Source of the DNA: Deltaproteobacteria bacterium | Lineage (GTDB): Bacteria; UBA10199; GCA-002796325; JACPFF01 | Reading direction: 5' to 3' | Assembly (NCBI GenBank): GCA_016183065.1 | Contig: JACPFF010000018.1 | Span: forward strand, 1-51,237 | Length of the DNA: 51,237 nt | Part shown: positions 1 to 51,237 of the stretch, piece after piece | Layout: each line of letters begins with the position of its first letter | How positions within the stretch are numbered: the first letter of the stretch is position 1 | Notes under the pieces: generated by a model | Databases searched by the model: none | The model's input: only the letters and a program-made list of their open reading frames with translations | What the model was told of the DNA's origin: nothing | Program-made: the position numbers and the translations under genes

Positions 1-230
1 CCTCTCGCGCGCGGTGCGCGCTGGGGGACTTCCTCGTCCACCCGCTTCGCGGGTGCCCGGACTCGGTCGTCGCCACTGCCCCCTCCAGCGGCAAAGCCGC
101 TGGAGCCTCCCCTTCAACGCCGCGGTGCGGCTGGGTCGTGGGGCCCCGGACGTCAGTCCGAGGGGTGTCGTGCTCCGGCGAAGTCTCCTCCCAGGGTGCC
201 ACGGGCGTGAGCCCGTGGGGCCCCACAATA
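1..230. repeat. Mosaic GC-rich hairpin repeat, longest copy
   Basis: A chain of short perfect hairpins joined by conserved linkers. The stems are 7-21 (6-bp arms, loop GGT), 39-55 (7-bp arms, loop TTC), 83-105 (10-bp arms, loop AAA), 119-131 (5-bp arms, loop GGT), 147-160 (5-bp arms, loop GTCA) and 199-218 (8-bp arms, loop GTGA). Linker text such as GACTTCCTCGTCC and GGACTCGGTCGTCGCC recurs in the copies at 33093-33225 and 35812-35930. The last part (141-224) recurs inverted at 4435-4515. No credible protein is encoded here. The copy may continue beyond the left edge of the window. Confidence 0.85.
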
Positions 231-348
231 ATTATATATAATTATATTATATTATGATAATAATGTATTTATATTTATATTAATATAATAAAACTCTTGA
301 CAATTTATAGACTTTTTGACAATACTTGTATGTTTTGAAGGAAAGCAT
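225..348. other. AT-rich intergenic spacer
   Basis: An almost pure A/T stretch (about 225-320) separates the GC-rich hairpin array from the XRE regulator gene. Its base composition is strikingly unlike the flanking sequence. It contains the proposed promoter at 297-326 and otherwise no gene that I can support. Confidence 0.6.
297..326 (+). promoter_or_regulatory. Putative sigma70-type promoter of the XRE gene
   Basis: A perfect -35 hexamer TTGACA (297-302) is followed after 18 bases by AATACT (321-326), which matches 4 of 6 positions of TATAAT. A transcript starting near 333 would just include the ribosome-binding site AAGGA ahead of the GTG at 349. A second TTGACA lies at 316-321 but has no good -10 partner. 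Confidence 0.4.
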
Positions 349-555
349 GTGACGACATCGCGCTCAAATAATGTCCGGAAGTGTCGCGAGGCTCTCCTCA
401 TGAGCAAGGCCGAGTTGGCCCGCAAGGCTGGACTCTCCGCGTTAACCATCGATCGGGTCGAACAGGGGATGCCCTGCCGCATGGATACCATGCGGAAGAT
501 CCTCATCGCCCTCGGTATGAATCTCTCGGAAAAGACGAGAGTCTTTCCAGAGTAG
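349..555 (+). CDS. Small XRE-family helix-turn-helix regulator
   Basis: A 68-residue protein that is almost entirely one lambda-repressor-like (XRE) DNA-binding domain. The helix-turn-helix is visible at about residues 18-40 (SKAELARKAGLSALTIDRVE), followed by the typical third-helix and dimer region TMRKILIALGM. I chose the GTG start at 349 because AAGGA lies 6 bases upstream; a TTG further upstream at 316 overlaps the putative -35 box. There is no effector or toxin domain and no partner gene on the same strand, so its target is unknown; self-regulation through the AT-rich spacer is a guess. Family assignment is fairly secure, function is not. Confidence 0.75.
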   Translation: MTTSRSNNVRKCREALLMSKAELARKAGLSALTIDRVEQGMPCRMDTMRKILIALGMNLSEKTRVFPE

Positions 556-643
556 AGATCACACCATATTCGATACCCGATCCGTGGCGGCCAGCTCTCT
601 GCGGGGACTGCCGCGGATTGCTGTGAAGGGCCGGATATCTCCC

Positions 644-1315
644 TTACGTCCCGCGTCCCTTCGGTGCCGGGAGGGGTGATTTTCGCGGAAAGGGGAGATG
701 TGTGGGCGTCTCGCCAAAACGGATCATCAAGATGATTGGGGCAAAGTCTGATACCTGCAGAGGCGCGGTGTGCAGGCATCCCGTAATTGCTTCGAGTGTG
801 CCCTGGAGCCACGTATTGAGAGCATCGGCGGCGCGCGGTCCCCAGAGGATCCTGGAATTGGCTTCCAGCCGATACTGACCCGCCCGCTGTTTCCGGAGCT
901 GACGCGCAGTGGCTATAGAAGCGGGGTGCTTCCCTTGGCTGTAGCTATAGGTTGCTGCCGCCAGTTGCAAAATTTGTTGCACGATCTCCGGTCGCCCGCG
1001 TGCCGTAAAGAGGTGATATCCTGTGGAGAGGAGGTCGAAGGCCTCGTCATAGTTGTGGTGTGTGTACAGATCACGCAGACCATAGAGGAGGAAGGCCAGG
1101 CAATTCCGCTCGGCCCAGAGCTTGGGAATCGGCGAGAGCGCCAGTATGGCCGCCTGATAGTCGTGCGCATCAAATGCGCGCAGCGCCGCGGTATAGGCCC
1201 GTGATTGCAGGTAGGCATCGCGGAGATAGCGCGCCCCAAAGAAGAGAACGATGACGCCAAGAAACGCGGAGCCAACCAGTGCCACGGAGGATCCACAATG
1301 GCTCACCGCCATGCT
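644..1315 (-). CDS. Hypothetical membrane-anchored TPR-like protein
   Basis: About 223 residues from the ATG at 1315. Residues 9-27 form one hydrophobic segment (SVALVGSAFLGVIVLFFGA), which would act as a signal anchor. The rest is helical and resembles degenerate tetratricopeptide repeats (for example AFDAHDYQAAILAL and HHNYDEAFDLLSTGYHLF), pointing to a protein-interaction role on one face of the membrane. An ATG at 1471 in the same frame would add 52 residues, but these look unlike coding sequence. The last 20 or so residues are proline/lysine-rich, and their DNA resembles the low-complexity segment found inside sufD, so the C-terminus may have been altered by repeat DNA. I recognise no named family. 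Confidence 0.5.
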   Translation of the reverse strand, partial: SMAVSHCGSSVALVGSAFLGVIVLFFGARYLRDAYLQSRAYTAALRAFDAHDYQAAILALSPIPKLWAERNCLAFLLYGLRDLYTHHNYDEAFDLLSTGYHLFTARGRPEIVQQILQLAAATYSYSQGKHPASIATARQLRKQRAGQYRLEANSRILWGPRAADALNTWLQGTLEAITGCLHTAPLQVSDFAPIILMIRFGETPTHLPFPRKSPLPAPKGRGT

Positions 1316-1570
1316 GGAGAAGAGTGTCGGACCGAGCGGATGGCGGAACACGGAGGTGGTCCATCGTCGTGGACTCGGTGCAAGGACCTGAGTGCCGGGC
1401 GGGTGAGCACGCGGCGCGGACAATCCTGGCAAATACACGCCCGATCTCGGTGCGGTCACGTGCATGGCCACGCCATAGAGCGTTCACCCACGGCGGTCAA
1501 TTACGAACCGGGCGTATTGTAGACCGACATGGTCCTGGATCAAAGGCTTGCTTTTTTCGGGCTGCACACT

Positions 1571-1620
1571 TATCGTGCCGCAAGACGTGTGTACTCAGGA
1601 AAAGTTAACGCACCATAATA
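1571..1620 (+). repeat. Conserved upstream box, copy 1 (no hairpin)
   Basis: Contains TACTCAGGAAAAGTTAACGC followed by ACCATAAT, identical over 28 bases to the box at 11701-11728 and nearly identical to the inverted box at 37366-37400. The preceding bases (CAAGACGTGTG) are also related to copy 2. The box ends only 6 bases before the ATG at 1625. The large hairpin seen with the other two copies is absent. Confidence 0.7.
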
Positions 1621-1624
1621 TCTC

Positions 1625-2383
1625 ATGAATATGGTCCCAGAATTATTTCAGAATCCGGTTTTTGCCCGCTGTTACCATCGTTGGCAGTCAGACCCCGCAT
1701 CGACGGCCTTTATCGGGGTGGCCGATATCTTGCGTGTGCTGGGCGAATATGAAGAAGCGATTCGCGTCTGTCGCGAAGGGTTACGGCACAATCCGCAGCT
1801 TGTGACGGCCCGTCTCATTCTGGCGCAATCGCTGGAGGCCCTCGGACGGATGACCGAAGCCCATGCCGTGCTGTTGTCGATCTTGGCGGAATTTCCGAAT
1901 CACCAGACCGCGCGAGCCATGGAACAACGGCTGAGCCCCTTGCACCAGCGCCCCATGGCTGCCATGCTGGAGGACCCGGTACTGGTCCCGATGACAGAAC
2001 TCTTGTGCTCTGCAGACGATGTGGTGCCATCGGGGTCGGCCATGGCGGATGATGTCGCGGAGATGAATGCATTTGACGAGGAAGAAGTGACACCTGTTGT
2101 GGCAGAGTTCGTCGTCAGAGAGAAAGAGAGCGATCCTCTCTCGCAGAGCCTCGATGCGCTGCCGGATTGTGTCGAAGAAATGGACTCCCAGCCGGACGCG
2201 GTCTCGCCGACAACGCCTCCCGCCCCCTGGACGACAATGACCATGGCGCGCCTCTATGCCGCGCAGGGATACCATCATGATGCACAGCGGATCTATCACA
2301 AGATTCTGGCCAACAATCCAGATCACCACGAGGCACGCGCGGCCTTGGATGCCCTTGCCACACGCATTGAAGGAGACGATTGA
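1625..2383 (+). CDS. TPR-repeat protein with acidic linker
   Basis: A 252-residue protein with tetratricopeptide-like repeats at both ends and a low-complexity acidic middle. Residues about 25-95 hold two repeats (for example GVADILRVLGEYEEAIRVCR). Residues about 205-245 hold another (MARLYAAQGYHHDAQRIYHK followed by ILANNPDHHEARAALD). The acidic, Asp/Glu-rich linker spans roughly residues 115-195. No signal peptide or membrane span is visible, so it is probably a cytoplasmic scaffold. The ATG at 1625 has no Shine-Dalgarno sequence; a second ATG follows at 1631. It ends 3 bases before aroQ and shares the strand with it and the next TPR gene, so the three probably form one transcription unit. 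The specific partner is unknown. Confidence 0.7.
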   Translation: MNMVPELFQNPVFARCYHRWQSDPASTAFIGVADILRVLGEYEEAIRVCREGLRHNPQLVTARLILAQSLEALGRMTEAHAVLLSILAEFPNHQTARAMEQRLSPLHQRPMAAMLEDPVLVPMTELLCSADDVVPSGSAMADDVAEMNAFDEEEVTPVVAEFVVREKESDPLSQSLDALPDCVEEMDSQPDAVSPTTPPAPWTTMTMARLYAAQGYHHDAQRIYHKILANNPDHHEARAALDALATRIEGDD

Positions 2384-2386
2384 TCC

Positions 2387-2848
2387 ATGTCGTCCCTGAG
2401 ACCACGTGTCCTCGTGCTCCATGGTCCGAACCTCGATCGGTTGGGAACACGGGAGCCCGCCATTTATGGGACCATGACGCTTGTGGCCCTGAATGAGCGG
2501 TTGCAGCAACGTGCCACCGCATGGAACATGGCACTCACGCTCTGCCAGTCCAACAGTGAAGCGGAAATCCTCGACAGGATTGCGGGTGCGCCATCCAAAT
2601 ATGATGTGGCCATGATCAATCCCGGAGGTCTGACCCATACAAGCGTTGCGCTTCGCGATGCCATTTGCGCGTCACCCCTCCCGTTCATTGAGGTCCATAT
2701 GAGCAATATTGCCGCGCGTGAGCCATTTCGGCGGCATTCCTATATTGCCCCGGTGGTGGCTGGTTCCGTTGTCGGTCTCGGTGTGATAAGCTATGAAGTG
2801 GCGCTCTGCGCCGCGCGCCAGATCTGGGACAACCGGCATGTGGCGTGA
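2387..2848 (+). CDS. aroQ: Type II 3-dehydroquinate dehydratase
   Basis: Converts 3-dehydroquinate to 3-dehydroshikimate in the shikimate pathway, cytoplasmic. At 153 residues it has the usual length. The N-terminal motif HGPNLDRLGTREPAIYG carries the catalytic Tyr27. The middle block INPGGLTHTSVALRDAI is near residues 77-93, and EVHMSN with the catalytic His104 is followed by AREPFRRHSY. The substrate loop reads CQSNSEAEILDRI where most relatives have QSNHEG, a mild deviation. It sits between two TPR genes, 3 bases after the first, and its stop overlaps a possible GTG start of the next. Assignment is secure. Confidence 0.95.
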   Translation: MSSLRPRVLVLHGPNLDRLGTREPAIYGTMTLVALNERLQQRATAWNMALTLCQSNSEAEILDRIAGAPSKYDVAMINPGGLTHTSVALRDAICASPLPFIEVHMSNIAAREPFRRHSYIAPVVAGSVVGLGVISYEVALCAARQIWDNRHVA

Positions 2849-2856
2849 AGGATGGT

Positions 2857-4431
2857 ATGGGGGATCTGCTCAACAAAGAGGCCGTACTGGAACAGGCACG
2901 CCTGTTGCTTGATGCCGGGCGTATCGACAAAGCCATTCACGAATATCAAAAACTCGCAGCGGCCGACCCCAATGATCTGCGGTTGTTGCTGCGCATTGCC
3001 GAACTTCACGTGAAGGTGAAACAGATCGCGCAGGCGGTGAAATTGTACCGTGAGGTGGCAGAGCGCTATATCGATGAGGGGTTTTACCTCAAGGCGGTGA
3101 CGGTCTACAAAACGGTGCTGCGCATCAACCCCTCGCTGCGCGAGGCGAACATGGCCCTGGCCGAACTCTATGAAAAAATGGGCCTCGACCAGGATGCGAT
3201 TCATCAATACCAGATCCTGCTGCGCTACTATGAGCAGAAGGGATTTACCGACAAGGTGCTCGAGCTGAGACGGCGCATCGTCGGTCTCGATCCTGACCAG
3301 GTCTCCCACCGGGTCCGTCTGGCGGAGACGTATCAATTGCAGGGCGATGACGCCGCCACCTTGCGCGAGTACGAAGTCCTGGCGGAGCAACTGAAGGATC
3401 GCGGGACGCACGAACAATTGATTGATTTATATGAACGGATCCTCTCGCGACGACCGGCGCATCTCGACATTCTCAAAAGACTCTGTCGCCTGCTGCATGT
3501 GAAAGGGGAATATCGGCGGATTCTCCCCTGGCTGTCAGGGAGTGATTCTCTGGCGGCCGAAGACCCCGATCTGATGCAATTGCATGCCGATGTCCTGGCC
3601 CGGCTGAATCAAATGGAATCCGCGCGGGGCAAATGGCGCGAACTCGCGGAACTCTGGGTCAGTCGCGGCGAGGAAGGTGAAGCAATGCGGGCCTATGAAG
3701 AGCTGCTGGCACTGGCGCCCGAAGAGGCGTCGGAGATTGAGGAAGCCGTGGAGCGTCTTCATCCCGGGACCTTTGCCGATCTGCGTCTCCGGGTGGATGC
3801 TCGCGTGACCGCACAGGCCAAGGCGGTGGAGGAAGAGGCAAAGCTGGAGGCGGCGCGTGCCGAGGCTGCGGGGCGCATTGCCGAACAGGAGGAAAAGGCG
3901 CGTGCACGGGCCTCGCGACGTGCACCGGCGGACTCGACGCCGGTGTTGCAGGGGGAGGAAGTGGAGGGAGCACGCCATCGGGCGGAAGCGAGCGTGCAGC
4001 TGGGCGATGCCTATCTCCAGATGGGTATGCGCGAGGAAGGGAGTGAGGAATATCGCAAGGCGATCGATTGGTATCGTCGTCTCCTCACCTCAGGGGCTGG
4101 CTCACAGAGAGTGATCGACGAATTGAGGCGGCTGGAGCAACTCCTGAGCCTTGGCGATGTCACCGAATCGTCCGATCCCCGTCCGGTCGCCAAAGCAGAA
4201 GCCGTTGTCATTGACAAGGCTGCGACACCACCTCCGGCTGTCTCATTGGCTCCCCCGCCTGCAGCGCACACGCAGTCGACTGCTCCCTCGACCGCGCCCA
4301 CGTCCACGCGGTCGCCCGACCGCCCCGCAGTCCCGCCCCGTGCAACGCCCAGACGACCGGCATCATCGACGCAGCCGTCCGTGCCTCCGCCGGGGGAAAA
4401 GGGAAAGAAAAAACGGATTTCGTACGTGTAG
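2857..4431 (+). CDS. Large TPR-repeat protein, delta-proteobacterial type
   Basis: About 524 residues. The first half (to residue about 300) is a run of tetratricopeptide repeats beginning LLNKEAVLEQARLLLDAGRI, a pattern common in deltaproteobacterial TPR proteins. Residues about 310-360 form an Ala/Glu/Arg-rich coiled coil. Another repeat follows (VQLGDAYLQMGMREEGSEEY). The last 100 residues are Pro/Ser/Thr-rich and end in a basic tail GKKKRISYV. I prefer the ATG at 2857 (AAGGA 4 bases upstream, and a start typical of the family). A GTG at 2845 overlaps the aroQ stop and would add 4 residues. There is no signal peptide. It is likely a cytoplasmic assembly or interaction protein, partner unknown. 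Confidence 0.8.
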   Translation: MGDLLNKEAVLEQARLLLDAGRIDKAIHEYQKLAAADPNDLRLLLRIAELHVKVKQIAQAVKLYREVAERYIDEGFYLKAVTVYKTVLRINPSLREANMALAELYEKMGLDQDAIHQYQILLRYYEQKGFTDKVLELRRRIVGLDPDQVSHRVRLAETYQLQGDDAATLREYEVLAEQLKDRGTHEQLIDLYERILSRRPAHLDILKRLCRLLHVKGEYRRILPWLSGSDSLAAEDPDLMQLHADVLARLNQMESARGKWRELAELWVSRGEEGEAMRAYEELLALAPEEASEIEEAVERLHPGTFADLRLRVDARVTAQAKAVEEEAKLEAARAEAAGRIAEQEEKARARASRRAPADSTPVLQGEEVEGARHRAEASVQLGDAYLQMGMREEGSEEYRKAIDWYRRLLTSGAGSQRVIDELRRLEQLLSLGDVTESSDPRPVAKAEAVVIDKAATPPPAVSLAPPPAAHTQSTAPSTAPTSTRSPDRPAVPPRATPRRPASSTQPSVPPPGEKGKKKRISYV

Positions 4432-4434
4432 GGT

Positions 4435-4515
4435 AGGGCCCCACGGGCTCACGCCTGTGGCACCTTGGGAGGAGGCTTCGCCTGAGCACGATACCTCCCC
4501 GGACTGACGTCCTGT
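4435..4515 (-). repeat. Mosaic hairpin repeat, inverted copy of the terminal module
   Basis: This is the reverse complement of the end of the array at 141-224. It has a hairpin CCACGGGCTCACGCCTGTGG (4441-4460), a linker containing GGGAGGAGGCTTCGCC, and a second hairpin around CGGACTGACGTCC. The first stem carries one G-T wobble relative to the copy near position 200. It lies between the TPR gene and the ATPase gene and could influence transcription between them. Confidence 0.8.
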
Positions 4516-4559
4516 GCCTTGCATTTTTTCCCCCAACAGCATACGCTCCGCACCGCTCC

Positions 4560-5372
4560 ATGGACTATCTTGATTTCTACCAATTGCAGCAGGAACCGTT
4601 TTCTGTCATGCCGCTGACACGGTTTTATTACCACAGCGAGCAACACGATCAGGCGATCCTGCGGCTGCGGCGTGCCATCACGCAGATGCGGGGTCTGGCC
4701 GTGCTTGTCGGTGATGTGGGGACCGGCAAGACGACGTTGGCGCGTCGCATTCTCGATGACCTTTCGGAAGAGGAGTATGAGGCCTCGCTCTTGGTGGTCA
4801 TTCATGCCGATGTTAGTGCAGGATGGCTTCTCAAACGCATTGCGGCGCAACTCGGCGTCACCGATCTCCCCGAAGATCGCATGGAAATCCTTGCGCGACT
4901 CTATGCGCGATTGCATGAGGTCGCCGAGGAGGGCCGAAAGGCCGTGGTCTTGATTGACGAGGCCCAGATGCTCCGTCATCAGGTCCTCATGGAAGAACTG
5001 CGCGGTCTGTTGAATCTCGAATTGCCGGAGCAGAAATTGGTCACCTTTGTCCTCTTCGGGTTGCCGGAGCTGGGCGAAATCATCCGTCGTGATCCCCCAC
5101 TGGCACAGCGTGTGGCTGTGCGGTTTCGCCTGGAGCCTTTCCAGGAGAATACCACGGCGGACTATATCGCCCACCGGTTGTCCCTGGCAGGTCGTGATAC
5201 CCCGATCTTTTCCACCGATGCTCTTGCAGCGATCCATCGTATCGCCGCGGGGGTGCCACGCGTCATTAATGTCGTCTGCGATAATGCCCTGTTCGAGGGG
5301 TATGTCCGTCGCGCGGCAGAAGTCGGCATCGATGTGATTGAGGCGGTTGCCTCGGACCTCGACCTTTCCTGA
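4560..5372 (+). CDS. ExeA/GspA-like AAA ATPase
   Basis: A 270-residue P-loop ATPase of the ExeA family. ExeA works with ExeB to install type II secretion channels, but many relatives are stand-alone. The opening MDYLDFYQLQQEPFSVMPLT is the family signature. Walker A GDVGTGKTT is at 51-59 and Walker B AVVLIDEAQ near 127-135. A sensor/arginine-finger region follows (DPPLAQRVAVRFRLEPF), then a C-terminal lid domain. Unlike ExeA itself, it lacks a transmembrane segment and C-terminal peptidoglycan-binding domain. It follows two TPR genes and precedes hisS; no type II secretion genes are in the window. It may act on envelope or pilus-type complexes, but this is inference. Confidence 0.8.
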   Translation: MDYLDFYQLQQEPFSVMPLTRFYYHSEQHDQAILRLRRAITQMRGLAVLVGDVGTGKTTLARRILDDLSEEEYEASLLVVIHADVSAGWLLKRIAAQLGVTDLPEDRMEILARLYARLHEVAEEGRKAVVLIDEAQMLRHQVLMEELRGLLNLELPEQKLVTFVLFGLPELGEIIRRDPPLAQRVAVRFRLEPFQENTTADYIAHRLSLAGRDTPIFSTDALAAIHRIAAGVPRVINVVCDNALFEGYVRRAAEVGIDVIEAVASDLDLS

Positions 5373-5480
5373 CGACGCATCTCATCGCATTGTGCGACGC
5401 GCTCCCAACGGGACCACATTCCGGGGCTTGCATTTTTCGGGGAGATCGAGCACGCTGCGCGCTCTTTTCGGAGTCACACG

Positions 5481-6758
5481 ATGAAGATTGCTGCCGTCAA
5501 AGGGATGCATGACCTGTTGCCACCCGAATCCGCACAGTGGATCCGGGTGGAGGCGCTGGCGCGCCAGATCTTCGGCGCATACGGCTACGCCGAAATTCGC
5601 ACGCCGATCGTCGAAAAAACATCGCTCTTTGTGCGGAGTGTTGGCGAAGAGAGCGATCTGGTCGAAAAAGAGATGTACACCTTTCTCGACCAGGGCGATG
5701 AATCACTGACCTTGCGACCGGAAGGGACGGCGCCGGTCGTGCGGGCGTTGATCGAGCACGACTGCGTGCAGCACGAGGGAGAGGCCAAGTTTTTTTATCT
5801 CGGACCAATGTTCCGGCGGGAACGCCCGCAGAAGGGCCGCTATCGGCAGTTTCATCAGATCGGCGTCGAATACGTCGGGGCATCCCACCCCTATGCCGAT
5901 GCCGAGGTCATCACCATGATGGTCCGGTTCTTTGAGGCGCTGGGGATTGCCGAGTGGCGCCTGGAAATCAATACACTCGGCTGCCGTCACTGTCGGCCCA
6001 TCTATCAAGGGCGGCTGTCGGCATTTTTGCGCGATCGCACCACACAACTGTGTCCCGATTGCCAGCGTCGCCTGCACAAGAATCCGCTGCGGGTCTTTGA
6101 CTGCAAACGGGAATCGTGTCAGCGGGTGCTGGCCGATGCGCCGACGATTGCCGATGACCTCTGTGAGGCATGCGAGCTCCATTTTCAACGGGTCTGTCAC
6201 GCCCTGGAGCTCCATCACGTCACGTATTGGGTGAATCACCGGATTGCCCGCGGGCTCGATTACTACACGCGGACCGCCTTTGAGATCGTCACGCAGGCGT
6301 TGGGGGCACAAAATGCGATTGGCGGGGGCGGACGGTACGATGGATTGGTCAAGACATTGGACGGTCCAGACCTTCCCGGTATTGGATGTGCGATCGGGAT
6401 GGAACGTCTATGCATGCTCCTCGCGCAGCAGGGAAAAGTGGCGCCCGAATCGTCTCCGAGGATTTTTGTGGCCGCGCTGGGCGATGTGGCGCGCGATCTT
6501 GCCCTGCCAATCATGGACGCCTTGCGCGCCCGCGCGATTCCTGTCGAGTGGGACGTCGAGAATCGGTCGCTCAAGGCGCAGATGAAACGTGCCGACCGGT
6601 GGCAGGCAACGTACACCGTGATTCTCGGAGACCACGAATGTGCCTCGGGCGAGGCGATTGTGCGCGATATGGGGACCAAGGCCCAGACCATGGTGTCGCT
6701 CTCGTCTTTGGTGTCGTATTTCGCAGAAAGGGTGACCGTGCATACTGCCGTGTCATGA
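5481..6758 (+). CDS. hisS: Histidyl-tRNA synthetase
   Basis: A class II aminoacyl-tRNA synthetase charging tRNA-His, 425 residues. Visible elements are LRPEGTAPVVRA (78-89), motif 2 FRRERPQKGRYRQFHQIGVE (111-130), the histidine-specific RGLDYYTRT (257-265), motif 3 PGIGCAIGMERL (299-310) and a C-terminal anticodon-binding domain. Cysteine pairs CRHC, CPDC and CEAC in the insertion domain (169-231) resemble the Zn-ribbon-like insert of many bacterial HisRS. The start has GGAG 7 to 8 bases upstream. The aspS gene begins 7 bases after the stop, so the two synthetases are cotranscribed, a common bacterial arrangement. Confidence 0.97.
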   Translation: MKIAAVKGMHDLLPPESAQWIRVEALARQIFGAYGYAEIRTPIVEKTSLFVRSVGEESDLVEKEMYTFLDQGDESLTLRPEGTAPVVRALIEHDCVQHEGEAKFFYLGPMFRRERPQKGRYRQFHQIGVEYVGASHPYADAEVITMMVRFFEALGIAEWRLEINTLGCRHCRPIYQGRLSAFLRDRTTQLCPDCQRRLHKNPLRVFDCKRESCQRVLADAPTIADDLCEACELHFQRVCHALELHHVTYWVNHRIARGLDYYTRTAFEIVTQALGAQNAIGGGGRYDGLVKTLDGPDLPGIGCAIGMERLCMLLAQQGKVAPESSPRIFVAALGDVARDLALPIMDALRARAIPVEWDVENRSLKAQMKRADRWQATYTVILGDHECASGEAIVRDMGTKAQTMVSLSSLVSYFAERVTVHTAVS

Positions 6759-6765
6759 GCATCGT

Positions 6766-8544
6766 ATGGAGCGAACACACCATTGTAACGCGTTGACAAA
6801 AGAGCATGTTGGCCGCCAGGTCATCTTGTGTGGATGGGTCGATACCTATCGCGATCACGGCGGCGTCCTCTTTGTGGACCTGCGGGATCGTGAGGGGAAG
6901 ACCCAGGTGGTGATTGATCCACAGGCCCATGCCGCCTTGCGCGCGGTGGCCAAACGATTGCGGAATGAATTCGTCATTGCCGTCGCCGGCGAAGTCGCCC
7001 AGCGTCCGCCGGGCAATGCCAACCCCAAAATGTCCACCGGCGAAATCGAAGTACGCGTCTCCGGCTGCGAGATTCTGAACGAGGCCAAAACGCCGCCCTT
7101 CGTGCTGACCGATACCGCGGAAGTGAGCGAAGAGTTGCGACTCAAATACCGCTTTCTCGATCTCCGACGGCCGGTGTGTCAGCGGATTTTCAGGCTGAGG
7201 CATGAAGCGGCACAATTGATCCGGCAGTTTCTCTCCCACGAGGGTTTCCTCGAGGTCGAGACGCCGGTGTTGACAAAGAGCACGCCGGAGGGGGCACGCG
7301 ATTATCTGGTCCCCGCGCGCAACATGCCCGGTGCCTTCTATGCGCTGCCGCAATCGCCGCAACTCTTCAAGCAGTTGCTGATGATTGCGGGATTTGAACG
7401 CTACTTTCAGATTGTGAAATGTTACCGCGACGAGGATCTTCGCGCGGATCGGCAGCCGGAGTTTACGCAGATTGATATCGAAACATCCTTTCTTGGCCGG
7501 GATACCTTGCTCGGCATTTGTGAACGGATGATCGCGCAATTGTGGAAACGGATCCTGGCGGTAGACATGGCGCTCCCCATTCCGCACATTCCCTATGCCG
7601 AGGCGCTGGCCCGTTACGGTTCCGATGCCCCGGACCTGCGGATCCCGTGGGAGCTGCGGGATTGTACCGATCTCCTGCGCGGTTCCCCCTTTCAGGCCGT
7701 GAGTGCGGCGATCGATGCCGGTGGTTGCGTGCAGGGGATGGTGATTCCCGATCAGTTGCCCTTCTTTTCGCGGCGTCTGTTGGGTGAGCTCCCCGACGTC
7801 GTCGCGCCAGCGGGCGCAAAGGGTGTCTTGCCGATTCGCTGTGACGAGCACGGCGCATGGGCATCGCCGCTGGCCAAGCATGTCTCCACGGGGCAGCAGC
7901 ACGTGCTGATGGAACGACTCGGTCTCCGACCGGGTGGCGTGGCCTTGCTGGTGGCGGGACCGGTGGCGGTTGTTCAAGCGGCATTGGTGGTCTTGCGACG
8001 CCATCTGGCCAAGGGGCTGGGTCTCCTCTCTTCCACGGACTACCGCTTTTGTTGGGTGGTCGATTTTCCCCTCTTTCAATGGGACGAAGTGACGCGCCGC
8101 TTTGTCGCGGTGCACCACCCGTTCACCGCGCCGTGTCCTGAAGATCTCCCGCATGTCATAAAAGCACCGCAGCAGTGTCGTTCCCTGGCCTATGATCTGG
8201 TCCTTAATGGGAGCGAAGTTGGCGGTGGATCGATGCGGATCCATGATCCTGTGGTACAACAGCAGGTCTTTCAGGTCCTCCAGCTTTCGCCGGACGAGCA
8301 GAAAGAAAAATTCGGCTTTCTACTGGAGGCCCTCTCGTATGGTGCCCCTCCGCATGGCGGCATTGCCTTCGGGTTTGACCGCCTCATGATGCTGCTGACC
8401 GGTGCCGAGTCCATTCGCGATGTGATCGCCTTCCCGAAAACGGCCCGTGGTACCGACCTGATGGTCGACGCCCCAAGCCCTGTTGCCGAGGCCCAACTCC
8501 GCGAGCTCGGCATCCAGTGTAAACCCCGATCGCCGCGCCTTTAG
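6766..8544 (+). CDS. aspS: Aspartyl-tRNA synthetase
   Basis: A class II synthetase of the bacterial type, 592 residues. It has an N-terminal OB-fold anticodon domain (GWVDTYRDHGGVLFVDLRDR, about residues 24-43) and motif 2 with KCYRDEDLRADRQPEFTQ (about 216-235). A GAD-type insertion domain lies in the middle (about 290-420), and motif 3 GFDRLMMLL lies near residue 535. The end, AFPKTARGTDLMVDAPS, is typical. Whether it is discriminating or also charges tRNA-Asn cannot be settled here, since no gatCAB genes are in the window. It directly follows hisS. Confidence 0.97.
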   Translation: MERTHHCNALTKEHVGRQVILCGWVDTYRDHGGVLFVDLRDREGKTQVVIDPQAHAALRAVAKRLRNEFVIAVAGEVAQRPPGNANPKMSTGEIEVRVSGCEILNEAKTPPFVLTDTAEVSEELRLKYRFLDLRRPVCQRIFRLRHEAAQLIRQFLSHEGFLEVETPVLTKSTPEGARDYLVPARNMPGAFYALPQSPQLFKQLLMIAGFERYFQIVKCYRDEDLRADRQPEFTQIDIETSFLGRDTLLGICERMIAQLWKRILAVDMALPIPHIPYAEALARYGSDAPDLRIPWELRDCTDLLRGSPFQAVSAAIDAGGCVQGMVIPDQLPFFSRRLLGELPDVVAPAGAKGVLPIRCDEHGAWASPLAKHVSTGQQHVLMERLGLRPGGVALLVAGPVAVVQAALVVLRRHLAKGLGLLSSTDYRFCWVVDFPLFQWDEVTRRFVAVHHPFTAPCPEDLPHVIKAPQQCRSLAYDLVLNGSEVGGGSMRIHDPVVQQQVFQVLQLSPDEQKEKFGFLLEALSYGAPPHGGIAFGFDRLMMLLTGAESIRDVIAFPKTARGTDLMVDAPSPVAEAQLRELGIQCKPRSPRL

Positions 8545-8595
8545 GCCCTGTGTGTACAGTCATCATGAGACGTACGGGTGGTGAGGATCTGACCC

Positions 8596-9135
8596 TTAGG
8601 AAATCGCGCGGTGGGTTGTTTGCGCCTGATGGTGCCTGAGGAGGCGCAGGACGTCGTCTTGAATGATGCGATAGGTTTCTTGCGCCAATTTGCCGGAATC
8701 GCGCAATGTATTGAGTCGTTCCATCCCCTCATCGCCGGCCAGATTCGTCGTATGCTTGATCGAGATTGTTCCACAGGTCTGAGGTTCGATCCGAATCATC
8801 TCGCCGTCGCCATCGGCATCGAAGATTTGTACGGTCACGTCGTGAATGATCACCGTGGCCTTGAGATGGTGATCGATCACCTCGCGGGTCGGCATCGGCG
8901 TGATGCGATGCGGTTCCACATAGAGATGATCAATACGCGCGGCAATATCAATCGGACGACTGTGCAACGGCATATGTTGTCGGCGGCACTCGGCAATGGA
9001 ATATTCCGGACCGATATGCATCTGATAGTGGCCAAAGTTGGCGTCCATTTCGAGGGTCCGCATCTCACTGGGACCAAGATGTCTCAAGAGGGGGAGGACC
9101 CTCCGCAGGCGTGCGAGAAAAGAGTGTTTCGACAT
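8596..9135 (-). CDS. Hypothetical protein, possible polar beta-rich domain
   Basis: A 179-residue protein from the ATG at 9135 (MSKHSFLARLRRVLPLLRHL); an ATG at 9168 would add 11 residues. The N-terminus is basic and amphipathic. The middle (about residues 40-130) alternates polar and hydrophobic residues like a beta sandwich (HLKATVIIHDVTVQIFDADG), and the C-terminus is helical (MERLNTLRDSGKLAQETYRI). There is no signal peptide or clear membrane span. I see no Shine-Dalgarno sequence at either start. It is divergent from the lipid kinase gene across a palindrome-bearing spacer. I do not recognise the family. I preferred this strand because its residue composition and domain-like pattern are more protein-like than the overlapping plus-strand reading. 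Confidence 0.5.
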   Translation of the reverse strand: MSKHSFLARLRRVLPLLRHLGPSEMRTLEMDANFGHYQMHIGPEYSIAECRRQHMPLHSRPIDIAARIDHLYVEPHRITPMPTREVIDHHLKATVIIHDVTVQIFDADGDGEMIRIEPQTCGTISIKHTTNLAGDEGMERLNTLRDSGKLAQETYRIIQDDVLRLLRHHQAQTTHRAIS

Positions 9136-9201
9136 ACAAGTATTTGATATCAGCAAACGGCATGCCAAAAGTCGTTATGTGGGGAATCGTGAACTATATG
9201 A

Positions 9202-9252
9202 AATAATTAGAATTATTGTTCTTCGCCATTTTCTCAAGCCGAGAAAAATGGC
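9202..9252. promoter_or_regulatory. Two inverted repeats in a divergent spacer
   Basis: AATAATT (9202-9208) and AATTATT (9211-9217) form a perfect 7-bp palindrome with a 2-base centre. Just downstream, GCCATTTTCTC (9225-9235) pairs with GAGAAAAATGGC (9241-9252), with one bulged base and a 5-base loop. They lie between the divergent genes at 9135 (minus) and 9333 (plus). No U-tract follows, so an operator or leader structure is more likely than a terminator. Confidence 0.4.
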
Positions 9253-9332
9253 TATAAGACGTCAATCTTTTCATTCTGAGTGTCTGAATATTGTCGTTGG
9301 TCACTCTCTGCACGATCTGTTAGGTCCATCCG

Positions 9333-10253
9333 ATGAAGACCTTTCTGATCGTCAATCCAGAGGCAGCCGGGGGACGGAGTCTGCGACGGTGGCCGTATCT
9401 CTGCGACCAGATCTATCAACGGTTGGGTCTCTTTGAATATGAGTTCACGAATGCCTCCGGTGCGGCAACGGTCTTGGCGCGCAAGGCCGTGGACGGAGGA
9501 TATCGTCGCATTGTGGCCGTGGGGGGCGATGGAACCGTCAATGAAGTCATCAATGGATTGATGGATTTGCACGGCCATGCCGTGGCCCCGGATATCCTCT
9601 TTGGCGCTCTTCCGGCGGGTTCCGGGACGGATTATTGGCGAAGCCTTGGACTGCCGGAGCAACTCCTCCCCATGGCAGAACGTCTCGCGGTGGGGACACC
9701 GATGGCCTGTGATCTTGGCCGTGTGACATTGCACTGGGGAGATGGTCGCCCGTTTGTCCGCTATTTTTGCAATATGGCCGACGTGGGGCTCGGCGGTGAG
9801 GTCGTCCATCATGCGCGGCAATTTCCGGCCTGGAGCCGCGGCCGGATCAATTATGCGCTGGCCACGATGAAGGGCCTGTGGGGGTGGCGACCTACGATCA
9901 TGTCGATTACGGTGGATGGGAAGACATTGCCTCCTGAACCGTTGCTTATTGCGCTGGTGGCGAATGGGCCGTCGTGCGGCGGCGGAATGTGCGTGGCGCC
10001 ACAGGCCACGGTGACGAGCGGTCACTTTGAACTTGTGCGGGTGCAACCTGTCCGATGGTCGCGCGCGCTGGCCCTTCTGCCATCGCTCTATTCCGGGCGA
10101 TTCACGAGCGCCCCCGAGGTGCAGACCTCGCACGCGCGTGAGGTGATCATTGATGCGCCGGAACCGTTAAAGGTTTCGCTCGATGGGGAAGTCCCCGGCC
10201 AGACTCGTGCCACGTTTCAGATCTGTCCGAAGGCCCTCTCGGTGATTGTGTAG
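9333..10253 (+). CDS. Diacylglycerol-kinase-type lipid kinase
   Basis: A 306-residue protein of the DAGK catalytic family (YegS/DgkB/BmrU type), which phosphorylates lipid hydroxyls with ATP at the inner membrane surface. The ATP-binding signature VAVGGDGTVNEVINGL sits near residues 62-77. The second glycine loop reads LPAGSGTDYWRSLGLP near 94-109, where most relatives have GTGNDFAR, so the substrate pocket may differ. A C-terminal beta-rich half ends with the expected SLDGE motif (about 281-285). It is monocistronic and convergent with the citrate synthase gene. The actual lipid substrate cannot be read from the sequence. Confidence 0.9.
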   Translation: MKTFLIVNPEAAGGRSLRRWPYLCDQIYQRLGLFEYEFTNASGAATVLARKAVDGGYRRIVAVGGDGTVNEVINGLMDLHGHAVAPDILFGALPAGSGTDYWRSLGLPEQLLPMAERLAVGTPMACDLGRVTLHWGDGRPFVRYFCNMADVGLGGEVVHHARQFPAWSRGRINYALATMKGLWGWRPTIMSITVDGKTLPPEPLLIALVANGPSCGGGMCVAPQATVTSGHFELVRVQPVRWSRALALLPSLYSGRFTSAPEVQTSHAREVIIDAPEPLKVSLDGEVPGQTRATFQICPKALSVIV

Positions 10254-10272
10254 GGGCTCTCTCCGGAGGCTC

Positions 10273-11424
10273 TTAGATCCGACGTTTGGCAAGTGGCGTG
10301 TACGCGCGGAGGTCGTACCCCTCGTATTTGCCGCGGGGTCGGAAAATGCGATTGTTCGGCAGATACTCAATCAATCGCGCGGTCCATCCGGCCATGCGCG
10401 AAATCGCAAAGATGGGGGTGAACATTTTGGCATCGATCCCCAGGCTGCGATAGACAATGCCCGAATAGTAGTCGACATTGGGATAGAGCTGTTTCTCTGC
10501 ATAGGCGTCAAGACAGGCCTTTTCCAGCGCAACGGCCGTTGCGAATGTCCTGGCGATGTCGGGGTCTTTGGCCGCACGGGTTTCCGCGATTTTCTTGAAA
10601 ATGATGGCCCGCGGATCCCACGTCTTGTAGACACGATGTCCGAGGCCCATCACTTTCAGTTTCTTCGACTGCACCTCGCGCATGTACGCTGGGACATTCG
10701 CCGCAGAACCGATGCGGTCCAGATCGACCAGCACACGCTCGTTGGCCCCGCCATGCAATGGTCCCTTGAGACTCCCAATGGCGGCGGTGATGGCGGAGTA
10801 GAGATCGGTGAGGGAGGAGCCGACGACCATGCCGCTGAAGGTCGAGGCCGGGATCCCGTGATCTGCATGACAAATGAGGGCGATGTCGAGGATACGCGCC
10901 GCCGCCTCCGTGGGACGCTTGCCGTGCAGCATGTAGAGAAAGTTGGCAGCGTAGCCGAGCGAGGGATCGGGAGCGATCGGTTCCGCACCCTGCGACAGAC
11001 GCCAGGCCGCGGCGCCAATGGTGCCGATCTGCGCGACTAATCTCGTCGCGACCCGTTTCCAGGCCTCGACCGTGATCTCTTCGGCGCTGGTATCTGTGCA
11101 TCCATAGGCCGAGATGGCCGTCCGCATGATCGCCATCGGATGCGCGGTGCGCGGGAGCTGCCGCAGGACTTCGAGAACGGTGTCGGGCATGGCCAGATGT
11201 GCGGCGAGGGTCCTGGTCATGGCGGCATATTGGGAGGGCGTTGGCAGCTCGCCCTCGGCGAGGAGCCATGCGGTTTCCTCAAACGTCGACTCGGCAGCAA
11301 GCTCATGGATATCGTAGCCGCGATAGGTCAGCACGCCCCCCAGCCCATCCACTTTGCTGATTTTCGTCGTGGCTACCAGCACGCCTTCCAGGCCGCGAAA
11401 AATTTCTTGTGTCGGATCAGCCAT
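10273..11424 (-). CDS. gltA: Citrate synthase (short, type I-fold)
   Basis: Condenses oxaloacetate and acetyl-CoA to citrate. It is 383 residues long, the size of the shorter homodimeric citrate/methylcitrate synthases rather than the E. coli type (about 427). Catalytic-site blocks are HADHGIPASTF (His186/189), GPLHGGANE (His224), MGLGHRVYKTWDPRA (His263) and YPNVDYYSGIVYRSLGI (Asp318). The N-terminus GLEGVLVATTKISKVDG is typical. A 2-methylcitrate synthase cannot be excluded by sequence alone. However, the neighbouring icd and mdh genes, divergently arranged from it, favour a TCA-cycle role. It has its own upstream spacer, shared with icd. Confidence 0.92.
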   Translation of the reverse strand: MADPTQEIFRGLEGVLVATTKISKVDGLGGVLTYRGYDIHELAAESTFEETAWLLAEGELPTPSQYAAMTRTLAAHLAMPDTVLEVLRQLPRTAHPMAIMRTAISAYGCTDTSAEEITVEAWKRVATRLVAQIGTIGAAAWRLSQGAEPIAPDPSLGYAANFLYMLHGKRPTEAAARILDIALICHADHGIPASTFSGMVVGSSLTDLYSAITAAIGSLKGPLHGGANERVLVDLDRIGSAANVPAYMREVQSKKLKVMGLGHRVYKTWDPRAIIFKKIAETRAAKDPDIARTFATAVALEKACLDAYAEKQLYPNVDYYSGIVYRSLGIDAKMFTPIFAISRMAGWTARLIEYLPNNRIFRPRGKYEGYDLRAYTPLAKRRI

Positions 11425-11626
11425 CGTGCAACTCCTCTATGCCGCCATCATTAGTCCATTAGCATGCCGCCAGGGTAGTACACACGGTGCCGCAGCATGT
11501 CAATCTGACTAAGGTTGCTTGAGAAGCTGATCCCCGTCATGTCTGTCATGGTGCAATGGTGATGAGAGCGATCGGCGCGTTGCAAACACGTGCGGTGCGC
11601 TTGCAATTTTCCGGTCTGCTCATTAC
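11425..11626. other. Spacer between divergent gltA and icd, no gene seen
   Basis: About 200 bases between the citrate synthase start and the large hairpin. I see no convincing protein. It must hold the promoter of the minus-strand citrate synthase gene, but I could not place -35/-10 elements with confidence. Confidence 0.5.
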
Positions 11627-11679
11627 AGTATTTCAACGTTTCATGAGTACGAATGTGCTCATGAAACGTTAGAAATACT
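11627..11679 (+). repeat. Large hairpin upstream of icd
   Basis: AGTATTTC (11627-11634) plus AACGTTTCATGAGTAC (11635-11650) pair with GTGCTCATGAAACGTT (11655-11670) and GAAATACT (11672-11679). The loop is 4 bases (GAAT), with a single bulged A at 11671 and one wobble pair. The total is about 24 paired positions. A related hairpin occurs at 37427-37479. It is followed by the conserved box at 11685-11728. There is no U-tract. Confidence 0.85.
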
Positions 11680-11684
11680 TATGG

Positions 11685-11728
11685 TATCGTAAGACGCATG
11701 TACTCAGGAAAAGTTAACGCACCATAAT
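11685..11728 (+). repeat. Conserved upstream box, copy 2
   Basis: Contains TACTCAGGAAAAGTTAACGC then ACCATAAT, the same 28 bases as at 1592-1619, and a near match to the inverted copy at 37366-37400. It ends 32 bases before the icd start. CATAAT at its end resembles a -10 element, but no sigma70 -35 hexamer sits 16-18 bases upstream. Confidence 0.75.
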
Positions 11729-11760
11729 GAGCCGGGGCAGACAAACGAATGGAGTAGTCC

Positions 11761-13963
<2,203 letters not shown>

Positions 13964-14105
13964 CGCGATGTCCCGACTGATTGCCGTCTCTGGGGGCTTG
14001 GGGTCTGACCGGAGTGCCATCCCGCAGGCGCTGGCGGTCGCCGATTCCTTTGTTTGTCACTCCGTATAAATTCATGGTACCATACGGTGTTTGCATTGGG
14101 GGAAT

Positions 14106-14810
14106 ATGGCAGACGATCCTAGGGTAGTCCGCTATCATTTTCGTTTCGATTCGGGAGAAACGCGATCGTTTCATGTCCCGCTCGATGCCACGACACTTTC
14201 CTTGATCACGCAGAGCGAGCCAGCGCCGCCGGCGTGGACGGCATTGGGGCACCATCAGTGCCCCCACTGTCCTTTGTTGTCGGCCACGCATCCCCATTGT
14301 CCGGTCGCAAAGGCCATTGCGCCTGCGGTGAGTGCCTTTGCCGACTTTGTCTCATATGACGACGCCGATGTCACCGTTGAGACCCCGGATCGGACGTATC
14401 AAAAACGGGTCCCGGTGCAAAAGGGGATGAGCGCCCTGCTCGGCGTATATATGGCCACGAGCGGGTGTCCGGTCATGGATCATTTGAAACCGATGGTCCG
14501 GTTTCATCTGCCATTTGCCTCGACCGAGGAGACCCTCTATCGGGCGATTTCTATGTATCTGGTGGCCCAGTTGCTGCTGCATGAGGATGGGCAACCTGCC
14601 CAGTGGAGTTTGCGCGGCCTGAGTCGGATCTATCACGATGTGCAGGTGGTGAATCAGTGTATGGTGCAACGCCTGCAGGGTGAATGTGTCGGCGATGCGA
14701 CTGCCAACGCGCTGATCAATCTCGACTGTTTTGCCGCGCATGCGACATTTCAGATCGACCAGGCAACGTTGTCGGAATTGCGGCAGCTCTTTGCGGCCTA
14801 TCTGGCGTGA
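14106..14810 (+). CDS. Cys/His-rich conserved-looking unknown protein
   Basis: A 234-residue soluble protein starting at the ATG at 14106, with GGGGGA just upstream. The N-terminal domain begins YHFRFDSGETRSFHVPLDA. A striking cluster HHQCPHCPLLSATHPHCPVA (residues about 49-68) has three cysteines and several histidines that could bind a metal; a further GCPVMDHLKP follows near residue 123. The C-terminal half is helical. I recall similar proteins only as uncharacterised, and I do not assign a function. It lies after mdh and directly before the DUF898 gene on the same strand (40-base gap), so it may be cotranscribed with it. Confidence 0.75.
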   Translation: MADDPRVVRYHFRFDSGETRSFHVPLDATTLSLITQSEPAPPAWTALGHHQCPHCPLLSATHPHCPVAKAIAPAVSAFADFVSYDDADVTVETPDRTYQKRVPVQKGMSALLGVYMATSGCPVMDHLKPMVRFHLPFASTEETLYRAISMYLVAQLLLHEDGQPAQWSLRGLSRIYHDVQVVNQCMVQRLQGECVGDATANALINLDCFAAHATFQIDQATLSELRQLFAAYLA

Positions 14811-14850
14811 CCGGACGGGAACGAGGCATAGACGACATGGGGGGATGACC

Positions 14851-15909
14851 ATGGTTCAGCCAAAGTTACGCAATGAAGAAGGGCGCCAAGGGACGTTCCA
14901 TGGGCGAGCGGGGACGCTCTTTGGCATTGTCATTGTGAATGTGCTCCTGACGATTGTGACGGTCGGGGTCTTTCATTTTTGGGGGAAGACGCGGGTGCGC
15001 CGGTTTTTTTGTTCGCACACGGAATTCGATGGCGACCGGTTCGAATATCACGGGACCGGTTTCGAACTCTTTGTGGGGGCATTGAAGGGCCTCTGTTTCT
15101 TCGGTCTGCCGGTGATTGCCGCGCTCTACTATTTTCGCGAGGTCGCCGTGCTGCCGGTCTATCTCTTTGCGGCACTCTTGGCCCCTTTTGCGCTGCATAG
15201 TGCCCGCCGGTATCGCATGAGCCGGATTTCATGGCGCGGGGTCCGGTTTTCCTTTCGCGGGCCACTGGGTGCCTGTTACGCCATCATGATCCCGGGAGTG
15301 CTGTTGTCCGCGCTTACGCTGGGACTATACTTTCCCTATTTTCGCGCCAGAATGGTGCGGTATTGGTTTCAGCACACCTATTTTGGCAGGACACCACTCG
15401 GTTACGATGGAGTGGGGAAAGATCTCTTCCAGATCTATCTTGCATATTGGCTGCGCATTCTGGGGTTCATCGTGGGAATGATTGCGATCGTGGCGGCCTC
15501 GGCATTACTGGCGTCCATTCACCCATTGTTGATGATTGTTATGCAGATCGTACTCTTCGCGAGTTATCTGGTCGCATTATTGAGTGTCTTGTGGTGGCGG
15601 GCGGCTGAACACCGGTTTCATTGGGGACATACCGGCATCCTGGATGCGCGCTTCTATTCCGACATGACCGGCGGCGCGCTCTTTGTCCTCTATCTCGTCC
15701 ATGGCTTGGTCGCCGTCCTGACGCTCGGTTTTGGTTTTGCGTGGATTCTCGTCGATCGCTTCCGCTTTCACTTAAGCCGTGTGACCCTTTATGGACAGAT
15801 CGACTTTGAGAAGGTCGTGCACGACCTTGAGCAGGCCGATGTGGAGGCGGTTGGAGAGGGTGTCGCAGACGCCCTGGACATTGGCGATATCGGATTGGGA
15901 CTGGGATAG
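14851..15909 (+). CDS. DUF898 (YjgN-type) multi-pass membrane protein
   Basis: About 352 residues. The N-terminus FHGRAGTLFGIVIVNVLLTI followed by VTVGVFHFWGKTRVRRFF is the DUF898/YjgN hallmark (first helix, then the aromatic-basic motif). The motif repeats in the second half (LTLGLYFPYFRARMVRYWFQ and LTLGFGFAWILVDRFRF). Six or more membrane helices are visible. I prefer the ATG at 14851, with GGGGG 6 bases upstream; an ATG at 14845 is also possible. The biochemical function of the family is unknown. It is 8 bases upstream of the MgtC-type gene, so the two are probably cotranscribed. Confidence 0.88.
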   Translation: MVQPKLRNEEGRQGTFHGRAGTLFGIVIVNVLLTIVTVGVFHFWGKTRVRRFFCSHTEFDGDRFEYHGTGFELFVGALKGLCFFGLPVIAALYYFREVAVLPVYLFAALLAPFALHSARRYRMSRISWRGVRFSFRGPLGACYAIMIPGVLLSALTLGLYFPYFRARMVRYWFQHTYFGRTPLGYDGVGKDLFQIYLAYWLRILGFIVGMIAIVAASALLASIHPLLMIVMQIVLFASYLVALLSVLWWRAAEHRFHWGHTGILDARFYSDMTGGALFVLYLVHGLVAVLTLGFGFAWILVDRFRFHLSRVTLYGQIDFEKVVHDLEQADVEAVGEGVADALDIGDIGLGLG

Positions 15910-15917
15910 GAGATTGC

Positions 15918-16616
15918 ATGAACGCCGAACTCCTCTTTTTGCGGGATTTTTCCGTCACGTGGCTGGTGAAAATCGGCGTCTCTGTGTTGTGCGGTGCGCT
16001 GGTGGGTATTGAGCGTCAGCTCAAGCGGAAGGCCGCTGGGATGCGGACCAACGTCATGATCTCCCTCGGCGCGACCCTCTATGTCCTGGCTGCGGAATTG
16101 ATTGCCCAGAAAGTCGGGATGAGTGCGATCGATCCCACTCGCGTGGCAGGGCAGGTGGTGGTGGGGATGGGATTCATTGGTGCGGGGTCGATCATCCAGT
16201 CGCGTGGCCGTATTCACGGACTGACGACCGCAGCCACGTTATGGGTGGTCGCGGCCATTGGGGTCCTGGTGGGACTCGGGTTTCCACTGCTGGCGATCGG
16301 TGTCACGCTGCTCGTGATTTTTTTGCTCGTAGGCGTGGGACACTTTGAGCACCTGATGCTGGGGAAGTGTCGCCTGGTCAGTACGCGGCTTTCGTTTCAC
16401 GATACTCCGGAGATCTGGGAACAGCTCCAGCATCTCTTCACGACCTATGAGCACAAATTGCTGGCCGAGCGGGTCCAGCGCAAGACGATGCCGAGCGGCG
16501 AGACGATCTGCTTCATGGAGATGGACTATTGCCATGTCCATCCCGACCACGCCGAATTTCTCCTGGAGGTCCTCAAAATTCCCGACGTCCGTCAGACACA
16601 ACATCGGGTGGATTAA
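15918..16616 (+). CDS. MgtC/SapB-family inner membrane protein
   Basis: 232 residues. The N-terminal 140 residues carry the MgtC-type membrane domain: CGALVGIERQLKRKAAGMRT (about 25-44), then the Gly-rich VGMGFIGAGSIIQSRGRIHG with TTAATLWVVAAIG. Four to five transmembrane helices are visible, followed by a cytoplasmic C-terminal domain of about 85 residues. MgtC in Salmonella modulates the F1Fo ATPase and supports growth at low magnesium; most homologues outside pathogens have unknown roles. No Mg transporter is adjacent. It is cotranscribed with the DUF898 gene and convergent with the pyrophosphatase gene. Confidence 0.9.
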   Translation: MNAELLFLRDFSVTWLVKIGVSVLCGALVGIERQLKRKAAGMRTNVMISLGATLYVLAAELIAQKVGMSAIDPTRVAGQVVVGMGFIGAGSIIQSRGRIHGLTTAATLWVVAAIGVLVGLGFPLLAIGVTLLVIFLLVGVGHFEHLMLGKCRLVSTRLSFHDTPEIWEQLQHLFTTYEHKLLAERVQRKTMPSGETICFMEMDYCHVHPDHAEFLLEVLKIPDVRQTQHRVD

Positions 16617-16672
16617 CCCAAGTTGGTCCCGTTCGGCGAGAGGGGGAACGGTGGCGAATCTCGTGCGCCAAT

Positions 16673-18751
<2,079 letters not shown>

Positions 18752-18842
18752 CGTCTCTCCTCCAATAGGGTTATAAGACATGATTTGTGCGCGAGGTGCC
18801 TATCAACGAAAATCGCAGAACGCAAGAAAAAGGCGGTGGGAA

Positions 18843-19562
18843 TTATGCGGAATTGTGGCGCCCAGTCCGCGTGGGCCAGAGCATGCTGCCAATAAAAAGT
18901 GTCGCCATACCGAGCCAGAAGAGGGACTCAGGCATCTCCCAGCACCGATGTGTCATCTCTGCAGCGGTCCACCCCCAGCCGGGTCCGAGTGACTCCGCCA
19001 CCATGACCCACCCGCCGAGGAGCAGCTTGACCCCAATCCAGACGACCAGGAGATAGGCCCCGGTTGCCAGCCCGGGAAAACGGTGGAGGAGACCGAGAAA
19101 GAGTCCTGCCACGAGTCGCATGGCGATGATGCCGACAAGACCGCCCAGATAGACGACCCAGAGTTTGTCCGAGATGGCGACGGCTGCCAATATGGAATCG
19201 ACCGAGAAGGCAATATCCGTCAGCTCGACGACAAGCACCGTTTTCCAAAAACTGGCGTGAGAAACGGCCGTTGCCTCGGTCGTATGGCGCGTGTCGTGCC
19301 GGACCAGATGGGAAAGGCCGACATAGAGGAGATAGAGGGCCCCGCCGACCTTAAAGTACCAGGCGGTGATCAGCCAGGTGGCAACCAGCAGGGCAATGGC
19401 ACGGAAGAGAAAGGCCCCCCAGATGCCGTACCGGAGGGCGCGTTTTTGCTGTGATTTCGGGAGATGTCGGACGAGCACCGCCAACACCAGGGCGTTATCG
19501 GCACTGAGGAGGCCTTCGAGCAGGACGAGCGAGCCAATCACCGCAAGATCATTCCAGACCAT
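18843..19562 (-). CDS. TerC-family integral membrane protein
   Basis: 239 residues with about seven hydrophobic spans. The two family signatures are present with their buried acidic residues: LLEGLLSADNALVLAVL (residues 14-30) and VVELTDIAFSVDSILAAVAI (about 111-130). Characterised TerC/Alx/YkoY relatives export or manage Mn2+, sometimes at the Sec translocon. A metal role here is inferred. The start is supported by GAGGGG a few bases upstream. It is on the same strand as the pyrophosphatase gene, about 90 bases ahead of it. Confidence 0.9.
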   Translation of the reverse strand: MVWNDLAVIGSLVLLEGLLSADNALVLAVLVRHLPKSQQKRALRYGIWGAFLFRAIALLVATWLITAWYFKVGGALYLLYVGLSHLVRHDTRHTTEATAVSHASFWKTVLVVELTDIAFSVDSILAAVAISDKLWVVYLGGLVGIIAMRLVAGLFLGLLHRFPGLATGAYLLVVWIGVKLLLGGWVMVAESLGPGWGWTAAEMTHRCWEMPESLFWLGMATLFIGSMLWPTRTGRHNSA

Positions 19563-19669
19563 TGCGCCCCTCTATCGTATTTCCCATCGCCTGAACAGAA
19601 CTACATGTTGCACGGTGAGTGTGTTGGATTTGCTCTGTTGTTGACTGGCACCTTCAGGTCCCGAGACGT

Positions 19670-20086
19670 TTATACCCCGATCACGTCCAGCCCATGCGCA
19701 CGACCAGCCAACGCTAGTGCCTGATCGTGAGTCGCCAAAAGGAAAGTACGGCCATGCATCTCCTGCCAAGCGAGCGCAGTTGCTAAATGAATCGAATCGA
19801 GAGAACCGACTGACGTGGCGAAAGGCTCCTCTGCCCGCCTCAAAATATGATCAGTCAATGGCAAAATTCCGATCGAACTAAGATATTTTTCCAATCGCCC
19901 CCGTTGATTGGCCAGCGCTTCATCTGAAAATTGTCCCAGCACCCGATAACGATCCAAGGTACGCAAACACTCCAATCGGAGCAAACGGCTGGAAAAACTG
20001 GTTTGAATTTTATCCCATTGGGGGAGAGATTTGGATTGCAGCAAAACCCGCCGCATGACGACCGAACTATCTAAGTAACAGTTCAT
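19670..20086 (-). CDS. vapC: PIN-domain ribonuclease toxin (VapC type)
   Basis: 138 residues of PIN fold. The four acidic metal-binding positions are visible: Asp6 (MNCYLDSSVV), Glu39 (LRLECLRTLD), Asp97 (SLDSIHLATAL) and Asp121 (ATHDQALALA). Such toxins cut tRNA or rRNA when their antitoxin is degraded. The ATG overlaps the stop codon of the antitoxin gene (ATGA), giving translational coupling. The gene is intact with no missing catalytic residue. Assignment to the VapC group is by fold and gene order; the RNA target is unknown. Confidence 0.9.
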   Translation of the reverse strand: MNCYLDSSVVMRRVLLQSKSLPQWDKIQTSFSSRLLRLECLRTLDRYRVLGQFSDEALANQRGRLEKYLSSIGILPLTDHILRRAEEPFATSVGSLDSIHLATALAWQEMHGRTFLLATHDQALALAGRAHGLDVIGV

Positions 20087-20346
20087 CGCTTCCGCCGATC
20101 TTCCAGCAGAATATCGACTGGATCAATGGAGATCTTGGCATCGGGAAAGGAGAGCTTGGCAAGCCCGGCATAGCCGTTGGGGGGGGGGATCATTTTTAAC
20201 TCGTCATCTTTATGGGCAGAGGCGTAGGGGACGATCCGGCCGATCGGGGTGTCCCGATCCATAATCGTGATCTCCGCCCCTTTGCGGACCTTTTTTAAAT
20301 AATAGCTGAGGCGGTTGCGAAGCTTGCCTATTTTGACTTCATTCAT
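20083..20346 (-). CDS. Phd/YefM-type antitoxin of the PIN toxin
   Basis: 87 residues. The N-terminal DNA-binding and dimer domain reads EVKIGKLRNRLSYYLKKVRK, then GAEITIMDRDTPIGRIVP, typical of the Phd/YefM fold. The C-terminal 35 residues, which would wrap the toxin, are Pro-rich and less ordered. The ATG at 20346 is preferred; an in-frame ATG at 20364 lies inside the repeated operator sequence. It overlaps the toxin gene by 4 bases. Like other antitoxins it probably represses its own promoter by binding the repeats at 20348-20373. Confidence 0.85.
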   Translation of the reverse strand: MNEVKIGKLRNRLSYYLKKVRKGAEITIMDRDTPIGRIVPYASAHKDDELKMIPPPNGYAGLAKLSFPDAKISIDPVDILLEDRRKR

Positions 20347-20347
20347 G

Positions 20348-20381
20348 TAGCCATATTTAGCCATATTTGGCTATTAGTCAA
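20348..20381 (-). promoter_or_regulatory. Operator-like repeats and -35 box of the toxin-antitoxin operon
   Basis: The 10-mer TAGCCATATT occurs twice in exact tandem (20348-20357, 20358-20367). It is followed by TGGCTA (20368-20373), which pairs with the second TAGCCA across a 4-base centre. On the minus strand a TTGACT (20376-20381) could be the -35 hexamer; the -10 is not clear. The arrangement places repeats over the promoter, right against the antitoxin ATG. This is expected for autoregulation and leaves little or no 5' untranslated leader. Confidence 0.5.
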
Positions 20382-20625
20382 TTTCAATTTGTAGGGGCAG
20401 CGAATGGCCATCCGGAGGACCAACGGCGCATTGTGATGTCGCTACTGCAGCGTTGCGACGATAATGACGGTTACCCATATTCGGTACCGCGCAAAAAAAG
20501 TTGCGTGTTTTCGCAATGCTTGTCAGGCATTTTCCATTGGCTTCCGATGGTTATTGGATGAATTGTGCACTCGGGATCTTTCAAGGTGATTTACGCTGGC
20601 CCGTTACCCCACCACTTCAAAGTCG
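20382..20625. other. Spacer between toxin-antitoxin pair and palindrome cluster
   Basis: About 240 bases with ordinary GC content. The only open frame (64 codons on the plus strand) has no ribosome-binding site and no protein-like pattern. I see nothing else supportable in it. Confidence 0.4.
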
Positions 20626-20753
20626 TATTCTATATTAATGCAGAAAATAGAATATAAATGCAGACGGAGCAGCTTATTTATAATATTATTAAATAATATC
20701 AAATATTTATATTATTAGTCTAATAATAGTGTATTCTGTAAGAATACACTATT
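20626..20753 (+). promoter_or_regulatory. Cluster of four AT-rich inverted repeats
   Basis: Four palindromes occur in 128 bases. TATTCTAT (20626-20633) pairs with ATAGAATA (20647-20654). ATATTATT (20683-20690) pairs with AATAATAT (20692-20699). TATTATTAG (20710-20718) pairs with CTAATAATA (20720-20728). AATAGTGTATTCT (20725-20737) pairs perfectly over 13 bases with AGAATACACTATT (20741-20753). The last two overlap, so their pairings are mutually exclusive. AATGCAGA is also directly repeated (20637, 20657). This lies immediately upstream of the leader ORF and the TIGR02147 regulator gene. Confidence 0.65.
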
Positions 20754-20761
20754 TGGAGAAA

Positions 20762-20803
20762 ATGAGAGACTTTTCCTGGCAATGGGCCGATAATGTCTTG
20801 TAG
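20762..20803 (+). CDS. Possible 13-residue leader peptide
   Basis: ATG at 20762 to TAG at 20801-20803 encodes MRDFSWQWADNVL. GGAG lies 3 bases upstream of the ATG, directly after the 13-bp palindrome. The ORF ends 13 bases before the regulator start at 20817. Two tryptophans in 13 codons recall attenuation leader peptides, but no amino-acid biosynthesis genes follow. It could equally be a translational-coupling uORF or chance. Confidence 0.3.
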   Translation: MRDFSWQWADNVL

Positions 20804-20816
20804 AAAGAGAAGGCCT

Positions 20817-21653
20817 ATGCCCGACATTTATACCTATACGGACTATCGCGCGTTTCTCCGGGATGCCTATGCCGAGGCCAAGGCGCGCTTCCCGCATTTT
20901 TCCTATCGCTATTTTGCCCGGCACGCCGGTTTTTCGTCGCCCAATTTTTTGAAGCTGGTCATTGAAGGGAAACGGAACCTTTCGGAAGAGAGTATCCCCA
21001 AGTTTGCACAGGTCTTTCAACTCAAGCGCCGCGAGCGGCGATTTTTTGAGATGCTGGTCCGCTTCAACCAGGCCAAACGCCCTGAGGAGCAGGAAGAGTG
21101 TTATCGTCGCATCTTGGAGTTCCCCGAATATTGTCGGGCCCAGGAACTTGTGCAGGAGCAGTATGAGTATCTCACGCACTGGTACTATCCGGTGATTCAG
21201 GAACTCATTGTGTTGCCGGATTTTGAGGAGAGCGGTGAATGGGTCGCCGGACGTTTGCGCCATCAGGTGACGCCGGTGCAGGCGCGCAAGGCCCTGGAGG
21301 TCCTGGAACGCTTGGGCCTCGTGGCCCGGACTGCGGATGGTCTCCTGCAGCCCACGCAGCAGCATATCACCACCGGCGACTTTCCGCGCGCGGCTGCAGC
21401 CTACCGATATCATGAAGAGATGATGGCGCGGGCCCTCGACGCGCTTCATGCACAGCCGGCATCGCAGCGCGAATACGGCGGGCTGACACTCTCCGTCAAC
21501 GAAGAGCAGCTCAAGCGACTCAAGACCGCCATCCGCGATTTTCGGCGTGTGGTGTTGAACGTGGTCTCGCCGGGAACGGCGCGGGCCACCGCGGTCTACC
21601 AGCTCAATATCCAATTGTTCGGTCATACGAATTTTCCCGGAGGCGAATCATGA
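20817..21653 (+). CDS. TIGR02147-family (DUF4423) regulator-like protein
   Basis: 278 residues. The N-terminus IYTYTDYRAFLRDAYAEAKA is the hallmark of this family, first noted as paralogues in Fibrobacter and frequent in Bdellovibrio and delta-type genomes. A helix-turn-helix-like segment follows (YFARHAGFSSPNFLKLVIEG, about 34-53), then a winged-helix middle and a helical C-terminal domain. Members are thought to be DNA-binding regulators of adjacent secreted or lipoprotein genes; direct proof is scarce. The ATG at 20817 has AGAAGG 3 bases upstream. The stop overlaps the next gene's ATG (ATGA at 21650-21653), tying it to the downstream lipoproteins. Confidence 0.85.
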   Translation: MPDIYTYTDYRAFLRDAYAEAKARFPHFSYRYFARHAGFSSPNFLKLVIEGKRNLSEESIPKFAQVFQLKRRERRFFEMLVRFNQAKRPEEQEECYRRILEFPEYCRAQELVQEQYEYLTHWYYPVIQELIVLPDFEESGEWVAGRLRHQVTPVQARKALEVLERLGLVARTADGLLQPTQQHITTGDFPRAAAAYRYHEEMMARALDALHAQPASQREYGGLTLSVNEEQLKRLKTAIRDFRRVVLNVVSPGTARATAVYQLNIQLFGHTNFPGGES

Positions 21654-22174
21654 ACGGATGGATCACCCCGTGGCGCCGGATGGTTGCGCTCGTCCTTTTG
21701 AGCGGTGCCGTGCTTGTCGGATGCGGCGCAGGGACCGATGTGGGGAATCCCGGTGAGCAGTCATCACCGGCAAGCACCGAGCAGGCCGGTCGCGATGACT
21801 TTGTCGGGGATTATGAGGCGGAGGCGGCGACAGAAACTGACACGGTCAACACCGACGATCTTCCGGAAGCGAGCTCACCAGGGGATGGCGGAACCTCGCT
21901 TCCCACCTGCTCGACCTTTACCGGTGCCACGCAGGCGATTGTTGCGCTGTCCGATGCCACAGGCGTGCTCCTCTTCAATTTCTTCAATTATGACGGCATG
22001 ACGAACCCTGCGTCAGGGGATGTGATCAACGGTATCTTAACGACCGATGCCACAGGGACGAGCGTTTCATTGGCATGCACGGGTCTCTTTGCCAGCGCAA
22101 CGTTGACGATGACGTGTGAAGTCACCACGGCGACCGGTACCTCGCAGTGTGAATTGGTCTTGAATCAACAATAG
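21650..22174 (+). CDS. Small secreted lipoprotein linked to the regulator
   Basis: 174 residues. Signal peptide MNGWITPWRRMVALVLLSGA ends in the lipobox LVGC, with Cys25 as the lipidation site. The next residues GAGTDVGNPG resemble a Gly/Thr...GNP start that I associate with lipoproteins next to TIGR02147 genes (recalled, not checked). An acidic Ser/Thr/Glu linker covers residues about 35-75. A C-terminal domain of about 90 residues contains several cysteines (CSTF, ACTG, TCEV, QCEL) that could form disulfides. Function is unknown. It is translationally coupled to the regulator and 22 bases upstream of the beta-propeller gene. Confidence 0.8.
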   Translation: MNGWITPWRRMVALVLLSGAVLVGCGAGTDVGNPGEQSSPASTEQAGRDDFVGDYEAEAATETDTVNTDDLPEASSPGDGGTSLPTCSTFTGATQAIVALSDATGVLLFNFFNYDGMTNPASGDVINGILTTDATGTSVSLACTGLFASATLTMTCEVTTATGTSQCELVLNQQ

Positions 22175-22196
22175 GGGGAGAAGGAGGAAGTGATTT

Positions 22197-24140
22197 ATGG
22201 AGCGGACAAAAAAGTGGAGAGTGATCATTGCTATCTCTCTGGCGGCCTGCGGCAGTGAGCAGATCGATACACCCAAGGGGGGGACGCCACTCCCCAGCCT
22301 CGATCCCGCCGGTCTTGCGCTGCAGAAGAGCGATGGGGCAACGCTGCTGGCCGCCATACAGGCAACAGCGCTCGAAGAAGTGGATGCCCTAGAGTGCTAC
22401 GACGTGAAAGTCATGTATGATGACATGCCGACGGTCGGTGCGCCTGTCGCAACCGCGACCGATTCCGGCGAGGGGACCAGTGCCGTACCGCTGATCAATA
22501 CCGATACCAACAATCAGGAGGCGAATGTGGAGGAGGGCGACCAGTTCAAGGTCCGCAATGACCTCGCCTTTTCCCTCTCGCACAAGGCGTCTGGACTGCA
22601 TATCCTCCGGATCTGGCCGGCATCACAGTTTCACAAGATCGGTTTTCTCCCCCTCGACATCGATGCCTGGGGAGATGCCATGATGGTCGTCACCGACGGG
22701 CGGGTTGTCGTCATCGGAGAGCGGTGGATCAACAATCAGGTGGTCTCGACCATCCATTTGATCAATGTCAAAGACCCCACCAAACCGGTGTTGATGGACA
22801 CCGTCACCTATGAAGGACTGATGCCACAGGCATTACGACGGATTGACGGCCGCGTCGTGGCCGTCCTGACCGGGAACCTGAAAATCGCTCCCACGGTGGG
22901 CTTTAAACCCTATACCGATGATTGCGAGAAAACGCTTGACACAAAACGCGCGCAGCTCCGGGAGACGGTCAATGCCCACGGTCTCACGGACTGGCTCCCC
23001 AAGCGTGTGGTCGATGGCGATGTCTATCTCAACGAGTTGCGCGGTTCCAAGGTCTTGAGCGTAGTAACGTTTGCCATCGATGCCGCGAAAATTGGGGACC
23101 ACATCTCGTCGGTGGTTGGCGATAGCACCATCACCTATATGTCGCCCACCGGGGTCTTTGCGGCGCAAAATGTCCCGGCATCGCATATGGAAACGGACAT
23201 CGAGAGCACGGCGATCCACCATTTTGACATCGCCGGAACGGCGGCAGAGTACCGCGGTACCGGTGTGGTCAACGGATGGCTCCTGAATCAATTTGCGATG
23301 AGCGAGTTCGACGGCACACTCCGCGTGGCAACGACCATTGGGCATGTCGGCAAGACCGATGATCTCTCGACGAACACGGTGTATACGTTTGATACCACCA
23401 CCACGAATCTCCCGCTGATCGGTGCATTGGAAGGGCTTGCACAGGGTGAACAGATCTACGCCGTGCGGTTCATCCGGGAGATGGGGTATGTCGTGACCTT
23501 CAAAAAGGTCGATCCGCTTTTTGTGATCGACCTGCACGATCCCGCGCATCCTGCGGTGACCGGAGAGCTCAAAGTCCCGGGCTACTCCACCTATCTCCAT
23601 CCATTGGGGACCGATCAACTGATCGGTTTGGGGAAGGATGCCGAGGATATGGGCGAGTTTGCCTGGTACCAGGGACTCAAACTCTCGATCTTCGATGTGC
23701 GGCAGGATATCGCGCCTTCGGAGATGGCGTCGCTCATTATCGGCGGGCGCGGCTCCGATTCGCCCGCATTGTATGATCATCATGCCTTTACCTTTGATGC
23801 AGTACGCAACCTCCTGGCCCTGCCGCTCTCTCTCTACGAGAAAAATGCCGCCGGCGGGTCCGCGTATGGGAAATTTCTCTACAATGGATTGCATCTCTAC
23901 AAGGTCTCCGCAGGGACCGGATTCACGTTGGTCGGGACGATTCAGGAGGTCAACGGCGTGTATGGGGATCTGATCGAACGGACGGCCATTGTCGGCACCG
24001 CCGACAATGCTGCCGTGATTGCCGTTGGAGCGGACCAGATCGAATTGTATTCGATCGGCGATACTCTCACATTAGTGGGTGTTGTCACATTGGAGCCTGC
24101 GCCAGTGAAAGCGGTTGCCGTGGATGCCATGACGCTGTAG
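22197..24140 (+). CDS. Beta-propeller domain lipoprotein
   Basis: 647 residues. A short signal peptide leads to lipobox SLAAC (Cys18). Residues about 85-120 contain NTDTNNQEANVEEGDQFKVR, matching the start of the secreted beta-propeller family (PF09826), whose hallmark is a TNVQ-type, VDE-D-VKTDG-like segment. The rest shows repeated blades with IHLINVKDPTKP, FVIDLHDPAHPAV and LSIFDV. Such proteins are extracellular or surface, and their ligand is mostly unknown. It forms a three-gene cassette with the TIGR02147 regulator and the small lipoprotein, which suggests a regulated surface structure. Confidence 0.85.
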   Translation: MERTKKWRVIIAISLAACGSEQIDTPKGGTPLPSLDPAGLALQKSDGATLLAAIQATALEEVDALECYDVKVMYDDMPTVGAPVATATDSGEGTSAVPLINTDTNNQEANVEEGDQFKVRNDLAFSLSHKASGLHILRIWPASQFHKIGFLPLDIDAWGDAMMVVTDGRVVVIGERWINNQVVSTIHLINVKDPTKPVLMDTVTYEGLMPQALRRIDGRVVAVLTGNLKIAPTVGFKPYTDDCEKTLDTKRAQLRETVNAHGLTDWLPKRVVDGDVYLNELRGSKVLSVVTFAIDAAKIGDHISSVVGDSTITYMSPTGVFAAQNVPASHMETDIESTAIHHFDIAGTAAEYRGTGVVNGWLLNQFAMSEFDGTLRVATTIGHVGKTDDLSTNTVYTFDTTTTNLPLIGALEGLAQGEQIYAVRFIREMGYVVTFKKVDPLFVIDLHDPAHPAVTGELKVPGYSTYLHPLGTDQLIGLGKDAEDMGEFAWYQGLKLSIFDVRQDIAPSEMASLIIGGRGSDSPALYDHHAFTFDAVRNLLALPLSLYEKNAAGGSAYGKFLYNGLHLYKVSAGTGFTLVGTIQEVNGVYGDLIERTAIVGTADNAAVIAVGADQIELYSIGDTLTLVGVVTLEPAPVKAVAVDAMTL

Positions 24141-24161
24141 CAGTGCCGCGCGATCCAGCCG

Positions 24162-24202
24162 CACCGCGGGACGACGGATGCAGCCTCTGTTGTCCCGCGG
24201 TG
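24162..24202. terminator. Hairpin between convergent genes
   Basis: CACCGCGGGAC (24162-24172) and GTCCCGCGGTG (24192-24202) are perfect 11-bp arms around a 19-base loop. The hairpin lies between the stop of the beta-propeller gene and the 3' end of the minus-strand gene at 24218. There is no U-tract on either strand, so efficient intrinsic termination is uncertain. Confidence 0.4.
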
Positions 24203-24217
24203 TCTTGCGCATGGGGC

Positions 24218-24580
24218 TCAATGGAGCAGCGCGGGCATGCTCTCTTTCGCTGGTCTGACGTGCGTGGTCCAGAATTCGAGATGATCGCCGTCGTGCAGGA
24301 GATCGAGCATCTCCGGGGCACGGCCATTGAGCGTGAAGGCGAGCGTGCCGGGTGGACAGTGGCGCTCAATCTCGGGGTGATTGGCCAGCCAGCAGCTGAA
24401 AAAATCGCCGAAGAAGGCCCCGCGTTGGGAAATGAGGACGGCCTGCTGGTACCCTGTGACGTCGGCGACGGTAGCATCGCACTGGATGGTCAGTGTGATA
24501 GGGCGGATCGATCGCGCTGTTTTCCGTGCGGGCAACCGGGTCCGCGTGGTCGATCGACAGGGTTTACGTCTCGTGCGCAT
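24218..24580 (-). CDS. Small unknown protein with ubiquitin-like C-terminal pattern
   Basis: 120 residues from the ATG at 24580. A near-perfect Shine-Dalgarno (AAGGAGGT) sits about 5 bases upstream and fixes both start and strand. The N-terminal 35 residues are very basic (RTRRKPCRSTTRTRLPARKT). The C-terminal stretch LAFTLNGRAPEMLDLLHDGD followed by HLEFW has the NG..P...L.DGD spacing of beta-grasp folds such as TGS, ThiS or MoaD. However, it lacks a terminal Gly-Gly. I do not recognise a named family. It is convergent with the beta-propeller gene. Confidence 0.65.
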   Translation of the reverse strand: MRTRRKPCRSTTRTRLPARKTARSIRPITLTIQCDATVADVTGYQQAVLISQRGAFFGDFFSCWLANHPEIERHCPPGTLAFTLNGRAPEMLDLLHDGDHLEFWTTHVRPAKESMPALLH

Positions 24581-24752
24581 CAGCACCTCCTTGAAATGGA
24601 CGGAGAAGAGCAAGGGCCATGCCAGAATGATTATGTAGCCATATCAACGAGTTCTGCATGGAACACATTGAGGGTGGATGTGTCGCACTGTCGCGATGTC
24701 CAACACGGATGGTCACGAATCGGTCGTTGCATGGCCACTCAGGTGAAGCCTC

Positions 24753-24800
24753 CGTCTCAGGGTGCCACGGGTGTGGGTCCACGGGGTCCCACGAGAAATC
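24753..24800 (+). repeat. Degenerate mosaic hairpin repeat fragment
   Basis: CAGGGTGCCACGGG at 24759-24772 and the following ACGGGGTCCCACGAG match the terminal module at 191-224 (CAGGGTGCCACGGGC...GTGGGGCCCCAC), but the stem is no longer well paired. It lies in the roughly 300-base spacer between divergent genes at 24580 (minus) and 24880 (plus). I see nothing else recognisable in that spacer. Confidence 0.6.
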
Positions 24801-24879
24801 GTCAATCCAATTGACAGCAATCGATCCATAGCCATAGGGTCCCCCAGTCATCGATATTGACCCATGCCAAGGAGGGCAT

Positions 24880-25428
24880 ATGCGTCGAGGGTTCTTAGCG
24901 TTAGCAGTGATGCTCATGAGTGGATCCGTGTTGGCAGAGACCACCCCGATTCTGACGAATCTTCAGGGGGGGCAGTTCACCGGGACGATCAAGTCCTATG
25001 TCTCGAAGGCGATCGATGGGAAGAAGGGCGACTTGACCGTGAAGAAGACCCCGGAGGGAACGCTCATGAGCTTTAAACTCCAGGGGGCGGCGGGTCAGGA
25101 ACGTGAGGAGTGGTTGGTGCAGGGTGATACGCTCATCCAGCGCGAATTTGACGCCGCAGGGAAGATGACGCGGACCTATACGGCGAACATCGCCCCATCG
25201 CGGCCCATGAGTGCCAAAGAGGCGACCTTTGCCATCCATTGCACAGACAAGGCCAAGAATGTCTGCGATGCCGGCATCGACAACCGGAATTCCTGGACGA
25301 TCACCGCGGATGCAAATCGTGTGACATACACGGTGTGGGGGATCGAGAAGAAAGAGGATCAGGTCAATCCAAGTGCCCCGGTCGTCAAGCGGCATGAGTT
25401 CATGTTCACGACCCCGAGTGCAAAATAG
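24880..25428 (+). CDS. Secreted/periplasmic protein of unknown function
   Basis: 182 residues. A clear signal peptide MRRGFLALAVMLMSGSVLA is likely cleaved before Glu20. The mature part is a beta-rich domain (GDLTVKKTPEGTLMSFKLQG, VKRHEFMFTTPSAK) with a single Cys pair (IHCTD and NVCDAG, about 30 residues from the C-terminus of the fold core) that could form a disulfide. AAGGAGG lies upstream of the ATG at good spacing. It stands alone and is followed by a strong terminator hairpin. I do not recognise the family. Confidence 0.7.
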   Translation: MRRGFLALAVMLMSGSVLAETTPILTNLQGGQFTGTIKSYVSKAIDGKKGDLTVKKTPEGTLMSFKLQGAAGQEREEWLVQGDTLIQREFDAAGKMTRTYTANIAPSRPMSAKEATFAIHCTDKAKNVCDAGIDNRNSWTITADANRVTYTVWGIEKKEDQVNPSAPVVKRHEFMFTTPSAK

Positions 25429-25459
25429 TTTTTGATACAGGCATCAGGCGTTGTGCAGA

Positions 25460-25487
25460 GGGCCGGTGATCACACCGGCCCTTTGTG
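25460..25487. terminator. Bidirectional terminator-like hairpin
   Basis: GGGCCGGTG (25460-25468), loop ATCA, CACCGGCCC (25473-25481), then TTTGTG. The stem is a perfect 9 bp and very GC-rich. It lies between the convergent plus-strand secreted gene and the 3' end of the SUF/mrp operon. The U-run is short. Confidence 0.65.
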
Positions 25488-25531
25488 CATCACGGGGTCT
25501 GCCGATTTTCATAGCCGGCGCGTTTTTTGAC

Positions 25532-26599
25532 TTATCCTGCAGCCTCCGCCGTCTCCATCTGCCGGGTGCTGAGCGCGGCAGCAACACGGCCGGCGATGGC
25601 CTGATAGGCCTTGGCGGCCTCCGAGTCCGGGTGCGCGAAGACGATTGGTTCTCCGGCATCGCAATCGAGGGCGACCATGGGGTCGATCGGTATGGCGCCG
25701 AGGAAGGGGACGTGATGGATCTGCGCCGCACGTTCGGTCCCCCCTTGCCGGAAGATGGCGCTCTCCCGATGACAATGGGGACAGCAAAACGCGCTCATGT
25801 TTTCCACAAAACCCAAGACCGGAACCTGGACCTCCTGAAACATCTTGAGCCCTTTACTCGCGATCTGGATGCTCACCTCTTGCGGTGTGGTAATGATCAC
25901 CGCACCGGTCAATGGGACGGATTGTGTAATCGTCAGTTGGGCATCACCGGTGCCGGGCGGCAAATCGATGAAAAAATAATCGAGCACACCCCACGCGACT
26001 TGGCCCAGGAGTTGGTTCAAGACGTTGTGCACCATGGGCCCCCGCCAGATTACGGGCGTATCGTCGGTGACCATGAATCCGAGCGAGAAAACCTTCATGC
26101 CATGCAGCTCCAGCGGTATCAGCCGATTCTGCGCATCGACAGAGAGTGTGGGATGGAGGGCCCCCAACATTTTCGGGAGGCTCGGCCCGTAAATATCGGC
26201 ATCGAGCACGCCAACCATGGCACCACTCTGTGCCATGGCGCATGCGAGATTGGCCGTGAGCGTCGATTTGCCGACACCCCCTTTGCCGCTGGCAATCGCG
26301 ATGATGTTTTTGACGTCGGGAAGTAGTGGGGTTGGCTGGGACCGGGCGCTCGCGCGCACATTGGCCGTGAACTGGACCGCGACGTCGGTCACACCGGGCA
26401 GTGCCAGGACGCATTGTGTTGCCAGCGTGCGAAAATGTTCTTTCACCGGACACGCTGGCGTCGTCAACTCAATCGTGAATGTCACACGGCCGCCGTCGAT
26501 GCGGAGATCCTTCACGAATCCGAGCGAGACGATGTCCCGGTGGAGGTCCGGGTCCTCGATCGACCGTAAGGCCTGCACGATGTCTGCTTCCATCACCAT
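25532..26599 (-). CDS. mrp: Mrp/ApbC-type Fe-S carrier P-loop ATPase
   Basis: 355 residues. The N-terminal MIP18/DUF59-like domain (1-85) is followed by a deviant Walker A GKGGVGKST (105-113). Next come the Walker A' region VLDADIYGPS and IDLPPGTGDAQLT, with the carrier motif CPHC at 273-276. These proteins hold and transfer [4Fe-4S] clusters to target enzymes in the cytoplasm. The start codon overlaps the stop of the sufT-like gene (TGATG). It is the last gene of the SUF operon, just the place for a downstream cluster carrier. Assignment is secure; clients are unknown. Confidence 0.95.
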   Translation of the reverse strand: MVMEADIVQALRSIEDPDLHRDIVSLGFVKDLRIDGGRVTFTIELTTPACPVKEHFRTLATQCVLALPGVTDVAVQFTANVRASARSQPTPLLPDVKNIIAIASGKGGVGKSTLTANLACAMAQSGAMVGVLDADIYGPSLPKMLGALHPTLSVDAQNRLIPLELHGMKVFSLGFMVTDDTPVIWRGPMVHNVLNQLLGQVAWGVLDYFFIDLPPGTGDAQLTITQSVPLTGAVIITTPQEVSIQIASKGLKMFQEVQVPVLGFVENMSAFCCPHCHRESAIFRQGGTERAAQIHHVPFLGAIPIDPMVALDCDAGEPIVFAHPDSEAAKAYQAIAGRVAAALSTRQMETAEAAG

Positions 26600-26952
26600 C
26601 AGAAGATTCCCAGCATCATCTTGACGTCGTCATTGGCCATGGTTTTGGGATCCCACGGTGGATTGAAGGTGAGCTCAACCTTGACATCGCGGATCCCCTC
26701 CAGGCGCTGAATGGCGGCATGGACATCTTGCATGATCTGCGGTCCCAATGGGCACATCGGGCTGGTCAGGGTCATGAGGATGTGAGCCACACCGGCGTCG
26801 ATCATCTTCGTGTCGTAGATCAGTCCCAAGTCGACGATCGACAATCCGATTTCAGGGTCGATCACGGGTTCCAGTGCCCTGCGGAGCATGTCAGGCGTCG
26901 GTTGCGGCCCTTCAGTAGCTGAAGGAGACGTGTTGTGCGGTATGTGCATCAT
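26599..26952 (-). CDS. sufT: SufT-like MIP18/DUF59 Fe-S assembly factor
   Basis: 117 residues. The core MLRRALEPVIDPEIGLSIVDLG, LTSPMCPLGPQIMQDV (with the conserved Cys, about residue 67) and VELTFNPPWDPKTM are typical of the MIP18/PaaD/SufT family, which assists Fe-S maturation. The first 20 residues are Pro/Ser-rich and may not be needed; a later start is possible. It overlaps sufU by about 40 bases and mrp by one base, so it is firmly inside the SUF operon. SufT rather than PaaD is inferred from context. Confidence 0.9.
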   Translation of the reverse strand: MMHIPHNTSPSATEGPQPTPDMLRRALEPVIDPEIGLSIVDLGLIYDTKMIDAGVAHILMTLTSPMCPLGPQIMQDVHAAIQRLEGIRDVKVELTFNPPWDPKTMANDDVKMMLGIF

Positions 26953-27373
26953 GATGTTTCATCCCTTCCTGCAAGGTCGTCCATGGCAAAAGCACGCATT
27001 TGATGCGGACCGGAAATTTTTTGACCCCCTCCATCACCTCGATATCGCCCATCCTCAGATGGGTCGGGAGCGCTGCCCCATGCATCATGTCGAGCACGGC
27101 CTGCGCCATGTGCTGCACCGTGTCCAGCGGCTGTTGCGTCATGCTCTCCGCCAGCATCGAGGCGGAGGCCATGCAGAGGGCACAGCCATGTCCATCCCAC
27201 CGAAGCTGCACAATACGCTCCCCGTCGAGTGTAACATAGAGGGTCAACTCATCCCCGCAGAGCGGGTTTTTTCCTTCGGCAATAATCGTCGCATCGTGCA
27301 GAATCCCCTTGCCACGCGGTGATTTGAAATGATCGAGAATCACATCCCGATACAATTCGTCGAGTCCATTCAT
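26912..27373 (-). CDS. sufU: SufU/IscU-type scaffold or sulfur acceptor
   Basis: 153 residues from the ATG at 27373, which overlaps the sufS stop (ATGA). The opening LDELYRDVILDHFKSPRGKG is typical. Metal or cluster ligands Cys39 (with Asp41 in LCGDELTL), Cys64 (GCALCMASASML) and Cys126 (KCVLLPW) are all present, in the SufU spacing. SufU accepts persulfide sulfur from SufS. The C-terminal 20 residues beyond KH are His-rich and overlap the next gene. The pairing with SufS instead of SufE is common outside enterobacteria. Confidence 0.92.
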   Translation of the reverse strand: MNGLDELYRDVILDHFKSPRGKGILHDATIIAEGKNPLCGDELTLYVTLDGERIVQLRWDGHGCALCMASASMLAESMTQQPLDTVQHMAQAVLDMMHGAALPTHLRMGDIEVMEGVKKFPVRIKCVLLPWTTLQEGMKHHDAHTAQHVSFSY

Positions 27374-28653
27374 GAGGCGACCCCGAAAAATTGCTGTGTC
27401 CGCTCCAGCGCGCTGATGAAGAGATCGATTTCTTCGAAGGTGTTGTAAAAAGCAATGCTGGCGCGATTCGTCGCCGCGACACCAAGCCGCCGCATGAGCG
27501 GTTGGCAACAATGGTGTCCAGCGCGAATGGCGACGCCCTCGAAATCGAGGGCCTGACTGACATCATGCGGATGGATCCCCTTCACGTTGAAGGCGATCAC
27601 GGCATCGCGCAGGTCTTCCAGACCCGGACCGTAGATCGTCACCTTTTTCATGGCCGCGAGGCGCTGCGCCGCATAGCGCGTGAGTTGCTCTTCATGCGCC
27701 CAGATTTTGTCCATTCCGATGGTCGCCAGATAATCGAGAGCCACGCGAAACGCGATGACGTCCGCAATGTTCGGTGTCCCGGCCTCGAACTTGTGCGGGA
27801 TCTCGGCCCACGTGGAATGCGTGAGCTCCACGGTATGGATCATCTCGCCCCCGCCCAGAAAGGGCGGCATCTGTTCGAGATGTTCCGCCTTGCCGTACAA
27901 AATGCCGACCCCCGTGGGGCCGCACATCTTGTGCGCTGAGAAGGCGAGAAAATCGCAATCGAACTCTGCCACCGAGAGCGGCCGGTGCGCGGCGCCCTGC
28001 GCGGCATCAATCACGGCAACCGCTCCCACGGCGTGGGCGCGCTGGATCAGTTCGCGCACGGGGGTGATCGTTCCCATCACGTTGGAGAGCATGGTGAATG
28101 CGACAATCTTGGTGCGGGGACCGATCAACGTATCGATGCGCGACAGGTCAAGAGCGCCGGTGGCAACAACGGGGATGAACCGGAGCACGGCGCCCCGTTC
28201 CTTGGCGATGAGCTGCCACGGAATGAGATTGCTGTGGTGCTCCATTTCCGTGAGGAGGATTTCATCGCCCGGTTGCAAGGTGGCCCGTCCATAACTCTGG
28301 GCGACCAGGTTCAGCGCTTCTGTCGCGTTGCGGGTAAAGATGACCTCCCGCGACGAACGCGCACCGATAAATGTCGCGACCCGTTTGCGGGTTTCCTCAT
28401 AGGCGAGGGTCGCCTGTTCGGCAAGATAATGGAGTCCCCGATGGATATTGGCATTGCTCTGCGCATAATAGTGCGTGAGGGCGTCGATCACGCACTGCGG
28501 GGTCTGGCTCGTCGCCGCATTATCGAGATAGACGAGTGGTTTGCCCCGGACCGTGGTCTGCAAAATCGGAAAGTCGCGGCGTATGGCGCGGATATCAAAC
28601 GGCATCGGGGGCGTTGCCGCCTTGACTTCTGTGTTAGCAATCGAGATCGACAT
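27370..28653 (-). CDS. sufS: Cysteine desulfurase SufS
   Basis: 427 residues; a type II PLP-dependent cysteine desulfurase supplying sulfur for Fe-S clusters. The PLP lysine is Lys242 in SAHKMCGPTG. The catalytic Cys382 is in RAGHHCCQPLM, with an unusual second Cys next to it where most have Ala. The start LDNAATSQTP region (43-52) is canonical. It overlaps the Rieske gene by 20 bases at its start and sufU by 4 bases at its end, so translation is coupled. It acts in the cytoplasm with SufU and SufBCD. Confidence 0.95.
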   Translation of the reverse strand: MSISIANTEVKAATPPMPFDIRAIRRDFPILQTTVRGKPLVYLDNAATSQTPQCVIDALTHYYAQSNANIHRGLHYLAEQATLAYEETRKRVATFIGARSSREVIFTRNATEALNLVAQSYGRATLQPGDEILLTEMEHHSNLIPWQLIAKERGAVLRFIPVVATGALDLSRIDTLIGPRTKIVAFTMLSNVMGTITPVRELIQRAHAVGAVAVIDAAQGAAHRPLSVAEFDCDFLAFSAHKMCGPTGVGILYGKAEHLEQMPPFLGGGEMIHTVELTHSTWAEIPHKFEAGTPNIADVIAFRVALDYLATIGMDKIWAHEEQLTRYAAQRLAAMKKVTIYGPGLEDLRDAVIAFNVKGIHPHDVSQALDFEGVAIRAGHHCCQPLMRRLGVAATNRASIAFYNTFEEIDLFISALERTQQFFGVAS

Positions 28654-28948
28654 AGAGGGTTGCCCCTTCCTCCTTCACCGCATACGTTTTCACGGGTGCT
28701 GTGGCCGGTAGCTGGGTCACTCCCCCTGTGCGAATGTCGAAGCGGGCGCCATGGGCGCAACATTCGATTTCATATCCCTCCAACATACCGTCGGCGAGGG
28801 AAAACTCCGCGTGCGTGCAGGTGTCATCAAACGCAAAGCATTCTCCATGTCTCCGAGCAATGGCAATGACTTTGCCTCCGCATTCGTAGCGCACAATGTC
28901 ACCCTCGGCAATGGCATCTGCCCGGCCCATGGCCTCCCAGCGGCTCAT
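28634..28948 (-). CDS. Rieske [2Fe-2S] ferredoxin-like protein
   Basis: 104 residues from the ATG at 28948, one base after the sufD stop. The Rieske ligands are CTH (Cys44, His46) and CCAH (Cys63, His66), with the usual spacing. It resembles the small ferredoxin subunits of aromatic dioxygenases (NirD/HcaC type). Its embedding between sufD and sufS, with overlap on both sides, is also seen in other SUF operons. There it may supply electrons or report cluster status; the role is inferred. The domain is intact. Confidence 0.92.
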   Translation of the reverse strand: MSRWEAMGRADAIAEGDIVRYECGGKVIAIARRHGECFAFDDTCTHAEFSLADGMLEGYEIECCAHGARFDIRTGGVTQLPATAPVKTYAVKEEGATLYVDLDC

Positions 28949-28949
28949 C

Positions 28950-30248
28950 CTATCCCTCCAACTTCTCATGAATGGCCTGGCGAACGATCTCCATCATGTC
29001 ACGAGCCGGCACGCGCGCAAGAATTTCCTCAAAAAATCCGGCTGCAATCATCTGCGTGGCCTGGTCGGGGGAGAGTCCACGTGCGGTCAGATAATAGAGT
29101 TGTTCCCGATCGATCGGCCCCATGGTTGCGCCATGGGAGCACTTGACATCATTGGCCGCGATCTCCAGCTGCGGAATTGCATTGGCCTGGCAGCGTTCGG
29201 AGAGGAGGAGGTTGCGGGAGGCCTGATAGGCCGTTCCCTGCTGTGCCGCTTCCGTCATGCGGATCAATCCCGTGAAGATCGCCTTGGCATCTCCCTTGAG
29301 TGCGGCTTTGAAGAGGAGATTGCTCATCGTGTTGGTCGCCTCGTGCGTCTGAATCGTGTGATGATCGACATGCTGCGTGCCATCGGCAAAGGTGAGGCCA
29401 AACAGGAGGCTCTCGGCGCCCGGGGCCATGAGGCGCGACTCGGTCACCGTTTTGGCAACACTCCCGCCGAGCGTGATCCCCACGGTGGCAAAGTGCGCGT
29501 TGCGAGCTATCGTCGCGTGTTGGTGGGCCAGGTGGTACATCCCGCTCGGCCACCGCTGGATATTCACATAATGGCACCGACTCCCCGGTTTGAGGAAAAA
29601 TTCGCTCCGCGCGTGACAACTCGTCGCCGCGGTGTCAAGTGGTGTGTTGGCGAAATATTCCTCCACATAGGTGATCGAGGCATCTTCCTCCACGACCACG
29701 ATGGTCCGTGGGAATATCGCGCTCCCTGCCGTGGCGCATGTCACCGTTGCGTGGAGCGGTTGTGTGATCGAGATCCCTCGCGGGACATAGAGAAAAAAAC
29801 CGCGATCCCAGAGGGCCTCTTGCTGGCTTAAATAGCGCAGCCCTCCATAGACGGTGTTCCCCACACTCGAGAAGCTGCTCCGTTGCGCCGCATCGGCAAG
29901 ATACGGTCTGACCAGGTCGCCATGCGTCTGCAGCGCACTGCGCAGATCACAAAAAATGACCCCCTCATTTCCGGGAGGGGGTTGTGTCACCCCTTCCCCG
30001 GCAAGAGCGCATGCAGCTCCCTCGACCGTGGGGGAAGGCGGGGGCGATGGCCATATCGCAGCATGCCATCCGCCAATTTTTTCAAGATCGGTGTATTTCC
30101 AGGCCTCTGCGGTCTTTGGCGGTGCCGGGAAATGCTGGGAGGCCTCCCAGGCCCGTCCACGCTGATCCGTCAGCCAGGCCGGTTCATGGTGTTGTCGTGA
30201 CCACGCTTCCACCGTCTCGCGAGTGGTCTCTGATATTGGGCTCTGCAT
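28950..30248 (-). CDS. sufD: SufD, SUF scaffold subunit
   Basis: About 432 residues; partner of SufB and SufC in the cytoplasmic Fe-S scaffold. The C-terminal half has the SufB/D beta-helix core, with HHTIQTHEATNTMSNLLFKA and NDVKCSHGATMGPIDREQLY containing the conserved Cys-His. The start is uncertain: ATG at 30248, GTG at 30254 or TTG at 30260, none with a good ribosome-binding site. Residues about 66-98 are a Pro/Gly-rich low-complexity stretch (WPSPPPSPTVEGAACALAGE then GVTQPPPGNEG). It looks like a repeat insertion kept in frame between the N-terminal helices and the core. Confidence 0.92.
   Translation of the reverse strand: MQSPISETTRETVEAWSRQHHEPAWLTDQRGRAWEASQHFPAPPKTAEAWKYTDLEKIGGWHAAIWPSPPPSPTVEGAACALAGEGVTQPPPGNEGVIFCDLRSALQTHGDLVRPYLADAAQRSSFSSVGNTVYGGLRYLSQQEALWDRGFFLYVPRGISITQPLHATVTCATAGSAIFPRTIVVVEEDASITYVEEYFANTPLDTAATSCHARSEFFLKPGSRCHYVNIQRWPSGMYHLAHQHATIARNAHFATVGITLGGSVAKTVTESRLMAPGAESLLFGLTFADGTQHVDHHTIQTHEATNTMSNLLFKAALKGDAKAIFTGLIRMTEAAQQGTAYQASRNLLLSERCQANAIPQLEIAANDVKCSHGATMGPIDREQLYYLTARGLSPDQATQMIAAGFFEEILARVPARDMMEIVRQAIHEKLEG
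29955..30055 (-). repeat. In-frame low-complexity insertion within sufD
   Basis: C/G-rich DNA encodes the Pro/Gly-rich segment of SufD. It contains hairpin potential (AGGGGT against AACCCCCT) and shares short text (CCCTCCCGG, a run of CCTTCCCC) with the region at 655-700 that encodes the odd tail of the minus-strand protein there. The flanking SufD sequence is normal on both sides. I infer a repeat-type insertion that preserved the reading frame. Confidence 0.45.
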
Positions 30249-30313
30249 ATCCACACTCAATGGTCATCGTGGTGACGCCCACACCCATCCGTGCGGGGAG
30301 ACACGCACTCCTG

Positions 30314-31729
30314 TTAGCCTACCGACCCTTCCATCTCGAGCTGGATCAGCCGGTTCAACTCTACCGCGTATTCCAGCGGCAATTCCTTCGTGAACGGTTC
30401 GATGAATCCGTTCACGATCATCATCATGGCCTCATCTTCCGGGATGCCGCGACTCTGGAGGTAGTAGAGCTGCGCATCGCTCACCTTGGAGACCGTGGCC
30501 TCGTGGCCGATCTGTGCATCGTTCTCGGCAATCTCCATGGTCGGATACGTGTCGGTCCGTGATGACTCATGCAGGAGGAGCGCATCGCATACCACACTGG
30601 ATTTGACGCCCTCGCACCCCTTGTTGACCTTCACCATGCCGCGATACGTACTCCGGCCCTTCCCCTTGGAAATCGACTTCGACGTGATCACCGACGTGGT
30701 ACGCGGCGCGGCATGGATCATTTTCGCGCCCGCGTCCTGGTGCTGGTCGTCGCCCGCAAACGCAATGGAGAGCACTTCCCCATGGGCACCCGGTTCCTTC
30801 AAGATCACCGCCGGGTACTTCATGGTGAGCTTGGAGCCCAAATTCCCGTCGACCCATTCGACGGTGGCATCACGATAAGCCACTGCACGTTTCGTGACGA
30901 GGTTGAAGACGTTTTTCGACCAGTTCTGAATCGTCGTGTAGCGGAGTTTTGCGCCTGGCCGTGCAATCAACTCGACAACGGCCGAGTGGAGTGAGTCGGT
31001 CGAGTAGGTTGGGGCGGTACACCCTTCTATATAGTGTGCTGATGCGCCCTCTTCGACAATGATCAGTGTCCGCTCAAACTGCCCCATATTCTCCGTGTTG
31101 ATCCGGAAATAGGCTTGCAGTGGAATGGCGACATGGACCCCTTTGGGGACATAGACAAAACTCCCCCCGCTCCAGACCGCCGAATTGAGCGCCGCGAATT
31201 TGTTGTCCGCCGGAGGAATAACGGTGCCGAAATATTGTTTCACAATCTCCGGATATTGCTTGAGCCCATCATCCATCGAGAGGAAAATCACCCCTTCCTT
31301 TTCGAGGTCTTTCTGGATGGAGTGATAGACCACCTCGCTTTCATACTGCGCGGTGACCCCCGCGAGATACTTGCGCTCTGCCTCGGGGATCCCGAGGCGG
31401 TCAAAGGTGTTCCGGATCTCCGGCGGGACGTCCTCCCAGTTGCGCTCCTGCCGCTCCGAGGGTTTGACGTAGTAGTGGATGTTGTCAAAATCGATGCTCT
31501 CCAGGCGTTCGGTATCGCCCCACGTCGGCATCGGTTTTTTCTGGAAAATCTCGAGCGCCTTGAGGCGAAACCGGAGCATCCACTCCGGTTCCGCCTTGTA
31601 TCCCGAAATGCTCCGGACGATCTCCTCCGTCAGCCCCCGAGAGGATTTGAAGGTATATTTCTCCGGATCGTGAAATCCGTAGAGTTCATCGTAGCGGGAC
31701 CCGATTTTTTCGAGCAGCATATCTGTCAT
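30314..31729 (-). CDS. sufB: SufB, SUF scaffold subunit
   Basis: 471 residues, the usual SufB length. Characteristic segments are [51 protein letters not shown] (with the conserved Cys), [18 protein letters not shown] and [20 protein letters not shown]. It assembles clusters with SufC and SufD. The ATG at 31729 follows the sufC stop by 13 bases and has AAGGAG 9 bases upstream. It is the most conserved gene of the operon and is intact. Confidence 0.97.
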
Positions 31730-31742
31730 GGTTGTTCGCTCC

Positions 31743-32495
31743 TTATGCCGCCTCACCACTGCTCAGCCACTCGTAGCCTTCGCGCTCCAGTTTTTTCGCA
31801 AGCTCCGGGCCACCGGACTGCACAAGTTTTCCCGCGCTCATCACATGGACCTTGTGCGGCGTAATATAGTTCAACAGACGCTGATAGTGCGTCACCAGGA
31901 GTACGCTGCGCTCGGGCGTCATGTACGTGTTGACCCCGTTGGCAACGATTTTCAGCGCGTCAATGTCGAGCCCCGAGTCGGTCTCGTCGAGGAGACAGAG
32001 CTTGGGAGTGAGCATGGCCAGCTGCAATATTTCCAGACGTTTCTTCTCCCCACCGGAGAACCCGTCATTCACATACCGCGAGGCGAATTCTTTTGGCATG
32101 TCCAACGCCGCCATCTGTGCCATCAGGGCCTCGCGAAACTCTCGTACCGGCACATCAGCGCCCCGCAAGGCCTTGAGCGCGGCCCGCAGGAAATTCACGA
32201 CCGTGACACCCGGAATGGCCGTGGGATACTGGAAGGCCAGGAAGAGTCCGCGACGGGCACGCTCGTGCGGCAGCAGTGTCGTGAGATCCGCGCCCTCAAA
32301 AAGGATGCGCCCTTTGGAGATTTGATAGGCCGGATTCCCCATCAATGCATGGGTCAGTGTCGATTTTCCCGCGCCATTGCGTCCCATGAGGGCATGCACT
32401 TCGCCACGCGGGACTTCCAGGGAAATGCCCTTGAGAATCTCTTTCCCCTCCGTGGCCACGTGGAGGTCGTCAATCTGTAAAAATGGCGTACGCAT
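31743..32495 (-). CDS. sufC: SufC, SUF ATPase
   Basis: 250-residue ABC-type ATPase that powers the SufBCD scaffold. Walker [11 protein letters not shown] (about residues 37-46), ABC signature [12 protein letters not shown], Walker [13 protein letters not shown], and switch His in [10 protein letters not shown] are all present. The opening [20 protein letters not shown] is typical. AGGAG lies 9 bases upstream of the ATG. It is 14 bases downstream of the Rrf2 regulator gene, which heads the operon. Confidence 0.97.
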
Positions 32496-32509
32496 TCCAG
32501 GGTTCTCCT

Positions 32510-33022
32510 TTATCCCCCCGCGCGTGGTACGGGACGCGGTGCCGGATGGGTCTCGGCGATCTGATGTATGGAATCATCCATGCGCATACTCGCCTGTTGC
32601 TCGCTGTCCAACAATTGCTGCAACGAGAGGTTGTGAAAGAATTCGGAAATATGCCGGATGATCGTCTGCCACATCGGACGCATGCTGCAATCTTTCACAT
32701 GCACGCAATTCTCTTTTTGTCCGGTGAAGTGATTGCAAATCTGTTGGTTCCCGATTTCAAAACCGCCGCCCAGCGCGTGCAATGCATCGCTCACCGAGAT
32801 GCTCGCGGCACTCCGCGCGAGCCGAAAGCCGCCGCAGAGCCCGCGAGTACTCTCCACCAGTTTTTGCCGCTTGAGAATATTCATCAGCTTGGCCACGTAC
32901 TGCGTGGAGAGGGCCTCCATCCGGGCAATTTCACTGATCGAGAGCGGTGTGTCCGGCGTGGCATGCCTCGCCACGGCGAGCAAACACCGCAAACCATATT
33001 CTTCCTGCGCCGTAATCTTCAT
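32510..33022 (-). CDS. Rrf2-family regulator of the SUF operon
   Basis: 170 residues from the ATG at 33022. The winged helix begins MKITAQEEYGLRCLLAVARH; the recognition region ISEIARMEALSTQYVAKLMN and LVESTRGLCGGFRLAR are typical of IscR/CymR-type Rrf2 proteins. Cysteines at 96, 106 and 112 (ICNHFTGQKENCVHVKDC) occupy the cluster-binding loop, with spacing longer than in E. coli IscR, so Fe-S sensing is likely. The C-terminal 45 residues are a polar extension. As first gene of the SUF operon it probably adjusts expression to cluster supply. Confidence 0.92.
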   Translation of the reverse strand: MKITAQEEYGLRCLLAVARHATPDTPLSISEIARMEALSTQYVAKLMNILKRQKLVESTRGLCGGFRLARSAASISVSDALHALGGGFEIGNQQICNHFTGQKENCVHVKDCSMRPMWQTIIRHISEFFHNLSLQQLLDSEQQASMRMDDSIHQIAETHPAPRPVPRAGG

Positions 33023-33092
33023 CGGACGCCTCGCCCGCCATCGTTTGTCGTGTGATCGCTCGAGATCGCCCCTGCGACGTTTTCGACTATTA

Positions 33093-33225
33093 CAGGGGCT
33101 CACGTACCCTCCGGCTCCGCCTGCGGGTACTTCCTCGTCCACCCAGCTTCGCTGAGTCCCCGGACTCGGTCGTCGCCTCCCCCTCAACGCCGCGGTGCGG
33201 CTGGGTCATGCGACCCCACTGAAGT
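33093..33225. repeat. Mosaic hairpin repeat, third copy
   Basis: Shares linkers TACTTCCTCGTCCACCC and CCCGGACTCGGTCGTCGCC with 25-75, and the block CCTCAACGCCGCGGTGCGGC with 112-131. Its first hairpin uses different arms (GTACCC and GGGTAC) from the GCGCGC arms of the first copy. Its second stem has arms ACCCAGC and GCTGAGT around the same TTC loop. The 10-bp AAA-loop module is missing. It lies upstream of the Rrf2 gene and of the AT-rich spacer before the orphan membrane protein. Confidence 0.8.
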
Positions 33226-33648
33226 TATGCTCAAGAGCTTCTCGGGTGTCAAGAATATACTATACTATTTAGTATTGGTTTGCAAATTCTGTAATATATT
33301 GATTATATTGATAAAATATGTTGATACCGATTTTTTTGCCGACGATCTTTTCTACACATGGACTACCACACCGCAGACCTCTCTTATCGGAGAATTTGGC
33401 AGCGCTCCTTCAGACGAAAAAATACCGTAAACATTTGATATAAAAGTAAGAATTGGTAATTTCACCATAGAGTCAAAAAATTGTCAAAGGGTTTTTTTTA
33501 CCCAAAGCTTGTCCGTAGGCGTCTTTTGAGGCATTTCCCTGCACCAGATACTATATGCATGGGGCCACGGTCCCACGAATGTGGTGCGATGTGAAAATTA
33601 GTGTCGGTACGCACGGGGAAAGTGCGACGTGATGGAGGCCAAGACCGT
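33226..33648. other. AT-rich spacer upstream of the orphan membrane protein
   Basis: About 420 bases, AT-rich from 33240 to 33520, with no supportable gene. GGGT and ACCC flank a run of six T residues (around 33490-33505), making a weak hairpin. GGGGCCACGGTCCCACG near 33559 resembles a fragment of the hairpin repeat family. GGAGG at 33634-33638 is the likely ribosome-binding site for the ATG at 33649. Confidence 0.5.
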
Positions 33649-35799
33649 ATGATATCGACGCCGAGTTCCCTCCGTCATCCGTCAAGCCGCCCAGTGCGGC
33701 CATCGATCATTCATCATCCGCAACAGATGCAACGAGGTTGGTATCACAACAGTGCCGGATTGTACGTGCGGGTATCACCCTCGATAGCTCATGGCATGGG
33801 CTCTCGTCAGTTTTTTCCTGTTGGAAGTGATGGGCCATCGGCGGGCATGCTACTACGCCCAACAGTCGAGGAGAGGATCCGTTTCGGTTCGCATCAGATA
33901 TTACTGCCGCCGGGGGTTGCGAATGGCTATGTCGATGTAGAATCAGGTGCGACCACTCTCTTGGGTCCCGGTGGGTCTTCAGTGGTATTTGGCGATATCG
34001 ACCATCCTGTACTTGGCGTGGGGTATCGCCGTACGGCTTCGGCGCCACTATCGGGCGCTGCTTCACAGTATGTCCCACCCTTGCCAACCGGAGTGCATTC
34101 CCCGGTGCCTCCTCCGGCGGGGATGGGGAGCAAGTCTTTTTGGAACTTGGCCGTGCAGGGGGGGCCACTGGTGTTTGCGGCACTTGGTGATTGGGCGCGG
34201 GCACACAGCACCGGCGATAGTCTCTATGCCGCCGGTACCTACAGGGACGATCCGCTCGGGACCCAAGATCCCGACAGTGTCACGTCGCTGCCGATGGAGT
34301 TCCTGATCCCGAGTGAGTTTTGGGGGAGGCCCCTTTCCGAGGTCGATCGCCAGGAACTCGATGTCGTTGCCGCACAATATGCCCAATGGTACTTTTGGGG
34401 AAAACTGTTCAAGTATGGCACGTCATTGGGGGCCAATGCGGCGGCCATTCGGAAAATCCATGATGACCCGACCCTCTCCTCTCTGTCGCGCGAACATATG
34501 GTCAAGATGAATTGGTATGATGCCTTGGGCAATATGGCGTTTTTGGTCGAAAAGGGGTGTTATGCGCTTTGTTTGGGTGCTGTAGGGATGGCCCAGTTTG
34601 CTGGTCGTCAATCCCCGTTGTGGGAAGTCGGGTATGTGGGAGGTGCGCTCATCTTGAATACGGCGTTGGCCCTGGCCACACTGGCGTGGTACGGCAAGGT
34701 CAAGGCGGGTGTCTATATGTTGCGCGAGGAACGGGCCCAGTATCAGGAGGCCGTTGCGCGTAGTGAGGCGTATGACATCAACGGGGCACACCTGAATGTT
34801 GTCCTCTTTAACCTGGCCAATGCCGTTCCACGCGTACTCAAGCACTTCGTGGCCCATGCCACGACGCTCGCCTTGGGTCTCTACTGGTATGCCCCTGAGC
34901 TCTTCTCGTTTTTGGGAGGGGTCGATTATCTTCGAGAAGCAACAGAGCGGTTGGGAGAGGGGACGGCCGCTGAGCATCTCTATCGGTGGTCGAATTTCGG
35001 GTTTCGCGTACCGTTACCACTTGTGGTTGCGGGACTGGCGTTTGGTGTGTTCGCGCCGATATTCGGCGTCGGAACGGCGTGGAAAAAAACCCGTCGGGAT
35101 CTGGCGGAAATTCGGGGACTGCGCAGGGAGCTTGCAGCCGGCGAGACCACGCGTGAGACCATCCTTCCGAATGGATCGAAGCCAAAGACCGTGGCCGTGC
35201 GTCTCAGTGAATTGCGACGGGAGATTGCTGCGGACAATATCGGCATAGTCGGGGCTTTGGCGGTGTTTGGGACGGGGGTCGCGGTCAGTTATCCTGCGTT
35301 GGAACCGCATGCGCTCCTTTTGACTGCCCTTTATGGCTTTGCGACATTCATGCAGTATAATGTGCGGGAATGGCCGGCCATTCGTGCACTCTGTTCCACT
35401 CTGCCGGAGCGTTTCCTTCGTTACGTGCACCACCAGTCTTCGGCAGAAGTCGTGATCATCGCGCCGAAAAAGGCGCCGTTATGGCAGCGGGCGGCCGTCA
35501 ATGTTCGCAAGACCTGGCGCGAGTTACTTGCGGCACGACAGGTTGTGAAAAGCTATGGCAATGCAAAACGCGCCAATGGCATACCAATGACCTGGTGGCA
35601 GCGCGCAGTGCCCTACCGTATCAACAAATGGCGACGGGAATTTCATGACTGGCGGAAATTTTTGCAACTATATTTCGGGACGGAGAAACAACCGTCGCGC
35701 ATGGTCCGTGCCTTTGCGTGGCTCGGGGGACGCTTTCGCCGGAATCGCAGTCAGGCATTGCCCCCTGCTGATGGCCAAGACGACGTGGCGAATTCGTAA
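33649..35799 (+). CDS. Orphan multi-pass membrane protein
   Basis: About 716 residues from the ATG at 33649 (GGAGG 10 bases upstream); a GTG at 33601 would add 16. The first 140 residues are Ser/Pro/His-rich and soluble. Hydrophobic segments follow, for example CYALCLGAVGMAQFAG, VGGALILNTALALATLAW, ATTLALGLYWYAPELFSFLG, PLPLVVAGLAFGVFAPIFGV and IVGALAVFGTGVAVSYPAL, giving roughly five to seven spans. The last 110 residues are strongly basic with many Trp/Arg. I recognise no family. It stands alone between two hairpin repeat arrays and an AT-rich spacer, which hints at a recently acquired or rapidly evolving locus. Confidence 0.8.
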   Translation: MISTPSSLRHPSSRPVRPSIIHHPQQMQRGWYHNSAGLYVRVSPSIAHGMGSRQFFPVGSDGPSAGMLLRPTVEERIRFGSHQILLPPGVANGYVDVESGATTLLGPGGSSVVFGDIDHPVLGVGYRRTASAPLSGAASQYVPPLPTGVHSPVPPPAGMGSKSFWNLAVQGGPLVFAALGDWARAHSTGDSLYAAGTYRDDPLGTQDPDSVTSLPMEFLIPSEFWGRPLSEVDRQELDVVAAQYAQWYFWGKLFKYGTSLGANAAAIRKIHDDPTLSSLSREHMVKMNWYDALGNMAFLVEKGCYALCLGAVGMAQFAGRQSPLWEVGYVGGALILNTALALATLAWYGKVKAGVYMLREERAQYQEAVARSEAYDINGAHLNVVLFNLANAVPRVLKHFVAHATTLALGLYWYAPELFSFLGGVDYLREATERLGEGTAAEHLYRWSNFGFRVPLPLVVAGLAFGVFAPIFGVGTAWKKTRRDLAEIRGLRRELAAGETTRETILPNGSKPKTVAVRLSELRREIAADNIGIVGALAVFGTGVAVSYPALEPHALLLTALYGFATFMQYNVREWPAIRALCSTLPERFLRYVHHQSSAEVVIIAPKKAPLWQRAAVNVRKTWRELLAARQVVKSYGNAKRANGIPMTWWQRAVPYRINKWRREFHDWRKFLQLYFGTEKQPSRMVRAFAWLGGRFRRNRSQALPPADGQDDVANS

Positions 35800-35811
35800 T
35801 CCACTATTGGA

Positions 35812-35930
35812 GGGGCTCACGTCGCCCCCCCAACGGGCAAAGCCCGTTGGGTCCCCCCCTCTCGCGCGCGGTGCGCGCTGGAGGGACTCCCTCGTCCAGC
35901 CGCTTCGCTAGGCCGGCAGTGTCTTATGAA
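35812..35930. repeat. Mosaic hairpin repeat, fourth copy
   Basis: The stem CCCAACGGGC (35829-35838), loop AAA, GCCCGTTGGG (35842-35851) corresponds to the AAA-loop stem at 83-105. It differs in four positions of each arm, all compensated. It is followed by the GGT-loop stem at 35864-35878, identical to 7-21. Then comes the linker GACTCCCTCGTCC and a degenerate TTC-loop stem. The module order differs from the first copy (AAA-loop first). It lies between the convergent orphan gene and the transporter gene, a place where it could terminate transcription. Confidence 0.85.
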
Positions 35931-35944
35931 ATGAAGTTGCTCGC

Positions 35945-37309
35945 TCACGATGCCTTTGCCAAACGTACGGAACTGTGATTGGCCCCCTTCACATTCCAAA
36001 GGGTCGCAGAGATCAATGCGCCACACAGTGCTGCTACGCCCCAGAAGGCAAACCCCCCGCCCCAGCCATAGGTGTCGAGAAAATAACCCGTACCCACACC
36101 AGAGAGTGCTGCACCCGCATAACTAAAGACGCCCGCGAGGCCGTTCGCTGTTGACGCCGCCTTGCGCGAGGCCAGGTCTGCCAAAAAGGGACCTTGGAGA
36201 AATTGCGGGCCATAGATGAAGAAGCCGATGAGCGAAAGGGCAAGAGCGTCAATGTACGGATTGCCGGGTGGGACAAAGTAAAAAACCGTCAGTCCAACAA
36301 TGGTGAGGAGAAAACAGATCACACACCACGGGGCACGCTTGCCGCCCCACAGTTTGTCCGTGATGAGACCGGCGGTGAGGGGCCCCAAGATGCCGACCAG
36401 CTCGATCATGCTCACCACAATCCCGGCCTTGACAATACTACTCCCTTTGACTTCGACCAAAAACTTCGTTGCCCAATCAAACGTGCCGAAGCGGATGATG
36501 TAGCAGAAGAGGGTCATGAAACTCATGAGCCAGATGTGCTTGTTGTTCAGGACACGGTGAAAGAGCGTATGGCGAATGGACTCGTATTCGTCATCTACGA
36601 CCGTCCCGTCCTGGTTGTACTCGACCTCCCCATGGTACTCGGCAATCGGCGGAAGTCCCATCGACACCGGCGTGTCGCGGAGGCGGTTGAAGAGGAAGAT
36701 GGCGGTGAGAAAGCAGAGGGCTGCCGGGACATAGAAGCCCATGCGCCACCCATAGTGTTGCACAAGAAATCCTGCGAGGATGGCAATGATGAATCCTCCC
36801 AGTTGATGCGAGGAATGCCAGATGGCCCAGTTGGTCCCCCGCTCCGACACACTATACCAGTTGGCGAGCATCTTCGCACAGGGGGGAAATCCCATCGACT
36901 GGAACCAGCCATTCAGGCCCCAAAAGAGGGCCAGACACCATGTTGCGGATGAGAGACCAAAAAAGAGGTTCATCAGTGCAGAGAAAAAGAGACCGACCGA
37001 CATGAAGTAGCGGGGATTGGCCTTGTCGGCGAGAAAGCCGTTGATGAAGCGTCCAAAACCGTAGACGACATAGAGCATCGTGCCAAAGAGTCCGAGCTGC
37101 ACATTTGTCAATTCGAGATCTGTCCCGAGGGCCGGGAGGGCGATGGAGATATTCTTGCGACAGAAATAGAAGAGGGCGTACCCGATGAATGTCGAGTACA
37201 TCATCCGGATGCGCCATTGGCGATAGAGGCGTTTGACGGTGTCGGGATCGGTGAGTCGTGGCGCTGGTGGAAGTCCCTTGAATCGGTGGATGACGTCCTC
37301 AATGAGCAT
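35945..37309 (-). CDS. OPA-family organophosphate:phosphate antiporter (MFS)
   Basis: 454 residues with 12 hydrophobic spans. The family features of GlpT/UhpT are clear: YFCRKNISIALPALGTDLEL near residues 47-66, the loop GWFQSMGFPPCAKMLANWYS, and SERGTNWAIWHSSHQLGG. It should exchange an organic phosphate (glycerol-3-phosphate or a hexose phosphate) for inorganic phosphate across the inner membrane; the exact substrate is not readable. AGGAGG precedes the ATG. About 60 bases upstream is the conserved box shared with icd. It is not in an operon with sugar genes. Confidence 0.9.
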   Translation of the reverse strand: MLIEDVIHRFKGLPPAPRLTDPDTVKRLYRQWRIRMMYSTFIGYALFYFCRKNISIALPALGTDLELTNVQLGLFGTMLYVVYGFGRFINGFLADKANPRYFMSVGLFFSALMNLFFGLSSATWCLALFWGLNGWFQSMGFPPCAKMLANWYSVSERGTNWAIWHSSHQLGGFIIAILAGFLVQHYGWRMGFYVPAALCFLTAIFLFNRLRDTPVSMGLPPIAEYHGEVEYNQDGTVVDDEYESIRHTLFHRVLNNKHIWLMSFMTLFCYIIRFGTFDWATKFLVEVKGSSIVKAGIVVSMIELVGILGPLTAGLITDKLWGGKRAPWCVICFLLTIVGLTVFYFVPPGNPYIDALALSLIGFFIYGPQFLQGPFLADLASRKAASTANGLAGVFSYAGAALSGVGTGYFLDTYGWGGGFAFWGVAALCGALISATLWNVKGANHSSVRLAKAS

Positions 37310-37365
37310 GCCGGCCTCCTTCTGTTGCGGAGGTCATAGCAAAGCGCAGTGCCGTGTCAACGAGT

Positions 37366-37400
37366 TATGGTGCGTGAACTTTTCCTGAGGACATGCATCT
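37366..37400 (-). repeat. Conserved upstream box, copy 3
   Basis: On the minus strand it reads CTCAGGAAAAGTTCACGCAC then CATAAC, one change in the core from the copies at 1592-1619 and 11701-11728. The start of the OPA transporter is 57 bases downstream. Between box and hairpin here is an extra GGGTCTGACCC palindrome (37404-37414) that the icd copy lacks. Confidence 0.7.
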
Positions 37401-37426
37401 TACGGGTCTGACCCTTACAGTGCCAT

Positions 37427-37479
37427 AGCATTTCTCACGTTTCACGAGCACGTGTGCACTCATGAAACGTTGAGATACT
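37427..37479 (-). repeat. Large hairpin, second copy
   Basis: CACGTTTCACGAG and CTCATGAAACGTTG pair, flanked by AGCATTTCT and GAGATACT, which pair imperfectly. The loop is around CACGTGTGCA. Arm sequences are diverged from the copy at 11627-11679, but a long stem remains possible. It lies directly after the rpmB stop and before the conserved box, all on the minus strand. Confidence 0.7.
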
Positions 37480-37496
37480 ATAAAGTCTCTGCGAGC

Positions 37497-37799
37497 TTAC
37501 GCGGTTTTGCGGGCCGCGGTCTTGCGCGGTTTGGTCAGGGCCTTTCGGAGCTGGCGGAGTGCGGGGGAGAGTTCGGTCGGATCGGTCTGGCGGACGTATC
37601 GGGCGAGGCCCCCCGACTTGTCAATCAACCGGAGACCGGCGCGGGAGAGACGGAGACGGATGCGCACTTTCAGTTCCGGGACAAAGAACGCCCGTTCCTG
37701 GATGTTGGGATGCTGCACCATGCGGTGCCGGTTGTTGGCATGTGAGACCGTATTGCCGGATAGTCGTCGTTTCCCTGTAATTTCACAGACATTTGCCAT
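37497..37799 (-). CDS. rpmB: 50S ribosomal protein L28
   Basis: 100 residues. The opening MANVCEITGKRRLSGNTVSH followed by ANNRHRMVQHPNIQ and the later LRLSRAGLRLIDKSGG are the L28 signatures. Cys5 is the only remaining Cys of the Zn-type form, so this is the zinc-free version. The C-terminal 25 residues (LRQLRKALTKPRKTAARKTA) are a basic extension beyond the usual length of about 78. It stands alone; L33 is not adjacent. Confidence 0.93.
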   Translation of the reverse strand: MANVCEITGKRRLSGNTVSHANNRHRMVQHPNIQERAFFVPELKVRIRLRLSRAGLRLIDKSGGLARYVRQTDPTELSPALRQLRKALTKPRKTAARKTA

Positions 37800-37940
37800 A
37801 TCGCGCTCCTTCGCTGCTCGACCGGAGGCGGTGCGTAACAGGCTTCGCCGGGCTTGTCAACCGACACACGCCGTACCGCACGTGAGGAGGCTATGACCTG
37901 TTTGCACAGTCCTGGAGTGCGGATGGCACCCGCACGTCTC

Positions 37941-38357
37941 TCAGGCACCAATATACCGCGTGATCGCGCGGGCAAAACGATCGAAATCAGGAAGGTGCTG
38001 ACAATAGACCCCGTAGACAATTTCGGGGTCTATTTTTTCATACACGTGGACAATGAAATTGCGGAAACCGACCATGTCCATCATCATGTGTGACATCCTT
38101 TTTGAGAGGATTTTGTGACGGTGGAGGATCTGAAAGATCTCTTTACTATCAGTGGCGAGTGGAAGGCCTTCATCGGCAATCAGGTGTTTGCCAATATCGA
38201 GACAAATTTCAACCATTTCCTGGAGGACTTTCTCGACCGCTTTTTGATAGGGACCATCCAGAAATTGGGCATATGTCCGCAGTTTATAGACCTTCAGTAA
38301 CTCCCGGCGTTCACGCAACAGCGCGAGTTTTCGTTCAATCAGCACCTTATCGACCAT
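37941..38357 (-). CDS. hepT: HepT-type HEPN toxin
   Basis: 138 residues, all helical. The HEPN motif R-x4-H-x-Y is intact as RNFIVHVY (Arg99, His104, Tyr106). HepT toxins are RNases neutralised when their MntA partner AMPylates the tyrosine. The ATG at 38357 overlaps the antitoxin gene by 11 bases. The gene order antitoxin-toxin and the tight overlap match known HepT/MntA pairs. The RNA target is unknown. Confidence 0.9.
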   Translation of the reverse strand: MVDKVLIERKLALLRERRELLKVYKLRTYAQFLDGPYQKAVEKVLQEMVEICLDIGKHLIADEGLPLATDSKEIFQILHRHKILSKRMSHMMMDMVGFRNFIVHVYEKIDPEIVYGVYCQHLPDFDRFARAITRYIGA

Positions 38358-38784
38358 GAAAGGCCTCCTTGGCGCGCTGAAAGAAAAAATCGTGCAGCGG
38401 CTTGGCGTCAAAATATCGTGTCATGGTCTGGACGGTAAAGTCGCGGGCCATTTTTTTTCGTCGTGCAAACAGGAGAGTCCCATATTTGAGGACCTGATGT
38501 GCAAGGAGCGGATCGGCCTCGTTCAAGAGGACGACATCGACAGGCTGATGTTTCCCGAGTTCATGCACGATGACGTGTTCGATGGCTGTGCCAATGCGCG
38601 TCATGAAACGGATTTTGTGCATACCACGGAGCGGTGCTTTGAGCATCAGGGCAATGTCGATGTCACGCGGGTTTCGTGTGGGATGCTTGCTGTGTGATCC
38701 GAAGAGATAGGCGAGATCAATCAGTGGTTCCTGCCGCAACAAACGGGAAAGTCGACGACTTTTTTGCAGCGTCTCCTTGATCAT
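38347..38784 (-). CDS. mntA: MntA-type nucleotidyltransferase antitoxin
   Basis: 145 residues of minimal nucleotidyltransferase fold. The GS-x10-D-x-D motif is complete (Gly29, Ser30, Asp41, Asp43) and a third carboxylate, Asp83 (QPVDVVLL), follows. An active enzyme is therefore expected, able to AMPylate HepT. It is larger than the smallest MNT proteins, with a C-terminal extension of about 40 residues (ARRKKMARDFTVQTMTRYFD). It is transcribed ahead of hepT and starts about 50 bases from the 3' end of the L,D-transpeptidase gene. Confidence 0.9.
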   Translation of the reverse strand: MIKETLQKSRRLSRLLRQEPLIDLAYLFGSHSKHPTRNPRDIDIALMLKAPLRGMHKIRFMTRIGTAIEHVIVHELGKHQPVDVVLLNEADPLLAHQVLKYGTLLFARRKKMARDFTVQTMTRYFDAKPLHDFFFQRAKEAFHGR

Positions 38785-38835
38785 GGGGCCATGGTATCCA
38801 ACTCACGTGCATCCAGCAAGGCCTTCTTCCGGTCG

Positions 38836-40410
38836 TCACCGCATGGCTCGGGCGATCCGTCGGTCATAGCCATAAATATCGTTGCGGAACTGCACCGTGC
38901 CGGTGTCATCGACCCAGGCGGTCTGGTAGAGGAGATAGACCGGGATTTTTTTCGGCAGTGGAACGACCTGCTGGCGACCGCGCAAGATGACGCGGTCGAT
39001 CTCGGCGCGATCCCATCCCCCGGCGTCGCGCAAGAGGAGCGCGGCCAAATCGCGCGGGTGCTCGACGCGCACACACCCATGACTTAAGGCCCGTTCCTGG
39101 TTGGCAAAGAGTCCGCGGGCCGGGGTGTCGTGGAGATAGACATCGAAACGATTCGGGAAGATGAACTTGATCCGGCCCAGAGAATTATCGCCACCGGAGG
39201 CCTGTTGCAGGCGAATGGTCTTCGCATCGATCTCCTCCCAGTTGACCGCCTGCGGATCGAGCTCTGTGGTGTCCCCATCGGTGCGTTGCAGAATTTTGTA
39301 GCGCCGCTTGGCGAGATATTCCGGGTCGGCCTTGGCCTTCGGGAGCAATTCCTTGGTGGCAATGCGTTCCGGCACATTCCACTGCGGGTTGAAGACCAGG
39401 TATTCCATCTCGTCGTGCATGGTCGGGGTTTCGTTGTGCGGTTGGCCGACAATCGTCCGCATGGTGAGCACGGGCTTGTCGTGGTCCATCAGCGACAGAT
39501 CATAGGCGGGGATGTTCGCGATCAGATAGTGCTCGTGCGGGATTTTTGGGAGCCAACGGAGGCGTTCGAGATTGACGAGGAGTTGTTCAATGCGCGCCTC
39601 GACCGTGACGTTCAGTGCGGCTAATGTGCCAAAGCCGATCACACCATCCGGCGTGAGCCCATGCCGCGTCTGAAAAGCAGCGATCGCGGATTGGAGGGAC
39701 TCATCGAACAGGTCACTCTCGGCCGTAGACGTGTGTGCCGTAATGTCTCCGGTCACGGCCAATCGCGCACGGATGGTGGCCAGTCGCGGGTCACGATCAC
39801 CGGGGACGAATTTGTCGCGTCGGGTGTAGGCGACTATCGGCCAGCCCCCTTCGGCGGCCAGTGTGCGGTAGCGAGCCACAGCGTCCATCAGCGGGCGATA
39901 TGCGGCGCGTTCCGTCTGCAGGAGGTCCAGCACCGTCCCGAGTTTGTGGGGCGCGGCAGCCACAATCGTCAGGAAATGCGCGAGATCCGGCGTTGGCCGG
40001 GGGATGTGCCAGTTGATGCCGAGTTGTGCAGGATGGAGCCGGCCGTGCGAGAGATGCTCGGCATAGGTGACAAAGCCATCGGAGAGGAGCAACTCCAGAT
40101 CGCGGAGCGGTGACGCTTCGGACGTGGTGAGCACCGCCTGCACCGCGGCAACATGGTACTCAGCCGGGCGCAACCCTTCAGTCTCGCTCGCGGCCAGTGT
40201 GGCCAGCAATCTCTTGGCCGCTCCATTCGGGCGGCCATGTTCGATCCAGATCGGTTGGAATTGACGCGCGGCATAGACGGTGGCGAGGTGCTCGGGATGG
40301 TGCAATCGCTCTCCCGCAATCATGCCACTGGTGGGAATGACGACCTCGGCGTGTGCCACGGTGGCCCACAGGGAGAGTGCCCCGAGTATCGGTCGCAGCG
40401 ACCATCGCAT
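38836..40410 (-). CDS. Murein L,D-transpeptidase (YcbB/LdtD-like)
   Basis: 524 residues from the ATG at 40410. Signal peptide MRWSLRPILGALSLWATVAH is likely cleaved near AHA. A scaffold domain is followed by a peptidoglycan-binding module (LQSAIAAFQTRHGLTPDGVI then GFGTLAAL, about residues 240-265). The YkuD catalytic domain ends with ALSHGCVRVEHP (Cys near residue 446). It forms 3-3 cross-links in peptidoglycan, or attaches proteins to it, in the periplasm. The size and domain order match E. coli LdtD. It is divergent from the broken radical SAM gene. Confidence 0.92.
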   Translation of the reverse strand: MRWSLRPILGALSLWATVAHAEVVIPTSGMIAGERLHHPEHLATVYAARQFQPIWIEHGRPNGAAKRLLATLAASETEGLRPAEYHVAAVQAVLTTSEASPLRDLELLLSDGFVTYAEHLSHGRLHPAQLGINWHIPRPTPDLAHFLTIVAAAPHKLGTVLDLLQTERAAYRPLMDAVARYRTLAAEGGWPIVAYTRRDKFVPGDRDPRLATIRARLAVTGDITAHTSTAESDLFDESLQSAIAAFQTRHGLTPDGVIGFGTLAALNVTVEARIEQLLVNLERLRWLPKIPHEHYLIANIPAYDLSLMDHDKPVLTMRTIVGQPHNETPTMHDEMEYLVFNPQWNVPERIATKELLPKAKADPEYLAKRRYKILQRTDGDTTELDPQAVNWEEIDAKTIRLQQASGGDNSLGRIKFIFPNRFDVYLHDTPARGLFANQERALSHGCVRVEHPRDLAALLLRDAGGWDRAEIDRVILRGRQQVVPLPKKIPVYLLYQTAWVDDTGTVQFRNDIYGYDRRIARAMR

Positions 40411-40525
40411 GCCGGGGAGGGTAGCGGGAGCCGCAGTCGTTGGCAAGCGGGGGAAATTGGGGTTGCCACGATCCGTCACCTCGCCTAACAAGGCGTCGAT
40501 CGGACACGAAGCGCGGGAGACGCAT

Positions 40526-41426
40526 ATGGCACGCATTTTGGCGAATGACCGCCTGACATGGTGGCAACGGATGCGGTATGGGCCGTTCTTTGCGCAGCTC
40601 GTCATCATCCGCTGCTGCAACCTCCATTGCGGCTATTGCAACGAGTATGATCAGCATTCCCCACCGATAATGCCGGAAGTCTTGCGCGAACGGATCGATC
40701 ATCTCAAGCGACTCGGCACCTTTGGCATCTGTTTTACCGGTGGGGAACCGACATTGCATTCGGCCTTACCCGAACTCGTTGCCTATGCACGGCGCACGAA
40801 GCGGTTTTTTCGCACCGGGATGATCACGAATGGCACCTACCGCCACGACCGTCAAGGTCCTCGAGAGTCTGCGTAAGCGGTTGGCCGATTTGCGGGAGCA
40901 CGCCCGATTTCAGGTCGTCGTCTCCGGTGTGGTCGGTGCGGCACCGCCCGACGAAACGTTCGAGGTCATTGCCACGGCAAAGGCCATGGGCTTTCGTCCG
41001 CGCGTCCTCGTGGTCCATGGACCGGACGGTCAGATCAGGCTCTCGGCGGAAGAGCGGAAGGGATATACCCGTCTCCAAAAAATGATCGGGCGGCATCTCT
41101 TCGAATTTTCTCGCTATCGCCACCAACTCGTGACGACCGGCGAGGCGCCGTTTAAGTGTCGGGCCGGGAGCCGTTACCTCTATGTCGATGAGTACGGAAC
41201 AGTCGGCTGGTGTTCACAAACACGGCAGTTTTTCGGAAAACCGCTGGCGGAATACACCTACGGCGATCTGCGCCGCCAATTTCACACGCCGAAGGCGTGT
41301 CACCGACAATGCACTCTGGGATGCGTCCGGTCCTCCAGTGTCTTCGATGCATGGCGGCCGCAAAAAAAATCCCCACACCGTTTGGAGACCGATGCGGGGA
41401 TTTCGGTACAGTCGAAGATCGCTTAG
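40526..41426 (+). pseudogene. Radical SAM protein broken by internal deletion/frameshift
   Basis: The N-terminal part (40526 to about 40846) carries the cluster motif CNLHCGYC (Cys31, 35, 38) and FTGGEPTLH, then the TNG element. The frame then runs to a stop at 40876. The matching C-terminal part continues in another frame from about 40845 to 41426 (TVKVLESLRKRLADLREHAR then FQVVVSGVVG). The strand/helix that normally lies between, with a G-D-L-Q-ISID-type core, is missing. About 30-40 residues appear lost together with the frame. A CxxxC-rich tail (CHRQCTLGC) remains. GGGAG precedes the ATG by 7 bases. A sequencing or assembly error is possible. Confidence 0.75.
41358..41409 (-). terminator. 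Intrinsic terminator of the minus-strand secreted gene
   Basis: On the minus strand AAATCCCC is followed by an imperfect inner stem and an approximately 9-base loop, then GGGGATTTTTTTT. The stem is about 14 pairs with wobbles and the U-tract is eight long. It begins 14 bases after the stop of the gene at 41423-41839. It lies inside the 3' coding end of the broken radical SAM gene on the other strand. Confidence 0.75.
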
Positions 41427-41839
41427 TTCAATTTCACCGAAAAGTCGATTTCTTCGCCTGTGCTCTTGGTCGAGACATAGTGATCCCAGTAGCCGAAGAC
41501 TGCATCGACTGCCGTTTCCACCTGGGTCCGGCACGGCGTTGGGGTCTTGATGTAGACATTGAAGTCGGCAAACCCGCTCTGCTCCGCCACTGTATGCTGG
41601 GCCTTCAATTCCCCGGCCACATTGGCAAAGCACTTGCGATCCACGGCGCTCCCACTGCACATGCAATGTTTCCCCGCCATGCGCTGATTGATCTGCGACT
41701 CGACGGCCTTCTTGCTGGCGCCCTTTGCCGCGCTCTTCGCCGCGCCCTGCAGTGAACTCCCCAGTCCGGCCAGTGCGGTACCAGGAAGTGCCATGGCGAC
41801 TGCACAGAGCAGCGCCCACCCGAGATGTTGGTGCTTCAT
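41423..41839 (-). CDS. Small secreted protein with Cys-rich segment
   Basis: 138 residues. Signal peptide MKHQHLGWALLCAVAMALPG ends near TALA. The mature N-terminus GLGSSLQGAAKSAAKGASKK is Ala/Lys/Ser-rich. The segment HCMCSGSAVDRKCF and a later PCRTQVETAV supply four cysteines for disulfides or metal. AAGGAG lies 8 bases upstream of the ATG. It overlaps the end of the broken radical SAM gene by 4 bases (convergent) and has a strong terminator. No family recognised. Confidence 0.75.
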   Translation of the reverse strand: MKHQHLGWALLCAVAMALPGTALAGLGSSLQGAAKSAAKGASKKAVESQINQRMAGKHCMCSGSAVDRKCFANVAGELKAQHTVAEQSGFADFNVYIKTPTPCRTQVETAVDAVFGYWDHYVSTKSTGEEIDFSVKLN

Positions 41840-42054
41840 TGCGGATCTCCTTTGGTTGATGGTTGACACACGACTCTCCCCATAGGGCCCACTCCCTAGC
41901 ACAGTAGCCTGTATGGCAGCAACCCGATTCGGTGTCCCGCTGTGACGTCGAGTGACAGTCTATGACAGCGTTATACTCCCTCAGGCATGGAAAGACACCC
42001 CTACACCGATCGGGCGGAGTCGGATGTGTAGTGGGCGGTGTACGCCTTAGTAAA

Positions 42055-42357
42055 TCACTCACTGGGACGCTTGGGATACCACTGCGTCATGACGTCCATG
42101 ATCTGGTAGGCCTGCTTGGCATTGGTAATATTGAATCGGCTCTGCGGAATAAATTGGCCACCCCGTTTTTGATAGCGCTGAATACGGATCTTCGGTTCGC
42201 CATATCCGCTGTTTTTCGCGTCCCATTCCTCAAAAAAATACATCACCGTTGTCCACGACCCGCGGGTCAAGACCTCCTTCTTGAGTTCGCGGATTTTTTG
42301 CACACCATCAGTCTCATCGGTCCAGTTGATCGTCAACTCGTCAATCGTCTCCGCCAT
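42055..42357 (-). CDS. Small conserved-looking cytoplasmic protein
   Basis: 100 residues. No signal peptide or membrane span. The core KKEVLTRGSWTTVMYFFEEW, then PKIRIQRYQKRGGQFIPQSR and FNITNAKQAYQIMDVMTQWY, reads like a compact alpha/beta domain. I recall similar unannotated proteins in deltaproteobacteria but cannot name a family. It overlaps the end of the GH16 gene by 17 bases on the same strand, so it is its operon partner by position, although one protein is exported and the other is not. Confidence 0.75.
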   Translation of the reverse strand: MAETIDELTINWTDETDGVQKIRELKKEVLTRGSWTTVMYFFEEWDAKNSGYGEPKIRIQRYQKRGGQFIPQSRFNITNAKQAYQIMDVMTQWYPKRPSE

Positions 42358-43480
42358 GTCCGTTCCCCCCGGGGTCGAGTAGGTGTTGCAGTGCCTTTGC
42401 CGATGGCGTTGTTGCTGTCCAATATTGAAACCAGTCGATCAGCATCATGCCATTTTTTGCGGGATAATCCGCCGCGCCACCCGCCCACCAATGTGCGTTC
42501 GTATGCCAGACATTGAAGATGAACGCCACATCCGGCACGGGGATATACGCCGGATCGGTAAAATGCCACAAGGTGATTTCCTCATCCTCGAGCATCAGAA
42601 AAAAGCGGACCGCAGATGCGGTCCAGGTGAAACCGAGCTCGAGAAACTGTGCCGTCAGGTCCATGCCCGGGGACTTCGCTGCCGGGATGATACCGCCCGC
42701 GGTCCCGCTGAGGCCGTATTGGCCTTCTTTTCCCGGTTCGGTCTCGTAAAATGCCCCGGTGACAATATCGATGGCGCGTGTTTTTTTGCGGAAATGATCG
42801 TCGTCGGTGTAATCGGTCCAGAGCGAGAGATAGAGAATGTCCGGCTCGCCACAGAGAATCTCGATGTCAATCTCGTTATTGTCGATCATGCCATTCTGGT
42901 TCGCGTCGGTGGCGCCGTCATTGGCGTAGACAAAGATGCCGTTGACGACCTCTTCATCCGGCGCACACGCGGCCGGACGGAGCCGTGCGCGGTAGGTGCC
43001 GTAGCCAAACGTATTGGACGTGGCGATTTGCACGGCATGCGCGGGGCCTACGGCATCGCCGTTACTGAAGGCCGGTTGCCCGGCAAACGTGAGCGTGGCC
43101 ACGACATCATCGTCCGCCATGGCGTGCGGGATGCCGAAGTGCACACTGTTGGGTGCCGTTGCCTTGAGCGTCCACGGGGGGTCATTGCTGAGAAAATCCG
43201 TTGCCACTGTGGGAAGCGGGGTTGACTCGGGGGGCTCTGGGACACTGTCGGCTGACGGCGTTACGCTTTCGCTCTCTTCATCATCCGGTGCATCGTCATC
43301 CGGTGCGTCGTCATCGCCCGTCGTCGGCGATCCATTCGGACTTGACGTGGGCGACCGACTCCCTTCGACCGTGGTTGCCGTGCCGAGCGGACCGCTCGGG
43401 GCCGGTGTGCTACAGGCCCACGTCCCGACGATCAGCATCGCCACGGTGAGACGTACGAAAGCTTTCGCCTGTTGCCGCAC
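42341..43480 (-). CDS. GH16-family glycoside hydrolase lipoprotein
   Basis: 379 residues from a GTG start at 43480 with AGGAG about 6 bases upstream. Lipobox region VGTWAC (Cys23). A Ser/Pro linker with the repeat DDDAPDDDAPDD follows (57-68). The catalytic GH16 motif is EIDIE (Glu203, Asp205, Glu207), preceded by DANQNGMIDN, which looks like a calcium-binding loop. GH16 enzymes cut beta-1,3/1,4-glucans or related galactans; the substrate is not determined here. Surface or periplasmic attachment through lipid is expected. It overlaps the small gene downstream. Confidence 0.85.
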   Translation of the reverse strand: MRQQAKAFVRLTVAMLIVGTWACSTPAPSGPLGTATTVEGSRSPTSSPNGSPTTGDDDAPDDDAPDDEESESVTPSADSVPEPPESTPLPTVATDFLSNDPPWTLKATAPNSVHFGIPHAMADDDVVATLTFAGQPAFSNGDAVGPAHAVQIATSNTFGYGTYRARLRPAACAPDEEVVNGIFVYANDGATDANQNGMIDNNEIDIEILCGEPDILYLSLWTDYTDDDHFRKKTRAIDIVTGAFYETEPGKEGQYGLSGTAGGIIPAAKSPGMDLTAQFLELGFTWTASAVRFFLMLEDEEITLWHFTDPAYIPVPDVAFIFNVWHTNAHWWAGGAADYPAKNGMMLIDWFQYWTATTPSAKALQHLLDPGGNGHGGDD

Positions 43481-43672
43481 AGAAGACTCCTGACGAATGG
43501 GAGGAGTGTCGCTCTTTCATCGTGGCTTGGCAAGCGGTGAGGTGTTGAACGACGAAAGGATATATAGTATAATAATATCAGTAAGTTACGAAATATCTCG
43601 AATTCCCGTTCAGTTTGCACCACTTTTGCCGCATAATAATAACAGGGGGAAAGACCAAAAAGGGGGAATGGT

Positions 43673-44050
43673 ATGACAACCGCCGATCGAGCGACGATCC
43701 TGATTGCCGATGATGACCGTGATTTTGTAAAAATCCTGCGCGAACTCCTCATTCATTCTGGCTACAACGTGATCGAGGCCTATGAAGGGGTGCGGGCGAT
43801 CGAATATGCCCATGCGCGTCATCCCGACCTGATCTTGCTCGACATTCGGATGCCGGTGGGGACCGGAGAAATGGTCCTCGAACGACTCCGAGCCGATGGC
43901 GACACGCACGGCATCCCGATCTTTGTGATGACCGGTTTTGATGATGGCGACCTCCCGGAAAAACTGCACCAGGCGGGCGCCGACGCCTTTTTCAAGAAGC
44001 CGATCGACAATAACCACCTGGTCGCGGAAATAGCCAAGGTTGTGATGTAG
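43673..44050 (+). CDS. Stand-alone response regulator receiver domain
   Basis: 125 residues, CheY-like single domain. The acidic pocket is IADDDRD (Asp13, Asp14), the phosphoacceptor is Asp57 in LILLDIRMP, and switch residues Thr87 (FVMTGFDD) and Lys109 (FFKKPID) are present. No output domain is fused. No histidine kinase is adjacent, so it probably works with a kinase elsewhere. The start has GGGGGA upstream, after an AT-rich 190-base spacer. It is convergent with the DUF481 gene, only 4 bases away. Confidence 0.92.
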   Translation: MTTADRATILIADDDRDFVKILRELLIHSGYNVIEAYEGVRAIEYAHARHPDLILLDIRMPVGTGEMVLERLRADGDTHGIPIFVMTGFDDGDLPEKLHQAGADAFFKKPIDNNHLVAEIAKVVM

Positions 44051-44054
44051 CGTC

Positions 44055-44861
44055 CTAAAACATGATCGATGCCGTGACCGACGTCCGGGTATCGAGTTTG
44101 TGGAATCCCTCCACGGGTTGATTATCGAACCGCAGATTGACCGAGGTGACGATCGCCAAGTGCGCGAGGATCTTTGACGTCAGGTCGGTCGTACTCTCCA
44201 TCCGGAAATCGCGGAGATGCTCGACATTCTGTTTCACTTCCACCAGCGACGTACATTCGACGTTCGGATTCACCGCATAGCGTCCGAACAGGCTTGAGGT
44301 CGCGGAATGGATCGCATCATTGGACACGCCAATGCGGTCCTCAAAGAGGTATTCATACCCCACGGCGCCGCCGACGTGATAGCGGTTCGTATAGAGGAAA
44401 TAATGGGAGAGTCCGGTAAATCCCTGACCGGCAATATCGATCCCCTTCACCTGATCGGTAAAACCGCCCCCACCCAGATAAATCGTGGTGCGCGGGGCGA
44501 AATAATAATCGAAGCGATAGGTGCCGAAAATATATTGTGCGGTGGTGCCGGTTGTGACGCCCGATGTCGCGGCAAACACCCGGTCGTAAAAGGCACCGAA
44601 TCGCCAGTTGTGCTCATAGCGTTGACGGCGATACGTCGTATGATTGTTGCTGCTGATGGCGAGGGCACGCACATTGCCTGATTGGAAGGTGAGACCGAGG
44701 CGGGTCTCACTCGTGAATTCGTTCTGTGTGAGATCGAGACTCTTGCCATAGCGGATGTCCTGCGTCCGTGCCTCGAGAAAATCTGGTGTCATGGTCGCGT
44801 GTGCCGTGAGCGCAACAGCCAGAGTGCTGCACAGAATCAGTGCGATGCCGAGATATCGCAT
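44055..44861 (-). CDS. DUF481 (YdiY-like) outer-membrane beta-barrel
   Basis: 268 residues. Signal peptide MRYLGIALILCSTLAVALTA is probably cleaved after AHA. The mature protein has alternating hydrophobic beta strands, for example SETRLGLTFQSGNVRALAIS, YFAPRTTIYLGGGGFTD and a final strand RTSVTASIMF ending in the Phe typical of BAM-assembled barrels. E. coli YdiY is acid-induced; function in general is unknown. It is monocistronic, with a REP-like repeat just upstream. Confidence 0.88.
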   Translation of the reverse strand: MRYLGIALILCSTLAVALTAHATMTPDFLEARTQDIRYGKSLDLTQNEFTSETRLGLTFQSGNVRALAISSNNHTTYRRQRYEHNWRFGAFYDRVFAATSGVTTGTTAQYIFGTYRFDYYFAPRTTIYLGGGGFTDQVKGIDIAGQGFTGLSHYFLYTNRYHVGGAVGYEYLFEDRIGVSNDAIHSATSSLFGRYAVNPNVECTSLVEVKQNVEHLRDFRMESTTDLTSKILAHLAIVTSVNLRFDNQPVEGFHKLDTRTSVTASIMF

Positions 44862-44879
44862 GGCGGTGCTGTATCATGA

Positions 44880-44937
44880 ACGTCACTCCCGCGAAAGCGG
44901 GAATCTGCGTGCATGTCACGGGATTTCCGCGGGATTT
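44880..44937. repeat. REP-like palindrome
   Basis: CGTCACTCCCGCGAAAGCGG followed by GAATCTGCGTGCATGTCACG contains the CCCGCgaaaGCGGG hairpin. It closely resembles the widespread proteobacterial element CGTCATTCCCGCG...CGCGGGAATC. A second degenerate GC hairpin (CGGGATTTCCGCG) follows. It lies between the divergent DUF481 gene and the second radical SAM gene. It is distinct from the mosaic hairpin family described elsewhere in the window. Confidence 0.75.
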
Positions 44938-45008
44938 TTCACATGATCTTCGTCGGATATGACGCGGATCATATGGCCTGCGTCGTTGATGCCGTATGAG
45001 TCCGGGCC

Positions 45009-46262
45009 ATGCATATCCGACACGAGCGGCTCTACCGTCTCCCATGGAACATGGCCGATAATCCGATCTCCTGGTTGGAGCCGACCAAGAACTGCAACCT
45101 CACCTGTTTTGGCTGTTACTCGGCCAATCGCAAAGACTCCCATAAATCGATGGCAGAAATCGAGCGGGAGATCGATCTCTTTCTCACCCTGCGCAATTCC
45201 GATGGTATCTCGATTGCCGGTGGCGATCCGCTGACGCATCCGAAGATCTGCGACATCGTTTCCATGATCGTCCGCAAGGGCGCGAAACCGATCATCAACA
45301 CCAACGGGCTGGCGTTGACTCCAGAACTCCTCAGAGGACTCAAATCCGCGGGGGTGGCCGGGTTTACGTTTCATATCGATTCCAAACAGCAGCGTCCCAT
45401 GTGGAAGGGGAAGTCTGAGCTCGAAATCAACCAGCTCCGCCAGCAGTATGCCGACATGCTCGCCGCCGAGGGAGGGATGTCGTGTGCCTTTAACGCCACG
45501 ATCTACGGGGACACGCTGCACATGGTCCCGGGGATGCTCGCGTGGGCGCGCAGCAATATCGACCGGGTCCATGTCATGGTCTTCATCCTCTTTCGTGCGG
45601 CCACCTCTCCGGAGCGGTTTGATTATTATGTCCGCGGCAAGAAAATCGATGTCCGTGAGACAGTCTATGGCAACGAGCAGGGCGAGCGGATCGATCTCTC
45701 CGCGCACGATCTCTATCGGACCGTCAAGACGGCGTACCCCGAATTCGAGCCGTGCGCGTATCTCAATGGGACGAGCGATCCTGCCTCATTCAAGTGGACG
45801 CTCTCCGGATGGATCGGGACGCAGGACCGCATCTTTGGCTGTGTGGGGAAGCGCTACATGGAAGTCGCGCAGATGATCCATCATTTCTGGAAGAAAAAAT
45901 ATCTCGCCTACACGCGACCGACGATCCATCGTCGTGGCAGGCTGATGCTGCTGCTGAGCGTGGTCGATGGCAGTATTCGCGGGGTTGCGCGCCGCTGGTT
46001 GCGCTGGGTCTGTGTGAATCCGCTCCGGCTCCTGCAACGACTCTATTATCAATCGGTCGTCTTCATCCAGCCGGTCGATTTGCTGGAAAATGGCGCACAG
46101 AACATGTGCGACAGCTGTCCGGACATGACCATTCACCAGGGAAAGCTCGTCTGGTCCTGCCGGCTCGAAGAACAATTGCAATATGGCGACTGGGCCATCA
46201 CGGTGCCAAAGGGGGCACAGGCCCCGGCGCAGGGACAATCCCCGCATACTCCAGAAAACTGA
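45009..46262 (+). CDS. Radical SAM protein with C-terminal Cys cluster
   Basis: 417 residues. The [4Fe-4S]/SAM motif CNLTCFGCY (Cys29, 33, 36) and GISIAGGDPLTHP lie in the N-terminal barrel, followed by NTNGLALTPELL and FTFHIDSK. Beyond residue 250 come isolated cysteines, ending with NMCDSCPDMTIHQGKLVWSC, which may bind an auxiliary cluster like a SPASM-type domain. A hydrophobic/basic stretch near 310-345 (LMLLLSVVDGSIRG, RWLRWVCVNPLRLLQRLYYQ) could associate with membrane. The reaction is unknown. Its end overlaps the convergent peptidase gene by 65 bases. A broken relative is at 40526. Confidence 0.85.
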   Translation: MHIRHERLYRLPWNMADNPISWLEPTKNCNLTCFGCYSANRKDSHKSMAEIEREIDLFLTLRNSDGISIAGGDPLTHPKICDIVSMIVRKGAKPIINTNGLALTPELLRGLKSAGVAGFTFHIDSKQQRPMWKGKSELEINQLRQQYADMLAAEGGMSCAFNATIYGDTLHMVPGMLAWARSNIDRVHVMVFILFRAATSPERFDYYVRGKKIDVRETVYGNEQGERIDLSAHDLYRTVKTAYPEFEPCAYLNGTSDPASFKWTLSGWIGTQDRIFGCVGKRYMEVAQMIHHFWKKKYLAYTRPTIHRRGRLMLLLSVVDGSIRGVARRWLRWVCVNPLRLLQRLYYQSVVFIQPVDLLENGAQNMCDSCPDMTIHQGKLVWSCRLEEQLQYGDWAITVPKGAQAPAQGQSPHTPEN

Positions 46263-48459
46263 GGATATCGGCGCCCAGGCGGATCTCTGATTGTGCATCT
46301 GCCGCCGCGCGGTGACCGGTGGGCTGTGTCGCCACCAGCACGTGCGCTCCGACATTCCCCTGTTCACGCATGGCCCACTGCAGGCGGGCCGCGAATGTGA
46401 GCCCATGGAGTGGCACCACGCGGTCGTCGTGCTCGGGGACGACGACGAGTGTCGGCGGATAGGTGGTCCCATCGCGCACCTGGTGATACGGCGAATAGGC
46501 ATGCAGCCAATGGAAGGCCTCGGCGGAGTCATCAGCACTGCCATATTCCGAGGCCCAGATCGTTGCGCGACCCCAACGCGGATAGTCGAGCATGTTGAGC
46601 AGCGGATGCATCGGGATCGCCGCCCCGAAGAGTTCCGGGCGCTGGGTCATGACCGCTCCGACGAGCAGGCCGCCATTGCTCATGCCGATAATGGCCAGAT
46701 GCGGGGCATCCGTGTAGTGCTGTGCGATGAGATATTCCGCGCCGGCAATAGAGTCATCAAAGACAAGTTGCTTGCGCCCCAATTGTCCGTCCCGATGCCA
46801 CGCCTCCCCATATTCACTGCCGCCGCGCAGATGCGCCTCGGCCCAGATGTAGCCGCGGTCGAGCCAGTGCCTGACGTAGGGACGCCACCGCGGGAGGACG
46901 GGGACATTGAATCCGCCATAGCCGTACAACATGGCCGGATGGGGGCGGGTGCGATCGAGATCCTGACGATGTGTGACGAGCATGGTGACGGTGGTGCCAT
47001 CGCGCGATTTGTAGTGATGCAGTGTCGTCACACATGGGGCGTCCGGAGCGTCGTCAACTCTCGGTCCTGTGGATGGGGCGCCCGCGGTAGGATCGGCATT
47101 CTTCACCGCCGTGGGATGGGCCGGTGGTATCTCATTCGACATGCGGACATTTGTCAGAACGTTCTGCGGCTGCATGGTCGCGGATTCGATGGCGACAAAG
47201 ATCTCTCCCGTGGCCCGATCGGTCGTCAGTCCCCAGATCTGGCGATACGGGCCGGGGAGCGGAATCTCTCCCTGGGCCGTGCCATCCAGTCCATAGCGTC
47301 GTAATCGGCTATTGCCGCCACCGATATAGTGGACGAGGAGCGTGCCATCCGCCAGGCTGAGCGAGGGCGGTCCACCGGTGCGTGGCGGAGCGATTGGATT
47401 GTGTCCATCTTCGGGGATCATCTCGCGCCAGGTCTCTGGTGTTGTCCCGAGATCGACAGAGAGGACGCGCCAGTTTGGCGCGCCATCGTTGGTCAGCACA
47501 AAGATCTGCGCCCCAGGACCCTTGGTGACAAAATGGAGCGCGCCAGTCCCCTCCGGGCCAATGCCCTGAAACAGGCGTTGCGGTGCCGTCTCCCCAGACA
47601 CGGGTGGCAATGGCATGACGAAGAGATCGGTCGCGCGCCAGCCATCGAAGATGTTGATGACCACATGCCGACCATCCTCGGTCACCACGGCATCGAGCCA
47701 CCAGTTGGGATTGCTGGTGGGTCCAAAGAGGCGCTCCGCACGAGCCCCCTCGAGTTGATAGCGATGGAGTTCCATGGCCGCAATTTTTTGTTCGGGTCGC
47801 AAGTCCGGGGAGACCCAGTTGAAGAGAAAGCCCGTCTCATCCGGGAGCCAGTCGACATTGGCATAGTCCGCGCCCATGAGTCTGGCGAGGACCTCACTGG
47901 TGGCAACATTGATCACGACGAGGGTGGCCGCGTCCGCATAATCGGGATTTGCCTTGAATGCCACGAAATTACCGAGCGGCGATGGCCACGCCCCGGTGAT
48001 GCCGACGCGTTTGCAGGACAATGATCCGGTCAACGTGGCCGGATCGAGCAAGGGCTGTCGGGAGCCGCCCTGCGACGGCTGCCAGTACCAGACCGGTTCG
48101 CCCTCGGCCCGCTCGGAGAAAAACCGCCGACCATTGGCCACCAATGGCGGAGAGACACGGGGCATTTTCGCGTATCGGGCAATGGCATCGGCATACTGCT
48201 GCCACGAGGGTCGTCCGCGCAGTGCTGCCATGGCCCGGCGACGTTCACTGTTCCACCAGGCACGGGTCGCGTGTCCTGCGGGTGTTGCCAGCGCGCCATC
48301 CCGATGGGCAATTGCGCGCGGGTCCTCGGTCATCCATCCGAAAGGGTCAGGTACCGACACCCCATGATAGGCCTGAGAGTGGGGCTTCGCGACGGCGATC
48401 AGGCGCGCGTCGTGGTGCATGAGAAACGGTCTGAATGCCCCCTTGAGCGGACGAGTCAT
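46198..48459 (-). CDS. Prolyl oligopeptidase-family serine peptidase (S9A)
   Basis: 753 residues from the ATG at 48459 (AGGGAG 4 bases upstream). N-terminal YHGVSVPDPFGWMTE is the S9A start, followed by a seven-bladed propeller and a C-terminal alpha/beta hydrolase. The catalytic triad is visible: Ser near 594 in GMSNGGLLVGA, Asp near 678 in VPEHDDRVVPLHG, His near 716 in TGHRAAAD. LYGYGGFNVP and the RGGSEYGEAWH block confirm the family. There is no signal peptide, so it is probably cytoplasmic. It cleaves short peptides after proline or basic residues; which one is not certain. A Pro-rich linker breaks the propeller near residue 460. Confidence 0.93.
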   Translation of the reverse strand: MTRPLKGAFRPFLMHHDARLIAVAKPHSQAYHGVSVPDPFGWMTEDPRAIAHRDGALATPAGHATRAWWNSERRRAMAALRGRPSWQQYADAIARYAKMPRVSPPLVANGRRFFSERAEGEPVWYWQPSQGGSRQPLLDPATLTGSLSCKRVGITGAWPSPLGNFVAFKANPDYADAATLVVINVATSEVLARLMGADYANVDWLPDETGFLFNWVSPDLRPEQKIAAMELHRYQLEGARAERLFGPTSNPNWWLDAVVTEDGRHVVINIFDGWRATDLFVMPLPPVSGETAPQRLFQGIGPEGTGALHFVTKGPGAQIFVLTNDGAPNWRVLSVDLGTTPETWREMIPEDGHNPIAPPRTGGPPSLSLADGTLLVHYIGGGNSRLRRYGLDGTAQGEIPLPGPYRQIWGLTTDRATGEIFVAIESATMQPQNVLTNVRMSNEIPPAHPTAVKNADPTAGAPSTGPRVDDAPDAPCVTTLHHYKSRDGTTVTMLVTHRQDLDRTRPHPAMLYGYGGFNVPVLPRWRPYVRHWLDRGYIWAEAHLRGGSEYGEAWHRDGQLGRKQLVFDDSIAGAEYLIAQHYTDAPHLAIIGMSNGGLLVGAVMTQRPELFGAAIPMHPLLNMLDYPRWGRATIWASEYGSADDSAEAFHWLHAYSPYHQVRDGTTYPPTLVVVPEHDDRVVPLHGLTFAARLQWAMREQGNVGAHVLVATQPTGHRAAADAQSEIRLGADILSFLEYAGIVPAPGPVPPLAP

Positions 48460-48562
48460 AATGCTCCCTTGAACTATGTGTATCCTCGGCATGTCGATCG
48501 AAAAGTTGCGTGCTCGGGGCTCACCTGCAGCTGCCACACCGCTGGAACCGCAAAGGGATCAT

Positions 48563-48591
48563 TTGACTTTTCGCTGCCGGACCCCTACAAT
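48563..48591 (+). promoter_or_regulatory. Consensus-like promoter with leaderless start
   Basis: TTGACT (48563-48568), a 17-base spacer, and TACAAT (48586-48591) each match the sigma70 consensus at 5 of 6 positions. Transcription would begin about 48597-48599, right at the ATG at 48601. No Shine-Dalgarno sequence precedes that ATG. The mRNA would be leaderless or nearly so. Confidence 0.6.
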
Positions 48592-48600
48592 TTTTTCACG

Positions 48601-49917
48601 ATGACCGTAAAACGTGTGCTCATCATGGGGGCAGCCGGCCGCGATTTTCACAACTTTAACGTCTACTTTCGCGACAATCCCGACTCTCTGGTGGTCGGTT
48701 TTACGGCCACGCAGATTCCGAACATCGAGGGGCGCTGCTATCCCCCTGCACTCGCGGGATCGCGCTATCCGCAAGGGATCCCCATCTATCCGGAGACCGA
48801 GCTTGCCCCGCTCATCCGGCAGCATCGCGTCGATACGGTCGTTTTTTCCTATAGTGACGTTTCCTATGAATATGTGATGCAGCGCGGGGCTGTGGCCATG
48901 CGGGACGGGGCTGATTACCTTCTCCTTGCACCGCATCATACGTGGCTCTCCCTGTCCTGTCCTGTGGTCGCCGTCACCGCCGTCCGGACCGGATGCGGCA
49001 AGAGTCAGACCTCGCGCAAAGTGGCGCGTATTCTCCACGATGCCGGAAAACGGGTCGTCGCGGTCCGGCATCCGATGCCGTATGGCAACCTTGCGACACA
49101 GGTCTGTCAGCGTTTTGCCACATTCGAAGACCTGGAAACGCATCACTGCACGATCGAAGAACGGGAGGAGTACGAGCCCTATCTCGAGTGTGGACTCGTG
49201 GTCTACGCCGGCATTGACTATGCGCAGATCGCCCGCGCCGTGGAACGCGAGGCCGATGTGGTCATCTGGGATGGCGGGAACAACGATGCCCCGTTCTTCC
49301 GTCCCGATTGTCATATGACCGTCCTCGATCCGCTCCGGGTCGGTCATGAACGGCAGTACTATCCCGGCGAAATCAATTTTCTCATGAGTGATGTCTTGGT
49401 GATCAACAAATACCACCAGGCATCGGAAGAGCAGTTGGCGCAGCTCGAGGCCACGATCCGTCAATATAATCCGCGTGCCACGGTCGTGCGTGCGGCGTCG
49501 AAAATCCTGCTGGCCGATCCGCAGGCGGTGCAGGGGAAACGGGTCCTCGCCATCGAGGATGGGCCGACCGTGACGCACGGTGGGATGGGATATGGTGCGG
49601 CATATGTGGCCGCGCGGGAATATGGGGCAGGTGACATCGTCGATCCGCGCCATGCGGCCGTGGGGTCGATTCGCACGGCGTTCGAACAGTATGATCATTT
49701 GAAGAAGGTCCTCCCCGCGCTCGGTTACTATCCCGATCAATTACGCGAACTCGAAGAGACGATCAATGCCACGCCGTGCGATCTCGTGTTGAGTGCGAGT
49801 CCCATTGACTTGCGACGATTAATTCATGTCAATAAGCCGCTCATGCGGGTCACGTATGAGCTCGATGAACTGGGGACGCCCGATCTGGCGTCACTGCTGC
49901 AACGTTTTCTTGATTAG
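48601..49917 (+). CDS. Cyclic 2,3-diphosphoglycerate synthetase-family P-loop protein
   Basis: 438 residues. The N-terminal Rossmann-like part opens RVLIMGAAGRDFHNFNVYFR. The central nucleotide site is VTAVRTGCGKSQTSRKVARI (about 124-143), then DVVIWDGGNND and VLVINKYHQ, as in the family named after the archaeal cyclic 2,3-diphosphoglycerate synthetase and often annotated as GTPase in bacteria. The bacterial reaction is not established. The ATG at 48601 is favoured because an almost consensus promoter ends just ahead of it; no ribosome-binding site is present. It is divergent from the peptidase gene. Confidence 0.85.
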   Translation: MTVKRVLIMGAAGRDFHNFNVYFRDNPDSLVVGFTATQIPNIEGRCYPPALAGSRYPQGIPIYPETELAPLIRQHRVDTVVFSYSDVSYEYVMQRGAVAMRDGADYLLLAPHHTWLSLSCPVVAVTAVRTGCGKSQTSRKVARILHDAGKRVVAVRHPMPYGNLATQVCQRFATFEDLETHHCTIEEREEYEPYLECGLVVYAGIDYAQIARAVEREADVVIWDGGNNDAPFFRPDCHMTVLDPLRVGHERQYYPGEINFLMSDVLVINKYHQASEEQLAQLEATIRQYNPRATVVRAASKILLADPQAVQGKRVLAIEDGPTVTHGGMGYGAAYVAAREYGAGDIVDPRHAAVGSIRTAFEQYDHLKKVLPALGYYPDQLRELEETINATPCDLVLSASPIDLRRLIHVNKPLMRVTYELDELGTPDLASLLQRFLD

Positions 49918-49925
49918 AACGCGGA

Positions 49926-51035
49926 CTATCGCTCGTACTCCGTGAACGCACTGCCAAACGTCCAGGGACCGCTCCCGCAATCCGGTGCAGACTCTCCCTC
50001 GACACGCAGAGTCGTTTCGCTCGTGAGTTGTAACAGGAGAATGGTGTTGCTCGGACCAAAATTCTCGAAACAATAGATCGATCCATCGGCAGTGATGTCG
50101 CCAAAATCACGATTGATCTGGCCTGTAGGGCTGATTGTGAATTGATAGGCACCGCTGGCCAGTGTGCCCATCGATGTGCCGTTGGAAATCACCGGAATGG
50201 CCGGATCAATGTTGTCGTGGACCAAGGCCAGATGCGGATCTTCCGGCGTGGTCGACACGGTCCCTGCCGCAAACCAGACCCCTTGTGCGGTTCCCGCAAT
50301 ATCTTGATCGATTTCTCCACAGAGAGGTGCCACCGTGCGGGACGGTTCGGCAGCGCCACCAGTTGATCCCCCGAGATAGGTCTCCAAGGTCGTCCGAAGG
50401 TCGCTGGGGTAATAATCGAGCGGGCAGGCGACGTGGAGGTTGTCCGGTTCCGAACTCCCGGTCCATCGGGAGGCATTGGCAAAGGTCAAGGGCGTCATGC
50501 GCGTATCGTGCATGCCAAAGTCGAAGGTCCCATCCACGGTACCGACCGGCTCTCCCGCAGAGACCGCCAGATCGGGCGAGGCCGTGCAATTGCGGAACGA
50601 AGTCCCGCCGGTCGAGTAGGACGTGCAGTCGGTGAAACCACCAGCCGTGGCACTGAGTGCCGCAGCGAGCGCGTCGATGTGATAATAATATGCCGTGACG
50701 CCACTGCAGGGTGCAAACGCGATCTGATAATCGGTCGTCCCCGCCGTGAGATTGTTTTGCTCAGTGATACTCGTAATCGTGACGTCACCAGGGGCAAACA
50801 CCGTTGTCTCCTCTGTGGCGAGCACATAGAGGTGATCGGTCGGAAAGGTGTGGCCGCTCGGATTGAGATGGCCCAAGGGGACGATGTGGGAGAGCGTTTC
50901 CACGGCCACGGGTGCGACCGAGAAGATGGGCGATCCCGTGCAGGTGGGGAGGCTCGTCGAGCCACTGCACCCTGAGCAGATCCAGAGCAGCAGCGGGGTA
51001 GCGAGCAGGAAGCGCCGCGAACAGTTGCCCAGCAT
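49926..51035 (-). CDS. Lipoprotein with M23-like domain
   Basis: 369 residues from the ATG at 51035; a GTG at 51056 would add 7. The hydrophobic signal RRFLLATPLLLWICSGCSGS suggests lipidation at Cys23, with an unusual Cys at -3. The region SGHTFPTDHLYVL (about 60-72), then APGDVTITSI and VTAYYYHIDAL, follows the order of LytM/M23 peptidase motifs (H-x(n)-D, Gly turn, H-x-H). However, the last HxH is only a single His, so catalysis is doubtful. A long C-terminal beta-rich half follows. It is convergent with the previous gene. Function unknown. Confidence 0.7.
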   Translation of the reverse strand: MLGNCSRRFLLATPLLLWICSGCSGSTSLPTCTGSPIFSVAPVAVETLSHIVPLGHLNPSGHTFPTDHLYVLATEETTVFAPGDVTITSITEQNNLTAGTTDYQIAFAPCSGVTAYYYHIDALAAALSATAGGFTDCTSYSTGGTSFRNCTASPDLAVSAGEPVGTVDGTFDFGMHDTRMTPLTFANASRWTGSSEPDNLHVACPLDYYPSDLRTTLETYLGGSTGGAAEPSRTVAPLCGEIDQDIAGTAQGVWFAAGTVSTTPEDPHLALVHDNIDPAIPVISNGTSMGTLASGAYQFTISPTGQINRDFGDITADGSIYCFENFGPSNTILLLQLTSETTLRVEGESAPDCGSGPWTFGSAFTEYER

Positions 51036-51056
51036 GCGGCCATTCTGGTGCGTCAC

Positions 51057-51237
51057 CTTGCTCGCGTCAAGACGGATAAAATTTTGAGGTCGTCCTCATG
51101 AAAGGGACCGGGCACCGTCACCGCGTTGACGGGGGGTTCTCACAATGAGGCGCCCGGCGGGGTGGCCTGGGCGTGCGGGTGGGGAAAAACGATGGCATTT
51201 CCGTCGGGTGCATGGTGCCCTGGGGTGGCCCGGATCT
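51057..51237. other. Right-edge intergenic sequence
   Basis: About 180 GC-rich bases upstream of the minus-strand lipoprotein gene. CACCGTCACCGCGTTGACGG can fold weakly. I see no gene start or end that I can support, and the sequence continues beyond the window. Confidence 0.4.

Follow-up and report, generated by a model that had tools for sequence, protein, structure and literature searches.

A high-copy palindromic repeat with a core of about 75 bp, inserted between and within genes in a Deltaproteobacteria genome and in other bacterial phyla

Rickettsia palindromic elements (RPEs) are small palindromic repeats that lie between genes and in frame in unrelated genes, and their mobiliser is unknown (PMC10969869, PMC3733652). 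The GTAG and CGTC REPs, including intragenic units, have also been described (PMC3733652), and the CGTC REPs are palindromic, occur in many phyla and in genes too, and do so without a transposase (Di Nocera 2013, PMC3733652). In-frame palindromic inserts in essential genes have hitherto been regarded as a peculiarity of Rickettsia, together with some REP examples; the same behavior is now seen in unrelated uncultured phyla, where the empty sites are clean and the copies number in the dozens. The window analysed here is the 51,237-nucleotide stretch of JACPFF010000018.1; in the 1.97 Mb draft genome (G000) this contig is C26, and the window is read from its base 1.

Direct reading confirmed all five hairpin-bearing places named in the initial annotation. 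Copy 1 (1..226, forward strand) is incomplete at its left because the window begins at contig base 1, an assembly break. Its modules, all on the forward strand, are an H4b remnant (1-24), the H2 TTC-loop module (about 25-77), the H3 AAA-loop hairpin CTCCAGCGGC-AAA-GCCGCTGGAG (83-105), which is allele A1 and the core of the cross-phylum unit, H4a (about 114-134), RE GTGGGGCCCC (138-147), the H5 GTCA-loop hairpin (about 144-163), H6 (about 168-195), and the H7 GTGA-loop hairpin (200-218) followed by RE to 226. Copy 2 (4430..4518, reverse strand) consists of the H5-H6-H7-RE part only and lies directly 3' of the stop codon of a TPR open reading frame (2845-4431). Copy 3 (33087..33218, forward strand), upstream of the reverse-strand open reading frame 32510-33187, contains the left end CTATTACAGGGGCTCACG, H1, H2, H4a, and a degraded right end, without H3. 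Copy 4 (35803..35910, forward strand), directly 3' of the open reading frame 33601-35799, contains the left end CTATTGGAGGGGCTCACG, H3 allele A2 (35829-35851), H4b, and a decayed H2, and scores 79.8 bits with the core covariance model. Copy 5 (24738..24793, forward strand) is a decayed H6-H7-RE remnant. Compared with dinucleotide shuffles, the folds of 1-230 (z -4.0) and 35812-35930 (z -3.0) are far better and that of 4435-4515 is moderate (z -2.4), while 33093-33225 is not significant (z -0.75) and 24753-24800 shows nothing (z 0). The H3 arms of copy 1 and those of copy 4, CCCAACGGGC/GCCCGTTGGG, differ by four changes per arm, each of them compensated, as had been claimed. The missing modules noted earlier are likewise real, and head-to-tail fusions of whole copies occur in addition, but the module order is not freely shuffled: most copies keep LE-(H1-H2)-H3-H4-RE-(H5-H6-H7), in which the bracketed modules are optional.

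Scarcity of further copies, which the initial annotation had said would count against its proposal, is not seen. A covariance model of the core (70 sequences, 21 pairs) found 121 units in the 1.97 Mb genome, so at least that number is present, and BLAST with window positions 1-232 gave at least 62 matches there, with 40 of 181 candidates scored. One fully read contig of 364 kb contained 48 loci, which occupy 6.2 kb or 1.7% of its sequence; any copy number past the covariance-model matches is an extrapolation from this contig. In this genome, H1-H2 and H5-H7, which are hairpin families in their own right, are fused to the core in mosaics of up to about 230 bp. H1-H2-like and H7-like sequences occur alone elsewhere in the class, in genomes G003, G014, and G028, and the mosaic therefore joins at least three hairpin families. 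Most H3 variants inside the genome belong to a small number of recurring alleles (GCGGC, CGGGC, and CCGGC). At three places (C15:70255-70394, C15:213747-214022, and C15:220543-220766), an H3 variant is split open by a further segment of about 55 to 60 nt, GGGTCAAGGCCCAGCTNTGCTGGGCCGCGAAGCANAGTCGAAGACTNTGCGGAGTG, which is itself hairpin forming and is possibly a nested repeat.

The core unit of about 75 bp comprises three hairpins: HL (CTATTAY-AGGGGC...GCCCC), H3 (a variable stem with outer arms CTCCA/TGGAG), and H4. On the G-rich strand the order is H4 (variable), H3 (a 10-bp variable stem), and HL (G4C/GC4), followed by a T-rich, CTATTAY-like end. The consensus of the C-rich strand is CTATTAY-A-GGGGC-TYRCGTC-GCCCC-CTCCA-[variable arm]-loop-[variable arm]-TGGAG-CCTCCCCCTC(AA)CGC-[H4]-GCT. 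The inner arms of H3 vary freely yet remain paired, with 95.8% of cells pairing among 26 distinct ungapped variants, and H3 alone has 30 double changes, compared with 8.6 in shuffles. Across the whole core in 70 units there were 132 double changes, compared with 36 after shuffling, and 12 pairs had changes on both sides; none of 500 shuffles reached the observed score. The proposed covariation of the stems thus has statistical support, and independent compensatory changes are clearest across genomes rather than inside the window's own genome. HL never varies and so carries no covariation information. H4 pairs in 74% of cells and is unpaired in about half of the 70 aligned rows, mainly in Nitrospirota, where many copies have a direct repeat GCGAGC..GCGAGC in place of the pairing. 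Sequence hardly varies in the outer arms, the linkers, and the first hairpin, and with the third hairpin unpaired in about half of the rows, the earlier statement that selection acts on folding rather than sequence overstates the case. Nor are the compensated stems decisive for selection on the fold, because palindrome repair by template switching also yields them. Mismatches of the G.U kind in H3 number 12 on the G-rich strand and 4 on the other (P = 0.04, a weak difference), which hints that the G-rich strand is the folding one.

The core was found in 22 of 46 genomes of the window's class, with 1 to 121 units per carrier genome, and two genomes of the same genus differ in having seven units (G019) and none (G007). 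A wider search of a species-level genome collection, with the outer arms fixed and the inner stem free (GCCCCCTCCA N9-19 TGGAGCCTCCCC), matched at least 97 stretches; less than about one chance match is estimated at even base composition, and more at high GC. Among the matches listed were Nitrospirota (Nitrospirae/Nitrospiria and Troglogloeales), Thermodesulfobacteriota (Syntrophus and Syntrophaceae), Syntrophorhabdus, several unplaced Deltaproteobacteria, and Bdellovibrionales. All of the cross-phylum carriers are metagenome bins, any single one of which could be contaminated, and many independent studies are represented. A match in Sandaracinaceae (L162) that lacks HL, probably a chance or independent occurrence, was dropped from the list of phyla. 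No copies were found in the viral contigs, phages, and plasmids searched. High copy number, presence in many genomes, and covarying stems bear out the earlier suggestion of a mobile, structured hairpin element.

That the copies are insertions is demonstrated by sites that are empty in a second genome of the same genus. In G019, one unit interrupts the gene for PBP1A and another interrupts rimP, whereas G007 has both genes uninterrupted; the net difference is +75 nt at each site, and the reading frame continues. A Nitrospirota spacer similarly contains an element in L100 and none in its relative L121. The flank just outside HL carries a graded CTATTAY motif, which looks like a target preference because the empty PBP1A site already has it in part (CTTTTAT). 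The junctions are compatible with a target duplication of 0 to 5 nt, the exact ends being ambiguous. A few copies are flanked by long direct repeats (17 to 29 bp), some beside tRNA genes, and a long target duplication was rejected as a general rule. Copies near tRNA genes with direct repeats of 17 to 29 bp or more were seen at L126, L133, and L040, the repeats at L040 including a partial copy of tRNA-Arg.

Orientation was counted in 142 distinct copies outside the window's own genome by simple open reading frame calling, the gene calls of the own genome being too crude for this use. Of the 70 copies in spacers that separate co-directional genes, 58 had the G-rich strand as the sense strand and 12 had the opposite orientation (binomial P = 1e-8), and deep inside open reading frames the ratio was 19 to 1; the opposite orientation is rarer near genes. 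The median distance from a copy to the start codon is 20 nt. At loci L096-L192, the end of the G-rich strand, CCCC-TATAAT, forms a perfect -10-like hexamer, often 20 to 40 nt from the start codon.

Some 25 copies sit within genes for conserved proteins, where they keep the reading frame and add about 25 residues. The insert peptide is almost always ..(V/R)EGEAPxALPxEGATRAPxI.., seen also as ..REGEAPxALPxEGATRAPxI.., and reads ..RGRLHPALPVEGATRAP.. where H3 has a bulge. PBP1A, MetG, PheT, NadB, IspE, ArgH, ScpB, LeuS, and Era score above their NCBIfam cutoffs despite the insert, which in Era is in the opposite sense; RimP with its insert matches its models below their cutoffs. Further hosts include an aldo/keto reductase, a UvrD-like helicase, and a cytochrome c, and alignment of the LeuRS to solved structures breaks at the insert. 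The window's own genome has an acpS-like gene with an open insert of 76 residues, an argument weakened because other PPTase-like genes exist, as well as a gcvP-like open reading frame with a core unit and a Y1 transposase open reading frame (L032, C8:65820 region) that one hairpin-mosaic copy interrupts. Additionally, one DnaJ/TPR-like open reading frame (L140:1-1135) seems to have two in-frame core units, and a unit lies in or beside the thpR-recA region in three genomes (L034, L171, and L017), possibly by chance. For annotators, odd ..REGEAPTALPLEGATRAPII.. segments in proteins are to be read as insertions.

The repeat disperses by insertion, is patchily present, has variable stems that stay paired, survives with a strand bias, and passes in frame through genes. 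We think it probable, if well short of certain, that it is a non-autonomous mobile palindromic repeat with a core of about 75 bp that is moved in trans and survives where it is harmless. An enzyme acting in trans would recognize the folded single strand and move copies, preferring CTATTAY targets, and the simplest candidate is an HUH/Y1-type transposase, as proposed for REPs. The best guess falls on this class in view of the mode of movement proposed for REPs, the strand-biased presence of the element, and the target-like motif upstream; the few copies with direct repeats of 17 to 29 bp count against it because the Y1 mechanism does not predict them. Copies would persist where the added RNA or peptide does no harm, the 75-bp length keeping the frame and one G-sense frame being open, and the hairpins may be maintained because the moving enzyme, the mRNA, or both need them. 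No transposase was found near the units and no mobile gene recurs beside them, the open reading frames they share being either housekeeping genes or translated repeat sequence. The element flanked none of the 29 Y1_Tnp loci examined, of which only one (L094) had a single left-end-like motif.

Movement by a RAYT within a classical REP/BIME system would suit small, high-copy hairpins in mosaic arrangement, and the genome does have one intact RAYT-like gene, with Y1_Tnp in 29 of 30 relatives. We nevertheless consider it very unlikely, given that the Y1 loci are without flanking modules, that no GTAG tag is present, and that the inverted repeat on either side of the RAYT-like gene, GGGTACGTCATAC, is a different one. 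The gene in question (L031, G000:C2 about 1500-2340) encodes a Y1 protein of 196 amino acids, and GGGTACGTCATAC also directly adjoins an element copy at C15:317773; this genome may thus hold a second repeat family of the TIR type. At L093, a classical GTAG REP hairpin (GTAGGGGCGAAC..GTTCGCCCCTAC) lies beside a Y1 gene, and because it was picked up, the test of RAYT flanks can detect REPs. Descent from an ordinary DDE insertion sequence as a MITE, with which the partial match between the two ends of some copies in the own genome (GGGGCTCACG...CGTGGGGCCCC) would agree, is highly improbable: neither terminal inverted repeats nor a constant target duplication is apparent for the core unit (in the own genome there is as a rule none that is long, and 0 to 5 nt is ambiguous), and no parent insertion sequence is nearby.

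The strand bias, the short distance upstream of start codons, the covarying stems with G.U-type mismatches on the G-rich strand, and the CCCC-TATAAT end of that strand might instead reflect a functional RNA (a structure between cistrons or in a 5' leader) or a promoter that is kept for regulating the downstream gene, and in 68 of 70 cases the G-rich strand has the more stable fold, partly as an effect of composition. Many copies are mid-ORF, however, the sites are not kept between genomes of the same genus, copy number ranges from 0 to 121, and the genes affected are unrelated, which makes such a role quite unlikely. There was no match to Rfam over the gathering threshold, and a terminator was rejected, there being no U-run after HL on the G-rich strand. 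It is also unlikely that the stems are matched solely by quasi-palindrome (template-switch) repair with no selection on the fold. Such repair would give compensated changes in DNA alone, and H4 arms are inverted repeats in some copies and direct repeats in others, but it does not predict strand-asymmetric mismatches or strand-biased placement, and dispersal would go unexplained. Going beyond the preferred reading of a non-autonomous repeat moved in trans, we entertain tentatively, and with some doubt, a new superfamily of 75-bp palindromic elements in at least three phyla that would move in a strand-specific manner and would be shaped as a translatable 25-residue insert adding peptides to essential enzymes. 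The element makes two questions testable, namely, how palindromic repeats are moved in the absence of a RAYT, and whether the inserts are tolerated passengers or a source of new protein segments.

The initial annotation's "undescribed class" is not supported as stated, since palindromic interspersed repeats, including in-frame intragenic ones, are known (RPEs and GTAG/CGTC REPs, PMC3733652). That annotation also overlooked the insertions that keep the reading frame of genes, the bias in orientation, and the occurrence in several phyla. The tested strings of element sequence had no match in the literature searched, and the text of PMC3733652 does not mention Nitrospira or Geobacter. Like RPEs, the repeat occurs in frame in unrelated protein genes, here with empty sites, which is a likeness of behavior; its core of 75 bp has three hairpins, whereas RPEs are about 150 bp, and its host phyla are Nitrospirota, Thermodesulfobacteriota, Bdellovibrionales, and the window's class. 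With the CGTC REPs it shares a near-invariant CGTC just before the stem-side GCCCC. Those REPs have a stem of 8 to 9 bp starting with AT, a loop of 4 to 5 nt, and a CCA tail (PMC3733652), whereas here the stem is 10 bp and starts with C-T, the loop is 3 nt, the CCA tail is missing, and the CGTC lies in the HL loop; with stem start, loop, and tail all differing from the published definition, the repeat falls outside that family. High copy number, mosaics, and position between co-directional genes recall the REP/BIME-RAYT (GTAG) systems, from which it is set apart by the lack of a GTAG-type tetranucleotide beside the hairpin and of a RAYT flanked by the element. In its modular architecture the mosaic of the window's genome resembles the pneumococcal BOX elements and other modular MITEs, but its modules are separate hairpin families, each with its own spread. 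We read the element as a non-autonomous palindromic repeat resembling RPE and REP/BIME: the kind of element is known, and the form that it takes here is new.
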